From: Onchidella celtica | Taxonomy: Eukaryota; Mollusca; Gastropoda; Systellommatophora; Onchidiidae | DNA: 64,000 bases | Assembly: GCA_963931925.1 (NCBI GenBank) | Contig: OZ007570.1 | Location: 71,553,421 to 71,617,420, forward strand | Direction of reading: 5' to 3' | In this document: positions 1-64,000 of the stretch, one piece after another | How positions within the stretch are numbered: the stretch's first letter is position 1 | Layout of the letters: the number at the start of each line of letters is the position of its first letter | Translations under genes and position numbers: made by a program | Notes under the pieces: model-generated | The model's input: only the letters and a program-made list of their open reading frames with translations | What the model was told of the DNA's origin: nothing | Database searches by the model: none

Positions 1-697
1 TCGCCTCTGTTTTTCGTTCCATCTCTGATAAAAAAAAAAAAAGAAAACTTAATTAAATATTACCGAAAGGTGGCCATCTCCGATTATTTCCAGAAACCAA
101 AACAGGATTCCATTCTAACGTCAGTTTGTTTCTTGTTCTAAGTGTTAATGGGCGTTCCCCACCATAACTATAAAACCATCCACCAAGGATTGCGACCACC
201 CACGCACAGATTGCTTTAAAAGTCCTGCCTGTCAGTCGCCATCGGAATAACCAGATTCGGCAATCTTCCCCAAATTACGAAAAGAAAGCCGTGCAGAATA
301 TTTGTATTACTACCAACGCAATCATTATAACCTAATCCTAATCATAGCTTATTTTGTTTATTGGGGGTTGGGTGGCCCTGGGAGGGGAGGGGGAGTTTAC
401 CTTTTTTTCCCATTCACCTTTTTTTTTTTCACTTAACCAGTCAAGCGACTTTATTTTCCACCTGACTCTTTTTCCAGATCGAAATCGTCTCAGATTTCTC
501 TAACTGTCTCCTGCAAGCGGGTAGTTTTTTTTTTGTTAAATGTCTATTCATATAACACATTTTTCCATACAACAAAATGAGCATTGTGAATCATGTAAAC
601 TTTGTACTGCAGCAGTTCGAAGTCTCAAGTGAAGTTTTCTTAGTGGTGTGTGTAATTCCACGTCAGTGAAATATATTTAAATAGGCAGTTAATTCAC
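1..697. other. Unassigned, presumed intron
   Basis: AT-rich sequence with homopolymer runs. No exon, element end or RNA gene is recognised. It lies upstream of the first visible receptor exon and is probably intron. Confidence 0.5.
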
Positions 698-851
698 ATT
701 TTGTGTGTGTTTGTGTGTGTGTGGGTGTGTGCGTGTGTGGGTGAGCGTGTGTGTGTGCGTGTGTATGTGTGCGCGTGCGTGCGTGCGTGTGTGTGTGAGT
801 GTGTGGATGTGTGTGTGTGTGTGCGTGTGTGTGTGCGTGTGTGTGTTCTAA
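698..851. repeat. (GT)n-rich microsatellite
   Basis: Interrupted GT/GC dinucleotide tract of about 150 bp just upstream of the 917 exon. Open reading frames on both strands here (poly-Val/Cys or poly-Thr/His) are products of the repeat, not genes. Confidence 0.95.
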
Positions 852-916
852 GCTGTCTTATTTCATATCTCATTACTGCATGCTCATAATTTAATAAATA
901 CTTTCCCATGTCCTAG

Positions 917-1072
917 AAATCGCCTATGAAGATCCGTGTGACCATCAAGCAGACAGTTTTTGGCAAATGTGTGCAGACTTAAACACGTCCTGCATAAGGT
1001 CTCGATCAGGCCCGTATCTCTGTCTGTGTGCTGCAGCATTTTACAGACAATCTGATGGCATGTGCCACGAAG
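917..1072 (+). CDS. Receptor exon: EGF-like domain
   Basis: The acceptor is a pyrimidine-rich run ending TCCTAG and the donor is AAG|GTCAGT, both phase 1. The 52-residue product has six cysteines in EGF order, with the fourth and fifth in a CLC pair (YLCLC) and the sixth in MCHE. This is the most upstream exon I can identify. It follows a GT-rich microsatellite in the preceding intron. Confidence 0.7.
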
Positions 1073-4000
1073 GTCAGTGCAAGTGTATAATAATTTACGT
1101 TCAATCATTTACTTTACTTCTACCAGTCTACCCTCTGACATTGTTCTCAACTAAACACTAGAGGCGCCAACGTCCCGCATTCAACAAAGAGGGACAAGAC
1201 AGGCCAGTTCTCCAGGATTAATCCTATTTTCCCCGATTTCAACTTCCAGCCTACCGTAGACAATGCTGGGGGATTTTTACATGTTTTATCGGGATCCCAT
1301 TATGTCTGACTAGTTTCAAATCTTTTGTTCTGCCTTTTGGCAAAAGAGACCAGGGTGTCTAAGTCCTTCTCTCCGGCAATCAGGACTTCAAGAAAGAGGG
1401 ACAAGGCAGACCCATAGGCCCTGCTTAATACTATTTTCCCCGATTTCGCCTTTTCAGACTCCAGCCTACCGAAGACAATGTTGTGGGACATAATAATATG
1501 TGTTCTATCAGCAGTCCATTGCGTATGTCTGATTTCAAATCTGTTCTTTTGCCTTCTGGCTAACGAGACTAGAGTGTCTAAGCCCTTCTCTCCGGCAATC
1601 AGGCAATGCTATGGTGTTTGTGGACAGTCAGAGACTATTTTGGCCCAGTATACTTGTCTTCATGAACCTTACCGTAATATTCATGATTATCATAATTCTT
1701 CTTTGAAGATTCTGGCAGACATGGAAGTAACTGTGTCACGTCCTTGTGTAAAACGTCGTGAGGCGAAAAGCAATGGCAGGTAGTAACACAATCCATAAAC
1801 TGATTGCTCCAAACGGAGGTAACATACTAAGCCTGTTACACCAAAGAAATAATGGCAGAATCTGAATGTGTCAGACCAAGCTTGGTATGGACGGGTCTGT
1901 CTGGATTTACCAAGAAAATACAGCTAATTATGGTGTGAAGTTCTCGTCTGCTAGCATCTGACTGTGTGTGACCGGGCTTAGTATGAACCATCCCTGAATC
2001 ACAGAATTACAATTAGGGAAGTTACTATGACCGCTTTCGTCTGTCTCCATGCTAGATAAAACATATAGTAAACACGCGACAATTTACAATTGTCATGTTT
2101 GGGTGGTGACCCTGTCTGTGACTAAGTAAAATTTGAAATAATTTTTTTATAGTCCTTTACGGTGCTTCTCTTTTATTAACGGAAATAAAATGAAGCTAAA
2201 ACGCAACTGCAAGAAAATACTGATAAAATTTCTCTCTCTTTAAGTTTCATTTCTTTTTGTCATTGTTTAGATCCTAGATCCTGTGAAGCTTAGTTCTGAA
2301 ATTAAATTTTCACAAATTTCTCATTAAACAAATTACCCTTTAAACATCAGCTAACAAAAACCAATGTAACAAAAATTTTCTTAAATCGAAAAGCTATTTT
2401 TGGCAGTAAATTGTAATTCCTCCAAAATATTAATCATATTTTGGGAGGTTCTTGTTTGCGATTTCAGGAGGTAAAAACCTTTTGTTTTTTCTTTTCTCCT
2501 AACAGTGCCTACTAGTGTCATTCCATTTTTTTGCTAAACAATCGACTAGTTCCATGTAAGTGAAAAAAATTGTCACATGTCATGTTTCTACCTAAACCAA
2601 AGAAGGGTGTACACAATCTTGTTGCAACGTTCCGGCCTAAATATTTCCCAATTTCTCTGCCCTCTTTCCCAAGATAAGGTTCGCCTTCTAAGGGATAAAA
2701 TGTGTCCGCATCAGCTGACCAGAAAATCTTAATGCCATACTTTCCTGGCTTGGAAGGCATGTACTGTAGAAACTTAGAACGCCCTCTCCACGGCACAAGC
2801 TGTTCATCTGTGGTGATGCATAGTCCTTGCAATTAGTTCCGTTTCATGTTTGAACTGAAAATGTCCCACACTTCACGGAATGGAGCAAAAATCTGTCTTG
2901 CCGTCCTAGCCGATCTTGTTTCTTTGTTGTAAAATCGGAAATGTCTGACACCTGCGGAAAACGATTCCTTCCCATGACGGATCGCACAGAATTGTTGCCA
3001 TATACCTTGTCCCATATCAGTGTTGTTGGCCTGAAGTTTTGATGGCACCGAGGTTGATGAAACATCCAATCAGCGCCTCAATTTCTGTCTCGTCGGCCTC
3101 CACCCACGTTGCACCTTTGCTCCTGCTTCCAAGTTTGTGTTCACTATGATGGAAATCAGCAGTGTGGTCAAGAAGAGACAGAATGCAGTCACAGAGGAAT
3201 GGACGGATAAACAGTTGATGGCCCTGTTCAGTGGAGGTCTGAATATGTTCCTGGCTGGGGTTTTTGTAACTGCCGGTAGGTTTTTACTCCACTTTGTTTT
3301 GTCATTCCCCTCCAATATGATGTCCCCTGATGATGTACCAACATCTTTTGCTGGTTCCAGCTCAGTGAGGGAGTTTTCTTCCTCCTGTCTCATAGACTCT
3401 CCCTCCTCCTGCTCCTGCCCATCCTCCTTCTCCTCCCCGTCATCAACATCACTTTCTGACCGTTCTGGGATTTCTGTAATGAAAACGTTTTCTTCTTCAC
3501 TGTCAGTTGACATATTATTATCAAGGTCTTGATCCATTAGCTGGCGAAAGATGTTCTTACTGTCCATCTACGAAATGTAGTAAAAGAGAAAAGTATTAAT
3601 TATATAAATCAATATAACGATAAAGATGATTGTATGTATAGAGCTGCTCCGCCCTGCTTATTTAGCAGGCTCAAAGCCCTTTACAATATTTATCTCCCCC
3701 GGCAGGCCAAACCAATCCAAAATCCGTCTCAACGTCCAAGGGAGCAACTATTTTTGGCACGTACACCCCCTCCCCATTTATACTCAGGCACGAGCACACA
3801 CCCACACATAATAATAATAATACACAAACATCACTCCTTGACAGGATCAAGCAGTGAGTTCATTTCAAGATGTATGCTACACTCAGAACTTTCGAGCTTT
3901 TCTCTGCTCCCAAGCAGCATGCATTTATCCAGAGACGACTGTACCGGTACTATTTTTACACCAATCACTCAGACAATGATATCAGACATTCTGGGTCTCG

Positions 4001-7000
4001 ACACTTTCGTTGACATGTTATGTCATGTCCATCAGTCCTGCAAAGTTGTCGTTGTCTGAGGGGTCACGTGTATGGTCAGCCCCGTTGAGAGAGCAGCGTA
4101 CAGCTCAGCATTGAACTGCGTCGTGGCATCGAGTGGTGAAGATAAAATGCTGTATAAAATATGGGGTCGTGTCAAACCCCACGACGTACGGGAAGGAATG
4201 AAGAATATTTTGCTATATAAAACATGGGGTCGGGACAGACCCCGCAATGTACGGGAAAGGGTAGTAGAAATGCACGTGCATTGGTGAGCAAAGAGTCCAA
4301 TGCTTTTTACTTTTGAATATGTGAGTCGATGGACGATGACGTCATTGAGGAATACATGGAGTATCGAGCACCTGGTACTAAAATTGAATTGATGAGAGCA
4401 CATTTTAGAGGGCGTGGGGTCTCTAATGACCCCCGACGTACGGCGAGGGTTAAAAAGAAAAAAAAAAAGGCATGTGGAAACATTGTTGAGACGACTACAA
4501 TAATTATACCTAGGTATGATAATATCAAAATCATTGAAGTCGGCAGATATTAAACAACTTTTGCCATGTCTGTTGACATTTTTAGGTGTCAAGAAATCAT
4601 CGAATTTTCCAGTCGGTCATATGAAAAAAAAAAAAAAAAGAAGAAAAATGTATAGCTCAATGGCACGAGCCGGATTTGCCACGAAACTCATTAATCTTAT
4701 TAATATGAAACTCTGTTCATCACAATTCTCTAATAAAATGTATAATATCTAATGTCGATACATATGGAATGTGTCCATTTTCATGACAAAGGCCCGTAAG
4801 AATTAATTTTGATGCTATAGACTGTTATAAGAAATAAATTATTGAACTTAGAACCAAGAATACAAAACACATGTTTTGCAGCTGACAATAATCGGGAGGC
4901 GACAGGAGAAAGACAGACTTTTTGAGTTTTTGGCTTTAAAGTTTCAAAACACCACCAATTTCCATTAAGTGCTAACACCAAGCGCTAAGTATTCATATAC
5001 ATAGATTTATCACTTGTACTTTCTGATCATATCAAAATGAATTGGATTTCTGTACATTTTAGGATACTTTTAGGGGCTGGAAATCATCTTGGGGTGTTCA
5101 ATTGACTTGTTTGGTTTTTCATTGGAACTCAAAATCTACAGAGCCGACCAAATTCTGTTCCTATTTCAGTAGTAGTCAATAAGTATACTTCTCTAATGTC
5201 TGGCTGGGCAATATTAATGATTTCTGACAAATGGAATTCAATTACACAAGTTCAGGTCTTCCTACTCTGAGATACGCTTTTTCACTTCCACACCTCCATG
5301 TCGCATTAACCCTCTCTTTTGTAACCCACAGAAGTAGAAATAAACAGATATCCACAAAAATTCACCAAGAAACATTAACAGAATCTTACCAATATTTCAA
5401 CATTCACTTTTAATTGAAAAAGGGTGGTAGATGAAGAAAAAATCCTGTTCACCGTATCTTCACTCTCTCCAACCACTCCCCCAATCCCGATCCCTGCCAC
5501 TCCAAGTATCTCATCCACCTTATCCATATAATCTTTCTTGCACTCATCCCCTCTACCATCTTTCTCTCACCCATCTACACAACCCATTTTCACTCAAACA
5601 TCAGTTATCCGCAATACCGTGTATCCCTCACTCACCTACACGATCATCTCTCTCTCACTCATCCAACCCCCTCTCCTTGCATCTACCACACTATTCTATA
5701 CTATATAGTCTGGATGCCAAAGTTGACTCAGTCAAAGACACAGAGTCCTGTACAGATGAGAGACTAACAAATGATGCGCGGTATGCTTCTTGCCCATCCG
5801 TAGTATTGTATTTTTGTAGGCGTTGAAGTCGCGAATAATCGCTTGCCAACTAAATCTACAACGCCTCTTCACCTCATCTTTCTTCCTACAGTTTATTTGC
5901 GCTTTTCTTTGTGTCCAAGTGATCACAGGGCTCTCAGCGTGGTCAGCCATGTTGTCAGCTTCTTGTTTTCAAAATGCTTTCATTCCATTAATTTGTAAAG
6001 TCATGTGACCTCACTGTTCTTGGACGTGTGTGTTTCTTCCCTAGATTACATGGACGTCTGGGTTTTCCGAAGGACGTATAATTTTTAATTCTAGACACTT
6101 GTGACAAGACTAGTTTTTCTGTTTGACTATATTTTGAGATGAAAGTTAACATTCTGGTCTCGAGCCCAGGGGATGTCATGAGCCGACTTTTGTTTACGTT
6201 AGGCGAGTTCACGCCAGTGCAAAATTGTTCTCCGTGATTAGGATCATGGAGTAGGGGTTTGCTGGGAGGTTGTTAGAAATCACGCAGTACAGACTTGTTG
6301 TCCGTGGTTTGGATCATGTAGAGGGGTGAGCTAAGGTATTACTCCCGACCTTGTGACTAGCGGGGGATTGCATGACTATGTGGGACTAATGAGCTAGCTA
6401 GGTTTTTAAAGAGTTACAGACTTGGCATGTCGAGCTGAGACGACTTTCAGCAATGAGAGTGCAAGATTCTGCTGAGTAGTTAGGCTGGCGTAGGAATTCC
6501 GCCGGGGAACGTGGACTAGTATAATTATAAGCTGGCTGCAAAGCTCAGTTAGGTACACAGTTGAGAGAGCATTCTTCTCATGTGGTGCCTCGGCAGACGC
6601 ATTGTCTGAAGTCAGCGTGATTCGAAGATAAGACAGTCGATTGTAATCTGCACTGGCGAAGGGGGCTACTGATAGAGTCCATGTCTATTGTGCAGGACGA
6701 AATGTACTAAAGCGCTGTCCAGTTTCCCTACCATAGCCTAGTGGTCGGGATATATGTAATAGTAAGTGCCTGAACTGTAACCTGTCCAGTAATAGGAACC
6801 ATCCCGACAGGGAGCGAGAAAGACTACCGGTGTCCTAAGAGCTGTTCCAACCAGCAGAGGTGTTTGGACTAAGGAACGAGTCGTTGTTATTGTAAAATTG
6901 TGGTCGTACTAGCTCGTAGGGTGTAGCAGTAATTGTTAGTGTTCCAGAGACGATATCCTATTGTAGACCGAAAGCCTAATGATTATATTATTATATCCAT

Positions 7001-10000
7001 CTCTGATTTGAAGTTTGATTTGAAAGTAGATCTAATTGCTGAAATTCATGTTTGCATTATAAATTGTGTAAACGTACCACGTATAGGAAGTTGTTATTGA
7101 GATTAACCCTTAAGTAGCCATTCAGGGCTGACTTGCCAATCTAATTACATTTTTTTGTTTATTGATTTTGACCTTATTATATTATGCAGTCGAAATGATA
7201 ATTGTAATAGAGATGATGGCCCTGTAGGCCTGACCTAACCTAATATATCCTGTTATTTCATTATTTATTTGTGTGTTTGGTAGTGTTTGTCCAAGTGTGA
7301 GTTAGACCTCTCGATGTCGAGAGCTATATCTTCAGGAAACTCATAACTCAACTCGAGACAACTGGAGGGGACATTACTCAAAAAATTGAATTTTGTGACA
7401 TGTCTGCTTTTTTCCCCTGTAGCCTTCGTGTCAGAACATTATTGAGGAACGTATGAAGTATTCCGTGCGCCTTTGACAAGAATTCACATAAAGGTTCCTG
7501 TTAACATAAAATCATACATCGTTTCACAGTTTGGTTTTCGTTTCTCTCTGGAGCCGTTTTAAATATTGCCATGCCATTTACGGAACGCTTCAACTCACTA
7601 CCTGTGGTTTATTGGATTTTGTTGTTGTTTTTTATATTTCCAGTGAGCGAACTTCAAGTTTTCAACATTTCCGTATCAGTATCAAATACTACAGCCACAC
7701 TGGCCTGGGAGGTGAAGGATATCAGTGTAAATGTAACCTATACAGTACAGCAGTACCCGGATGATGGACAGATAGAGGAAGTCAATGAATCTGGTGCTAT
7801 CGTGTCAGGTCTCATTCCTGAGCGTTTGTATTCATTCGTCATCACAGCGACTCTCCAACCAGACATGCACTATGGTAAAAAATCTGTGCAAGCAAATTCT
7901 GATGTCGTATATATTGGTAAGTATGCTGTTTGTTTTGTTTTGTTCTTTCAAAACAGTTTTCTTTTAAATAAAAATGTTAAGTGTGATGTCATTCTCTTCT
8001 TATTTGATGCACCTTCCAGAACTGATCGGCTTTAATATAAAACAAATATCAAATGTATGCCTGTCTTTTCAACCTATCGACCAGCTCTCAGCAGTTCACA
8101 AAGTATTAGGTAATAATACCAATACTCGACCATTTTTCTCGACGGACAAAGTTTTGGACATTACATTCAATTCTCTTGAGTTGACTGAGGTTATACAAAA
8201 CCTATCGTGGAAACAAAACAACAGTTCACGTCGATTCAATTGCTGAGCTGATACAGAAGATTACTTTAGATTTCCTGATCAAAAGTGTGAACTACTGAAA
8301 TCGCCTACAATCTGCGCGGCCATTACACGTCAAGTGAACAAAACACAGATTTTTAACATAAAGACGACCTAGACATTCGTTATTAGCCAAAAGTCAAAGT
8401 AAACACTTTCATAGTACATTCCCCATTTTCTTTATCCCTTGTTCGGCTTTCCTGGGGCTACTTCTGCATATCAATTTAAGGAGCGGAAATCCTGTAGTTT
8501 TTTTTCGATGAAACGTATTTTCAAAGAGATAGCTTTTCATTGAATTGTACGGATAATGATGTGATATTATGTTGTATGTTGGTGATTAAAAAATATTGTA
8601 GATAAGACAGTGGCTCCGTGACAGCTCAAATCATTAACTATCGAAAGAGCAGAAATGCCGTAATTATGTGGCAGTATCACAGTGTCCTGTCAAATTTTAA
8701 TATTGCAATTGTAATTGTAACCATAGTTAATCGACCATGGTTGAAATTAAAATATCTTTGGATTTTCTTAGTAATAGATTTGCATCGTGACATATTGTAT
8801 ACAATCTCGCATAAAATCTCACTAAGATAAGTGTCTTGTTGTGCGACAGATTGTAAATTACTAATTTCTTCGATTTCGGTTTCATATCTGCCATTTAAAT
8901 TCCCTGAAACAGATGACTATTTCGGACATGAGAAAGCATTGACATGACTTAGGGATGCTAAAGATGTCATGGCCATTAAATGTAAAACGGCAGCACAACT
9001 TTTGAATTATGATAAAGTGCTGCATTCGAAGTCTCCCGTTACCTTAAACTTAAAAATAATGGGGATAATCTCGATTGTGATCCATAATCCGTCCCACTCA
9101 CTGTTGATGCTTAAAGAATCAAAACGTGTTTGAGTGTGAATGACGAAATTTAAGCCCACGTGATTTCAAGAATGCTGCTGATAAATTAATATGCAAGTTA
9201 GAAAGTTTGCGTAAAGGAGACATTAGTCAAACTAATGCCTGGAAAAATGTTGTGGACATTGTACGTCCAGAATGCATGGACAAGGGAATTAATCTGTCAT
9301 TTGTCAAATCTGTCCTTGATGTCGCTTACAGGTGGGGGACTGGAGAGACCGATCGTGCACGTTAAACAAGATCCAAGTTATTCCTCCTATGTGTGTGAAG
9401 TAGCTGTTCAGAGAGCACAAAATGGTGTGCAACGCCGAATGAAACTTCAAATCAACAGACATTCTGAAAACCGATATCCTTCAACAAGCAAGATTGTAAC
9501 GTTCATCTTTAATTCTTTACAACCGGATACAGAATACAATTATACATTAACTGTCCTTGCTGTCGTACTCGGGGAGGTTCTCTACGTACGTACAGGGACT
9601 TTGAGAACGCCGTCACCTGGTTAGCGCATCCAGTTGTCCTTCTGTATTACTTTTTGAATTTTTTTTTTTTTTTATTGTTATCAATTTTTTTCGGTTACAG
9701 TTCATAAATTTCAAACTGTTCCGTGAATGATACAGCGTTAAGTGAAAGAAGACAACAATGCAATTCTATTCATATTGAAATGAACCAAGATAATTATGGC
9801 AGGTGTTCTTATCAGATAGTAATATACATGTAGATGTTTGTTTTGATTTTTGGGGAGTCGGAAATGGGTTTATGAAAGTTTGTGCTATGTGTATTTTAGC
9901 TTTGAATCAACTAGGTTTGCAAAATTAGTACAATAATCTTGGCTTTAAGATGTGAGCTGCACAGCCCCTGCAGTGAAAAGCAACCCCCCCCCCCCCAGCC

Positions 10001-13000
10001 CCCCCACGTAATGGTAAAATGTAAGTTTGATCTTTCTTGCTTTCATTAGATGTAAAACTTAGAATGATGCCCCTTCCATAAACGCCTTAACAATTCATGT
10101 GTTGATTATCCACACTGTCTGAATTTAAAGTGATGTGACAAAAACTATAAACCACATCTCAAGTTCTCAGAGTTCCTCCAGGAAGAAACGCATTCATCTA
10201 AAGAACTTGGAGAATGTAAGGTTGTAAAATTATGATTGAAATGTTAACTTTTTATGTATGAATAACTCCTTTGTGCATGATAGAAACTGATAACAGATAT
10301 GTAAGCCAACACTAAACTAAGATTTTTATCTGACTACAGACATTCTTAAATCGTCCACTCTTGTGACAATTTTCCCAAAACGGTTGTGGTTGAGTTGAAG
10401 AGAAAACTGTCATTTCTTGAATTAACAGACAACAAATAAACCAGAGCCTAGTGATGTAGGGCAAATTAATGCATTTGTGTATACGGCTGTGTGTGGTCGT
10501 AGTTTCTTCCCGGTTTAGATCTGATCTCTGTAACTTTCGAAATGTGAACACTTTGCTGGTTTTCTTTAGTTAAAGAAAGAAAATAGTTTCGATTATTTCA
10601 CAGGGAAAGTTTATGGTGACATCTGCACCAAAAATGAGGATTGTCCCGCCGCCATGGTATGCGGAAAGGAGACCGGCACTTGTATCTGTGACGAGGGATA
10701 CTACAACCGGGACGGAAAACAGACATATTGTGATGACAGTAAGAATGCACTGAAATGGGAACATGTTTTTGTTATCAATATAGGCTGACAATGATAATGT
10801 GCGAAAGAATCCGCAGCATGAAGCTTAGCCCACACATCTTCACCGTTCCCAAGACTGTGGTAATTCAAAATTTTGAAAACACTTTTTTTACATTGCTACA
10901 TCCAAAGCCGCGCCGACTGATCTCCGTTCCAGACTCCTAAGCCGAAAAAAAAATCAAACAGCAAACTCTGAAAAAGTCATGCTCACTAGACCAGTGGTAC
11001 AAAAATAAAACAGTTTTTTGCTGGTCCTGAAAAGTAGACTATACCAGCTTTTGCAGTTTTAGGGAAATGTGGCAACATAATTTGTTAGTTCATTTGGGGA
11101 ACTCCTGTTGTTATGTTAAGATGAACTGAACTCCTGTTGTTATGTTAAGATGAACTGTCCATCCATTAAATGACCTGAAATTAATCAAATGCAGCATAAT
11201 TATTCCTTTTGATGATTTATAATTGAAGATGTTAATTCAAGGTTATAACCATGTTTTGATGTGACTCACTTAATGGTAGAAGGTTGGTGTTACAATAAAT
11301 AGATACCCGTTTTATCCAGTTTACACTGATAGCGCAGTTCTATTTTTAGGAAAATGTGACTTCACATATTATTTACTTGGTATTCTTTCACAATGTCATC
11401 TGTCGTATTATCTGATTCTGTTCATGCCATGAATATTGATGAAATCATTCTCAGTTAAATCGTTATGTTATCGTATTATTGAACTCTCTGTTGTGCTATT
11501 GGAAATCACATTTTTTAAAAAAACGTGCACTTGCTCGCACATTTTTTATGTAGCCCTTACCTTTCTAATAAGAAGACAGTTTCAGAAGGAGCCACCAGTG
11601 TTACTTCAACTGTTCCATAATTATTTTACAAACACAGGGTATTTCATTGGTAGACGATGCGAACCTTATGTCCCCAATCAGTGTCAAGAGAAAAGTGCCT
11701 GTGTTTTCCAGTCAGACAGAGGCTTCAGCTGTCAATGCGATAGATCACACTATTATGCTGGTGGCGGAGGATGTTTACTATGTAAGTTGAGACTATTCTT
11801 GGTCTTCCCTTGACAGAACAACCCGTTTTTGGCCAGAACTCTCCGCACTCAGAATTTGACCAAATTCACGGAAGGTGACACGTCTGTAAAATTGTTTAGA
11901 AATGCATCTCTCAGATGCGTCACTTTATAGACACAACACTGGACCGTTCTACACAGGCTGACCCGCGCGTCTCTCTTTCCTCTTCTTTCTCTTTCCTTCT
12001 CATCCATTTTTATGTTGTGTTTCCTCACCACCTCCGGATTTTGGCTTCAGCCTACGTAGCCTAAAGGTAAATCCGGCACTGAGGATGATTTGCTGAAGTT
12101 TCGCTGAAACAAAACATTGCTGTAACATCTGGCAGATATAAAGTATGCCTCAAGTAATCATCGAAAAAAAAAAAAATTACAAGATGCTTTGGAATTATAA
12201 ATGAAATATATACATTTTTTTCATCCTCCACGAAGAGGTGGACAGTACTAGAATCGTTCTTGAGTTCTCAGTCTAAAGTGCTTGAATATGTCTGACACTA
12301 GGTGGGAAGCACTTACAAAAAGCCACAGTAGCTGTTTTAGACAATTACAGTGCAATCATTGATGCCCTTAGTGATTTGTGTTCCGATGATAATGTGCAAG
12401 GTGATACCAAGCTTCAAGCTAACAATCTGTGCAGAGAATGGAAGAACTGAACTTTGTCTTTATGCTGCATTTTTGGACCCTTGTGTTAGGTCATTTTCAC
12501 AAGGTCAACGAGGTCATTCCGAATTCAGATTTATTTTTGAGTACTGGTGCAATTTTGTACAATTCACTTCAGGATTTTGTGAGCAAAATTAGATAAGATT
12601 TTAATGAGCAACAAGCAATGGCCACCTTGCAAAATGTGAACAATGTAACTGCCACATGGAGGCAAGGAATAAGGAAACGACAAGAAAATGATGGAAGTGC
12701 AACTGATGACTTAGACAGACTCTTCAAGAGATAAATATAGGATTAAAATGTGTATTGCTGTACTAGATGCATTTGAAACCATTTTAGGAAGAAGAGCTAC
12801 TATGTACACTGACGCTACACAAATGAATGTTTTCTGACCTCATCGAGCATGAAATTCAACAAGGTGTTGTTGAAAGTTGATAGAAGCATGCCCAGAAAAT
12901 GTTGACTTGACACTTGCTGATGAACTTTTGCACTTTCTCTTGTACTGAGACAAAGCCATCGGGTTACAGACGGGCACATTATTTCTCGTATAGACCTTCA

Positions 13001-16000
13001 TGCAGTTATGTACAAGGAAAACATTCAGATTGAATTCCCTAATATGGGAAGATCTTGTGGGTGTTTCATAGTTTAATAGTCACTGCTTGGTTGAGAGGTC
13101 ATTTTCAAGACTCAAAGGAATTAACAATGAATTGAGAGCCACAATGTGTCAAAAGATGTTGTTTGCACTGAGCATTCTGTTCATTGAGAGTGACAAACTT
13201 GGGAGCGTATCATACTGAGCCCGGTCAGACACTGGCAAGTAAGAATTTCACACCACAATTTCCTATATTTTCTGAGTAAATCCGCGATGATCCTATCATA
13301 CTAAGCCCGGTCGGGCACAGTTAGCTTCTTCCACTATTTCTTTGGTGTATATTTTGCTAGCAGCATCTGACTGTGTCTGACCAGGTTTTGTATGATACCT
13401 CCCTAGGGAGATACATTTGGATTCACCCCTGGGTGGTTTTGCTATCAGGAAAGTTTGACAAAAAAGATTTAGTTTTAGTGTTTTTAACGGTTATTGTTTC
13501 TATATTTCTTAAGATGTATTTTACAACCAACTGTTTAATGGCAGCAAAATATGAGTGACACCCAGACACAGTTATTGTCATCTGATTAAAACTTCTTCGG
13601 CAATAAAAAATGTTTATGGGCACAGTTCGTGGTTTTCTTTTTTAATATAACACTAAAGTTACATTTTTATTTTTTCTGAAACTCCTGCTCACTCCAAAAA
13701 AAATATTTGCACAATTCGGTCATATTGAAAAAAATTATAGCATAACCAGTATTTTAACATTTATTGATACACTACTTGATTGAAATATACTATTCTATGT
13801 CCTTTCGAAAAGTAATTGCAAAAATCGGCATTTTAAACAATTGTCATCATTAGCGTTACTCAAATTATTTAAAACACTACCATCTGCCTGTGGGCGTGAA
13901 GGTGGGCGAATTAGGATGGGCCTCACAGCTAGAACAGCTTTTGGCCTCTCTTCATGTAAATCCGGCCCTGATCTTCCTGCTCAAAATCTGACTTCCACCT
14001 CCCCGTGGTGAGCAACCTGGACCAGAAAAATCATCCTCTTAATGTGGCCTGAGTAGATTTCAAAATTTCAGCTAGCTGCAGCTATTGAAAAAGAAAAAAA
14101 GTGATCGTGGTCTGTTCTTTCCCAAGGACCAAAGATTTGATATAAATAATATACTTTATTGATATATGATATAAAACTATACCAATTGATATATAAACAT
14201 GTTGCTTATAATTGTAATGCTGAACACTCGTGGATTTCATTATTTAAAATTATAATATGAGTATTATTTCAAGTCAAAAAATGCGAAGCAAAATGACAAG
14301 TGAGAATGGAAGTTTCGGAACAATCTTGATCACGTAATTTAATACACTCTACCAGGACATCTAAACGGATGAAAAATGCCAGTCAAATTGCCTTTTTTTT
14401 TTATCAAACTCGTTTCTGTGGACTTGCCCAACAGTTTTGTTGAGAATGTCTGTTTGTTTGGTGTTCATTAACATCAAGATTGTGAAAATTTAAGCTAGCT
14501 ACATGTAAGTCATTCTTCCATATTTCTAGTTAGATCACATTATCGTTGTGGTGAATGTCGGACACTTACAATCCTAACTGATGTCATTGTCTTCCTTCCC
14601 AGTATCCAGGCTACAGGTGTGGAACATCACCTCTCACGTGACGGATAACACTGTCACTTTCAAGTGGAACATTTTTGAAAGGAAGAGGGGAGATCCGGCC
14701 ATTGTCACTTATGGGATTGAATGGACACCTGATGATAGTACTGTAGCAGCTACTCAGTTTGGTGGACAGGTGTCTGGGCTGAAGCCAGAGACGGAGTACA
14801 GCTTCACTATACTCACTATTGTTTCGGATTCCGACAGTACGAAACATGCAGCAATTTCAGCTGGTAGAGTTCGCACACGTGAGTTTTCCTTTCTCGCTTT
14901 GGGTGTTGCCATTCAACGTTTTACGAATTTTGACCTATTTAACTACTCCTTCCTCGGTTATTTAAAACCAATTCCGTACAGATGTATACACTCACTCACA
15001 CACACACACATACATACACACCCAGACCCACACACATACACTTACACACCTGCACCGGTACAAATACAATGAGGATCAAGGAGAACCCTTTTAGATATTG
15101 GTGAAATTTCTTTTAACCATATACAACGACAAAAATATTAAACGAAAGACTAGAATTTCGCACTGTAGTCTTTCTTCTATATTCTTTATTACGTACTGTC
15201 ATTATTGATGAAATATTAATAATATTATCTATGTATTATCATTATTGATGAAATATTAATTATATGCCACGTTTTTGCCATACCTATGGAATTGCCCGCC
15301 CGGGCATCTCTAGCTCTTTGTATTCAATACCGGTACCAATGACATTGAGTTTTATTCTATACCATCATGTCATGTTAGCATGTCTCTGTTACAGACTAAT
15401 AAATATCTGCTTCACATTACAGTGTCAATGTCCAAATCTGCTAGCATGAAAGAAATGGAAACCATGAGTGAAGTAGCCTTGGCTGTGGCCATTGCTGTCG
15501 CCTGTCTGACGCTGCTGGCTCTCATTGGCCTGGTTGTCGGGCTGTGGAGACGGAAAAGCTCACAATTTTCCAAGCCTGGTTTGAAGGAGACACAGTCAAC
15601 TGGTTACGAAAACCCGAGTGCTCCACAAAGCAGAATCGTCAACAGATACCAGACAACTCCGGTCCAACAACGACACAGGAATGCTGATCATGACTCTTCC
15701 GAGGCTTCTCGAGAAGACACAGACGAAAGTCTGTATGAGGTGCCAGACACAGGTAGGAAACCTCAGGCTCTAGCTGACACAATTCCTTCGAGATTCTTAT
15801 TTATGCGAATCTGCGTGTCTTTTGCTGTTATATTAACAAACTCTGGTAATCTAGTGACACAATGTCAGCCAGACAGATAAACTGAAAGATACGGGATAAT
15901 TCCAATAGTAATAGAAACGCTACATATAAAATGACAGAGCAGAAGATCTGATGATCATAATTGTTATCATGAACTTGTGTTTCAATTAATCCTCAGGTAA

Positions 16001-16055
16001 TTCTTTCAGAACCAGCAATACATCCGGCACAGACTATTATAATCTGAGAAAGTAG
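917..16055 (+). CDS. EGF/FN3 single-pass receptor gene, 3' part (9 exons)
   Basis: A type I membrane receptor of unknown ligand, entering the window without its 5' end. Nine exons are seen: 917-1072, 7644-7916, 8020-8109, 9332-9619, 10604-10738, 11638-11781, 14603-14878, 15423-15752 and 15997-16055. Each has an AG acceptor and GT donor, and every junction is phase 1, the pattern of shuffled extracellular modules, so the exons join in frame. Domain order: EGF-like, FN3, FN3 split over two exons, EGF-like, EGF-like, FN3, transmembrane helix, then a tail of about 90 residues ending in TAG. The tail has no kinase or phosphatase domain but carries tyrosine motifs (YENP, LYEVP, DYYNL) that could recruit SH2 proteins. 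It may belong to a lineage-expanded EGF/FN3 receptor set. Exons upstream of 917 and any small ones missed in long introns are unknown. The gene model is inference; the domains are read directly. Confidence 0.8.
1184..1607. repeat. Imperfect tandem duplication, unit about 210 bp
   Basis: Two adjacent copies (about 1184-1391 and 1392-1607) share AAGAGGGACAAG, TATTTTCCCCGATTTC, CCAGCCTACCG and the end CTTCTCTCCGGCAATCAGG. The copies have diverged by substitutions and small indels, so the duplication is not recent. Confidence 0.85.
1815..1993. mobile_element. Short inverted-repeat element, copy 1
   Basis: A MITE-like element of about 180 bp. The left end reads GGAGGTAACATACTAAGCC and the right end is the inverse, GGGCTTAGTATGAACCATCC. 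A second copy in the opposite orientation lies at 13201-13403 and shares ACACCAAAGAAATA and TGGTGTGAA in its interior. Family not assigned. Confidence 0.65.
2400..3567 (-). pseudogene. piggyBac transposase pseudogene
   Basis: The reading frame starts at 3567 with an acidic, Ser/Glu-rich N-terminus, then KNLPAVTKTPARNIFRPP, the usual lead-in to the DDE_Tnp_1_7 domain. It shifts frame near 3070 (GNNSVRSVMGRNRF in one frame, FAPFREVWDIFSSNMKRN in another), then continues at 2832-2518 with ITTDEQLVPWRGRSKF, YMPSKPGKYGIKIFW and NMTCDNFF, the conserved DDE core. Beyond 2518 a further frame carries LVGTVRR up to about 2390. At least three frame changes disrupt it. The C-terminal cysteine-rich zinc finger was not found. 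Confidence 0.88.
4141..4449. repeat. piggyBac terminal and subterminal hairpin repeats
   Basis: Three copies of a small palindrome plus tag: GGGGTC, 6-8 nt, GACCCC (or AACCCC), then GTACGG. They lie at 4163-4192, 4226-4255 and 4416-4449; the third forms the element tip next to TTAA. The first two sit in tandem units of about 63 bp that each also hold a TATA-like TATAAAA. Such repeats are candidate transposase binding sites. Confidence 0.75.
4454..7643. other. Unassigned receptor intron sequence
   Basis: No coding exon is recognised. A pyrimidine-rich stretch (5440-5720) gives long but meaningless frames. At 6223-6350 a motif (TTGTTNTCCGTGNTTNGGATCATG) occurs twice about 78 bp apart. The 6.2-7.0 kb part is less AT-rich than its flanks and looks like leader sequence of some repeat, but I found no ends or coding sequence to name one. 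Confidence 0.5.
7644..7916 (+). CDS. Receptor exon: fibronectin type III domain
   Basis: The exon is 273 bp (91 codons), phase 1 at both ends, between TTTCCAG and the strong donor ATTG|GTAAGT. It reads as one whole FN3 domain: strand A/B with LQVFNISV and TLAWEV (the conserved Trp), and the tyrosine corner GLIPERLYSFVITA near the end. Several N-x-S/T sites (NIS, NTT, NVT) fit an extracellular location. Confidence 0.78.
8020..8109 (+). CDS. Receptor exon: first half of a split FN3 domain
   Basis: After a short intron of about 103 bp, acceptor CTTCCAG opens a 90-bp phase 1-1 exon ending at TTAG|GTAATA. It encodes an FN3-like beginning (LIGFNIKQISNVCLSF) without the tyrosine corner. The next exon at 9332 lacks an FN3 beginning but has the end, so together they would make one domain of about 126 residues. 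The frame stays open past the donor to 8245 (see findings), so the exact 3' end is less certain than for the other exons. Confidence 0.5.
9332..9619 (+). CDS. Receptor exon: FN3 domain (C-terminal part)
   Basis: The exon is 288 bp, phase 1 at both ends, between GCTTACAG and CCTG|GTTAGC. The second half carries the FN3 signature LQPDTEYNYTLTVLAV (tyrosine corner, strands E-F) and closes with VRTGTLRTPSPG. The first half (SYSSYVCEVAVQ) suits strand C. No FN3 A/B strand or Trp is seen, which supports pairing with the 8020 exon. Confidence 0.7.
10604..10738 (+). CDS. Receptor exon: EGF-like domain
   Basis: The exon is 135 bp (45 codons), phase 1-1, between TTTCACAG and GACA|GTAAGA. It has six cysteines in EGF order, including CICDEGYY, where C4-x-C5 is followed by the usual Gly-Tyr. 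This is a short extracellular module. Confidence 0.75.
11100..11157. repeat. 29-bp perfect tandem duplication
   Basis: A 29-bp unit beginning AACTCCTGTTGTTATG and ending AGATGAACTG occurs twice with no mismatch, so the event is young. It lies in a receptor intron. Confidence 0.95.
11638..11781 (+). CDS. Receptor exon: EGF-like domain
   Basis: The exon is 144 bp (48 codons), phase 1-1, between AAACACAG and CTAT|GTAAGT. Six cysteines are arranged as in EGF modules, with the C-x-C pair in FSCQCDRSHYY and a glycine-rich loop before the last cysteine. Confidence 0.74.
12340..13200 (+). pseudogene. Decayed hAT-family transposase
   Basis: Fragments in shifting frames resemble hAT transposases of the zinc-finger-MYM/TTF-type group. 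Near 12733-12795 there is RIKMCIAVLDAFETILG. From 13084 the C-terminal dimerisation region reads SHCLVERSFSRLKGINN, then ELRATMCQKMLFALSIL, close to the family pattern ERSFSKLKxIKNxLRSTM. Stops and shifts occur throughout, so this is an old, dead copy. No ends are defined; the inverted-repeat element at 13201 begins directly after it. Confidence 0.72.
13201..13403. mobile_element. Short inverted-repeat element, copy 2
   Basis: The left end contains ATCATACTGAGCCCGGTCAG and the right end its inverse, CTGACCAGGTTTTGTATGAT. A further internal copy of the same terminal motif lies at 13293-13318. It is inverted relative to copy 1 (1815-1993). It is immediately downstream of the hAT transposase remnant, so it could be that family's end, though I cannot show this. 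Confidence 0.65.
13404..14602. other. Unassigned receptor intron sequence
   Basis: AT-rich, no recognised exon or element. Confidence 0.5.
14603..14878 (+). CDS. Receptor exon: fibronectin type III domain
   Basis: The exon is 276 bp (92 codons), phase 1-1, between CTTCCCAG and CACAC|GTGAGT. It is a full FN3 domain: LQVWNITSHV and VTFKWN (conserved Trp) at the start, then GLKPETEYSFTILTI at the tyrosine corner. Its opening resembles the 7644 exon (SELQVFNI versus SRLQVWNI), which suggests internal duplication of the FN3 module. Confidence 0.8.
15423..15752 (+). CDS. Receptor exon: transmembrane helix and cytoplasmic tail
   Basis: The exon is 330 bp (110 codons), phase 1-1, between CACATTACAG and CACAG|GTAGGA. 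After a short linker comes a helix of about 24 hydrophobic residues (VALAVAIAVACLTLLALIGL and on) with a WRRK stop-transfer signal. The tail is polar, with GYENPS (pYxN, a Grb2-type SH2 site if phosphorylated) and ESLYEVPDT (YxxP type). A potential acidic cluster SSEASREDTDE precedes the second motif. Confidence 0.78.
15997..16055 (+). CDS. Receptor terminal exon with stop
   Basis: Acceptor AATCCTCAG followed by phase-1 entry gives a short tail, GNSFRTSNTSGTDYYNLRK, then TAG. An alternative acceptor 11 bp downstream (TTTCAG) would give a different, tyrosine-free ending. I prefer the upstream acceptor because its product ends in a tyrosine motif like those in the preceding exon. Confidence 0.6.
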
Positions 16056-17086
16056 GCAGGTCTCACTTGACTGAAATTGGGCCTGGTTCCAGACATTCCA
16101 GTGGACAATATTCGACGGATGCAGGAATTTGGTTCCTCTGGTATCTTATATTTGGTCATTAAGGAGAGACAAATATAATGAAGTGAGGAAGTGAGGACAA
16201 AGAATCGCTGAAATTTTCATAGCTGGATTTTTGTGAATGTATTTGCTATATTATACCCTTTGAACATTTTATCGTTCTTCATAGTTTGGTAATTTGGTCA
16301 TTTCAAATGTATTATAAATGTTCTTTCTTTGTAAATACATTTTTTTTATTAGTTCTTAATGACACTCTTTTCATTATTGAATTAAGTGCAAACTGCTTAA
16401 TACGAAAGCGGATAATAAGAAACTTTTTTTATGCGACAGACTGTCATGGTCCTGCCGTAATCCTTCTGTAGTTTTTGTAAGTTTGTGTCTATTTACACGT
16501 AAATCATGAAACTCTCTTTCAACCGAAATATTCTCTAATGAGAGTGCACTCTCGATACTGTATTGCCTCTAATGTGAAAGAAAAAAGTCTGGTCGTCTCA
16601 GTTTCATGCCCATCTACCTGGTGGGGTTTCAGGGGCGTTGGAGAGACAATATAGCGTCCTTAAACTAGCCTGTGAAAATACCAGAAAGAAAGGCGCCGCA
16701 GGCCAGGGACCAGTATATCATATTTTGTTGTTGTTCTTGTTGTTATAAATGGCAGTCACCATCTCGTCTTTACACCCACACTCTTCCGTGGGCTATGCCA
16801 GTCAGAAGTGGGAGTGATTGGGTTGGCGTAAGGATTTAGCCGGTACATCGTCATAATATATAAGTGGGCTCAAGAGCTCTGTAATCCAGCCACATGCAGA
16901 TTTTGTATCCATTTGCGGAGTGACTCGGCTGTTTTGTTCTCAGGCCTGACGTGAGAACGAGACGTAGATAGGCAGTTCCATGATACTGTACTGACGAGGA
17001 GCTAATGACAGAGATAGCTTCAAGCCTTAGCGCACCGGACCTTAGTCCACCAAAGCAGGAATTGAAACGCTCGGTCATATCCATGA
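16056..17086. other. 3' flank of the receptor and unassigned sequence
   Basis: The first 550 bp should hold the receptor 3' UTR; no canonical AATAAA close to the stop is evident. From about 16730 to 16850 a stretch next to a (TTG)n-like run resembles a LINE or SINE tail in minus orientation but is not identified. A 77-codon minus frame at 16851-17084 matches nothing I know. Confidence 0.4.
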
Positions 17087-17140
17087 CCGAGGCAATGGTA
17101 CGAACCTTTTACTGATTGTAATGTCTACCAGAGGCATTCT

Positions 17141-17770
17141 ATGTCACCAAGGGAGCGCATCTTCAACTACAGACTGTCCAGATCAAGAAGGGTTGTGGAG
17201 AACGCATTCGGACTGCTTTCCAATCGTTTCAGACTTTTCCTGAAGCCCTGTGAGCTTCAGCCTGACAATCTCAGGGATTGCATCACAGCTGCCATGACAC
17301 TCCACAACATGCTCATCATGCGCAGGCCACCTCCACCTCAAGCTGTGGACCAGGAGGACAGAGAAAGGAATGTAATGCCAGGCTCCTGGAGACAAATGGT
17401 GATGTGGGAGCAACCAGCAAATGAGCACAGGCCACCTCGTGCAACCAATGCTGGGATGAAGGTGAGAAATGACCTGGCAGACTACTTTGGAACCCCAAGA
17501 GGCATGGTCCCCTGGCAATGGCGGATGGCCCACCTCAAACCACCAACAGAACTCCCGGATTTCTACCCTCAGCCAGGACCTGCCGACCCTCAACCAGCAC
17601 CTGCCAACCCTCAGCCTGCTGATGCCGACACTCAGCTTGATCCTGAAAACCGCCCACCTATTGGTCTTCGGCTTGCTGCTGCCAACATTGGGCCTGCTGC
17701 TGCCAACCCTCAGCCTGCTGCTGCAAACCTCCAGCCTCATGCTGCTGACAGCCTTGCTGTCTGTACCTGA
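17141..17770 (+). CDS. HARBI1-type transposase, C-terminal part
   Basis: The region RERIFNYRLSRSRRVVENAF is the diagnostic end of the DDE_Tnp_4 domain and holds the catalytic Glu (VVEN). LHNMLI follows at the usual distance. The upstream two thirds with both Asp residues are absent. The frame opens at 17087 and an acceptor-like TCTACCAG lies at about 17124-17131, so this may be a last exon. After the core comes a region with repeated PANPQPA-like units. It would cut DNA only as part of a complete enzyme, so this copy is not competent alone. The stop TGA is 21 nt before a histone-type stem-loop. Confidence 0.8.
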   Translation: MSPRERIFNYRLSRSRRVVENAFGLLSNRFRLFLKPCELQPDNLRDCITAAMTLHNMLIMRRPPPPQAVDQEDRERNVMPGSWRQMVMWEQPANEHRPPRATNAGMKVRNDLADYFGTPRGMVPWQWRMAHLKPPTELPDFYPQPGPADPQPAPANPQPADADTQLDPENRPPIGLRLAAANIGPAAANPQPAAANLQPHAADSLAVCT

Positions 17771-17791
17771 AAACATCCAAACCAATTATCA

Positions 17792-17807
17792 GGTCCTTTT
17801 CAGGGCC
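17792..17807 (+). terminator. Histone-type 3' stem-loop after transposase stop
   Basis: GGTCCTTTTCAGGGCC matches the metazoan consensus GGYYYTTHTHARRRCC at all 16 positions: a six-pair stem (one G-T) and a TTTC loop. It is followed by ACCAA, close to the usual ACCCA, and about 10 nt later by a purine run (AGAGGG) where a histone downstream element would lie. It starts 21 nt after the stop. In histone mRNAs this element binds SLBP and directs U7-dependent cleavage without polyadenylation. Confidence 0.7.
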
Positions 17808-17875
17808 ACCAATTTTCCACAGAGGGTTAAACCCAAAACACAACCCCCCCAAGACACACGTACACACACACACAC

Positions 17876-17891
17876 GGCCATTAACAGGGCC
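17876..17891 (+). terminator. Decayed histone-type stem-loop copy
   Basis: GGCCATTAACAGGGCC matches the consensus at 14 of 16 positions, with a mismatch in the stem. Its 3' flank (ACAAATGAATTA) equals that of the minus-strand stem-loop at 18237-18252, so the two form an inverted pair. Probably a duplicate of the MADF gene end. Confidence 0.5.
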
Positions 17892-18068
17892 ACAAATGAA
17901 TTACACACACATACACACGATAACACGACCCCAACACACACACACGACCCCCACACACATTGTGTGTATGTGTGTGTGGGGGAGGGGCGTATTATCGTGT
18001 GTGTGTGTGGGGGGGGGGGTCTTATTATCGTGTGTGTGTGTGGGTGTGTGTGTGGGGGGGGCGTATTA

Positions 18069-18101
<33 letters not shown>

Positions 18102-18230
18102 GGGGGGCGCATTATCGTGTGTGGGGGTGTGTGTGTGGGGGGGTCTTATTATCGTGTGTGTGTGTGGGGGGGCGTATTATCGTGTGTGTGTGTGGGTGTG
18201 TGTGTGTGTGTGGGGGTGTGTGTCTAATTC
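17892..18230. repeat. CA/GT minisatellite between convergent gene ends
   Basis: CA-rich on the left and GT/G-rich on the right, so the strand can fold back. The right part contains six copies of TATTATCGTG or CATTATCGTG, separated by variable (GT)n and G-run spacers. Frames across it are repeat artefacts. Confidence 0.9.
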
Positions 18231-18236
18231 ATTTGT

Positions 18237-18252
18237 GGCCCTGAAAAGGGCC
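18237..18252 (-). terminator. Histone-type 3' stem-loop after MADF-gene stop
   Basis: On the minus strand GGCCCTTTTCAGGGCC matches GGYYYTTHTHARRRCC at all 16 positions, with a fully paired six-base stem and a TTTC loop, followed by ACAAA. It begins 24 nt after the TAA that ends the most protein-like C-terminal frame of the MADF gene. Confidence 0.7.
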
Positions 18253-18276
18253 GGGTTGAACTCAGAGGAGCAACCC

Positions 18277-19354
18277 TTATTCCAAGTCCCCAGAAATGGC
18301 AAAGCCCAGGTCCTCAGCAAGTTGGTCGTTTGGTGTAGATGACGGTTGGGTGATGTGTTGAGGGTATGCTCGCTTCCTCGGGGACAGCCTTGGCAGATAC
18401 ATTTGTTGCATGGAGGTCTCTCTCTCTCCATGCCTACCAACCATTCCATGTAGGTAGTTGAATGCGCCCTGGACGGTGTCGTCTGCTGCTGTGATGGCAT
18501 CATAATGGGATCAGTTGGTGCAGGAGCCCTAGATCTCCATCTATGGGCTAATGCAACCATCTCCGTTGACAGGGATATCCAGTCGTCTTCTGGCATGTCC
18601 TTCACTATCCCATCAAGATACCCCCAGAATTGCTGCCGATGATTTGTTGCTTGATTCACTCTTGCAAGTAAATCAAGCCGAATGGTTTCACAGCACGAGC
18701 AGCACGTACGAGCACTTGTGGTTAGTTCTGATGTCGAGGCCATATGCTGCTGTGCACGAAGGGGGGGGGGGGCTGACTTTCCTCAGCAGTCGATCCAGTC
18801 AGACTAAACTCGGACAGCTCAACGGGCAGCTCAACGGATGGCTGTGTGTCCAACCTTGAAAGTGAACTCTGGAATTCGATACCTCTGTTGGCAGACAAAT
18901 TCTCAATGTGACACAGCAGAAATTGGAATTTGTCCCAGACATATCGGTCAGATGCAGTGTTGTTCAAGGGTGCACCACCACTCTTAGTCATCCTCCTCTT
19001 GAGCTTTCCAAGGATTGTCCGCATGGAGTAGTACCAGCTTCTGATCAGTGGCAGCTCCACCCCCATTCCTGCAGCTACCTCATTCCATTCCAAATTCCTC
19101 CTGGTAGCATTCTTGAACTCAGAGCTTTGCTTTTGATAGAGATGAGGCCTCTCGATCAGAAACTCAATCACAGTGTTCTTTTGCTCCGCTGTGAGGCCCT
19201 TCTTGCAAGAGACACGGGGTTTGGCCTTCCCTTTCGGGCCGGCTACACCCTTTCCCTTGCCTTTTGAACCTCCTGCATGGGGAGCAACTGGAAGTGGTGC
19301 TTCTTCATCCTCAAACGACCTGTCCATGACATTTTCAGCTTCCGATGTAGACAT
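18277..19354 (-). pseudogene. MADF/Myb-SANT-like PIF-Harbinger partner protein, frame-disrupted
   Basis: In PIF-Harbinger elements this second protein binds element DNA and brings the transposase to the ends. The start is taken at MSTSEAENVMDR (19354), about 50 bp downstream of a TATA box; an upstream in-frame ATG at 19447 precedes the TATA. A Gly/Lys-rich basic stretch is followed by an MADF-like region (LTAEQKNTVIEFLIERPHLY, then RRNLEWNEVAAGMG). The frame breaks at a run of about ten G near 18760, continues with FWGYLDGIVKDMPEDDWISL (a BESS-like end), and shifts again near 18510 to a frame ending AEDLGFAISGDLE and TAA at 18277-18279. With two shifts it is probably a dead copy, unless the assembly has homopolymer errors. 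Confidence 0.72.
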
Positions 19355-19401
19355 CTTGTGATGAGCAGTGGAAAAAGACGGCGAAATAACACAAGCAGGC
19401 C

Positions 19402-19411
19402 CTATATATAG
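19402..19411 (-). promoter_or_regulatory. TATA box of the MADF gene
   Basis: CTATATATAG, symmetric, about 50 bp upstream of the chosen ATG at 19354. This would place transcription start near 19375 and exclude the ATG at 19447 from the mRNA. Confidence 0.5.
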
Positions 19412-19425
19412 TGTAGTCTCACTGT

Positions 19426-19658
19426 ACTCGTGCGCGAGTCGACACAAACGTGTGGGCTTGTGTCAACACGCACGAGTAGGCTGACACGAACCCAGGCGAA
19501 CGCCTCCGCTCGCATGTCAAGAAATCGCACACGACTTGCCGAAAAAATAAGGCTGGAGCTATTTTTCTGCAGCTAGGCACGAGTTTGACACGAGTTGGTG
19601 TGTGAGGGCCAAAAACACGTGTCAAAACAAGCCTCAGCACGCCTCAGCACGCACGAGC
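19426..19658. repeat. CACGAGT motif cluster at element right side
   Basis: CACGAGT occurs at 19471, 19578 and 19589, as ACTCGTG at 19426, and as CACGAGC at 19652. Subterminal motif repeats are where Myb-like partners of Harbinger elements are known to bind; this assignment is inferred from position. Confidence 0.45.
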
Positions 19659-19760
19659 TTCATAATTATCAAAATCGCATGCGAGTTTTCTTGGTGAGAC
19701 TGCGGCATAATGAACCGAAAACAAAAAGGAGACAGAGAAGAGAGACAGAAAGACATAGAG

Positions 19761-20064
<304 letters not shown>

Positions 20065-20836
20065 TATGCATCCTCTTCAATTTTGGCACAGATTATATTT
20101 GTGACAGTGCGAAATCTTGCTTTTTGTAATTGTTTGTTTTCTGTTTTGGATGTACAATATCAAAGATCCTAGATAAAAGTTTTATTTGGTGAACATTTTA
20201 TTGTATTCTCTGTAAAAAAGGTCATTCATCCCCTCAATGCAATAACAATAAACCCGCACAACAAAAGTTACTATTATTTATATCATTCTCATAACCATGA
20301 ATAATACAGTCATGTCCTCAGGTTTAAAAGTAAAGTGTGCAGAAATCCAAAAATCTCCATGATTATCAATCGTGTATTTCCATATATAATTATCCATATC
20401 TTAATGCCCCTGAATTTTCCCTTCTTTTGTATTCACGATTTATTCAGATTTATCTGATCTCACTAAATCACATAAATAAAGGGAACTTTGTGAAATCAAT
20501 ATTTAATTTAAATTTGCTCTTTCCTTTTTCAAAGTTTACATCAAAATTGTGAAATCCTCCGAGATTACGCATTCATATTTTCATAATAAGGCATTATTTC
20601 AATGATATTATTTCTCCACAGACTATTGTACGTATCGATACCAATATCATAAGGCAATACACGTTACTGGGCATCAATATGGCAATGACCCACTAAGAAA
20701 AGTTGGTGAAAATCGTCATACCACTGTAGTGCCACAAAGCTATTGAGTCAGGGAATATGAAGTCGAAAAAAGAAAAGGGCATTTATTCTTCGGCATTTTT
20801 GGTTTGTGTATTTGATTGGTTCACACAACCATCGTT
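20065..20836. other. Unassigned intergenic sequence
   Basis: AT-rich; nothing recognised. Confidence 0.5.
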
Positions 20837-20935
20837 ATCATGATTATTATTATTATTGGTAATAGTAGTAGTATCATTATTATTAATATTACTACTGTCG
20901 TTATTATTGTTGTTTTTATTATTATTCATTTTTCG
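20837..20935. repeat. ATT-rich microsatellite
   Basis: Degenerate TAT/ATT/GTA trinucleotide tract. Confidence 0.9.
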
Positions 20936-21203
20936 AATTGTGCCCTTGAATTTTGCGTTTTGTTGATCCACATATTATGTCTCCGAAATATGGTGATAGG
21001 ATTATTGTGGATGTATGTTTGTGTAAGCAAGAATAACCTTAGCTTTCCAGTGGTCACGTACAGGAAAAAACACACAGCTAAAAAAAAACACCGTATATCA
21101 TTAATTCTGCTGTATTAACCGTGAATTGATAGTTTAACTTCCATCAGAAAGAAAAAAAACAAAATCTACAATCCAATTAGGTCTTCTTTCTATTAAACTG
21201 GAC

Positions 21204-21535
21204 ATAATAATAATAATAATAAATAGATTTTATATAGCGCATTTCTAATAAAATTATTACTCAATGCGCTGTACATTGCATCAATAATTCATGCATACAC
21301 TTTCCAAATCTCATACTAAAACACGCACTCTCATCCATACAAACTTTCAGTTTCACACACATAGACGCTCTTAGTCATATAACACTAGCTTATATAATCA
21401 ATTGTAACATCAAAGTACAGAATAGAATTTTGAACATTTAAAAGTTTCGGAGGAAAAGGTTATGTTTTGCGCTTTTCTTAAAGCTTTCAAGATTCGGTGA
21501 TTCACGTATGTTCAAGGGTATCTGGTTCCATTAAG
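21204..21535 (-). mobile_element. 5'-truncated LINE tail (L2/CR1-like)
   Basis: The minus strand at 21530-21438 reads WNQIPLNIRESPNLESFKK, then a short basic end and TAA, the typical C-terminus of L2/CR1-type reverse transcriptase ORFs (W-N-x-x-P-x-x-I-R). A 3' UTR with GCGCTGTACA-like and TATATAGCGC motifs follows and ends in an (ATT)n tail. The same TATATAGCGC and tail occur at the intact LINE near 48.35 kb. Confidence 0.8.
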
Positions 21536-21682
21536 CGCCATACGTGTATATTTATTTATTTACTCAGTGTAACAAAAACCAATATGTAGTCTTAAAGTGA
21601 AATAAGCTCCATTATATAAGTATCGTCCCATCAATCCGGAAAATACTCTAAAAACAACAACAAAAAACTCACCCAACTTTTA

Positions 21683-22118
21683 ACTAGCCCTACGGCCACT
21701 GACACAGCTCGGATTTGCGTGAAATTTTATGTGTGCTTGCTTTCGACCTGCAGAGTGTTCCTTTTTACATTTAGAAATGAAAATTTGAAGTAGTGGAGAA
21801 TTTATTTATTTTTTTGTGTGGATATTGCATTGTTTCGCTAATTTTCCCCCTTCGATCCTTTCTTTTCCACGAACAAATCATGCTGTCCCGTGCGCAGATT
21901 CTTGACACTTCACGAATATTAAAGTGCAGGTGCGGATCGCATTAACGCCCAACGGGAATGCCGTAAGACCTTTCTAAAAACAAGTAAAGAAACAAACAAC
22001 AACAATAAAATAAACTTAAAGGAAATGGCATGGTGAAGCAGGTCCATTATAACTTCTCAGAACTGAAACTTATAGATAGATTTATCTCGGGCGGGGCAGG
22101 GCAGGGGACCTCAGCTAG
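21683..22118. mobile_element. Helitron-like fragment with 3' end, family A
   Basis: The body (from CCTACGGCCACTGACACAGC) is homologous to the Helitron at 35272-36154. The end is a GC-rich, decayed hairpin followed by CTCAGCTAG and T, the CTRR|T pattern of Helitron 3' ends. The 5' end was not found. Confidence 0.55.
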
Positions 22119-22119
22119 T

Positions 22120-22992
22120 AACAACAATAATAAAAAATTAACTTTTTATTTCAGCCTTTCAAACTGCTGTACATAATACTTATTTAACCTATTATATAAA
22201 ATTTCAGCGATTATCAGTGAATAGAAAGATTTTAGGGGAAAAATGTCACCCTTGTCACCAGCTAATATTGCCTTTCTTCACAGATGTAGGGAAACAAGTT
22301 GGTACACATCTGCAGATCTGCAAGCATTCTTCTGTAATAAAATGAGACGAACGAAAGTTATACAAAGATATTAAACTGTCTGTGTCAAATTATCAATAGA
22401 GTATGAAATTGACAAACATCCGTGCAGTCCCTTCATGTATTTGTCTATGTAGTCAGATACATGAGCAAAATGAACGGTTAATCCGGGCAGTCTTTTTACA
22501 GGCTTATTCATCACAAGTGGATGAAACTACCACTCACTACACACCTGGCGATTTGGACTGGCCTGCCCGACTAGTTGGGTGGTGACGCCACCACACAGGT
22601 TTTCTGGGATTCCATGAGCTCCAACTGCTCGGATGTTGGGCGGTGTATCATTGAAACAGTTCTAATGCAGTCTCCAGCACTAGCCAACTAGTTTGAGCTT
22701 ACTGAAACTCAATACGTTTGTAATATTTCATGTAAAATGGCTGCCAAAGGGATTAGACCATTTCTTATGTTTTTCCTAACAGAAAAATCATTTTTCTCTT
22801 TCAAGTATAACATGAAAGAATAATTATGAAGTTTAGTGGGTCTTAAATTATTCTTACCTGCACCATACAGAACATGACGATAATTGGCACCAGTTCCTGA
22901 GTAAACCGCAGACAGCAAAATGTGCAAAATGTGTACCATTACAACTAATTTTCATATCAGAACGCCGCCATTTATGATATTGATAGTATAAT
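22120..22992. other. Unassigned intergenic sequence
   Basis: Nothing recognised on either strand. Confidence 0.5.
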
Positions 22993-23540
22993 ACTAATAA
23001 ATGTGAGTGTGCATGAGAAAACCCACAATAAGTCGGCAGAGCTGATTTTGAGAAAAACGGCTTTGAAGTGAAAATATGGGTCCGACACAAACTTCCAACT
23101 TGGCTGTTGTTTAGAGGGCCGTGGCATGTTACAGGGTAAACTGTAGACGAGCAGTGAACACTACTCACTATGATCTCTATAACGGCTTTGTAATTAGACT
23201 ACGGTCTCCTAAGAAGATCCAAAAACTTCCGACTTGGCTGTTTCTAGGGGACCGTGGCATGTTACAGGATAAACTGTAGATGAGCAGTGAACACTACTAT
23301 GATCTCTATAACGGCCTAATTATTAGTCTACGGTCTCCTAACATCAATCACTCCAATATTACTTGGTCAATAATAGATATTGCCACTAATAGGATTAAAT
23401 GCCGTTTTCTCAAAATCTTGTTTCAGGGGGGTCACTGACTTCAATTTATCAGAAATGTCTTGTCTTTTATTGTACAGAACTCAAAATGTCATGTTGCCGA
23501 CTTATTGTGGGTTTTCTCATGTACACTCACATGTACTATG
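22993..23540. repeat. Foldback element with tandem core
   Basis: The left arm (22993-23060) includes GAGAAAACCCACAATAAGTC; its inverse lies at 23496-23520 with further pairing at 23401-23416, the right arm carrying an extra 80 bp. Between the arms are two tandem units of about 135 bp (from 23091 and 23226) sharing ACTTGGCTGTT, CCGTGGCATGTTACAGG, GAGCAGTGAACACTACT and CTACGGTCTCCTAA. A diverged single unit lies at 24957-25095. Likely a non-autonomous DNA element. Confidence 0.7.
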
Positions 23541-23544
23541 GAGT

Positions 23545-24714
23545 TTATGTTTCTGAAATGTACGCATTCCGATTCATACTCGTCAATTGTCCACTTTCGG
23601 CTGTTATACTTTCTATTTGACTGCATTAAAATTTCAAGATATGTCTTCGCCTTGAACTGGAAGCGGTTAGTGAAAATGCAGTGAACAATTCTCTACAAAC
23701 TAAAGAACATACTGTTGAACCAATTCACGAATTTGGGCAAATCTGGCTTTCTAAGAGAGAGAACGGGAGTGAGCGAGCCGGAGGAAAAAGAAGGAGGGAT
23801 CCCGAGAGAAAGAGAAACGTACATAGGTTGGCAGGCAGAAGTAGGTTCATTATACCGTACAACCCTTTGAGCCTGATCCAGTTCTTAATAAGTCAAAGTG
23901 AACAGCAGTCGAATAGTTCCTCTTTTTCTTTATTCATGTTTAACAGTTGCCGGCTTTTGACTTGGGACATGACTAGATTTAAACGTTGAACCATACAGAT
24001 ATGTGCTGTTCGATGTGGATTCTCTATCACATAAAAATGAAAATAAGCTTTGCCATTGAAAGAAAAATTGTATCACATTAAAAAATGATTGGTGCATCCA
24101 AGTAACATGTTATCATGGGCCTAGGAAGGCTAGCAGATCTAGCAGGTGCAAAAGCTGTGGGCACTGATCCTCACAGTATTTTCCACAAAACATGATGAGG
24201 CTCATATGACTCCAAGTTGCTACTGCCTCAGTGCTGACCTGTACAAGGTTCTTATTTATGAGACTTGAAATGATGAGGTACAATTTTTTGAGTGTGCTTT
24301 GTGTCACTGATTTTGAGTCTACTCACAAAGTGAAAAGTCATTGCGTAAAATTCTTGACCCGGTTTATGGCGAGTTTCCGACTAAAGTATGCGAATAAATA
24401 TTTGCGAAACACCGAAATGATTTCCTCATTACTTTTCTAATTTTTGAAACATTAGTGCAGAACACCAACGGCAAGGCGGGATAGCCTTAGCCATATGAAC
24501 TTCTATTCGTGTTTACCACAGAGACCTCAATATTTTTAGAGTCGCTGACCCAGTTTCGCGTTTTGGCGGAAGTGATTCCTCTCTATAAACCTACACTCTC
24601 TGCTATTAAACACACTCTTAGCCCAATGCGTAGATTATTGTCTTTTCATGAATGCTGACTGGTTAAGCAGGACATTAACGTGCAAAATGAGTGCACGCAA
24701 TAAGATTTATCCAA
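23545..24714. other. Unassigned intergenic sequence
   Basis: Several short frames with no family resemblance; no element ends are seen apart from the Helitron tail that follows. Confidence 0.45.
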
Positions 24715-24830
24715 AAATAAAATATATATACCGACATCAACGGGTAAGGTGATGAAGATCCACTATAATCACCCAAAACTGAAACTAACAAACAGATTTG
24801 TCCCAGACACGGCCGGGCACCTCAGTTAGT
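24715..24830. mobile_element. Helitron-like 3' end fragment, family A
   Basis: The last 115 bp match the end of the 21683-22118 copy (GATCCACTATAAT versus GGTCCATTATAAC; ACTGAAACT in both), with a decayed hairpin (GGCCGGGC) and CTCAGTTAG then T. Confidence 0.5.
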
Positions 24831-24956
24831 AAATAAATTAATGTGTCTATAATATCTAACACCTCCCTGACCCCTATATAAGTTATTATCGTCATGATCA
24901 TAATATATATAGTTTACTATGTCATGTTTTTATTGTTTTTGAAAATCAGAGAAAAT

Positions 24957-25095
24957 TGGTCACTTCGAATATATTAGTAGCTGTTGTTAGGGGAGCGTTG
25001 TATTTTACATAGAAAACTGTAGCTGAACAGTGAACACAACTCTGTATTTTCTCTGTTTGGCTTTGTCATCAGTCAACTCTCCACTAACAACAGTC
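24957..25095. repeat. Third, diverged copy of the 135-bp unit
   Basis: Shares GAACAGTGAACACAACT and CTGTTGTTAGGGGAGCG with the core units at 23091-23345, about 1.6 kb away. Confidence 0.55.
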
Positions 25096-25580
25096 TAAAT
25101 GGTGGTTTAGGTGGATGTGGATTTCCGTTTAAATACAGCGAAGTAAAACAATGTAACCATTGAACGGTGCAACACGACTGTCTGACTTAGGTCATCTCAA
25201 AACACCGAAACAATGACTTTGGCAATTATCTTATGACCGTGACGGTATGTGTAGCGGTGAGCTTTTCTCACCTCTCTGCCTTTGCTTATTAACTGGTCCT
25301 TGACACCGATCTTGACTTGTCGTCCTTTCCACACCCACCTGGGGCTCTGGAACGAGTTGGTTACTCTGATTTGTAAGTGATACTCACAGTCTCATTACCT
25401 GGAAAGATCTAGAAAGCTGACCCAGTCGTTCTTCGAAACCACCAGAAACGTGACATCAGAGTCATGTGACCACGTGGCTATTCTAGAAACTCAACGTGCA
25501 CGGATATAATTATATATTATTGGCCCAAAAAAGAATACACTACTAAAATTATGTATTGTAACTTATATGTTATGGACGCA

Positions 25581-25844
25581 TTACTTAGAAATTTGGCACA
25601 TTGGTAAGCACTTCACTTGTACATATAATGCTAAAACTTGGTAATCTAAAGTATCTTTGGCACCAGAGAGACGTAATTCTGAATGGTTAGAGTGGAGGCT
25701 CAATAGACTCACAGACTCTATTGCCAAAAATGGTTCCATGGCGTGTTGTCGCACCATAAGTCGATCTTGTCCTGCATTTGTAACCCTAGGTCGACCTGTC
25801 TGTGGGCGATCAGTAACAGTTCCATTGGCATGAAACCGCACCAA
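25581..25844 (-). pseudogene. Tc1/mariner transposase fragment
   Basis: NGTVTDRPQTGRPRVTNAGQ is the classic linker between the two helix-turn-helix halves of Tc1 transposases (V-x-D-x-P-x-x-GRPR). It is followed by HAMEPFLAIESVSL, matching the RNRFLTAxETA region in decayed form. The DDE catalytic part and the ends are missing, so this is a plain Tc1 remnant of about 260 bp. Confidence 0.8.
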
Positions 25845-26162
25845 GTATTATGAAATCATTATTTTGTGTGTGTTGTTTGTTTGTTCTTTTGGTCACTATA
25901 TATGTGCTTATTTATCTATTATTACAAAAGTGAACTTTGTAGGCTATGTTAGCCTACTCCTCCGTTAATACTTAGCCCACAGCTTCAAATTTTACACACG
26001 ACCATAATATCTACATACCCAAGTTTTCGTCACACAAAACATACGAAAACGCATGTCCCGAGTTTATCAAAATAGATTTTTTCGGTCATTCTATTTTAAT
26101 TCACCATTTTGAGTGAACCGGAAGAATGATACCATTGTCAATGAACCGGAAGTGCGATCTGA

Positions 26163-26230
26163 TCTTCTTACTATAATGGAGCTAGAGGGTGAACCTGTAA
26201 GCAACTAAAACTTGGCGACTACGCCATGAA
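26163..26230. repeat. Old repeat holding the empty site of the CRE element
   Basis: The inverse of this stretch (GGTTCACCCTC, AGCTCCATTATAGTAAG) matches the sequence flanking the short transposon at 29233-29661 (AGTTCACCCTTTAGCTCCAT, then TATA, element, TATA, GTAAG). It therefore shows the site before insertion, with a single TATA. Confidence 0.7.
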
Positions 26231-26679
26231 AAATTGGGAAACTTCGTGTACTGTACTGCATCAATTTTTGACGAAGAGTTACGTGGACACATTCATTTTG
26301 AACAAAAGAATCAGTCTTTCCTATTATTTATATTAAAATTTTTGAGCGGCAAAAACAGAGAGGCTTTTCCATAGGATGGAACCGAAAATTGTGACCGGAA
26401 AATACGTCCATGACCTCTCTGTTCACATTGGTGGTCGAAAATCAACGTTATCACAGCTGTGTATTTCTACGTGAAATGGTGGTGTAACAGTGGGTTCTAT
26501 TAGCCATTGCATCGAATCCAAATGCCGTTTTAATGTAGCCTAGATACTGGATATACAGCTGGGCTTAGTACATGGAAAATGTGCAAGATTTTTCTTGCGC
26601 GAGTTGGATCTTATGATTTTTTTAAATACTAGATGAAGTTCCCGGCATTATCCTGGATAAACCTGTGAACCCACTGTTT

Positions 26680-26840
<161 letters not shown>

Positions 26841-26844
26841 CAAA

Positions 26845-27960
26845 GCTTCCCATATTCTAAAGTCTTACTACAAATTTCACGCGCACCAGAGCACTACGCA
26901 CTCATTTTCTGATAGTATAGGGAAATTGTGCGCAAGGAAATGAACGCGTATTAATATCGTTTCTGGTGCGATGGGCTTGCTACAGGGAGCCAAAATAAAG
27001 ATCATTGTATTTTACATGTTTACAACTTTAACTTAAAAATACCTGAAACTTGAATCAACACAATCGGTCGATACAAAAGCGATTGGACTTGATGAGTTGA
27101 CACTGAAGAAAATTGATTTTATAATTTTTGAAAATGTCACTTAGGCTGTAGAGTCGAGCAAACAAAGGGGCGAAATTGCACCACAATGAATTACTCCCGC
27201 CACAATTTTTTTTTATAATAAGATTGTCTTTCCTTTGTGTGCATTTTCCCGTGATATTTACGTGCCAGATTTTATCATGTCATAGACCAGTTCACCATAC
27301 GACAGGCCAATGTACATTTCGCCCCTTGGTAGTGCTCTTTCTTTACCTTCCTGCCCTTTTCTTAACGGACATACGGATACGCTGCTACATCTGTGCATCA
27401 GATTCTGGTATGACAAAATTAATGATGGGGAATCACACTGCATATCGTAGAATCTAAGAAAGAAACATCCTTGTGATAAATGATTAACAGAAAGTTCATC
27501 CGCTAGGGGGCGCTGCCAGAAAAATGTGTGAAGGAGTTTCTAACGCTGTTCCTGTGTACACATTTACTAAATCGTTATTGATCATATTGGGATCTTAGTT
27601 CTTACGTCCGTAGCCCTACAAGTTCATTTTCAGCCATAGATCCAGTGCAGCAGTTCTCGGCTGAGCTAGTGAACCGTGGTATTGTTCACATTTAGCCTTT
27701 TCGACAAATAAAACATTTGAATGGCACATATTCCATGCAGAAATAAGAAAAAAATATGTGTATAAACATTTTTTAAAAATTGAATACAAACTGCCAAGCT
27801 GATGTCTTGTGTAAATGACGATTCTAGGTATACATATGTCATCAATCTGCAGCCAAAATCTGGGGAAATCAGGAACAACCCCGAAGGTTAGGTATCACTG
27901 CCATGCCCTCTTTCTAAATGAATTTTTAAGAAAATGGTCCAAAGTTTGTTGCTACACATT
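26845..27960. other. Unassigned intergenic sequence
   Basis: Nothing recognised on either strand. Confidence 0.5.
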
Positions 27961-28050
27961 AATAAAAATAATAATAATAATGGATGGCATTTATATAGCG
28001 CATATCCATTTAGTATGCTCTATGAGCTTTACAGAAGTAATATGTCGACC
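27961..28050 (-). mobile_element. LINE/SINE tail fragment
   Basis: An (AAT)n run followed by TTTATATAGCGC and GAGCTTTACAG is the same tail signature as at 21204 and 48340. No coding part remains. Confidence 0.55.
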
Positions 28051-29232
28051 ACAGAGCAGAATGGAGCGCATGCGAAGCGCCCAACACACTACACTGCTTC
28101 TTTGCCCGGGCAGCGGCCTGTTCGGCCTGCTCATTACGATATCCAACTGCCATTTCATTCGATAAACTTTTTGGTGTAAACAATCCCAAAAAAAATATCA
28201 CTAACTTCATTCATCCATGTTTTTAGCATTTTAAAAGCTGACACTCATGCTTTGATGCACTTAATTATTTCTTGCCTAGCGTTTTCTTTTTCTCCTGGTA
28301 AAACGTCAACTCACCAATGCTTCATCCCAAGGCAATCGGTCCATTTTAAACCCATAACATTTGTCCCCAAGTGGAACAAACCCATTTGGACATGTACCAT
28401 TCACTGAAAGAAATATATTTTTTTAAATAACTGTGGGAGGTAGGGAGAGAGAGAGAGAAAAAGAGACAGACTGACAGACAGACAGATACAGAGCGAGAGA
28501 ATATAATATGAACACAATAAACTGTATAATATTGTATACAATGCAACAGTACAATAAATAATATATCCTTTTCCTATTGTAAATTGATTTTACATTAAGG
28601 GCATTAGAAGCAACCAGACACGGCAGCATAGTGATTGTGGTGATAATATCTGATCTTGTATCATGGCTGCTCATAAAAGTAAGGGCTGATGAAAAGAATA
28701 TGACTACACTACAAGTGTTATTATTCAGACAAGCGGACCCGGCCAAGATAAACCTTGCAAGTTTCCCTTGCACCAAGCTCAGATGTACATCTAGATCTAG
28801 GTCGCATTTTAATAACGGCATTTGGACTGGCTATAAAGGGTAAAGACTAATAAATCGTTTAGTTTCATCACAAATTCTTACAGAATGCATTGCCCATGCC
28901 CAATAATTTGACATTGCTTATAGCCTTGCTGCGAACTCACAGTTTTTCTGTCGTTTTCATATTATTTCGTAGATGTGATACTTTTAACCGGCAGTGTATA
29001 AAGAGATGGGCAGAAAGCAATTTACGGCCACACTCTTCCATTCTACCCGACTCCCTTTCGTGGCTCCAATAATTTGTAAGTAAATAATGTTAAAGAATAA
29101 AGTATACCCAAAACGCGGGTATCCACGTAACTTGTCATTAAAAATTGGAGCAGTCTACCAAGTCTCATCATTTTTGGTTGCTTAGTCACGAACTTTTAAG
29201 GGCTTACAAGTTCACCCTTTAGCTCCATTATA
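28051..29232. other. Unassigned sequence with a dispersed short motif
   Basis: A stretch at about 28775-28830 (CTAGATCTAGGTC, then TAACG and GCATTTG) recurs at 33890-33930, so a low-copy repeat is present. The last 100 bp belong to the old repeat that also occurs, inverted, at 26163-26230. Confidence 0.4.
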
Positions 29233-29661
29233 GGCCCATTGAAAATGACGTCACAGAGTGTTTTTGTATTGTGCTTCCGACACCCAAAATGGCGGGTGGA
29301 TCAGCTGACGAGTGTTAACTTCGAGATATGCCTAAGCGCTTAAAATGCATACTGATTTGCATTGCAGTTGTCTGTTATGACAAGAGTGGAAAGGATGGAT
29401 CCAGGCTGGTCAGAACTGATTCCCTACCATCCGTGTAAACAAGGGAAAAGAAGTGAAAGAATTGACCGCACGTCTCCCATGTGCGTGTACACACGTGTCA
29501 TTGTTTACTGTATTGAACTTTTTTTTAGCTTGCCGCCGATTGGTTCGCGACGCCTGAAGTGCTCGCAGTGCAAATCAGCTAACAAATCAAAATCAATGCT
29601 ACCATCGCCATGATTATGCGTCGGTCCTTACGACTAAAATGGCCGGTATCCACAATTGGCC
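29233..29661. mobile_element. Short CRE-bearing DNA transposon, copy A
   Basis: A 429-bp non-autonomous element with ends GGCCCATTG and CAATTGGCC, flanked by TATA on both sides. Copy B at 55824-56247 is alike over the whole length. The empty site at 26163-26230 supports a 4-bp TATA duplication. It contains a perfect cAMP-response element and an inverted CCAAT box (GCCGATTGGT). Superfamily not assigned. Confidence 0.85.
29246..29253. promoter_or_regulatory. CRE palindrome in transposon copy A
   Basis: TGACGTCA, the full CREB/ATF site, 13 bp inside the element end; conserved at the same place in copy B. Confidence 0.6.
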
Positions 29662-29665
29662 TATA

Positions 29666-30114
29666 GTAAGACATTCCATCAATGGTAATTACGAAAAAAC
29701 TTCCTTAATCAACCACTCGCCTGTGAGAAATTGACCAATCAAAACAAAAAGAAAGATTGTCAATATCTTGGGTAAAATCATGTCTCTGGAGACAATCTGG
29801 GCGATGTCCTTCGTCACTGTGCATATCTTTGGTCTATCCTTTGTCGATTAAAAACATGTCAAGTGAAGATAATATAAGAATCATTTTATTATCCTGTAAG
29901 CGAAATGCATTCATTTTTCACTCAGTATTTAAGAGTGCATGCATGATACACACATCTTATTTAATATTATGTATTATTATATTAACGTGCCACAACAATA
30001 GATATAATGTCTAAAGTGATATGACATGGAACCTTAATTATATCTGCGACATAGCGTTCTCTCTAACATTAGCCGTTGAGGCGAATTGTAGCTGGAATGT
30101 GCTATCTTCCATTT
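29666..30114. other. Unassigned intergenic sequence
   Basis: Nothing recognised beyond the flank of the preceding element. Confidence 0.45.
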
Positions 30115-30553
30115 CAGTGGTTTTGAACCTTTTTCAGGCAATCGCCCCTTTAAACTCCAAATTAATGTTCTTAACCCAGAAAACCAGCGGATACATTTCA
30201 CAAGAAGATAGACTACACATACAAATTATGATGTAAAGTTTTTCAAAGAAATGTTAATGATAAAAGGTCGATTGATTATTCTTTATAAAACACAATTGAC
30301 GTCCTTTATCAAATCCACCGGAAAAAGCAGGCCTTTTCTGTTCATAAAACCCATCTAGGCGGTTGAAAGCCGTTGAATCAGTCAGTGGATACCTTATATT
30401 TGCCTGCTAATCCTCTTCTACTCATGCCTCTCCCCTTATCGCCCTCTTTCATCGTTCCCTCACGCCTGCTCCTTGCCCTTTTCGTCATTTTCACTTCCCC
30501 GAAAATCAAACTCGCTCCCTGGGTGGAGATATCGCCCACATTGAGAACCACTG
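30115..30553. mobile_element. Non-autonomous hAT element
   Basis: It starts CAGTGGTTTTGAACC and its other end, inverted, reads CAGTGGTTCTCAATG, a typical hAT terminal repeat. The 8-bp flanks TTCCATTT and TTCTATTT differ at one base and fit the hAT 8-bp target duplication. Length 439 bp, no coding sequence. Confidence 0.8.
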
Positions 30554-31451
30554 TTCTATTTTCTTTTTCTGTTTGCTTGGAAATATCGAGACATTTCCAA
30601 TTGCTGCGATCCACATCACTCTCTATAATATGTATTTTGTTTGTCTATTGAATAAAATTAATGGAGGATTTGATTTCCGTCTTGCTCTATTAATATTGTA
30701 TCTATAGTAGCTGGGGCTTCCGATGCCGGGCTAAACCTGCCTCACTTCTCAACCCCTCTCCGTGCAATCTCCGCCACCTCTCCTTTCTCTGATCATCCAC
30801 GCAGCCAAGTGCCTTCCCATTGAGACTCATTGCTATCATTCAAACTGCTAGTTATTTTGAGGTCATATGTGATTGTGTGTGCGTGTGTGTGTGCTCGTGT
30901 GTGTATGTGTGTGTGTGTGTGTTGTGATCATTTTAAGCCAGATTCGTGCGACTTTTCTTTAAGCAAACCATTACATTATTGTATTGGATGACTTATGTAA
31001 TTGTCACAATCTGAGGCTACTTTGACAGAGAGTGGAAGTACCAAAATCCTCCCTTTCTCCCTTACAAACCCATGATGGGATGAATATGATGATCCAACCC
31101 ACTCCCATCCTCTTCCTCCTCCACCCTCCTCCTTGCTAGTATTTTAAATAAAAAGCAGAGCTTACCTTCTCTTGTGCTTCTTGTCGTTGTTCTTGTTGAT
31201 ATACATGTAAATGGGCATGTTTCCCATCGAACGATAACTTATCTATATGAACATGTGAAGTGGTAATATTTTCACTAAAACCACGGTTAAATTCAAGTTT
31301 ATTATTTGGTCTTTCTTATCACATACCTAGCTAAAAGAATAGTAATAGGAAATGATTTCAGTAGTTCACATCGTTGCTGACCCAACGTTTGAGAAAGTTG
31401 ATTGCGTTTCCCTTCTTCTGTATTTAGCAGACGATTTTTTTCCTTTTCTTT
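30554..31451. other. Unassigned intergenic sequence with a TG microsatellite
   Basis: A (TG)n tract lies at about 30872-30922; otherwise nothing is recognised. Confidence 0.5.
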
Positions 31452-31517
31452 GTGTTTTCTTTGTGTTTTCTACGGGCGGTGGCGAGGGTTCGCATTTCTG
31501 CAGTTTTTCTTGCCAAA

Positions 31518-31738
31518 ATGGTGATCGGGTCGCACATTTTGTCGTTGCGACGACAATTTGCAGGATCTTTCAAAATCATGTGTGAAAGTAAACCGGAGAG
31601 GCCTGGACTCCTGCGACTGGTTCTGTTAGGGCTCTATCTTTGTTTAGTTCTGGCGTCCTATCTTTCTTGTGTCCTTCAGGAAGACATCTCTCCTGTCCTT
31701 CTTCTGACCTATCTGTACATACGTTCCAAGTCTGTAAG
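31518..31738 (+). CDS. Possible first coding exon, membrane-like peptide
   Basis: An ATG in good context (GCCAAAATGG) opens 74 codons ending at a strong donor (TAAG|GTATGT, phase 2). The product starts with a basic segment and then has a hydrophobic stretch (LRLVLLGLYLCLVLASYLSC) and a second one (PVLLLTYLYI). The local sequence is less AT-rich than its surroundings. I cannot name a family and found no following exon, so this may be chance. Confidence 0.28.
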
Positions 31739-31889
31739 GTATGTTATTGTTCGTCCTTCTTGTGAGTCTAACGTTGTGCTCAGTGTATTTTTTCCTTATA
31801 GCTTTAAATATAATTATTGTACTTTGCTTTTATTGTTTACGCATTTTTGCATACTTGAATTGATTCACGTGTCTGTGACACGTTGAGCA

Positions 31890-32385
31890 GTTTAGAGTGA
31901 TCTGGTGTTATCGAGAAGCTTAGGTTTATTAGCCGTCTGTGTTGTGCGGTGATAGTAGGCTACTGCTAACTTGAGTATCAAATATTATGAAATTGAATTG
32001 TTGGAATCCGTGCAGAGAGAACACTGCCAATTCTGTGGAACATTAATTTATTTAACCGATTCTCGTCTTTAAATTGACGGGCACCTGGAGAGAGTAGTAG
32101 AAAGACTGCTTCATGGGAGGTGATATATGTGGAGTGGATAATGAGTATTGAAGTATTATTTCATTGTCGTCTACGACGACCACCCGAGGAGACAATAATG
32201 AGATTGCCTCATGGGCTGTGTGTGGAATGTGAGGTGAGATATAAATAATTGCAGTGATAACAGTGAGGACACTGCCTACTTGAGTATTAAGAGAGAAGTG
32301 TAGTATTATTTATTGTCGTCTGTAGGGTTTGACGACTACCCGAATGGTGCAATAGAGAGGTTCCCTAATGAAAGAGGAGAGTATG

Positions 32386-32417
<32 letters not shown>

Positions 32418-33581
32418 TTCATTGTTTTACTCTGAAGTCCGTTATCGTCTTGACTGAAAATGTTGGATGCAGGTCTATGACTCTCTCCACATTTTTATGT
32501 GTGTTTTTTCGCCAACATTTACATGGGCTCTAAGTGCCGATTTTGCTTCTTTATTTTAAACACATTCTTTTTTCGGTCTCTTCCTTTGTCATGAGCTTTG
32601 AATATGATTTCTGTACTAAGTTTGACTTTGACTTTGACGACACATCAGCAGGAAAATGGCCGCTCTACGCCTTTCACCCTCAATGTCGGTATGTTATTTA
32701 TTATGTTTCGTATTCATCAGTTTAAATTTCACAAGTGAAGAGTTCATAGATCATTCTTGTCAAACTTAATATTGAACCTGGGAATCCTGGGCAAGATGTA
32801 GAACGCTGGGAACACAACATAACTAAATGTCGGGAGGAATGGACCGGGCGAAACCTGTACATTTATGAGAACCACACGTTGACCAGTGGCGAGGAGACAC
32901 GCTGTCCCTTTTTCTCACAATATGATAGTTTGAAGTGTGTGTGCGCTTTTCTTAATCACAGGGGCAAGAAATCGGTGGAAATGGTGACGGTGACAGTGCT
33001 GTTGGCAAAGATGGATTTGATGACACTGGCGTTAGCAGTAACTGTTGTACTTGTACAATAATCGTACCCTGTAGCTGGTGTGTATAGAATTACTGCACCA
33101 GGCTACAGATCTGTATGAACACGATGTATGCGGCACTTCTGTGACGAGGTCGCTTTTGGCAGAACGGAAACACAGAATATATCGCTGTCGCTGCACTACT
33201 TACAATGTATGTATTCGTACATGACTTGTGGCTCCGTAAACGTGATTTGGTGTCAGCGTCCTGCTTTTTTCAGGGGACGTCACTCCAGTAAAATTAATTT
33301 CATTGGAGGAAAGTATGAGTTATTGTTCTTTTGAAACGCAGACACCTTATATTCTTCTGAGTCTTATCAGAGCGCCGACTGAGATAAGCATAATGTCGGT
33401 GAACGTTTACTTACGGTGCTTACTTTTATTCTTGCTAAGTGACTTCAGTCCCCGTTATGAAGCAGCTTAAGAAACTATAAATGTCAATTTTACTTGTCAT
33501 CAATGTAGTTTTGTTTGGAAATTTGCATTATCTTACTGACCTGGTTGTTGTGTTCCCATTTTTTTTATTGGTATGCGAATA
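31890..33581. other. Unassigned sequence with imperfect local repeats
   Basis: In 32100-32350 a segment (GTATTATTTCATTGTCGTCT, then GACGACCACCCGA) recurs in diverged form about 150 bp on, and a short GA run lies at 32394-32416. An ATG followed by a GTATGT donor occurs at about 32657-32693, but no gene could be built. Confidence 0.4.
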
Positions 33582-33690
33582 GGAGGTGTATGGGGTGTCA
33601 GAGGTGGTGTATGGGCTGTCAGAGGTGGTGTATGGGCTGTCAGAGGTGGTGTATGGGCTGTCAGAGGTGGTGTATGGGGTGTCAGAGAAA
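33582..33690. repeat. 21-bp minisatellite, about five units
   Basis: The unit AGAGGTGGTGTATGGGCTGTC is repeated in tandem with one or two base differences (GGGGTGTC in the outer units), so it is young or homogenised. Because 21 is divisible by three it is open in several frames without coding. Confidence 0.95.
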
Positions 33691-34486
33691 GGTATTATCT
33701 GTCGTTGTGTGTGTAGGGGAGAGGGGGGCGGTAGGGGTGTATATAGACCGGAATGAGTGATTACACGTCGATAGACTATTGGCCAAAATTTAACTATAGT
33801 TGTAATAACATTTGACGCATTCCTGCGTATCAAAACTAGCATATTCGAGCAATAAAATTCTTTTGGCGAAACTTCGTGCCAAGCCCAGCTACATACCTAG
33901 ATCTAGGTCACATCAGTAACGATGCCTTTTGTTTTCACACAATTCCTTGAATACACAAAAAATGTGACACTGATAAAGATAATAATTTCAACCAGCAATT
34001 TGTAAAGTGAGGCATGAAACGCAATCCGGATCATACTTTTCGATTTTACTTGCCGAAAATGAGTCTCTCTTTTAAAAAATCATAAATACATAATAATTAT
34101 TAAGACTGAATGTGGTCCAAATGAATGTGTCCCCGTAATTTATCCAAAGTCGTGTCAGTACACATCACTTCATAATTCTTTTATCTCAAAGTCATGAAGT
34201 TTCAGGTGTTTACATGTTCCCCACTCACTCCATCATTGTATAATTCATGTTCTTGTGATTCGTTCTCTGTCATCAAGGCTTTTCTTTCCTTGTTCCAATC
34301 AAAACAGAAAAACAAAACAGAAGAAAATTATTTATTAGTTCCAATCAGAATATTATTATGAATTTCTATTAAAGACCCTTCCCACTATTTCTAGGAAATA
34401 ATATTTCAGTACAAGTGTAGGGGGAAACATTTACATGAATATCAATATATTACCAAGGATTATGCTGAAATTTAATACTATTGTTG
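33691..34486. other. Unassigned intergenic sequence
   Basis: AT-rich; only the low-copy CTAGATCTAGGTC repeat at about 33896 is recognised. Confidence 0.45.
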
Positions 34487-35271
34487 TATTCTTCTTCTTC
34501 TTCTTCCTCTTTAAGTGCCGGATCTGGAACAGATATCGAGGATCATGGTTCGCCACTCATTCCTCGGCTCGGATGCTCTCAAAAAGCCCATATTGTCCTG
34601 GTTTTTCCCTGTCGCCCATCTGTTCAAACTCTCTAAGTATGTCATTCTTTGTTGTACCTCCCTTTTTTTTTTTTTTGCCCTCTATTTTTGCAGTTAGAGC
34701 AAAGAGTTCAAGACCTTTGTGTTGATTCATTCAGGTCTCCCATGAACTGCAATTGTCTTCTCCTAACTGTTTTTATTGGTGATCTCTCCGTGTTGGTGTC
34801 TTTCGCCACCATTTCATGCGATTTCCTTTCCTTCCATGAAATATTTAGGAGTCTCCTGGAAAACCATATTTCCTTTGCCTCTGGCTTCCTTTCCACGTAT
34901 GTAGTTAACGTCCAGCATTCACATCCGTACAGGAGGGTTGACTACAACAGCTCTTCAAAACCCTCTTTTTGGTTAACATTGAGATGTTTCTATTCTTTAG
35001 GATTGAGCTCATTTTATTAAAGTAATCTTTTACCTTCGCAATTTTTCTTTTTATTTCTGTTGTACATTGTTGTACATGTTGTACATGTTTAATCTACTCA
35101 CCTTTACTTATGAGATTACAGATAGGGTTTACCGCCTTTTTAGATATTGTCATGCATTCTGTTTTCTTTATGTTAAAGGATAACCCCTAACTTTCACTTT
35201 CGGTCACCATAGTATCCAGAAGCAGTTGAAGGACTCTTTCTGAACCTGCCATTAAGACAGTGTCATCAGCA
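34487..35271 (-). mobile_element. LINE fragment, RTE/Ingi-like C-terminal half
   Basis: On the minus strand the fragment begins inside the reverse transcriptase active site (DADDTVLMAGSE, then GLSFNIKKTE), and continues to SRRLLNISWKERKSHEMV and VRRRQLQFMGDL, the usual post-RT region. It ends WRTMI-like and closes with a (GAA)n tail at 34487-34510. It is 5'-truncated exactly where a Helitron begins and carries stops, so it is dead. Confidence 0.75.
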
Positions 35272-36154
35272 TCTATATTAATAAAAGTGAAACTTTACGA
35301 CAATTCCAGCGCGCCTTTCGCTACTCCTCTGTAGATGCTGATTCGGTGGCCCTCAGATTTTATACAGCGCTTAATATAGACTGTCGTCGTGTCGCCGGCG
35401 CAAAAAATACAGAAATAATTAATAACTCGCGGAACGTTTGTATTAGTTTCTAGGCTGCAACACATTGGCGTTCGATCTATTTTTTCGGCAAATTAATGTA
35501 ATTGAGATTGGTTCCGGTATCTGTATCACACTCACAAAACAACTTCCGGTTAGGACTAGTTTGAATGATGAGATTGAGTTAGAGTATGAAATTTTGAAGG
35601 AAATATTTTTATTATAGATCTCGGAGTGTCAGTCATGCCAAGAAAACTTTGTCGAAAGGCTAGATCTAGGCCTCTCACGCCTCGAGGGTCGAACTAGAGC
35701 TAATGCTCAAAGTAGTCAAAGAAAGGAAAATGTAGATCTAATAATAATATTTTAAAAAACCACGTGATTTTGACTAAGACCTACAGCCGCTCACAGAGCT
35801 CGGGTTTGCTTGACATTTTTGCATGTGCCCTCCCTTCCACCCCCAAAAGGTTCTTTTTTAGATTTGGAGTCTTGAAAAGGTGAGGAAGTATTTTTTTGAG
35901 TTTGAGGTTGCTTTATGCCGCTAATTGATTACCTCCGATCCTTCATTTTTACGAACACATCGACCCATGAAAAATTCTCGGTGCGCACTACTGTGCACTG
36001 TGTACTACTGTGATACTATCCTATCTATCTATTGATCGCCGATTTTATGTGGATGACCCAAAGTGTCTCGACATCAATGTCTTTGTGCTGATTCCTTTCG
36101 GTCTGGACTGGTGAGCTTTGTTTTTTACCATTCGAAGAACGGGACAGTTACTAG
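35272..36154 (+). mobile_element. Non-autonomous Helitron, both ends present, family B
   Basis: The 5' end is TCTATATTAATAAAAG, starting with TC after A (35271). The 3' end is a hairpin (CCATTCGAAGAACGG, one mismatch), GACAGTTA, then CTAG and T (36155), as expected for insertion between A and T. Length 883 bp, no helicase coding. The body is shared with 21683-22118; the hairpin end is shared with 63600-63627. Confidence 0.75.
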
Positions 36155-36155
36155 T

Positions 36156-37930
36156 TGTAATAAAGACTGTAAAGAGCATGGCTTCTTTCACTGTTAGGAA
36201 CTCAGGGAATTTTGGAATCATATAGCCAATGCCATTCTCATGAAACAGGCCATAAATTATTCATTGACGAGGTGTCAGCACTCTCTCGAATAGTTAAAGC
36301 AGCCACAAGGACATTGACATTATTGTCGCGATGTGGGTTAGATGGGGATAATTCGACTGACACTCTTTCGAGGTCCGCTCCCACAATCGATGAACACACA
36401 AAAAAAAATACTTGCACTCTAAAAACTAAATACATCAATTGCTTTGATTTTTAGCAGAACTGTAGGGCAGTTTAATTACAGGAATTAATGTAACACATAT
36501 AATTATAAATATAAATATCAATTCAAAGGCAACTGAATCTAACTAATGAAACTACAGCTTTCTATAAAGACTAACTTATTCACTCTAACTACTTGCAGGT
36601 CATATGAGTTATATGCCATATAGAATCCGCGCACGTGGCGACGGATATAACAGTTTAAATTCTATTAATTCAATGAGACATGTTATGATATGGACATTTC
36701 CTCTAGACACGCCATGGAGAATGCTTGTACAACCATGCGTTGTCTGGCGGTAGCTCTGAAACTGTCTTCAAAAGTAAGTAGAACGGTTCACTTTCATCAT
36801 TACAAATTAGTATGGACTCTCACCATGCGGCCCTCACTGGGAGTGAGAGCACTGGATGTAAACGCTGTGGGTTTATATCAAACCAAGTAGCTTAGGCTCT
36901 GGAGCTTTAAATCAGGCGCTCCTCACAATATGGACTGCTCAACTGCGTCTCTTATGTCTCTCATGTGGCTGAGGACTGTCGCCGTCCACCTCGTAAATGG
37001 ATTGTCTACATGTGACATCTATCTAAGCTCTGCACGGGTTTAAATACTAAAGCTATGTCTCGACCTTCCGTCCAGATCCATACATTTGATTGGTGCAACC
37101 ACCTCTAGCTCAGCTGCCGAACCGAGTTATTTTAAGTAACAGCCCTACGCAACGACCTTGGGTCGACATCAAAGGTCGAATCATTCAAGACAATAAAATG
37201 TAATTTTATAGCAATAAATTCTTAACATGTTCAAAACCCCGAGCTTTTACTCTGGATCACTGATTTTCTGTACGCCAACAGACGTCTCAATAACATTTAA
37301 TTCCTACTCACCCCTTCCCTCTCTACTAAACCTAGTTCAAAACACGAGATATAAAAAGTGCTCAGTCATGCACACCTACGCTGTCCGTCTATCCTTCCCC
37401 ACACCTTCTGTCTATCTAATAGGAAAAAAACTGTTCAAAACAAATTGTTTACGAGACCAAGTTATGCTGGCTCGCACAATAATTACGTTTGTAAAAATTA
37501 CTCACTGCTCTCTCACAAAAATTTACTCAGTGGAAACATTTATGAATCAAATCTGTTCTTGACAATTATGATGATCCTCCTCGGCACCTGGCACATTTTG
37601 TTTCAGGCCAGATCAGTGTTAAGCCTGGATGGAAATATTGCTTGAGTGAAATAAAAAAATTTAAAAAGCGGGGGGGGTGGGTGGGGGGGGGCGAGGAGAG
37701 AGGGGCACAAAAAAAAAACATGTATCAATAAGGTGAAATAATCGGTTAAAGCTAAAACTGGCATCTGAGACAGAAATGTAAATTAGAGAAAAGTATTTTA
37801 AAGTATGTCATGGACAAATAAATAAAACTGGACTGGATGATTGTAAAATGTTGGAGAGGGAGAGACCGAGAACAAAACAATCATCAGTCAAGATTTTGAA
37901 AACATTTTGTATTATCTTTGTACTTGGTGA
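36156..37930. other. Unassigned intergenic sequence
   Basis: Nothing coding is recognised. A G-rich run at 37669-37702 could form a quadruplex. Confidence 0.45.
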
Positions 37931-38149
37931 TTACTGAAACTGATATAAATCACTGGGTTCGATCCCCAATTTGATCATTTGCCCTTTTTCATCCCGATTG
38001 GCTTTTTTGAGCACCAAATAGTCACATACACTTCTAATCGCCTCACATTTTCCCTGATGACAGTCAAAGTGGTCGACGTATTCTACTCCAGTAACGGCGA
38101 CAAAAAGGAGATCTCCTTGTGGCACGACTGAGGCACAACTTTGAACGAT
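37931..38149 (-). CDS. Possible coding segment, unknown protein
   Basis: An open minus frame of about 73 codons reads SCASVVPQGDLLFVAVTGVE, then a cysteine-containing stretch (HFDCHQGKCEAIRSVCDYLV) and a charged end (KKANRDEKGQ), and stops at 37931. The amino-acid usage looks protein-like and base composition rises locally. There is no ATG, no clear splice sites and no family I can name. Confidence 0.25.
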   Translation of the reverse strand: MVQSCASVVPQGDLLFVAVTGVEYVDHFDCHQGKCEAIRSVCDYLVLKKANRDEKGQMIKLGIEPSDLYQFQ

Positions 38150-38459
38150 TCAGCAGTGCCGCTAACGTCCCCTTGTAGAGCTGTCGACGTAAGTTAGAAA
38201 TTGATCTGGGCCACTGACGGGCGAGAGAACCGCTGCTGGCGGGCCACTAGAGCGCCACGAACAAAATCAACGCTGGTAAGTCACCTCATTTGATGGGGCT
38301 CTAAGCTGACGTTCTTTTTGGTGCAGGACAAGGAACATAAAAAGTAAAACTGGGGCAAACAACATAAATTCTAGAGTTTACATGAATCAATCAGCAAAAT
38401 CCAAAAGAAAAAAATTACCTGAGAGTTTCCAAAATGTATTAACATTTAATTCGCCCAAG

Positions 38460-38635
38460 AGGAAGGCCGCGCGGAACGTGGAGAAGAGCCAGAGAAAATG
38501 ATGTGCAACGAAGCGGAAAGACTTGGAATAATGTAAAGAGGCTGGCCCATGATAGAGAGGGATGGAAAGTGTTTGTTGGTGGCCTATACCCTGATCCAGG
38601 GTGAGAAAGGCAATGATGATGATGATGATGACTTC
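38460..38635 (+). mobile_element. LINE C-terminal fragment with (GAT)n tail
   Basis: The plus strand reads GRPRGTWRRARENDV, then WNNVKRLAHDREGWKVFVGG and a stop at 38602-38604, the familiar end of RTE/Ingi-type LINE ORFs (GRPxxTWRR, DRxxWRxxV). A GAT trinucleotide tail at 38614-38632 follows. Strongly 5'-truncated. Confidence 0.8.
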
Positions 38636-39121
38636 ATCTTCACAAACACACTAATTAAATATCGTGACTGAGTGGAGTTGAGGTGAAGGGAGGATTGTGT
38701 TAAGGATATTTTGTCAAAAACGGGCAAAAATAAAAAGTTGTATGTTGAACACGGAAATTGAACACGGGTCTGAATTGAAATCTATTAATCTGAACACGGT
38801 GAGTAACTGCTAAGCATTCGATCTCCTAAACTTTCAATGACAAAAGAAAACAATAGTGTAACCATAAGTGACCTATTGAGATGTATCGAAACATTCTAGC
38901 AATATGTTTTCTATCAACAGTGTCATGAAATGAATACACTTTCAGAAAGGTGCATCAAGAAATTAATGACTTATTTATTTTAAAAAAACAAAAAAAAAAA
39001 CTAAAGAAAAACCTTTTCATGAAAACAGCTGTTCCACGGCAAATATCCTTATGGACATCTACAAAACCCTTTCGAGCGAATGTCACAGAAACATTTCATT
39101 TGCTTAATTGAAGCGGAATAT
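38636..39121. other. 3' flank of GPCR, unassigned
   Basis: Should include the GPCR 3' UTR (gene on the minus strand); nothing else is seen. Confidence 0.45.
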
Positions 39122-40132
39122 TTACCGGTAGGTGCGCCTGTGCATTAAGCACGGGAAAAGTGTTTTAAACTCTTGTCTGAAGTTTTCATTCGCGACGACA
39201 TAAATGAGAAAGTTAAAGGTGGAATTCAAAAATAAAAGCATCCTCATAAACTGTCCGTCAACTTTACAGAAAATGACTGTTCCAGAATATATGTTGCAAA
39301 GATAGACGATTAAATAATGTGTCCCGTTAAAAACGATATACACAGTACACACAGATAATAACGTTGCCGTTGTTTTTGAAATTGCAGGAGAGGCCTGGGT
39401 GTCTCTTGTGGCCACTGTTTTGGACATCAGTTTTCTGCGTCTTCGAGACTGGATCTTGATTTGTATTCCTATCATGGCACAGCCCACGGTGACAAAGGTC
39501 AATGGTACAGTGGTTGTGAGGTTGTTGAACAAATGGTAGTAAACGTAATAATCGCCGCTCCGTGCATCCCGCAACGCCCTTTCCGTTGGATAATGCCTGC
39601 CGACCCATGTACCACTCACGTTGTACTGACGAAGGGTAAGGTACGATTGAATATGTACGGCATAACAAATCCAGAACAGATAATTGCAAATTACAGCAGT
39701 CCACATACGAGCCGGATTGATAATCAAATGGAATTTCAAAGGAAAAGTTACGGCAACGAGACGCTCAACAGTTATATAAACAGGTATAATGGCTGAAGTG
39801 TGGAGTCCCACGCCTGCAGCCGTTCCCATGGTAATGTTGACCACATGTAATATAGAATTAACATATTTAGAATACCGATATCCATCGTTGATGTCGTAAA
39901 GAGTTATCAGTATGGACAGGGATGGAAAAAGATGTGTCACATCTGCTATAGCCAACGTTAAAAGTAAAATATTTGAACATTTCTTCAGACCTAAACGTGT
40001 GATCACGACAATGCTCATCACATTGCCCACAATGCCAATGACAGCAAAGAGAGGATTGACACAAAAACCAACCACCCATCGTATGGTAAAGATGACTAGT
40101 TTTTCATCTGAGTCAAGGCTTGTTTTATTCAT
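39122..40132 (-). CDS. Rhodopsin-like (class A) G protein-coupled receptor
   Basis: A 336-residue intronless ORF starting at ATG (MNKTSLDSDE). Seven hydrophobic helices lie at about 22-47, 53-79, 103-126, 143-163, 206-227, 253-279 and 294-315. Class A marks: GN in TM1 (IVGNVMS), LAIAD in TM2, ER of the DRY motif in TM3 as TVERLVAV, and NFLIY in TM7 for NPxxY, followed by a helix-8-like ENFRQEF. Odd: no cysteine at the top of TM3 or in the second extracellular loop, so the usual disulfide is absent, and TM6 lacks CWxP (VCTVYIVFNG). N-glycosylation sites are at the N-terminus (NKT) and extracellular loops. It would signal from the plasma membrane. It resembles orphan peptide or chemosensory-type receptors expanded in molluscs; the ligand is unknown. 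Confidence 0.88.
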   Translation of the reverse strand: MNKTSLDSDEKLVIFTIRWVVGFCVNPLFAVIGIVGNVMSIVVITRLGLKKCSNILLLTLAIADVTHLFPSLSILITLYDINDGYRYSKYVNSILHVVNITMGTAAGVGLHTSAIIPVYITVERLVAVTFPLKFHLIINPARMWTAVICNYLFWICYAVHIQSYLTLRQYNVSGTWVGRHYPTERALRDARSGDYYVYYHLFNNLTTTVPLTFVTVGCAMIGIQIKIQSRRRRKLMSKTVATRDTQASPAISKTTATLLSVCTVYIVFNGTHYLIVYLCNIYSGTVIFCKVDGQFMRMLLFLNSTFNFLIYVVANENFRQEFKTLFPCLMHRRTYR

Positions 40133-40861
40133 GTTTCTGTGAAATGTGAACTATCTTGGCTTGTCAGTAAGAACGTCGTCTTCAGGTTGCAACAAAGTCG
40201 AGCGGGGCTTTTTCTGCAATAGAATTGGTCCTAGTCCTTATAAAGGAATTATACAAGTTAAATGCACTAGCAGTATTTGAATTTAAAAAAAAAATAATAA
40301 AAAGAGATGATGACATGTATAACTGAGGAAAGGCGATGTCTCAACTTTAATGACATCAGAATGATAATGCGCCTGTACCACTTTTCCCTTCCAGAATTTT
40401 CTACAACCTTTTTTGTTTAAGCAGTGACCTTTCATGGATTCATCTGGGTATCTCGTGCGATTTGCTACACAGTGTAATACTTGTGCTCTCAAATGGATGG
40501 ACTGACATTTATGGGGTGCAAAAAGGCATCAAACAAATCCATAAACTGACATCATGGAGGTGAGTCACTGAAAAACATTTAACCTTTGTTCTTGTCATTT
40601 TGTAAGCTTATAGCTAAAATGCTTAAGTGTTCAGTAAAATCATAATCACGTGAAAGTTTAGCCCTCCCAGTCGCACTCCCTTCTTCTTCTGCTTTTGCTT
40701 ACTTTGGATTGGGCAGGATACTGTCTTCATTACTTTAGTGAAGCTGCATTTTTTGTTCAAGTCAGTCCCCCCCCCCCCCATTCCCTCCGGCCTCGTTTTC
40801 ATAATAAAAATTTGATATTGAGAGAAAGTGCACATTGATGCACAGTAAAAGTTCGTCCATC
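40133..40861. other. GPCR 5' flank, unassigned
   Basis: Presumed promoter region of the GPCR; no TATA or clear initiator stands out. A C-run lies at about 40767-40779. Confidence 0.4.
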
Positions 40862-43800
40862 AGGTATGATGATGACCTTAACAACACCAGAGGAATAAAG
40901 AACAGAAATTGTTGAGAATTTCAACACATGGACAATAAAGAGAACTAAAGGACACAGAGGACAGAATGGAAAGACTGTTCTTTCATGACTTATGGCTTCT
41001 CATGTGACTGATAAGTCCTATTTTTGCCCTGCAGACCCTTCCGCATAAATGACAAGAGTGCTCCGTTGGTTCAGTACCACTGGGCTTTTTCTTGCGCCGT
41101 TCTCTTTTTTTGATAGCCTGCTGGACTCTGTCAGCTTCCCATGCTTTGCTGCCTCTGGTAAGGGCCGCCCTCCAATTTGCACGATCAAGCGAGAGCTTTT
41201 CCCACTCACTCACATCAATGGCAAAGGCCTTCAGTGATTGCTTGAGAGTGTCTTTGTAACGTCTCTTTGGGGCCCCAACATTCCTCGTTCCATTGGAGAG
41301 CTCAGAGAAGAAGATTTGCTTAGGGAGTCTGGAGTCGGGCATTCTGACAACATGTCCTGCCCAACGTAGCTGAATTTTTTTCAGGTGGCAGAAGATGCTC
41401 AATTCCTTGGCACGATTGAGGACCTCAGTGTCTGGAATTTTATCCTGCCATTTGATCCTTAAGATCTTTCTAAGGCAGGCCAGATGAAAGTGATTTAGCT
41501 TTCTGGCATGCGATTGGCACACTGTCCAGGTTTCAGCCCCATAGAGTAGGGTGGGAAGGACCACAGCATTGTACACTTTCAGCTTAATGTCTGTGCGAAT
41601 GCCGGCAACATCCCATACTCTCTTTCGAAGCCTGCCAAATGCAGAGCTGGCTTTGCTGATTCTTGGGAGAATTTCAGTATCAACACGAGCCGCGGAAGAC
41701 AGTGTACTGCCAAGATAGGTGAAGTTCTCCGACACCTTCAGAAGACTGTCATGGACTTTGATATTTGGGGTCACAGGATACTTGTCGTCTGGAGTAGGCT
41801 GATGGAGCACTTCCGTCTTCTTTGTGCTTATTGTGAGGCCAAAGTTGTCACAGGCACTAGAGAACTTATCAACACAGTTTTGCATGCTATCCTCATCGTG
41901 TGCCAGAAGTGCACAATCATCAGCAAATAGTAGGTCACAGACTTGACTACTTTTGGTTTTGGTTTTTGCCTGAAGTCTCCTGAGGTTGAATAGACTGCCA
42001 TCAGTTCGGTACTTGATGCTTACCCCTTGAGGAGGAGAGCTAAAGGCTTCTTGTAGCATTGCAGAGAACATGATGCTGAACAGAGTTGGGGCTAAGACAC
42101 AACCCTGTTTTACCCCATTTGTGACAGCAAAGGGCTCTGAAACATTGCCGTTACTTTTGACTGCAGCTTGCATGCCATCATGAAACTGGCGCACTATTGT
42201 GATGAATTCGGGTGGACACCCAAACTTCGCCAAGATTTTCCAGAGGCCTTCACGACACACTGTGTCAAATGCTTTTGTGAGGTCAACAAATGTGATATAC
42301 AGCGCTTTATTTTGTTCCATGCATTTTTCCTGAATCTGTCTGGCAGCAAAAATCATATCCGCCGTTCCCCTCTCTTTACGAAAGCCACATTGGCTCTCGG
42401 GAAGCAAGTCATTTGACGAGAGGTGATCAAGAAGGCGATTCAGAAGCATTCTTGCCAATATTTTGCCACCAATTGAAAGTAGAGAGATTCCCCGATGGTT
42501 GTCACAGACTTGGCTGTCCCCTTTGTTTTTGTACAGATGGATGATTGAAGCATCTTTGAAGTCCTGTGGCAGCTTCCCTGCTTTCAACATATGATTGAAC
42601 AACTCGGTCAACCTTTCAATAAGCTTTTCTCCACCGAAGGCATACACCTCAGCAGGAATTGAATCCACGCCTGGTGATTTGTTAAAGGACATCTGATTTG
42701 TGGCAGTTCGGGTCTCATTTGCTGTGAATGGCTTGGCAAGAGCTGCATTAATAGGAGTCTGAGGGAGGCGGTCAATGGACTCAGTATTTATATTTGATGG
42801 CCGATTTAGCACACCTCCGAAATGTTCTGCCCAACGCTGAATTATGGCATTCAATTCAACAATGCGTGTTGAACCATCTGACGCAAGAAGTGGCGTAATG
42901 CCAGAGCGGGATGGTCCAAACACAGCTCGGGGGCTCTCAAAGAACTTTCTAGTGTTGTTTGTGTCGGCATATTTCTGAGTTTCTCTTACTCGCTCTTCTA
43001 GCCAGTCATTTTTCATTTTCCTCAGCTTCTTCTGGAGTACACCCTTACATGCACGCAGTGCATCAGCTTTTGCTGTGGAAGAGGGGTCACTGAAGTGAGC
43101 TTGGATAAGACTATTTTTTTCTTTGATGAGCACTTTGATTTCATTATCATTATCATTGAACCAGTCCTGGTGCTTGCGGACAGGAAAACCAACTGTGCTG
43201 CTGGCGCAAGAGTGTACAGTCGTATTTAGGTCAGTCCAGCTCTGTTCAATGTTCTCAGGGTCAAAAGTCACGCAATCCAATTTTGAGGAGAGTTCTGATG
43301 AGAGCTCGCTCTGTTTCTCAGCTGAGCAGAGTTTTGAAACATTTAGGCGTTTAGGTGGCGCTTTCCCTTGAGGGCGTCTATTGCGTCTCAATGTTAGTCT
43401 GAGCTTGCAAACAATGAGTCTGTGGTCAATTCCACACTCGGCACCACACATCGCCTTTGTGACAAGGACATCCTTTCTGTCAGTCTTCCTCAAAATGACA
43501 TAGTCTATGAGATGCCAATGCTTTGAGCGGGGATGCATCCATGACGTTCTGTTTCTCACGGGGAGACTAAAATTTGTGTTGGTAATGAACAGGCCAAATT
43601 CAGCGCACAAAGTAAGTAAGCGCAACCCATTGTTATTGCATGAACCAACTCCATGAGGGCCAAAAACATTTGGCCACGCTGAGATTTCGGAGCCAACCCT
43701 AGCATTGAAGTCCCCTAAGAGAATCAGCTTATCAGCTGCCGGGACAGAGCATATGACAGATTCTAGATCAGAATAGAACTTGTCTTTGGCTTCATCTGGG

Positions 43801-45110
43801 TTTGTCATGGTGGGCGCATATGCGCTAATGAGGGTGGCTGACTGGCTTTTCCCAACTGGGATCCTGAGTGTCATTAGCCTGTCATTTATTTCAATTGGCA
43901 TGGACTGCAAGTTTCTGACAAGGTCATTTTTAATTGCAAACCCAACACCATGCTGTCTCGGTTCGACTGCAACCTTGCCTTTCCAGAAGAAGGTGTATTC
44001 ACCACTGAGCTCTTTGAGTTGGCCACTATCAGGGAGTCTGGTCTCACTGAGTGCCACTATGTCCAGGTTGTACCTGCTGAGCTCAATGGCAATAAGTGCA
44101 GTGCGTCTTTCCGGGTTGTTTGAGTTGTCCTGTAGTGTGCGTATAATCCAGGCTCCTAGCCTGAGTAAGCTGAATTTCTTTTTGTTTCGACCGCAAAAAG
44201 GGATCCCCACTGGTCGCGGTATACCAGTCAGGGTGATGTGAAGTGGGCTTTCTTTAGGGCACCTTTTCTAGCCCCTTCCTCAGTTGAGGTGAGCAGTGCT
44301 ATCCTTAAATAAGGCTGCTCAGCTACTGTGGGTGCTGCCTCCCCACGCCTCCACTTCAATCGACGATGAAGCGACCATAGCCCACAGCCACCAACGTGTA
44401 GGTCTGTGCTAACAGCTTCCAGTCTATCCAAACCTGCTGCCACCGCACTCGCCCATCGCCGTTGGAATTTTGAGAGGAAAGAAGACGAGACAAAGATGAA
44501 AGAAGACGAGGTGAGTGTTAAGACTGGCGCAAAGAATTTGTTTTTAGTGAGAAAGAGCTGCGCAAACATCAGACTCACTCTCTCGCCTGGACACAACTTA
44601 TCCAAGTGGCAAGACAGGGTCAAGACGACTGGAAATGTATCCAGGTGCCGGAGGATGCCAGAGGGACAGTCATATTGCCTGACCGGCTGCCTGTAGGCTA
44701 CTTCACAGCCTCGCAGTCCCAACTGTCTAGGGTGAAAGACCCAAACCAAAGAACACCAATACTGGTGGATGCTCTGTGTCACGATATCCAGGCCAGAGTG
44801 ACGGTATATTGCCATCTGCCCTATCAATCAACCACTGGCCTGCTGCCGCCAGCTTCGAAGCTGCGTCCGGGAAGTTTGCTCAATTCTTTGTCTGTGATTT
44901 AGGCAAACAAGCCTATGACCACACCGCTACCGGGGGCCAATATGAAGGACTCAAGTACTGAGGGTCACATTGTGCCCTAGCATGTGGCCGTTGGGTTAGA
45001 TGAAACCTCCTCCGCCCTGGCCGTTTGCACCGACAGGTGCACGCCCACTGATACCATGCTAGCGTACCAGTTCATGAAGCAGGTTGTACTGGATTACATG
45101 TTACCAGTAG
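40862..45110 (-). mobile_element. Full-length LINE with C2H2 finger, one intact ORF
   Basis: A non-LTR retrotransposon on the minus strand: a GC-richer 5' leader (about 45110-44211), one ORF (44210-40983), a short 3' UTR and a TCATCATCATA-type tail near 40865. The 5' limit is judged from composition only; no target duplication was found. The whole ORF implies a young copy. Confidence 0.8.
40983..44210 (-). CDS. LINE endonuclease-reverse transcriptase with C2H2 finger
   Basis: A 1075-residue ORF without stops. Residues 15-265 form an APE-type endonuclease (ALSETRLPDSG, LILLGDFNARVG, HLIDYVIL, GIDHRLIVCKL), which nicks target DNA. The reverse transcriptase follows (ADMIFAARQIQEKC, VDLTKAFDTV, GVKQGCVLAPTLFSIMF, LLFADDCALLAH near residue 760), then the WAGHVVRMPDSR region and a C-terminal zinc finger CHLCGRVCRAKIGLISHMRS followed by H. 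The catalytic FADD and endonuclease residues look intact. Such proteins are often labelled craniofacial development protein 2-like in databases; the clade is probably Ingi/RTE-like but is not settled here. Confidence 0.9.
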   Translation of the reverse strand: MGIPFCGRNKKKFSLLRLGAWIIRTLQDNSNNPERRTALIAIELSRYNLDIVALSETRLPDSGQLKELSGEYTFFWKGKVAVEPRQHGVGFAIKNDLVRNLQSMPIEINDRLMTLRIPVGKSQSATLISAYAPTMTNPDEAKDKFYSDLESVICSVPAADKLILLGDFNARVGSEISAWPNVFGPHGVGSCNNNGLRLLTLCAEFGLFITNTNFSLPVRNRTSWMHPRSKHWHLIDYVILRKTDRKDVLVTKAMCGAECGIDHRLIVCKLRLTLRRNRRPQGKAPPKRLNVSKLCSAEKQSELSSELSSKLDCVTFDPENIEQSWTDLNTTVHSCASSTVGFPVRKHQDWFNDNDNEIKVLIKEKNSLIQAHFSDPSSTAKADALRACKGVLQKKLRKMKNDWLEERVRETQKYADTNNTRKFFESPRAVFGPSRSGITPLLASDGSTRIVELNAIIQRWAEHFGGVLNRPSNINTESIDRLPQTPINAALAKPFTANETRTATNQMSFNKSPGVDSIPAEVYAFGGEKLIERLTELFNHMLKAGKLPQDFKDASIIHLYKNKGDSQVCDNHRGISLLSIGGKILARMLLNRLLDHLSSNDLLPESQCGFRKERGTADMIFAARQIQEKCMEQNKALYITFVDLTKAFDTVCREGLWKILAKFGCPPEFITIVRQFHDGMQAAVKSNGNVSEPFAVTNGVKQGCVLAPTLFSIMFSAMLQEAFSSPPQGVSIKYRTDGSLFNLRRLQAKTKTKSSQVCDLLFADDCALLAHDEDSMQNCVDKFSSACDNFGLTISTKKTEVLHQPTPDDKYPVTPNIKVHDSLLKVSENFTYLGSTLSSAARVDTEILPRISKASSAFGRLRKRVWDVAGIRTDIKLKVYNAVVLPTLLYGAETWTVCQSHARKLNHFHLACLRKILRIKWQDKIPDTEVLNRAKELSIFCHLKKIQLRWAGHVVRMPDSRLPKQIFFSELSNGTRNVGAPKRRYKDTLKQSLKAFAIDVSEWEKLSLDRANWRAALTRGSKAWEADRVQQAIKKRERRKKKPSGTEPTEHSCHLCGRVCRAKIGLISHMRSHKS

Positions 45111-48100
45111 CAGATTTTTCTGACCTGACATAGATGCACAGTAAACTTTGTTTTATTCGCACAATAACATATCCTTTAAATTTTTGAAGAAAAAGAAAAA
45201 AAAAGCAACAAAATTATACAAATGTTAATCTTCCATGTCAATAACCATCTTTTCTGTCCTAGATAAGGCAGGAAGAATGGATGATGGGGTCCCGCAGACT
45301 GGGGAATCTTTTCTCTTGTCTGGAATAAGCGCTTTCATTTGGAGGCAACAATCACAAGTTATTATTTGTAGACTGTAAGCCTAATAATAATTTTTTTTTA
45401 CTTGATTTCTGGGTCAACGTCTTTAAATAAATCTGTACTGGGTTTTTAGTGGGCTTCAAAGTCATCCTGGCCAATTCCCAAATCTGGCTAGAGATGGGCT
45501 ATACTAACCTGGTCTATATCTAGTTATCTCAGCTTTGCGCTTTCCTCCTCAAAGGATGGTGGGCGGGACACGAAGTAACACTTTTTTTTTTTTTTCTTTT
45601 AAGAGCTCAGATTGAAATGCGATTTTGAATGTATTCATTCAGTGCATGACTCAGTGATCACTAAATAAAGAAATAATAGGTACCTAATTAAGCGAACAGA
45701 GATGAACAACTTCAATTTTTTTTAAATATATAGATGCCTATATAGGTGTGTTTGAACATACATGTAGATACTCGAAGGAATTAAAAGTGAAGACCAAGAT
45801 AAATAAATAGATAAATAGATAAATAGATGAGTATGAGAGAAAACATATATAACCAAGTAAATGAATACACAGCTGTCTATGGGGACTATCCTGGGGATCG
45901 GACCCAACTTGAGTCTTTTATATCCCAGAATTGTTAACTACTGAATTCTGTGTTGTCGGCCTTCTCGAAGTAACACTTATTAACCTTACTAGTGCCAGGA
46001 TTCCTTTCTTCATTGCCAACACTGAGCCGGCGACATGGTCACTTCCTGTCGGCTGAATTGAATTATTTGAAAATGGGTCTGTGCTTTTGTTTTCTTTTGG
46101 GAGAGCATCGGGTGAGCCCGTTCAAAAAACGGGGCTGCGCTGGAACAGAACTGGTGCGGGTCTGCGCTGATTGGGTTGGGCAATGGGTGTGACAAACTGA
46201 GTGGACCCAGCACCAGCACAGTACCAGCCTAACTATCGTGAGATAGATATCGCGTGTGTGTTGTCTCATTCATTCATGACACAAAATGGCAGCCCAGCAA
46301 CTAATGTTTCTATTGTTTTAAAAGGAGACGCTATTACAGGAAGCGTAGATACTGGATCCATCAGATAGACCAGAAAAGAGTAACTTATGACGAATACCAT
46401 CATGTTTTGGACGAAGTTTTGGTGGATGAAGAAACATGATTTTACTACCTAGGAATGAAGCCAGGCATGTTTTACCTTTTGCTTGAGTTGATAAGCACAT
46501 GTACTCAGCAAAGGGAAACTTTCTGAAGTCTCTTCCACCAAAAGAACGCCTCGTTATAGCAACGAGGTGACATTATTCACATGATTTCTATACTTCTATA
46601 TCCTGCGATAATTCAATGGACATTAATTAGTTATCAAATTTCTACCACATTAAAAGTAAAGCATAATAGTGATGACGATAGTGATAATGATGATCATAAT
46701 GATGACGATGATAATAATAGTAATGACAATATAATAATAATAATAATAATAATAATAGTATTACAATGTTTGTACTTCCTGCCACAGCCTAATAAAGCCT
46801 TAATAACACTGAAAATACACCCCAAAAACTTTTTTTTTAACAACAGATTCGCATCCCGACATATAGTTCCAACGACACATTTTTCCTGCATATATTAACG
46901 GCACTATAGTTCTGGGAGTGTAACAGTTGTGTTTTGTATGTTGATTTTTTTTTTTTGCAACATATTGCAGTTGTAGTTATTGTAACATATTTAAGACGGG
47001 ATCTTTTCGTGAAACCAAATATATTGCGACAACCTCTTTGTTTGGACCAAATTGATGGGACTGAAACCCAAAACTTTAATCAGGGATTCAAGTCCAATAG
47101 CAAAAAGCATGCCAGTGCTGCCCATAACCAAGTGAACACATGCATGTTGCTATAGTCTTCTCATTTGCATTGTAATTGTCGAGCAAAACGATGAGTCTCC
47201 CAATAGTAAGATTATTTTTGTATATTATTCTATCCCCTGGGCTGCGCGTGGGAGGTCTGTGTGGGCAAGGTCATTGTTCTTCTCAAACTACATGTTTCTG
47301 TTGTACCGTTATCCCACACAATGCTGCAAATTTATGCACAATACCTTAGTCTGAAGTGATTCATCAGAACGACCTAAATTGTGTTGTTTATCAGCCATGA
47401 CTGACTGTAACTGACTGGTTAGTGAGTCACGTTACTATGAAATCATTGTCGTGCAGTTTGCCTTTACCTACACATCACAAAAGTCTGTTTTCTGACTTCA
47501 CCACTGTATAATATTTTAGTGTTTGCAATTCCCTCCCTGATTGGAAAAAACATATTCATTCGTGAATGAATATTTCTGCTTTCCACATAAATCAGTGTCA
47601 ACTGATTTTGTTTTGACAACTGACTGTGTTTTGACAAGTGACAATCTTGTCTTGTATAAAATTTGAGACTAGTACGTATGGCGACACTTCGCTAAGCATG
47701 CCTGTGATAATTGTTGACTGCTTTATGAAAATCACCCACACAAAGGAAAATTTGTTTTCACTTAAGCTTGCATTCCATCAGGTGTTCTGAAGAAGTTAAG
47801 ATGAAACAAAATAAATTCCATTCCCAAAACGGACAGTTGTCGTTTAACAGAAAATCAAGGTAACTGTGTCAAATAAGAAAGATTACTCCCATTTCATCTA
47901 CGTATGCGCTAACCCACAGAATTTCAGTTGGCGGTCGCTCAGTGTATTTCAACACGCTTGACCTGTCAAAATGCCATGGCACCAGAAGTCTACCCAACAT
48001 CTGTACTTTCCTTTAGCATGAATGGTGTTAATCACAAAAAAAGCACAGTAATATTGTAGCATGTAAGCAATGGATGAAAATGACATATCCGTTCACATGA

Positions 48101-48329
48101 GGTATCTTCCAGTTATAGGTAATGACACACTATGATTATCTACCTATAGCATCTGCTTGGACTAGACATAGGAAGTGCAGACTATTAGTCGTAAAAATGA
48201 AGCAACAATTAAAAATAACAATTAGTTGTTTATCCGTCACCACTGTGAATCCCTCTACAACAAAGTTTGAAAGTAGAGATTATAAATGGTAAAACCACAG
48301 CAGAGCCTTTGTGTTGAGGCTGGTGAATG
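45111..48329. other. Unassigned intergenic sequence with microsatellites
   Basis: A TAGATAAA-type repeat lies at about 45798-45830 and GAT/AAT tracts at 46672-46760. A few frames of 60-105 codons show no family resemblance. No exon or element end is recognised. Confidence 0.45.
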
Positions 48330-51300
48330 ATAATAATAATAATAATAATAATATATAAATTTATATAGCGCCAGGACTAAAACATTAAAAGCTCTAGGCG
48401 CTGTACACAGTAAAAAATCATAAAAGCACATTCAAATAAACTTACACACACACAGACAAACTAGTTTTATACATCCATAGCAAGCTATAAAATTCAGTTT
48501 TTAAAAAGAAATGTTTTTAATCTGTTTTTAAATATGTTTAGAGAGGCAGAATTTCGAACCTCTTGTGGTAAAGAATTCCACACACACGGACCAAAACAAC
48601 TAAAAGCTCTATCTCCATAATTTGATGTTTTACACCTGGGAACAACCAGTTTGTTTTCTGTAGTAGATCTTAAAAATCTATCAGACTCATGTTTTTTCAA
48701 AAGTTCCGAAAGATAGGAGGGAGCTGAACCTTCAAGACATTTGTAAACCAAAACTGCAGCTTTAAATTTTATTCTGTTTTCAACAGTAAGCCAGTGAAGT
48801 TGGTCAATAAGGCTTGAGGCAGATTCTCTTTTTGATTTTCTAAAAATCAGTCTAGCTGCATTATTCTGAATTATCTGAAGGCGTTTTATTTTGTTGCTCG
48901 GAATTCCAAAGAGCAGAGAGTTACAATAATCAAGCTTTGAAAACATAAGTGAAGTGATAAGTATTCGAGTTGCCTCTTGGGATATGAATGGACGAATAGA
49001 GCTGATGTTTTTTAATTGAAACATTAATGATCGACATAATGAACTTATTTGATTTTCCATGCTGAGATCTGATTCTAAAATTGTGCCTAAGTTTTTAACT
49101 TTATTCACGTTTGCTACAGTGCTTTCACCAAGATTTAATTTTACATTTTTAATTGCAGTATTTTGTCTTTTCTTTCCAATAATCATAACTTCTGTTTTGT
49201 CTTCATTTAGCTTTAGTTTGTTTTGGTTCATCCATTCTTTTGTGTCCATAATACACTTTTCACTATCTTTTATAACATTGTCAACATGACCTAAAGTCGT
49301 ACCAGGGTGATATAGTTGGACATCATCAGCATACTGATGGTAATAAAAACCATGATCTTTAAAAATATTAGACAGGGGCCCAATGTACATAATAAAGAGA
49401 GTAGGACCTAAAACTGAGCCTTGTGGAACACCATATGGCAGTATGTATTCTTTTGATTTTATGTTATCTGTTACAACAATTTGTTTTCGGTCACATAGAT
49501 AGGACCTGAACCATTTCAGAGCTATACCAGAGATCCCATAGGTTGCTTCTAATCTGCAAAGAATAATTTCATGATCTATAGTGTCGAAGGCAGCTGATAG
49601 ATCAAGAATGTTTAAACAGGAAACCAAGCCCTTGTCCAGTAATCCAAACAAATCATTAACAATCCTCAATAAAGCAGTTTCAGTGCTACAATTTGCACGA
49701 TATGCTGACTGGAATGATTCACAGAGAGCGTTATTGTTTAGATGACCAAGTAGTTGTTTTAAAATTACTTTCTCTAAAATCTTTGATAAAAATTGAAGAT
49801 TAGATACTGGTCTATAGTTTTTCAAGTTTTCAGAGTCAAGATTAACTTTCTTAAGCAAAGGTTTAACGAGTGCAACTTTATAGGTCTCTGGCACAGCACC
49901 TGTACATAAAGAAGTGTTAATAATTTTTGTGATGGATGGTAAAAGATCAGGTAAGCATTTTTTTAACAAGTCTGTGGGCATGGGATCTAGTTCACATTGC
50001 TTAGTAGCAGCAGAACAAATTATGTCATTGATTTCATCACTGGTAACTTCACTGAAACAAGAAAGATTATTCCCAACAAATACAGAATTTTCACTAGTTA
50101 TATCACAACTACTTAAATTGTCTCTAATTTTTTCTATTTTGTCCATGAAGAAGTCCCCAAATGCATTAGGCAGATGTTCCTTTTCTATTGAAGTTGGCAG
50201 GTTGATCCTTTTCTGTTTGCCCAACAAATCATTGGACAAATTGAAAAATTGTTTTGAATTTTGAATTTCACCAAACCTTGAGTTGTAATAGTCACATTTA
50301 GCTTTTCGAATGGTGTCATTCACAAGTTTTTTATGGTGAATGTATATTTCTTTGTCAATTTGTAACTTTGTTTTCTTCCATTTCCTTTCTGCTCGTCGCC
50401 TGGCCTGTTTTGCTGCTTTTGTTTCCAACGTGAACCATGGTGATGGTGCCCTGTCGGTCACAGTCCTTGATGTTTCCGGAGCATGACTGTTTAAGACGCT
50501 TTGGATTTTTTCTGTCAGAACTTCAGCATTGATGTGTTCTGAGTCAGCCAACGTTGTTCTCAAATCTAATTTGAAATTTTCTAAGTTAATTTTCTTCACG
50601 TCTCTGCATTTTACATTCTTTTTCTTTGGCAGGGGTTTCTTGTAAGGAATGTCGAAATATAGAAAATGGTGGTCAGATATTAGTTTGTTGGTATTTACCA
50701 CCGCTGATGCAAAAGTAAATTTGGACGAAGTAACAATCCAATCAAGAATATGGCAAAATTTGTGTGTGCTGGACTCAACATGTTGTGTCATTTGATGTTC
50801 ATGAAATAAAAGTTTCATAAAATTTACATCAGCAGATGTTTTGGAGTCGTAATGCAAGTTAAAATCACCCATGAAGACAAGTTCCTGCTTTTCGATGTTG
50901 TTTAAAATCAAAATTTCTTCAAATTGTGTAAAAAAATCTGATGTTTTGAGATTGTTTTTCTTGTTAGGTGGTGGTCTATATAGCAGGACAAATTTTATTT
51001 TCTTGTGAGGTAATGACAAAGTCATAATCGCAGACTCAAATGAAGCAACAGTATCAGGATTCTCACCAAAGTTCAAGGCCGAAGAGAGAGTATTTTTGTA
51101 GACAATACCAATGCCACCTCCATTTTTGTTCTTTCTAGGAAATGATTTATAAGAATAACTCGGTGGAGTGAGTTTAGAAATTACATGCTCATGACCGTGT
51201 TCATGGATCCAGGTTTCTGTGATAATCATGATGTCAATGTCATAGTCACCAATGATGCCACACAAGTCTGTTGTCTTATTACATGCTGACTGTGCATTAG

Positions 51301-51950
51301 TATACCCAATACGAATGTTTTTTCCACAGGTCACATCTCTAAATTTGTTTCTTGTGTCAATTGGAATCAAGTTGTTTTTATTTATTCCACTTTGATGGAA
51401 GCCTTTAACTGTATTGTTTATTTTTCTCTCACTCAGTACAGATTTTATTCTTCTTCTGGTCCCACCTCTTGCTCCCCTCTTTCTGTGTTTCTGTTTACAG
51501 ATGTGTAGATTTTTCAGTAGTTGGAAAACCTGCTTGGGCAGTTTGTTGATGTTGTTGTTATTTCTACACTGGAGCAATTGTTCTCTTGTGTAAACAAAGC
51601 TGGTCATATTTACACTAGTGTGTTCACAATAGTCTGACTCTCTACTGTCAGTAACTGGGTCACTCATGTTGTTATGCTGAGTGTTGGTGTTAAAATCAGC
51701 ACAGTGAAGCCTAAAAATGGCCACAATATAAGATAAAACATAGAATAAAATCACTTCATGTTGAAACATCTTGAAATAAATTAGATCCTCAGAATCACTG
51801 AAACAAGAGGAACTCTTTGGTGCAAACTTCAAAGTCTAATAAATATAAAATCCTTCTAAAAATTTGAAAAAACAGTTGATGAACTAAAAAAACAACAACT
51901 TCATTTGCGCTAAATAATCGGATGGATGACCATATGGTGACGTATTCAAG
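48330..51950 (-). mobile_element. Full-length L2/CR1-type LINE, one intact ORF
   Basis: The minus-strand element has one long ORF (51832-48494), a 3' UTR with AGCGCCTAGAGC and GGCGCTATATAAATTTATAT, and an (ATT)n tail at about 48330-48352. The tail signature is shared with fragments at 21204 and 27961. The 5' end is placed only roughly. Confidence 0.82.
48494..51832 (-). CDS. L2/CR1-type LINE endonuclease-reverse transcriptase
   Basis: A 1112-residue ORF with no stops. After a poorly conserved N-terminus and a basic stretch (KQKHRKRGARGGTRRRI) comes the APE endonuclease (GYTNAQSACNK, TETWIHEH, ELVFMGDFNLHYDS near residue 320, LISDHHFL). The reverse transcriptase has NYRPVSNLQFLSKILEKVI, LDLSAAFDTIDHEI, GVPQGSVLGPTLFIMYI and HQYADDVQLYHP near residue 830. 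It ends with NSLPQEVRNSASLNIFKNRL. The YHxYADDxQLY form is typical of L2-like elements. Several in-frame ATGs exist near the start; the first is used. The intact state suggests recent activity or good preservation. Confidence 0.9.
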   Translation of the reverse strand: MKFAPKSSSCFSDSEDLIYFKMFQHEVILFYVLSYIVAIFRLHCADFNTNTQHNNMSDPVTDSRESDYCEHTSVNMTSFVYTREQLLQCRNNNNINKLPKQVFQLLKNLHICKQKHRKRGARGGTRRRIKSVLSERKINNTVKGFHQSGINKNNLIPIDTRNKFRDVTCGKNIRIGYTNAQSACNKTTDLCGIIGDYDIDIMIITETWIHEHGHEHVISKLTPPSYSYKSFPRKNKNGGGIGIVYKNTLSSALNFGENPDTVASFESAIMTLSLPHKKIKFVLLYRPPPNKKNNLKTSDFFTQFEEILILNNIEKQELVFMGDFNLHYDSKTSADVNFMKLLFHEHQMTQHVESSTHKFCHILDWIVTSSKFTFASAVVNTNKLISDHHFLYFDIPYKKPLPKKKNVKCRDVKKINLENFKLDLRTTLADSEHINAEVLTEKIQSVLNSHAPETSRTVTDRAPSPWFTLETKAAKQARRRAERKWKKTKLQIDKEIYIHHKKLVNDTIRKAKCDYYNSRFGEIQNSKQFFNLSNDLLGKQKRINLPTSIEKEHLPNAFGDFFMDKIEKIRDNLSSCDITSENSVFVGNNLSCFSEVTSDEINDIICSAATKQCELDPMPTDLLKKCLPDLLPSITKIINTSLCTGAVPETYKVALVKPLLKKVNLDSENLKNYRPVSNLQFLSKILEKVILKQLLGHLNNNALCESFQSAYRANCSTETALLRIVNDLFGLLDKGLVSCLNILDLSAAFDTIDHEIILCRLEATYGISGIALKWFRSYLCDRKQIVVTDNIKSKEYILPYGVPQGSVLGPTLFIMYIGPLSNIFKDHGFYYHQYADDVQLYHPGTTLGHVDNVIKDSEKCIMDTKEWMNQNKLKLNEDKTEVMIIGKKRQNTAIKNVKLNLGESTVANVNKVKNLGTILESDLSMENQISSLCRSLMFQLKNISSIRPFISQEATRILITSLMFSKLDYCNSLLFGIPSNKIKRLQIIQNNAARLIFRKSKRESASSLIDQLHWLTVENRIKFKAAVLVYKCLEGSAPSYLSELLKKHESDRFLRSTTENKLVVPRCKTSNYGDRAFSCFGPCVWNSLPQEVRNSASLNIFKNRLKTFLFKN

Positions 51951-51954
51951 AGGT

Positions 51955-52215
51955 TTCCATTCTCAGTCTGCGACATTAGGAACCTCCCGCTCTCCTTCTG
52001 TTAAAACATGAACCTTCCACCCCCCCCCCCCCCCGCCTGAAATAACAGGGACTTGTGCAGCCCCTCTCAACCCATGGGACATCAAAAACTTCCCATAATC
52101 CCACTTCTTCACCAGAGACACCTTCATCCGCCCCCTACGACATAATCAATTTCCCACCATCTTCCCCTTCGCGAGATCAGTGATGTCACCAATCCTCCAA
52201 TTGCGACTCGGGAAC
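51955..52215. repeat. Degenerate minisatellite related to the 57-58 kb array
   Basis: Inverted relative to the main array, it contains TCTCTGGTGAAGAAG plus TGGGATTATGGGAAG and GGGAGGTTCCTAATGTCGC, the same words that make up and flank the 36-bp units at 57.17-58.4 kb. Units are irregular, with a C-run at 52020-52034. Confidence 0.6.
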
Positions 52216-55200
52216 CTTGTGTGGTTATAATCATTACAGAACCCACACACAATAATCAAAATATAGATAAAAAAGTATTCCCTTCTTGTGGATAATTAAA
52301 GGAGGTGTAGTTGTCTCTCTAGGCAATGTTGTTTTCTTCATTTGATCTTATTATTGCAGAGTGACAATGATTGAACAATAGAAAAAAAAAACCCAAAAAA
52401 ACTCAACTGTTACTTTTATTTTTCCATGTTTCTCTCACCACACAATCTATGACTGTTCCCGGTGTTAGTAACTTTGATACCACAGTCTTCTGTTCTTATC
52501 TCTGTCTCGTGCTAACTGCCACATAAGAATAAGATGAAACCTGCCATACTAAATGTATGTACTGACATTTGTGAGAATTCATAGACGAGGTCATGGAAAT
52601 GAGTCATGGTTAACCTTTCAATTTTTAACGTGTATAGTCATAGTGAAGCCAGTTTGCGAAAATATTGACCAAAATAACAGTGTGATGAGACATAACTTTT
52701 TCAAACAACAACAAACACAACAACAAATTTCTGGAGCTTTTGGAATTTTTTCAACTTAATGTTTTTTGTTTTTTTAACCAGTAAGTCTCGCTTTAGCCCT
52801 CGATGACAATGAAATAATACATATGAGAAGACTTTTAAATTGTCTGGAAGATTCATTTTTGTTCTTCCCGCTTCACTTCTGTACAATGCTTTGGATCAAA
52901 GAATATTTTGCTGTCTCAAATGGGAAGGAAAATGGAAGATGTGGAACATGCTTGATTCTGTCAACTGACCTAGTTGATGCGATGATACAGTGATGTGTGG
53001 GAGAATGGTGGCGAGCGGAATGGAAAAGTCTATTTAATTATGGAGTTGGGAGGTGGTGGAGGGTGTGAGATACGAGAACTGGGACATGTTCCATCAGTGA
53101 TGCTTCATTCCATGCACATTGTGTGGAGAGATTGGTGACAAGTATCGTATCATTAGTGTCGATAATTACTGACTGGCTAATGGCGTAGAATCTGTGGAAG
53201 GTCTTTAAATTGAAATTGTCATTCCTGTGGCGAATTTGTTAGGGATTAAGCTGAAATTTAATAGTCTGTTTTACATGTAATCTTCTCAATTTTTTAGTTT
53301 TTTCTTTCCAGACAATTTGAGGGGTGAAATAAACGAGTGTGTGTGTGGGGGGGGGGGCTGTTACCGTGTACGAAAAGGGTACACAACCTACATGTATCTT
53401 GTAAAACAAGTGTTTGATAATAAAATGCCTAGATATCGACATGTGTTTCATTTGTGACTCACTGCATTATTTCTATGTAAACGCAGGTATACAGGCCTTT
53501 TGTTGCCTGACATTTTCCCGTTTAACCTTTCAGTCGAATATTTCAGAAGTGAAAAACGAAAACCGTTTGAATGAAAATGGAAAAAAAAAAGAAAAAATAT
53601 AAACGGCCAGGAACTGATGAGTCAAATGTCAGGTAGAGCCGTGTTAGATTTACCAGAACATTCTCACTCTCCATCCTTTCTATTTCTCTCACCATCTCTA
53701 TCTCGGCATTGGGCAGGTTACCATTGAGCTGTGGTGATGTCGTGAACACGATCAAATACTTTGTCACCGATAGCTGAGTTTCATTTTCACTGACACTTCT
53801 TGGTTTCTTAGCTATTTTCTCTACAGCCATTCACTCTTAAGGGGTCGATATTGCTTTAATTTCAGTCTTGAGATCTTCTAGTTTCTTAACATTCATGGTA
53901 ATGTATAATGGGTTTGTTGGCAGGCCATTTTTCTTTATTTGTTGATTTTTCGTTGAAATGAAACCAAAGAGCAACTTATACTCGTTCAGTTATTTTCATT
54001 CGCTACATTTTGTAAACTATTAACAGGTTTGGAGTTATTTCTGTAGATTAACTACTTATAAAAAAAAAAAAACTCAATAACCGACATCCATACCAATGAT
54101 AGAAAAAATGGCCAGAAAATGTAACATTCACAAAAAAGTATAATGTCCGTTTCATTACTCACATCTTTGTGCTGGCTTCAGAATGGAAAGAACCGTTTAG
54201 GGTTATTATTGTTGTTCGTTTTTATGTAATAATTCGTTTGTCCTTATGTTAAAATGCATTTGATTCAATAATTAATTACAGTGTTTTCCCACTATTGTAT
54301 TTCAGAGGCTAAGGTCGTGCACACCCAACATTTTTGCCGTTCAGTCCACTGATGTGATCCAGCTTTCCACTGAAAATGATGACCCAATGTTTTACCCAAG
54401 TTCAGTCTTGACGTTTTCTTGCTATGTCTCTATGAATCAGCGTGTTTAAATGTGGCAATTTATATTGATGAAAACGTATGTGTATATGTATGTATTTGTG
54501 TCGAACGACCATAATAACTATGTTTGTTTCGTCCATATGTTTGTGTGGAACGTCATCACACATACAGCTGAGTGTCTCCACTGTCTAGAATGTAGTATGA
54601 TTGTGTATCGGATACAAGTTTGGGAGATGTGATACGGGGAATGGGGCTGATATCCATTCAGCACGCCTCTCCCCATTTCACAATTGCTTGCTGATGGATC
54701 TAGAAGAACAACAGGGCCGTGATAAATTGGGGCCAGTACCACCGAAGGAGCTGCCAGATCGCGGCTGTAAACATCAATGAATTTCCTCAGAGATTTCAAC
54801 TCCAGATTTTTCTTCAAAGTTCACTCCAAAAGCGTTTTCTGTACCTGGCTATAGCCACGCGGCGGTTCTAAATGACAGATTTCTTCCCCCTAGTTAAGCT
54901 GCCTTCTCAGGCTAACGAATCCCATCTACCCGAGACACGGAAAAAGGGGACAAAAGAAAAGAATGAAAAACGCCATCCAAGGACTGCCGAGAAATGAAGG
55001 AAATGAACTGACGGCCCATTTTGCGGTGGGATTCAAATTCTAAATACTAGACAAATCATTAAAAATAATAAATGAAATAAATATAGACGTCTACGTATTT
55101 ACAATTTAAAAAAAACACACTGACAAAATTTCCCCCAAAACGTTCTAGAGCGCTCCCCTGCGAAACGCAACTGGCACGACTTTTGTCATTAAAATAAAAC

Positions 55201-55819
55201 ACTGGATTCGTTGAATAGTGGAAACGAAAACTTGAATAATACAAATGAGAATAAGATATCCACAGAACTTCCAGGTCTTCAGGCACGGCTACTTCAGGAT
55301 ATTAACTACGGTCTCTTGTCTCTCACATTTGCGATCCTCTCATATATATATACACACATTCGCACAGAGCTTTCCAGAACACACAAGACCACCGATCCCA
55401 TTCTCCTTGGATCTAGTAGGTTCTACTGACCCACAAATCAGCCAATAAGATATTAATATTCCCCCCAAGGTCAATCTATTGTAAACAAAATCTTCGAGAG
55501 AGTTATGGGAAAGAAAAACAGAACACGAATGGTACAGGTCAAACCTAGGTCGGCGACGCTGCTAGTGAACAAACTAATGAAAGGGGCGGGGTGGGAGAAA
55601 CTTACCACTACACATAACAACACACAGAGGAGTGTGGAGGGTATTTACACGCTATAATCATACTGTAAAGTTGTGAAGCAATGGTCTTCACACCAACACA
55701 CGGGAGTTCAAGGGACAACTTTTAGGGTGGTGGTGAAAAAGATTTCAGGTACTATAAAATTGTCAACCTTCGAGAAACGAACGAATACGAGAGTTAGATG
55801 AGAACACTAATCGGCGAGA
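52216..55819. other. Unassigned intergenic sequence
   Basis: AT-rich, with homopolymer runs (G-run at about 53347-53357). No gene is recognised except a weak exon candidate at 53650-53830. Confidence 0.45.
53650..53830 (-). CDS. Weak exon candidate, unknown protein
   Basis: ATG opens about 60 codons of protein-like composition (MAVEKIAKKPRSVSENETQL, then a Glu-rich stretch, MVREIERMESENVL) up to a possible donor GTAAAT near 53660. No family is recognised and no second exon was found. Confidence 0.2.
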
Positions 55820-55823
55820 TATA

Positions 55824-56247
55824 GGCCCATTGCGAATGACGTCACAGGGTGTTTTTGCTTTGTACTTCCGACACCTAAAATGGCGGATGGATCAGCTGAC
55901 GAGTGTAACTTCGAGATATGTCTAAGAGGTTAAAATACCTGCTGGTTGCATTGCAGTTGACTGTTATGACAGGGGTGGAAAGGATGGATCCAAGCTGGTC
56001 AGATTCCCTACCATCCGTGTAAACAACTTGTAACAAGGGAAAGGAAGTGAAAGAATTGACCGAACGTCTCCCATGTGCGTTATAACACACGTGTTATTGT
56101 TTACTTTTTTTTTGCTCGCCGCCGATTGGTTCTCGATGCCTGAAGTGCTCACGGTGCAAATCAGCTAACGAATCAAAGTCAGTGCTACCATCGCCATGGT
56201 GAGGCGTCGGTCTTGAGAACTAAAATGGCCATTATCCGCAATGGGCC
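55824..56247. mobile_element. Short CRE-bearing DNA transposon, copy B
   Basis: A 424-bp sister of 29233-29661, flanked by TATA on both sides. Ends GGCCCATTGCG and CGCAATGGGCC are perfect inverted repeats, better preserved than in copy A. It keeps the CRE, GGATGGATCAGCTGACGAG-type sequence and the inverted CCAAT box. Confidence 0.87.
55837..55844. promoter_or_regulatory. CRE palindrome in transposon copy B
   Basis: TGACGTCA at the same offset as in copy A. Confidence 0.6.
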
Positions 56248-57169
56248 TATAAAGATTTATGTCATCCGTTCAAGAGTCGCACTGAAGTGAACGAAAACTG
56301 ACCTTTGTTGTGAACGCGGGGTGAGACATCCGTTGGGTGAAAAATGCATTGTCACACATGGGCGTTTTCACGATATTCAGTAACGAACGCAGTTTAAGGA
56401 CAAGAGAAGACAGGTACTATTAATTCGTAAATATACTGAAAGGTTTGTTGAAAAGTTTCTGTTTTATCAGTTGTATGTTAAGAGCACAGTGGATTGCAAG
56501 GTTGCACTTGAGAATGGAACTGACTCATGGCTAGTCACGGTCGAAAGGAACTGGCTGTTAACAATGTAAACACCACAACCCTTCCAATCCTAACATACTA
56601 GGATTATACCTTATGTCATCTTCATCCTTCTGTTACATTAAGTTGCAAAGGAAGCGAAAAAAAAAAGGCAACAAGGGTGGATCCAAAAAGCCAGTGAAAT
56701 ACGGGTACATCCACCCAGTCAGAATTATTCACAGAGCTAATCTCAAAACATTAACTACATGAGTAATCGTTTATATAAATCTGCCACTGTTGTGCATCCC
56801 ACATAGCCAGGGCTACAAAATTAGAAGTATGGAACAATGCAACCTACAGAAGGATGAAGCAGAACATGTCTGATGCGCATTTGAAGTTGCAAACATTTTC
56901 ATTCATCTCTCTGTGCCCGTGGTCTCATGATATTATTATTTTTTTTTTTTTCAATAAACTTCCGTCATGTTTCGCATCGATCCTTCCCAGAAACGTAACA
57001 CGTAACACTGATTACTTGAGAAGCCAGAATTTCAAAAGAAAAATTTCAGCAACAAGTCTCTCAACGGTTATAAATCCGATGGAGTCCATGAACTGTCGAG
57101 TCCCACACTTTCAGATGTTTCTATAATGCGATATGGGTTTGTTTTGTGTGTGTGGTATAAAACTCCATT
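56248..57169. other. Unassigned intergenic sequence
   Basis: Nothing recognised. Confidence 0.45.
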
Positions 57170-58405
57170 TGTAAAAGGTTCCTAATGTCGCACGTGGGAG
57201 GATGACGGAAAGTTCCTGATGTCGCAAAGGGAGGATGGGAGGTCTCTGGGTAAGTATGGGAGGTTCCTGGCGTCGCACAAAGTGGAGAGAACGTCTTTGG
57301 TGAAGAAGAGGGACAGTGGGAGGTGTCCCTGATGAAGAAGAGGTATGATGGGAGACCTGTGTCCCTGGTGAAGAAGAGATATGATGGGAGACCTGTGTCC
57401 CTGGTGAAGAAGAGGTATGATGGGAGACCTGTGTCCCTGGTGAAGAAGAGATATGATGGGAGACCTGTGTCCCTGGTGAAGAAGAGATATGGTGGGAGAC
57501 CTGTGTCCCTGGTGAAGAAGAGGTATGGTGGGAGACCTGTGTCCCTGATGAAGAAGAGATATGGTGGGAGACCTGTGTCCCTGATGAAGAAGAGATATGA
57601 TGGGAGACCTGTGTCCCTGGTGAAGAAGAGATATGATGGGAGACCTGTGTCCCTGGTGAAGAAGAGATATGATGGGAGACCTGTGTCCCTGGTGAAGAAG
57701 AGATATGGTGGGAGACCTGTGTCCCTGGTGAAGAAGAGATATGATGGGAGACCTGTGTCCCTGGTGAAGAAGAGATATGGTGGGAGACCTGTGTCCCTGG
57801 TGAAGAAGAGATATGATGGGAGACCTGTGCCCCTGGTGAAGAAGAGGTATGGTGGGAGACCTGTGTCCCTGGTGAAGAAGAGATATGATGGGAGACCTGT
57901 GTCCCTGGTGAAGAAGAGGTATGATGGGAGACCTGTGTCCCTGGTGAAGAAGAGGTATGATGGGAGACCTGTGCCCCTTGTGAAGAAGAGATATGATGGG
58001 AGACCTGTGCCCCTTGTGAAGAAGAGATATGATGGGAGACCTGTGCCCCTTGTGAAGAAGAGATATGATGGGAGACCTGTGTCCCTGGTGAAGAAGAGGT
58101 ATGGTGGGAGACCTGTGCCCCTTGTGAAGAAGAGATATGATGGGAGACCTGTGTCCCTGGTGAAGAAGAGATATGATGGGAGACCTGTGTCCCTGGTGAA
58201 GAAGAGGTATGATGGGAGACCTGTGCCCTTTGTGAAGAAGAGATATGATGGGAGACCTGTGTCCCTGGTGAAGAAGATGTATGATGGGAGACCTGTGCCC
58301 CTGGTGAAGAAGATGTATGGTGGGAGACCTGTCCCCCTGGTGAAGAAGATGTATGGTGGGAGACCTGTGCCCCTGGTGAAGAAGAGGGATAGTGGGAGGT
58401 CCCTA
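57170..58405. repeat. 36-bp minisatellite, 29 full units
   Basis: The unit runs from TATGATGGGAGACCTG to GGTGAAGAAGAGA, 36 bp, 29 full units between about 57340 and 58385, with degenerate related units on both flanks. Variation is at a few fixed sites (GAT/GGT, TCC/CCC, GTG/ATG, AGA/ATG). As 36 is divisible by three, both strands stay open: a 373-codon plus frame of RYDGRPVSLVKK repeats and a 464-codon minus frame of SSSPGTQVSHHI repeats. No signal peptide, domain or promoter marks either as a gene. Confidence 0.93.
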
Positions 58406-58444
58406 ATGCCTCATTTGGGTGTGTGTGTGTGTGGAGGGGGGTAG

Positions 58445-59360
58445 TGCAGGGTTCCAGTAACATAGTAACCAGCAGGCGAATGCAGTCAACCCAAACGGAT
58501 ATCAAGCAACAAAGACTGAATTATCTTAACCTATTACCTTATCTGTAGCTTACACTGTCTCCAGCTGCGAAATGACAGTAATATATGACCGAAGCTTCAA
58601 GATCATTGTTCTGATAGCAGTACTAGCAGTTTCCAAGAGGAGGCTTACATGAGGATGGAAAATGCACTCTTTCAATAATAGCTTTAAAAATGCAGGGCCG
58701 GGGGGAGGGGGGTATGTTACAACTGCCAACTTTAGTTACCGGCATTGCAGTGTATTCGACATATAACTCGTTGACTCCAACAATAATATAACAGTAGGAT
58801 GATGGATGTATACTTCTCACCTGAATGCATATTTTGTGTGTCCATTATCACCACTTTTCACCACCTTGACCGTGACCCATGAGGAATTCTAATAGTAACG
58901 TGTCCAACTTCATCCATTGTATCTTCGTGTTGTTTGACGGACCAGTTCTCCCAGATTAATTATTATTGGCAATACAATGAACGTTGGACGAAATCAACAT
59001 AACGAAATAAATCTACGACTAAATTTTATCATAATTATTACTGGCTGTGTTTGAGATGTTATTTTTCAGAGTACAATATAACAGTGCGTGACATTTTCAA
59101 CTTCGACGCCTAGAAACAATTCCTCTTGGGGTGTGAACGTTACAGAAAATGTGGTGGATGCGAAATGTTTATTGTTGGTCACGCCTACGAGATAAGCACC
59201 CGCTGAGTGCCTTAAATGGCTTGTGTTGACGACAACATAAACAAGAATATTACTTCTAGCTGTTTCCTTTAATGGGGCTCTAACGTTACATAACTATGAC
59301 TATTTTACTATTATTACTACGGAAGACCCCAAAGAGATATATATATGTCACAGTGTGAAT
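58445..59360. other. Unassigned intergenic sequence
   Basis: Nothing recognised; a G-rich run lies at 58697-58711. Confidence 0.45.
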
Positions 59361-59535
59361 TAGAATCCAGGGGAATTTTGAATTCCACTATTGAAGATTA
59401 GAATTCCAATCTGTCCTAGGGTAAATTAGAATTCTCATTTGCACTGAATAAATCCAAGTGGAGAATGGAATTCTAATCTCTCCTAGGGGCAGATTGGAAT
59501 CCAAATTCTAGTTGAGATTAGAATTATGGTTTCAA
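59361..59535. repeat. Cluster of AATTAGAATTC-type inverted motifs
   Basis: Variants of GATTAGAATTCCAATCT occur several times in both orientations, together with two copies of TCCTAGGG, so the stretch can form alternative hairpins. Origin unknown. Confidence 0.55.
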
Positions 59536-59549
59536 TTCAAGAACTGCAA

Positions 59550-59940
59550 GTATCATACTCTGTTGGTGACATGTTGGGGTAAAAATCCATCAGGCCAATG
59601 GAACAAACACTGACGCACGTCTTCTGCCTTGCAAAGTAATGGAGAAGAAGTTGCGAGACCCAGACTGCCAAATGTTTAAACTGTACAGTACAGCCAGGAT
59701 TATTAAAAACTGGTTTACATATGTGGATTTAGTTGATATGAAATCCGTGGAATTCCCTGAATTAAACGACTTAGCAGTGAAGAACCTATGTGAAGTAACT
59801 CTCATTCAAGTTTCACGCCAAGCAACATGCTGGCAAGCATCTGGCGCATCGAAAAAAACCGTGTGCAAATGCAAGATCTCATGAAATATGAAACGATGTT
59901 GTTGCCGCAAAGCAGGAATTGCATGTAGCACAAAGTGCCA
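59550..59940 (+). pseudogene. Remnant of an integrase-type element (KRBA2-like), broken
   Basis: The plus strand reads MEKKLRDPDCQMFKLYSTAR, then VEFPELNDLAVKNLCEVT, and ends in a cysteine-rich region (CKCK, then RCCCRKAGIACS and KCHPHS). This layout resembles the C-terminal part of integrase-bearing elements related to KRBA2 proteins (Ginger or LTR-type origin, not resolved). It is a broken fossil of about 390 bp without ends or catalytic core. Confidence 0.5.
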
Positions 59941-62900
59941 CCCACACAGTAGTTCTTGCACAAATAATTAACACTTAAGTATCATAAACAAACAATATAG
60001 TCTTGTCTCTGACAGATTCGCTTTGGGTCACACTCTGGCTTAATTTCTTCAGCTTTGCCATGATTTTTCTGATTCTTCACGAATCGGTACAGGTTTGTGC
60101 AGAACATGGGCGATAACTGTATGAATTGGATATAGGATCTGTGAGATGTGTTCGTGCTGTATGATGAGGTGCAAAAAAATAAAAAATTATGTTAAAATTA
60201 ATGCTTGTTTGATTTTTGTTTTTATTTGGTAACTCACTCTCATATCCCACTACAGTAAAGAATGCACACTTCATTATTATGCCTGTCATAACAAAGAGTT
60301 CTTGTCCTTTAGCCTCTCTCGTTTTAACTTTTCTACTGAACATTGTTGTGCACGGATCTGTTTATATCAGCGTATGTGTTTATCAATACAAAACATCACA
60401 TTTTAATACTCTGAGCAACGGAGACATAGACGCCGGAAAGAACTGCCGAGTGAACATCTCCGTCAGGGCGTGAAGTGTCCCAGGGTTTGGTCTCGCTCGA
60501 GAGACCATCCTGTCTGTAGTAGAAAACAAGATTTCGGGGAAAACCCATTTGGTTGAATGTAGGTCAGTCATCAAATAGAGTGGTGAGTGAAGAAGGTGAG
60601 GCAAGCAACTGGTCATGAGTAAAGCTCAGACTACTCATATCAACTGACTAATATGAATTAATGCAATGTTTGTCTCACTTAAGAGCAAGGTTAAGGTCAC
60701 AGAATTTGGGAATTTTGTAAAATTGATGAAGTCTATTCTCTCAATAGAACGTAGGGCATCAGATGTGTAATCATTTGCTGGAATTGGGTTGTATTCTCTT
60801 AAAAGGAATGGGAGAAGAACGCAATAATTAGCTAATGTATAGGACGGGGATGAAACGTGTGTGCTAGGATTCTACAATACCGTTCCCATCTCACACAAAT
60901 CTTTAAGGAGCTGAAAAACGTGAAATACCGTTGATATTGTAATCGTTATTTGTAGTAAAGGCACTGTTTTTACTGCTGTTATCAGTCTGTTCACTTGCTC
61001 AGCAGCAATTGCTTTTACCTCTTCCTGAAGCCCTTTGGGTACGTCATTGTCTCTGATCTCCTGAATGTCTATGTAACGTTTCCTCATGTCGTACCTGACT
61101 TATTTGTTTTACACGCTGTTGTCACGTACCTTTTATAATTGTTGTCCACATGCTTTATAATGACTAGTTTCGCGTAACGTTATGCCTTTGTTTATGTGCG
61201 TATGTGTGTGTGTGTGTGTGTTTGCGTGAATCTGTGCATATATGTGTGTGTATGTGATATTTGGCCATATCATTTTCCAACTAGGTTTAGTAAGACATGT
61301 GAAGGAATCTGTAGCAGACAAGAAAATAACCTGCCTCTTAAGTGTCATAACTTTGGATTTTAGTTTAAACTGCGATACCAGAAACACAAAAAGATAATGA
61401 TAAATTTCATGTCATAGTATCTTGTTTCACATCCGTCATTTGCGGATATATAACTGCAATTAGTGAAGCAGTCACACAGATGGGATAAACAGGTTAAAGA
61501 AAGCATACACTGTGTCCCTGGAATCAGCAAAACTCTTTCATTTTCTTGCAGAATGAAACTATTTGATGATGCCAAATTAATGTCATAATGACACCATGGT
61601 ATCACTCCACGTTACTTCTGGTTCACTAAGTGTCGTACATTATTACAATTATAATTTTACCCTGTTTCATTCCTACAGGTGGGGATGGTGTACAGATAAA
61701 TTGTCTATTTGTCTACGACACACACGTGAAATGGTTTTTTTAAAAATGAAAAAAACAAAGGAAAACAAACAAAACAAAACAACAAAAAGAATAAAGAAGA
61801 GGAAGAACATCTGTCTACTTTATCTTTCCTTAATCTTTCTTTGCCCTCTCACTTTGAGAGCCTTTGATTTTTTATTATTTCTCTAACTCAGCATGTCTAC
61901 ATTTGCATTTTCTGTCCTCCGAAATGGAGATATCATAATTATATTTCCTAAGCTTTAAGCCATCTCTGTCAACTTTCTAGGACTATGACATTTGCTTACA
62001 AAAGTAGATTGACATCGCCAACGAAACCGTTAAAAAATGCAAACATTTGTTATGAATAATTCATGCATGGACATAATCTCTTCTTTTGCAGCATTCCGCC
62101 AAGTTGCCCATTTTCCAGCAATTCTTAGTTTTTGCTGTGTAAAACAAATTAACCTTAGGATTTCCAGGAGAAATTATTGTGACCTGCCGGAACGTCTGAT
62201 TTTACAAGGCTAATTATTGACCCAGAAATTGCAGTAAAATAATTCTGATGAAGAGCCAAAATTCATCGTCATTGAAAAATCCAAGGAGATACTTGGCAAA
62301 CGCAGTATTAGAGTTAATTATAGTGCTGATTGGAACTCCAATCATAAGAATGAAATTAAGCTTGACAATGCATGATAATTAAGTAAGAAAAAAACATAAC
62401 ATTTTAAAAAATCTGCAGGGTCGCAGAGGCGGCTCGGGGAAATGCGGCGGAAAAAAATGGCAGAAAATATTCTACGTGGGAAAGTCTACATTAAAATGAA
62501 ACAGTCAATAAATAGTACAATGAGCGCAGGCATACATGCGCAACTTTGTTGTGTTGCAGTCGAGACACATTTTTTTTAGTTTGTTGAAAGTTTAATTCAA
62601 GAGAATGACTGGAGGTGCACACATGTCATACAAGACAAGGGCAGCGTGTTGTACGGTCAACAGGAACGTGAGACCAAGATATGAGTGTCACATGAGAGTA
62701 GGTCACATGTGCCTGCCTAACCTAAAGTACAGGACAACGAATAATAATAACAATCTTATAATAATGAGAGCAGGGGGTAAACTGTCTGTGACGCTTGTGC
62801 ATTTCATGGCCATTCAAGCTAGACACTTGAAAGGCTGGCTTAGTTTTTGCGTTTGACCACGTCTTATATTTTTTTGAAAACTGTGAAACGCCTTAGCGTT

Positions 62901-63599
62901 TAAACCCCGGCTAAATTCCTGGTGTAGTTTTTATGATTGTTAGAGTGTTGCGTATCGGTGTAGCAATCGATACTCAGTATCGACGGCTGTCATTTTGCGC
63001 AAACTTCGGCATGACGTCTAAGCATTTATTTTCATGGCCTTTGAGCGAGACACTCACAATTTTGGTATATCTAGGCCTAGGCCTAATGTTTTTTATCCTG
63101 TCGAGCTGCATGGATGCCGTATTGTATGTTTATAATATAATTGTTATAGATGGCGATTCCGCAATCTCTTTACTGGGCGCGAGCAAACCCGATACACAGT
63201 ATCGAATATGCTATTTCCTTTGAGCGTGGCCTGCTTGAAAGTAAACAAGACATGTGCTCAGTTTGATGTATACCCTGAAGGGGAGGTCCTCCGCCCGTCC
63301 GCGCCAGTCAAGAAAACACACTAAAGAGGGGACTTTTGAGCGGCCTTATCAAATGGCTGGGTTTAGTATTTGTATGGGACAAAGAAAGAAGAAAGAAAGA
63401 AGGAAAGCGCGGGTTAGGGGAGGTCATCATATTAATTATGTTTGTTTACATTTTGGTAAGTGGCGCGGACGGGGGGAAGACCTTCCCCCTGAAGTTTTGC
63501 GACCATGATTGTCCGGTAAGCTAATAGTTTTAAAAAACTCAGCATTTGTCTAACCTGTCTTTGCAGTCTCTCAATCTCTTTTGTTTTGTTTGCCACTCT
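59941..63599. other. Unassigned intergenic sequence
   Basis: A TG microsatellite lies near 61205-61221. A minus frame at 60872-61087 (MRKRYIDIQEIRDNDVPKGL and on) looks somewhat protein-like and has a TAAGTCAG acceptor-like site just upstream, but no partner exon. A perfect palindrome CGATACTCAGTATCG (62969-62983) and a near copy (63192-63206) are present. No gene is supported. Confidence 0.4.
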
Positions 63600-63627
63600 C
63601 CGTTCGGAGAACGGGCGCATTTACTAG
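63600..63627 (+). mobile_element. Helitron 3' end, family B
   Basis: A perfect hairpin CCGTTC-GGA-GAACGG, then GCGCATTTA and CTAG followed by T, the same design and largely the same sequence as the end at 36129-36154. The matching 5' end was not found, so the element length is unknown. Confidence 0.65.
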
Positions 63628-64000
63628 TAATAATAATAATAATGATAGGCCTAATAATAAAAGCTTACAAAACAAAAAGTGCGTCTCTCTCTCTTAAATA
63701 GGTTACAAGTAACAAACAAACAAAAAAAACATGTCTGACCAAATTACTGTCATCTGCCCCCAAACTGATATTATGTAAATCATCTTTATTGAGCACATCC
63801 TACTTCCAGTAGCGGGGATGGTCTAAATAAGACTTACTGAAATCAAGCACCGATGTTGATTTTAACCCTCTAACGCATAATATACCATATCTGGAAAAAC
63901 ATACTCGGCGACCAGTGTTCTAAATTTATTTTTAAAATTTGATGTATTTCTGATGCATCATTTTACAAGACTATCATGGCAATACTTTTCTTCTTTCTTC
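63628..64000. other. Unassigned sequence
   Basis: A short AAT microsatellite, then nothing recognised. Confidence 0.45.

Follow-up and report, generated by a model that had tools for sequence, protein, structure and literature searches.

The histone hairpin is generally taken as a mark of histone mRNAs, and histone genes are intronless. PIF-Harbinger transposons are defined by a DDE_Tnp_4 transposase together with a Myb/SANT/MADF-like second gene; their common features are DDE_Tnp_4, a MADF partner, TIRs, and a 3-bp TWA target duplication. The relevant passages of published accounts describe different arrangements at histone 3' ends: (i) the HDE pairs with U7, and cleavage takes place between the hairpin and the HDE (PMC7026596), (ii) the replication-dependent histones of Hydractinia have a hairpin and an HDE and lack a poly(A) signal (PMC5011920), and (iii) the histone genes of Caenorhabditis elegans have the hairpin together with a poly(A) signal (PMC1924863). 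PIF-Harbinger elements in molluscs are treated in an article whose main text makes no mention of a stem-loop (PMC10294476). In the open full texts of PMC, a collection that most subscription papers lie outside, we found, judging from titles and abstract openings, no description of a transposon with a histone hairpin or SLBP, nor of a Harbinger element with a histone stem-loop.

Here, we analyzed a stretch of 64,000 nucleotides of the Onchidella celtica genome (C4:71.55-71.62 Mb of 1.14 Gb), referred to below as the window, which contains a PIF-Harbinger copy with two histone-type stem-loops, one on the transposase side (T-SL) and one on the MADF side (M-SL). It appears likely that this copy belongs to a transposon family in which histone-type 3' ends replace poly(A) ends on both convergent single-frame genes, via SLBP. 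The features of the copy are the following.

17132..19707, no strand: PIF-Harbinger copy, 5' truncated, with the right TIR only (end CTGCGGCA at 19700-19707), delimited by alignment to copies L021-L029
17141..17770, + strand: transposase ORF, 3' part, 209 aa, stop TGA at 17768-17770 (Pfam DDE_Tnp_4, 2.3e-09)
17792-17807, + strand: T-SL, GGTCCTTTTCAGGGCC, followed by ACCAA (consensus match, RF00032)
17808..17834, + strand: stretch downstream of T-SL with CAGAGGGTTAAACCC, a possible, unproven U7-binding element (P = 0.068 when compared with 12 host hairpin genes)
17876..17891, + strand: third stem-loop, GGCCATTAACAGGGCC, a decayed inverted duplicate of M-SL plus a ACAAATGAATTA tail (sequence and predicted stem)
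17892..18236, no strand: mostly CA/TG simple-repeat region that separates the convergent genes (sequence)
18237-18252, - strand: M-SL, GGCCCTTTTCAGGGCC, followed by ACAAA (consensus match, RF00032)
18277..19354, - strand: gene with a MADF domain, TAA stop at 18277-18279, reading frame shifted in this copy (Pfam MADF_DNA_bdg, 9.7e-06)
19708..19710, no strand: TAA target-site duplication, right side (sequence reading and comparison with complete copies)

The assignment to PIF-Harbinger made in the earlier note was borne out by the DDE_Tnp_4 transposase, the MADF partner gene, the TIRs, and the TWA target duplication. Alignment of the copies gave TGCCGCAGTCTCACC and TGCCGCAGTCTCACCAAGAAAACTCG as the family TIR, and five copies (L021, L024, L025, L027, and L028) were complete, with sizes between 3.7 and 5.4 kb. 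Both sides of the target duplication, TAA or TTA, agreed in L021, L024, L027, and L028, and were mismatched in L025 (TAA left, TTA right). The transposase stop-to-stop frame of 592-593 aa was uninterrupted in L022, L027, and L028, the Pfam match to DDE_Tnp_4 in L028 reaching 6.6e-24, and the MADF frame of 381-382 aa was uninterrupted in L027 and L028, so that these last two copies had both genes as uninterrupted frames, a feature shared with the intronless histone genes. The copy in the window is a relic, since it is truncated at ~17132 and frameshifted in its MADF gene. This 5' truncation and the third, decayed inverted hairpin at 17876-17891 (+) were absent from the earlier note.

The initial observation concerned two 16-mers, at 17792-17807 (+) and 18237-18252 (-), that were said to match GGYYYTTHTHARRRCC perfectly and to start 21 and 24 nt, respectively, after the transposase stop and the most plausible MADF stop. 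We found 0 mismatches in either, and they are the only perfect GGYYYTTHTHARRRCC matches in the window. T-SL starts 21 nt past the transposase TGA, and M-SL starts 24 nt past the TAA at 18277-18279 (-), which is indeed the MADF stop, as the uninterrupted frames of L027 and L028 (381 and 382 aa) end there. The 21-nt spacing of T-SL is peculiar to the window copy because of an 11-nt deletion; where the stop is retained in the other copies retrieved (L021, L022, L024, L027, L028, and L029), the distance is 32 nt. Both hairpins are in the sense orientation, at most 35 nt past a stop, and are followed by ACCAA (T-SL) and ACAAA (M-SL). Their predicted folds, with 6 pairs each, have energies of -7.2 and -9.9 kcal/mol, and the RF00032 features of a 6-bp stem, a 4-nt loop, and an ACCCA-like 3' flank are present at both.

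That such hairpins arose by chance has a negligible probability. The previously estimated expectation of 0.02 perfect matches agreed with the shuffle mean of 0.02 per window, and two perfect matches were reached in 0 of 100 shuffles. From the rate of a reversed-pattern control, the chance of finding the generic 18-mer GGYYYTTHTHARRRCCAC in a given 100-nt stretch is ~1e-6, so the two hairpins lie far beyond chance. In the genome, the exact 18-mer GGYCCTTTTCAGGGCCAC had 20 matches versus 0 for its reversed control, 15 of them in the transposon family and 5 behind host genes. The generic 18-mer occurred at 129 sites versus 25 reversed controls (2 x 1.14 Gb). Among 100 of these 129 sites, 81 were in a tandem histone cluster at C2:0-352 kb, 10 in the transposon family, 2 at linker-histone-like genes, and 7 elsewhere. 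Five of the latter 7, in four regions, were fetched, C3:30.17 and C4:19.27 Mb being left out, and the few generic matches at L072, L073, and L074 do look accidental. A provisional label of L063, L064, and L066 as piggyBac-like was dropped, as one ORF of L063 and one of L066 had no Pfam match. Taken together, the figures of 0.02, ~1e-6, and 0 reversed controls refute a chance origin, and the hairpin pattern is real, non-random, and present through the family.

The five host sites of the exact 18-mer lie behind H2A.X (L012, 26 nt past the stop), three linker-histone-like genes (L001, L017, and L013), and the basic-protein gene L020. The linker-histone domain was over the Pfam cutoff in L001 and L017 and just under it in L013; L020 encodes a lysine/arginine-rich protein with no Pfam match to a linker histone. 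One unit of the C2 cluster contains H3 with GGTCCTTTTTAGGACC, H4 with GGCCCTTATAAGGGCC, H2B with GGCCCTTTTCAGGGCC, and H2A with TGTCCTTTTCAGGACA. The hairpins of host H2B and H2A.X are identical to M-SL, and those of L001 and L017 are identical to T-SL. Host histone mRNA ends are also similarly spaced, the hairpin lying 33 nt past the stop in H3, 32 nt in H4, 52 nt in H2B, and, as noted, 26 nt in H2A.X, compared with 24-32 nt in the transposon. L001, L013, L017, L020, and L067 have the same hairpin core as the transposon but differ in that it is found 62-100 nt past the stop and in that they are immobile host genes of chromatin type. In both sequence and spacing, the transposon hairpins are therefore similar to those of the host histone genes. 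Because of this likeness, a role in 3'-end formation is the best reading, and the hairpins most likely act at the mRNA 3' end, as far as can be judged from sequence. The same evidence bears on the idea that the 16-bp near-palindromes are DNA sites for the MADF or transposase protein of the element itself. In favor of this idea, the MADF domain binds DNA and the sites are nearly palindromic; against it, the sites lie ~1.5-2 kb from the element ends, retain in the sense orientation, on either strand, a TTTC loop that is asymmetric and a tail of ACC/ACA, and are exact matches to histone-type hairpins of the host. On these three grounds we rejected a DNA-level binding palindrome as very improbable.

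Scoring with the Rfam histone stem-loop model RF00032, which the earlier note had proposed as a check, gave the two hairpins 25.7 and 25.6 bits (E ~1e-4 in a 1101-base search), under the gathering score of 34 bits, so that the window had no match at the Rfam gathering threshold. This says little about the transposon hairpins, since the host cluster genes H3 (29.6 bits), H4 (28.9 bits), and H2B (19.6 bits) also miss the threshold, and the transposon scores sit within the host histone range. In a genome-wide RF00032 search, in which 75 of 232455 candidates were scored, 10 matches were listed and 1 passed, at the H2A.X gene; neither the transposon hairpins nor the cluster histones were among these 10. 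The transposon hairpins are thus like RF00032 histone stem-loops in their AC-type 3' flank and their placement behind an uninterrupted ORF, and unlike those of metazoan replication-dependent histone mRNAs in that they are on transposon genes, have at most a putative U7-binding element downstream, and score below gathering.

Copies L021-L029 were first chosen for holding the exact hairpin and are a biased sample. Searches with the transposase and MADF proteins removed this bias and added L034 (C2:64.8 Mb). The best 150 of 759 transposase candidates comprised 9 copies at 95-100% identity, one 60-aa copy fragment on C16, and 140 sequences at ≤44%. The MADF search gave nine family places, with C4:13.4 Mb split over two rows; ten M-SLs were obtained from ten family loci, of which those at C1:98.606 and C1:98.615 Mb are separated by 8 kb and could belong to one broken element. 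Among the nine copies of the transposase search, T-SL was identical in 7 and fitted the consensus in 8, and its flank ACCAA was present in 9/9; in L034, T-SL was broken and the usual stop codon was changed too. M-SL was identical in 9 of the 10 loci, the exception being one loop change in L024 (C4:13.4 Mb), and its flank was ACAAA in 9/10 and ATAAA in L034. The hairpins therefore belong to the family and not to the window copy alone.

The family is young, to judge from transposase dS values that are mostly ~0.02 and span 0.01-0.09 over all pairs compared; dN/dS between copies is 0.41-2.16, at low dS. Given these values, hairpin identity between copies carries no weight for constraint, and it would reflect recent shared descent instead; we dropped it as proof of constraint. 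From the 140 matches at ≤44% identity we examined 20 more divergent Harbinger loci (L040-L059, 1.5-kb flanks, ≤2 mismatches), several of which are copies of the same families, and all 20 lacked the hairpin. Among viral contigs, we found no relatives of the transposase. These data bring in the possibility that the hairpins are relics: an ancestral element would have picked up histone 3' ends on one or two occasions, and these would since have been carried neutrally, with no importance for expression. The youth and near-neutrality of the copies, whose identity needs no selection, the hairpin-free distant Harbinger loci examined, and the lack of a demonstrated HDE are all in keeping with such capture. 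We nevertheless consider it unlikely: both genes carry a sense hairpin at about the histone distance, the flanks have no visible match to each other or to the sampled host hairpin genes past the hairpin and its AC tail, and a misplaced third copy has decayed, as described below.

We then considered the signals around the hairpins. AATAAA and ATTAAA were absent on both strands of L024, L027, and L028 (3.9-4.2 kb), an absence that is not significant against their own composition (shuffles, P = 0.23-0.26); L021 had 1 such signal and L025 had 3. Shuffles led us to expect ~1.2-1.4 signals for the four shorter complete copies and 3.2 for L025, and host flanks contain 13-22 per 4 kb. Of the other families of this genome that we examined, the closest yielded no hairpin, and its copy L041 has AATAATAAAA, with AATAAA, behind the partner gene, whereas the family in the window is hairpin ended at both genes. 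The 35 nt past the T-SL flank weakly resemble the 12 host hairpin genes (P = 0.068), with H2A.X as the best match; the downstream flank of M-SL had no likeness to these genes (P = 0.81). Searches for U7 snRNA with RF00066 gave no match in the genome and none in control genomes either, and a tentative pattern based on the downstream motifs of host genes had 9 matches versus 21 for reversed controls, none with a strong terminal hairpin. Of the earlier proposal that the transposon uses or once used the histone route, the PIF-Harbinger identity, the family-wide hairpins, and the host-like sequence and spacing held; a U7-pairing element was demonstrated on neither side. An alternative is that the hairpin acts on RNA without U7 cleavage, the SLBP-bound mRNA being polyadenylated or trimmed, or the hairpin being a mere stabilizer or terminator. 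Neither an HDE nor U7 has been shown, which this alternative accommodates, and the combination of hairpin and poly(A) signal is described for the histone genes of C. elegans (PMC1924863). Unlike in C. elegans, however, the two hairpins of L024, L027, and L028 have no canonical poly(A) signal nearby, and we regard action without U7 cleavage as improbable, more so than the relic possibility.

The simplest working explanation of these sequences is that both transposon genes draw on the pathway by which the host forms its histone mRNA 3' ends. The host SLBP (RNA-binding domain found at C1:108.2 Mb) would bind the hairpin 24-32 nt behind each stop, and the pre-mRNA would be cut a few nucleotides downstream, through the U7 machinery or another SLBP-dependent route. 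The products would be short transposase and MADF mRNAs, presumably tail-less, whose stability and translation may be largely confined to replicating cells. In its full form, with both mRNAs plugged into the SLBP and probably the U7 snRNP pathway, and with transposase and DNA-binding partner made from tail-less mRNAs in S phase, we judge the proposal to be evenly balanced between true and false; limitation of the transposase to S phase is inferred from known histone biology. It is during S phase that cut-and-paste elements can increase in copy number. If true, the proposal would provide (i) a mobile-element case of the cell-cycle histone-mRNA pathway, at both gene ends, (ii) a direct explanation, at the level of sequence, of how cut-and-paste transposition might be coupled in time to replication, and (iii) transposon mRNAs that escape standard RNA-seq of poly(A)-selected material.

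The third hairpin at 17876-17891 (+) serves as an internal control. It has no adjoining stop codon, and 4 pairs remain in its predicted stem. Its sequence is GGCCATTAACAGGGCC in all eight of the L021-L029 copies in which it is present, and L034 has GGCCACTAACAGGGCC instead; since the decayed form is common to all eight, it decayed before the family spread. In these eight copies and in L034, loop and stem are lost, whereas the two hairpins that adjoin stops mostly keep the consensus. The decay of the misplaced copy and the retention of the other two, a contrast that rests on one event, is the best hint of constraint in these sequences.

Among the genes of the Onchidella celtica genome that carry a histone-type stem-loop (hairpin) is a small family of scattered members, found at the following positions (C numbers denote genome sequences):

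C15:25.75 Mb, family member L063, histone-type hairpin
C15:25.77 Mb, family member L064, histone-type hairpin
C14:34.78 Mb, family member L066, histone-type hairpin
C4:33.367 Mb, family member L071, two histone-type hairpins, spaced 32 bp apart

The members share the ORF motif MG[GAQ]K[FLI][AP]KL, and a Pfam search of two of them returned no match. Their hairpins lie ~170 to 260 nt after the stop codon, have ACCCA tails followed further downstream by AAGGTTCAAG, and contain stems of either GGCTC/GAGCC or GGTTC/GAACC, a compensatory change. These look like non-histone host genes with histone-type ends in use. Histone hairpins on five other stretches (L001, L013, L017, L020, and L067) belong to linker-histone-like or very basic, protamine-like genes, and the hairpin pathway may therefore also serve sperm chromatin proteins in this genome.

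The host histone genes themselves were sampled in one stretch:

C2:144600-150600, L060, part of the tandem histone cluster

The cluster consists of ~5.95-kb tandem units at a contig end, containing H2A, H2B, H3, H4, and a 5S rRNA gene. Downstream of the hairpin, H4 and H2B share CTTCCCAATTAGC, possibly the local U7-binding element.

A dispersed repeat was represented by two copies (98.5% identity over 886 bp):

C2:21.88 Mb, repeat copy L061
C13:39.63 Mb, repeat copy L062

It holds GGCCCTTTTAAGGGCC, at which no clear gene end was found, and then AAACAACC.

When the MADF-side ORF of the transposon was compared with its own genome, 66 of 83 matches spanned just its first ~20 to 36 residues, which precede the ATG. 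These short matches probably represent nonautonomous (MITE-like) relatives with the terminal region in common.
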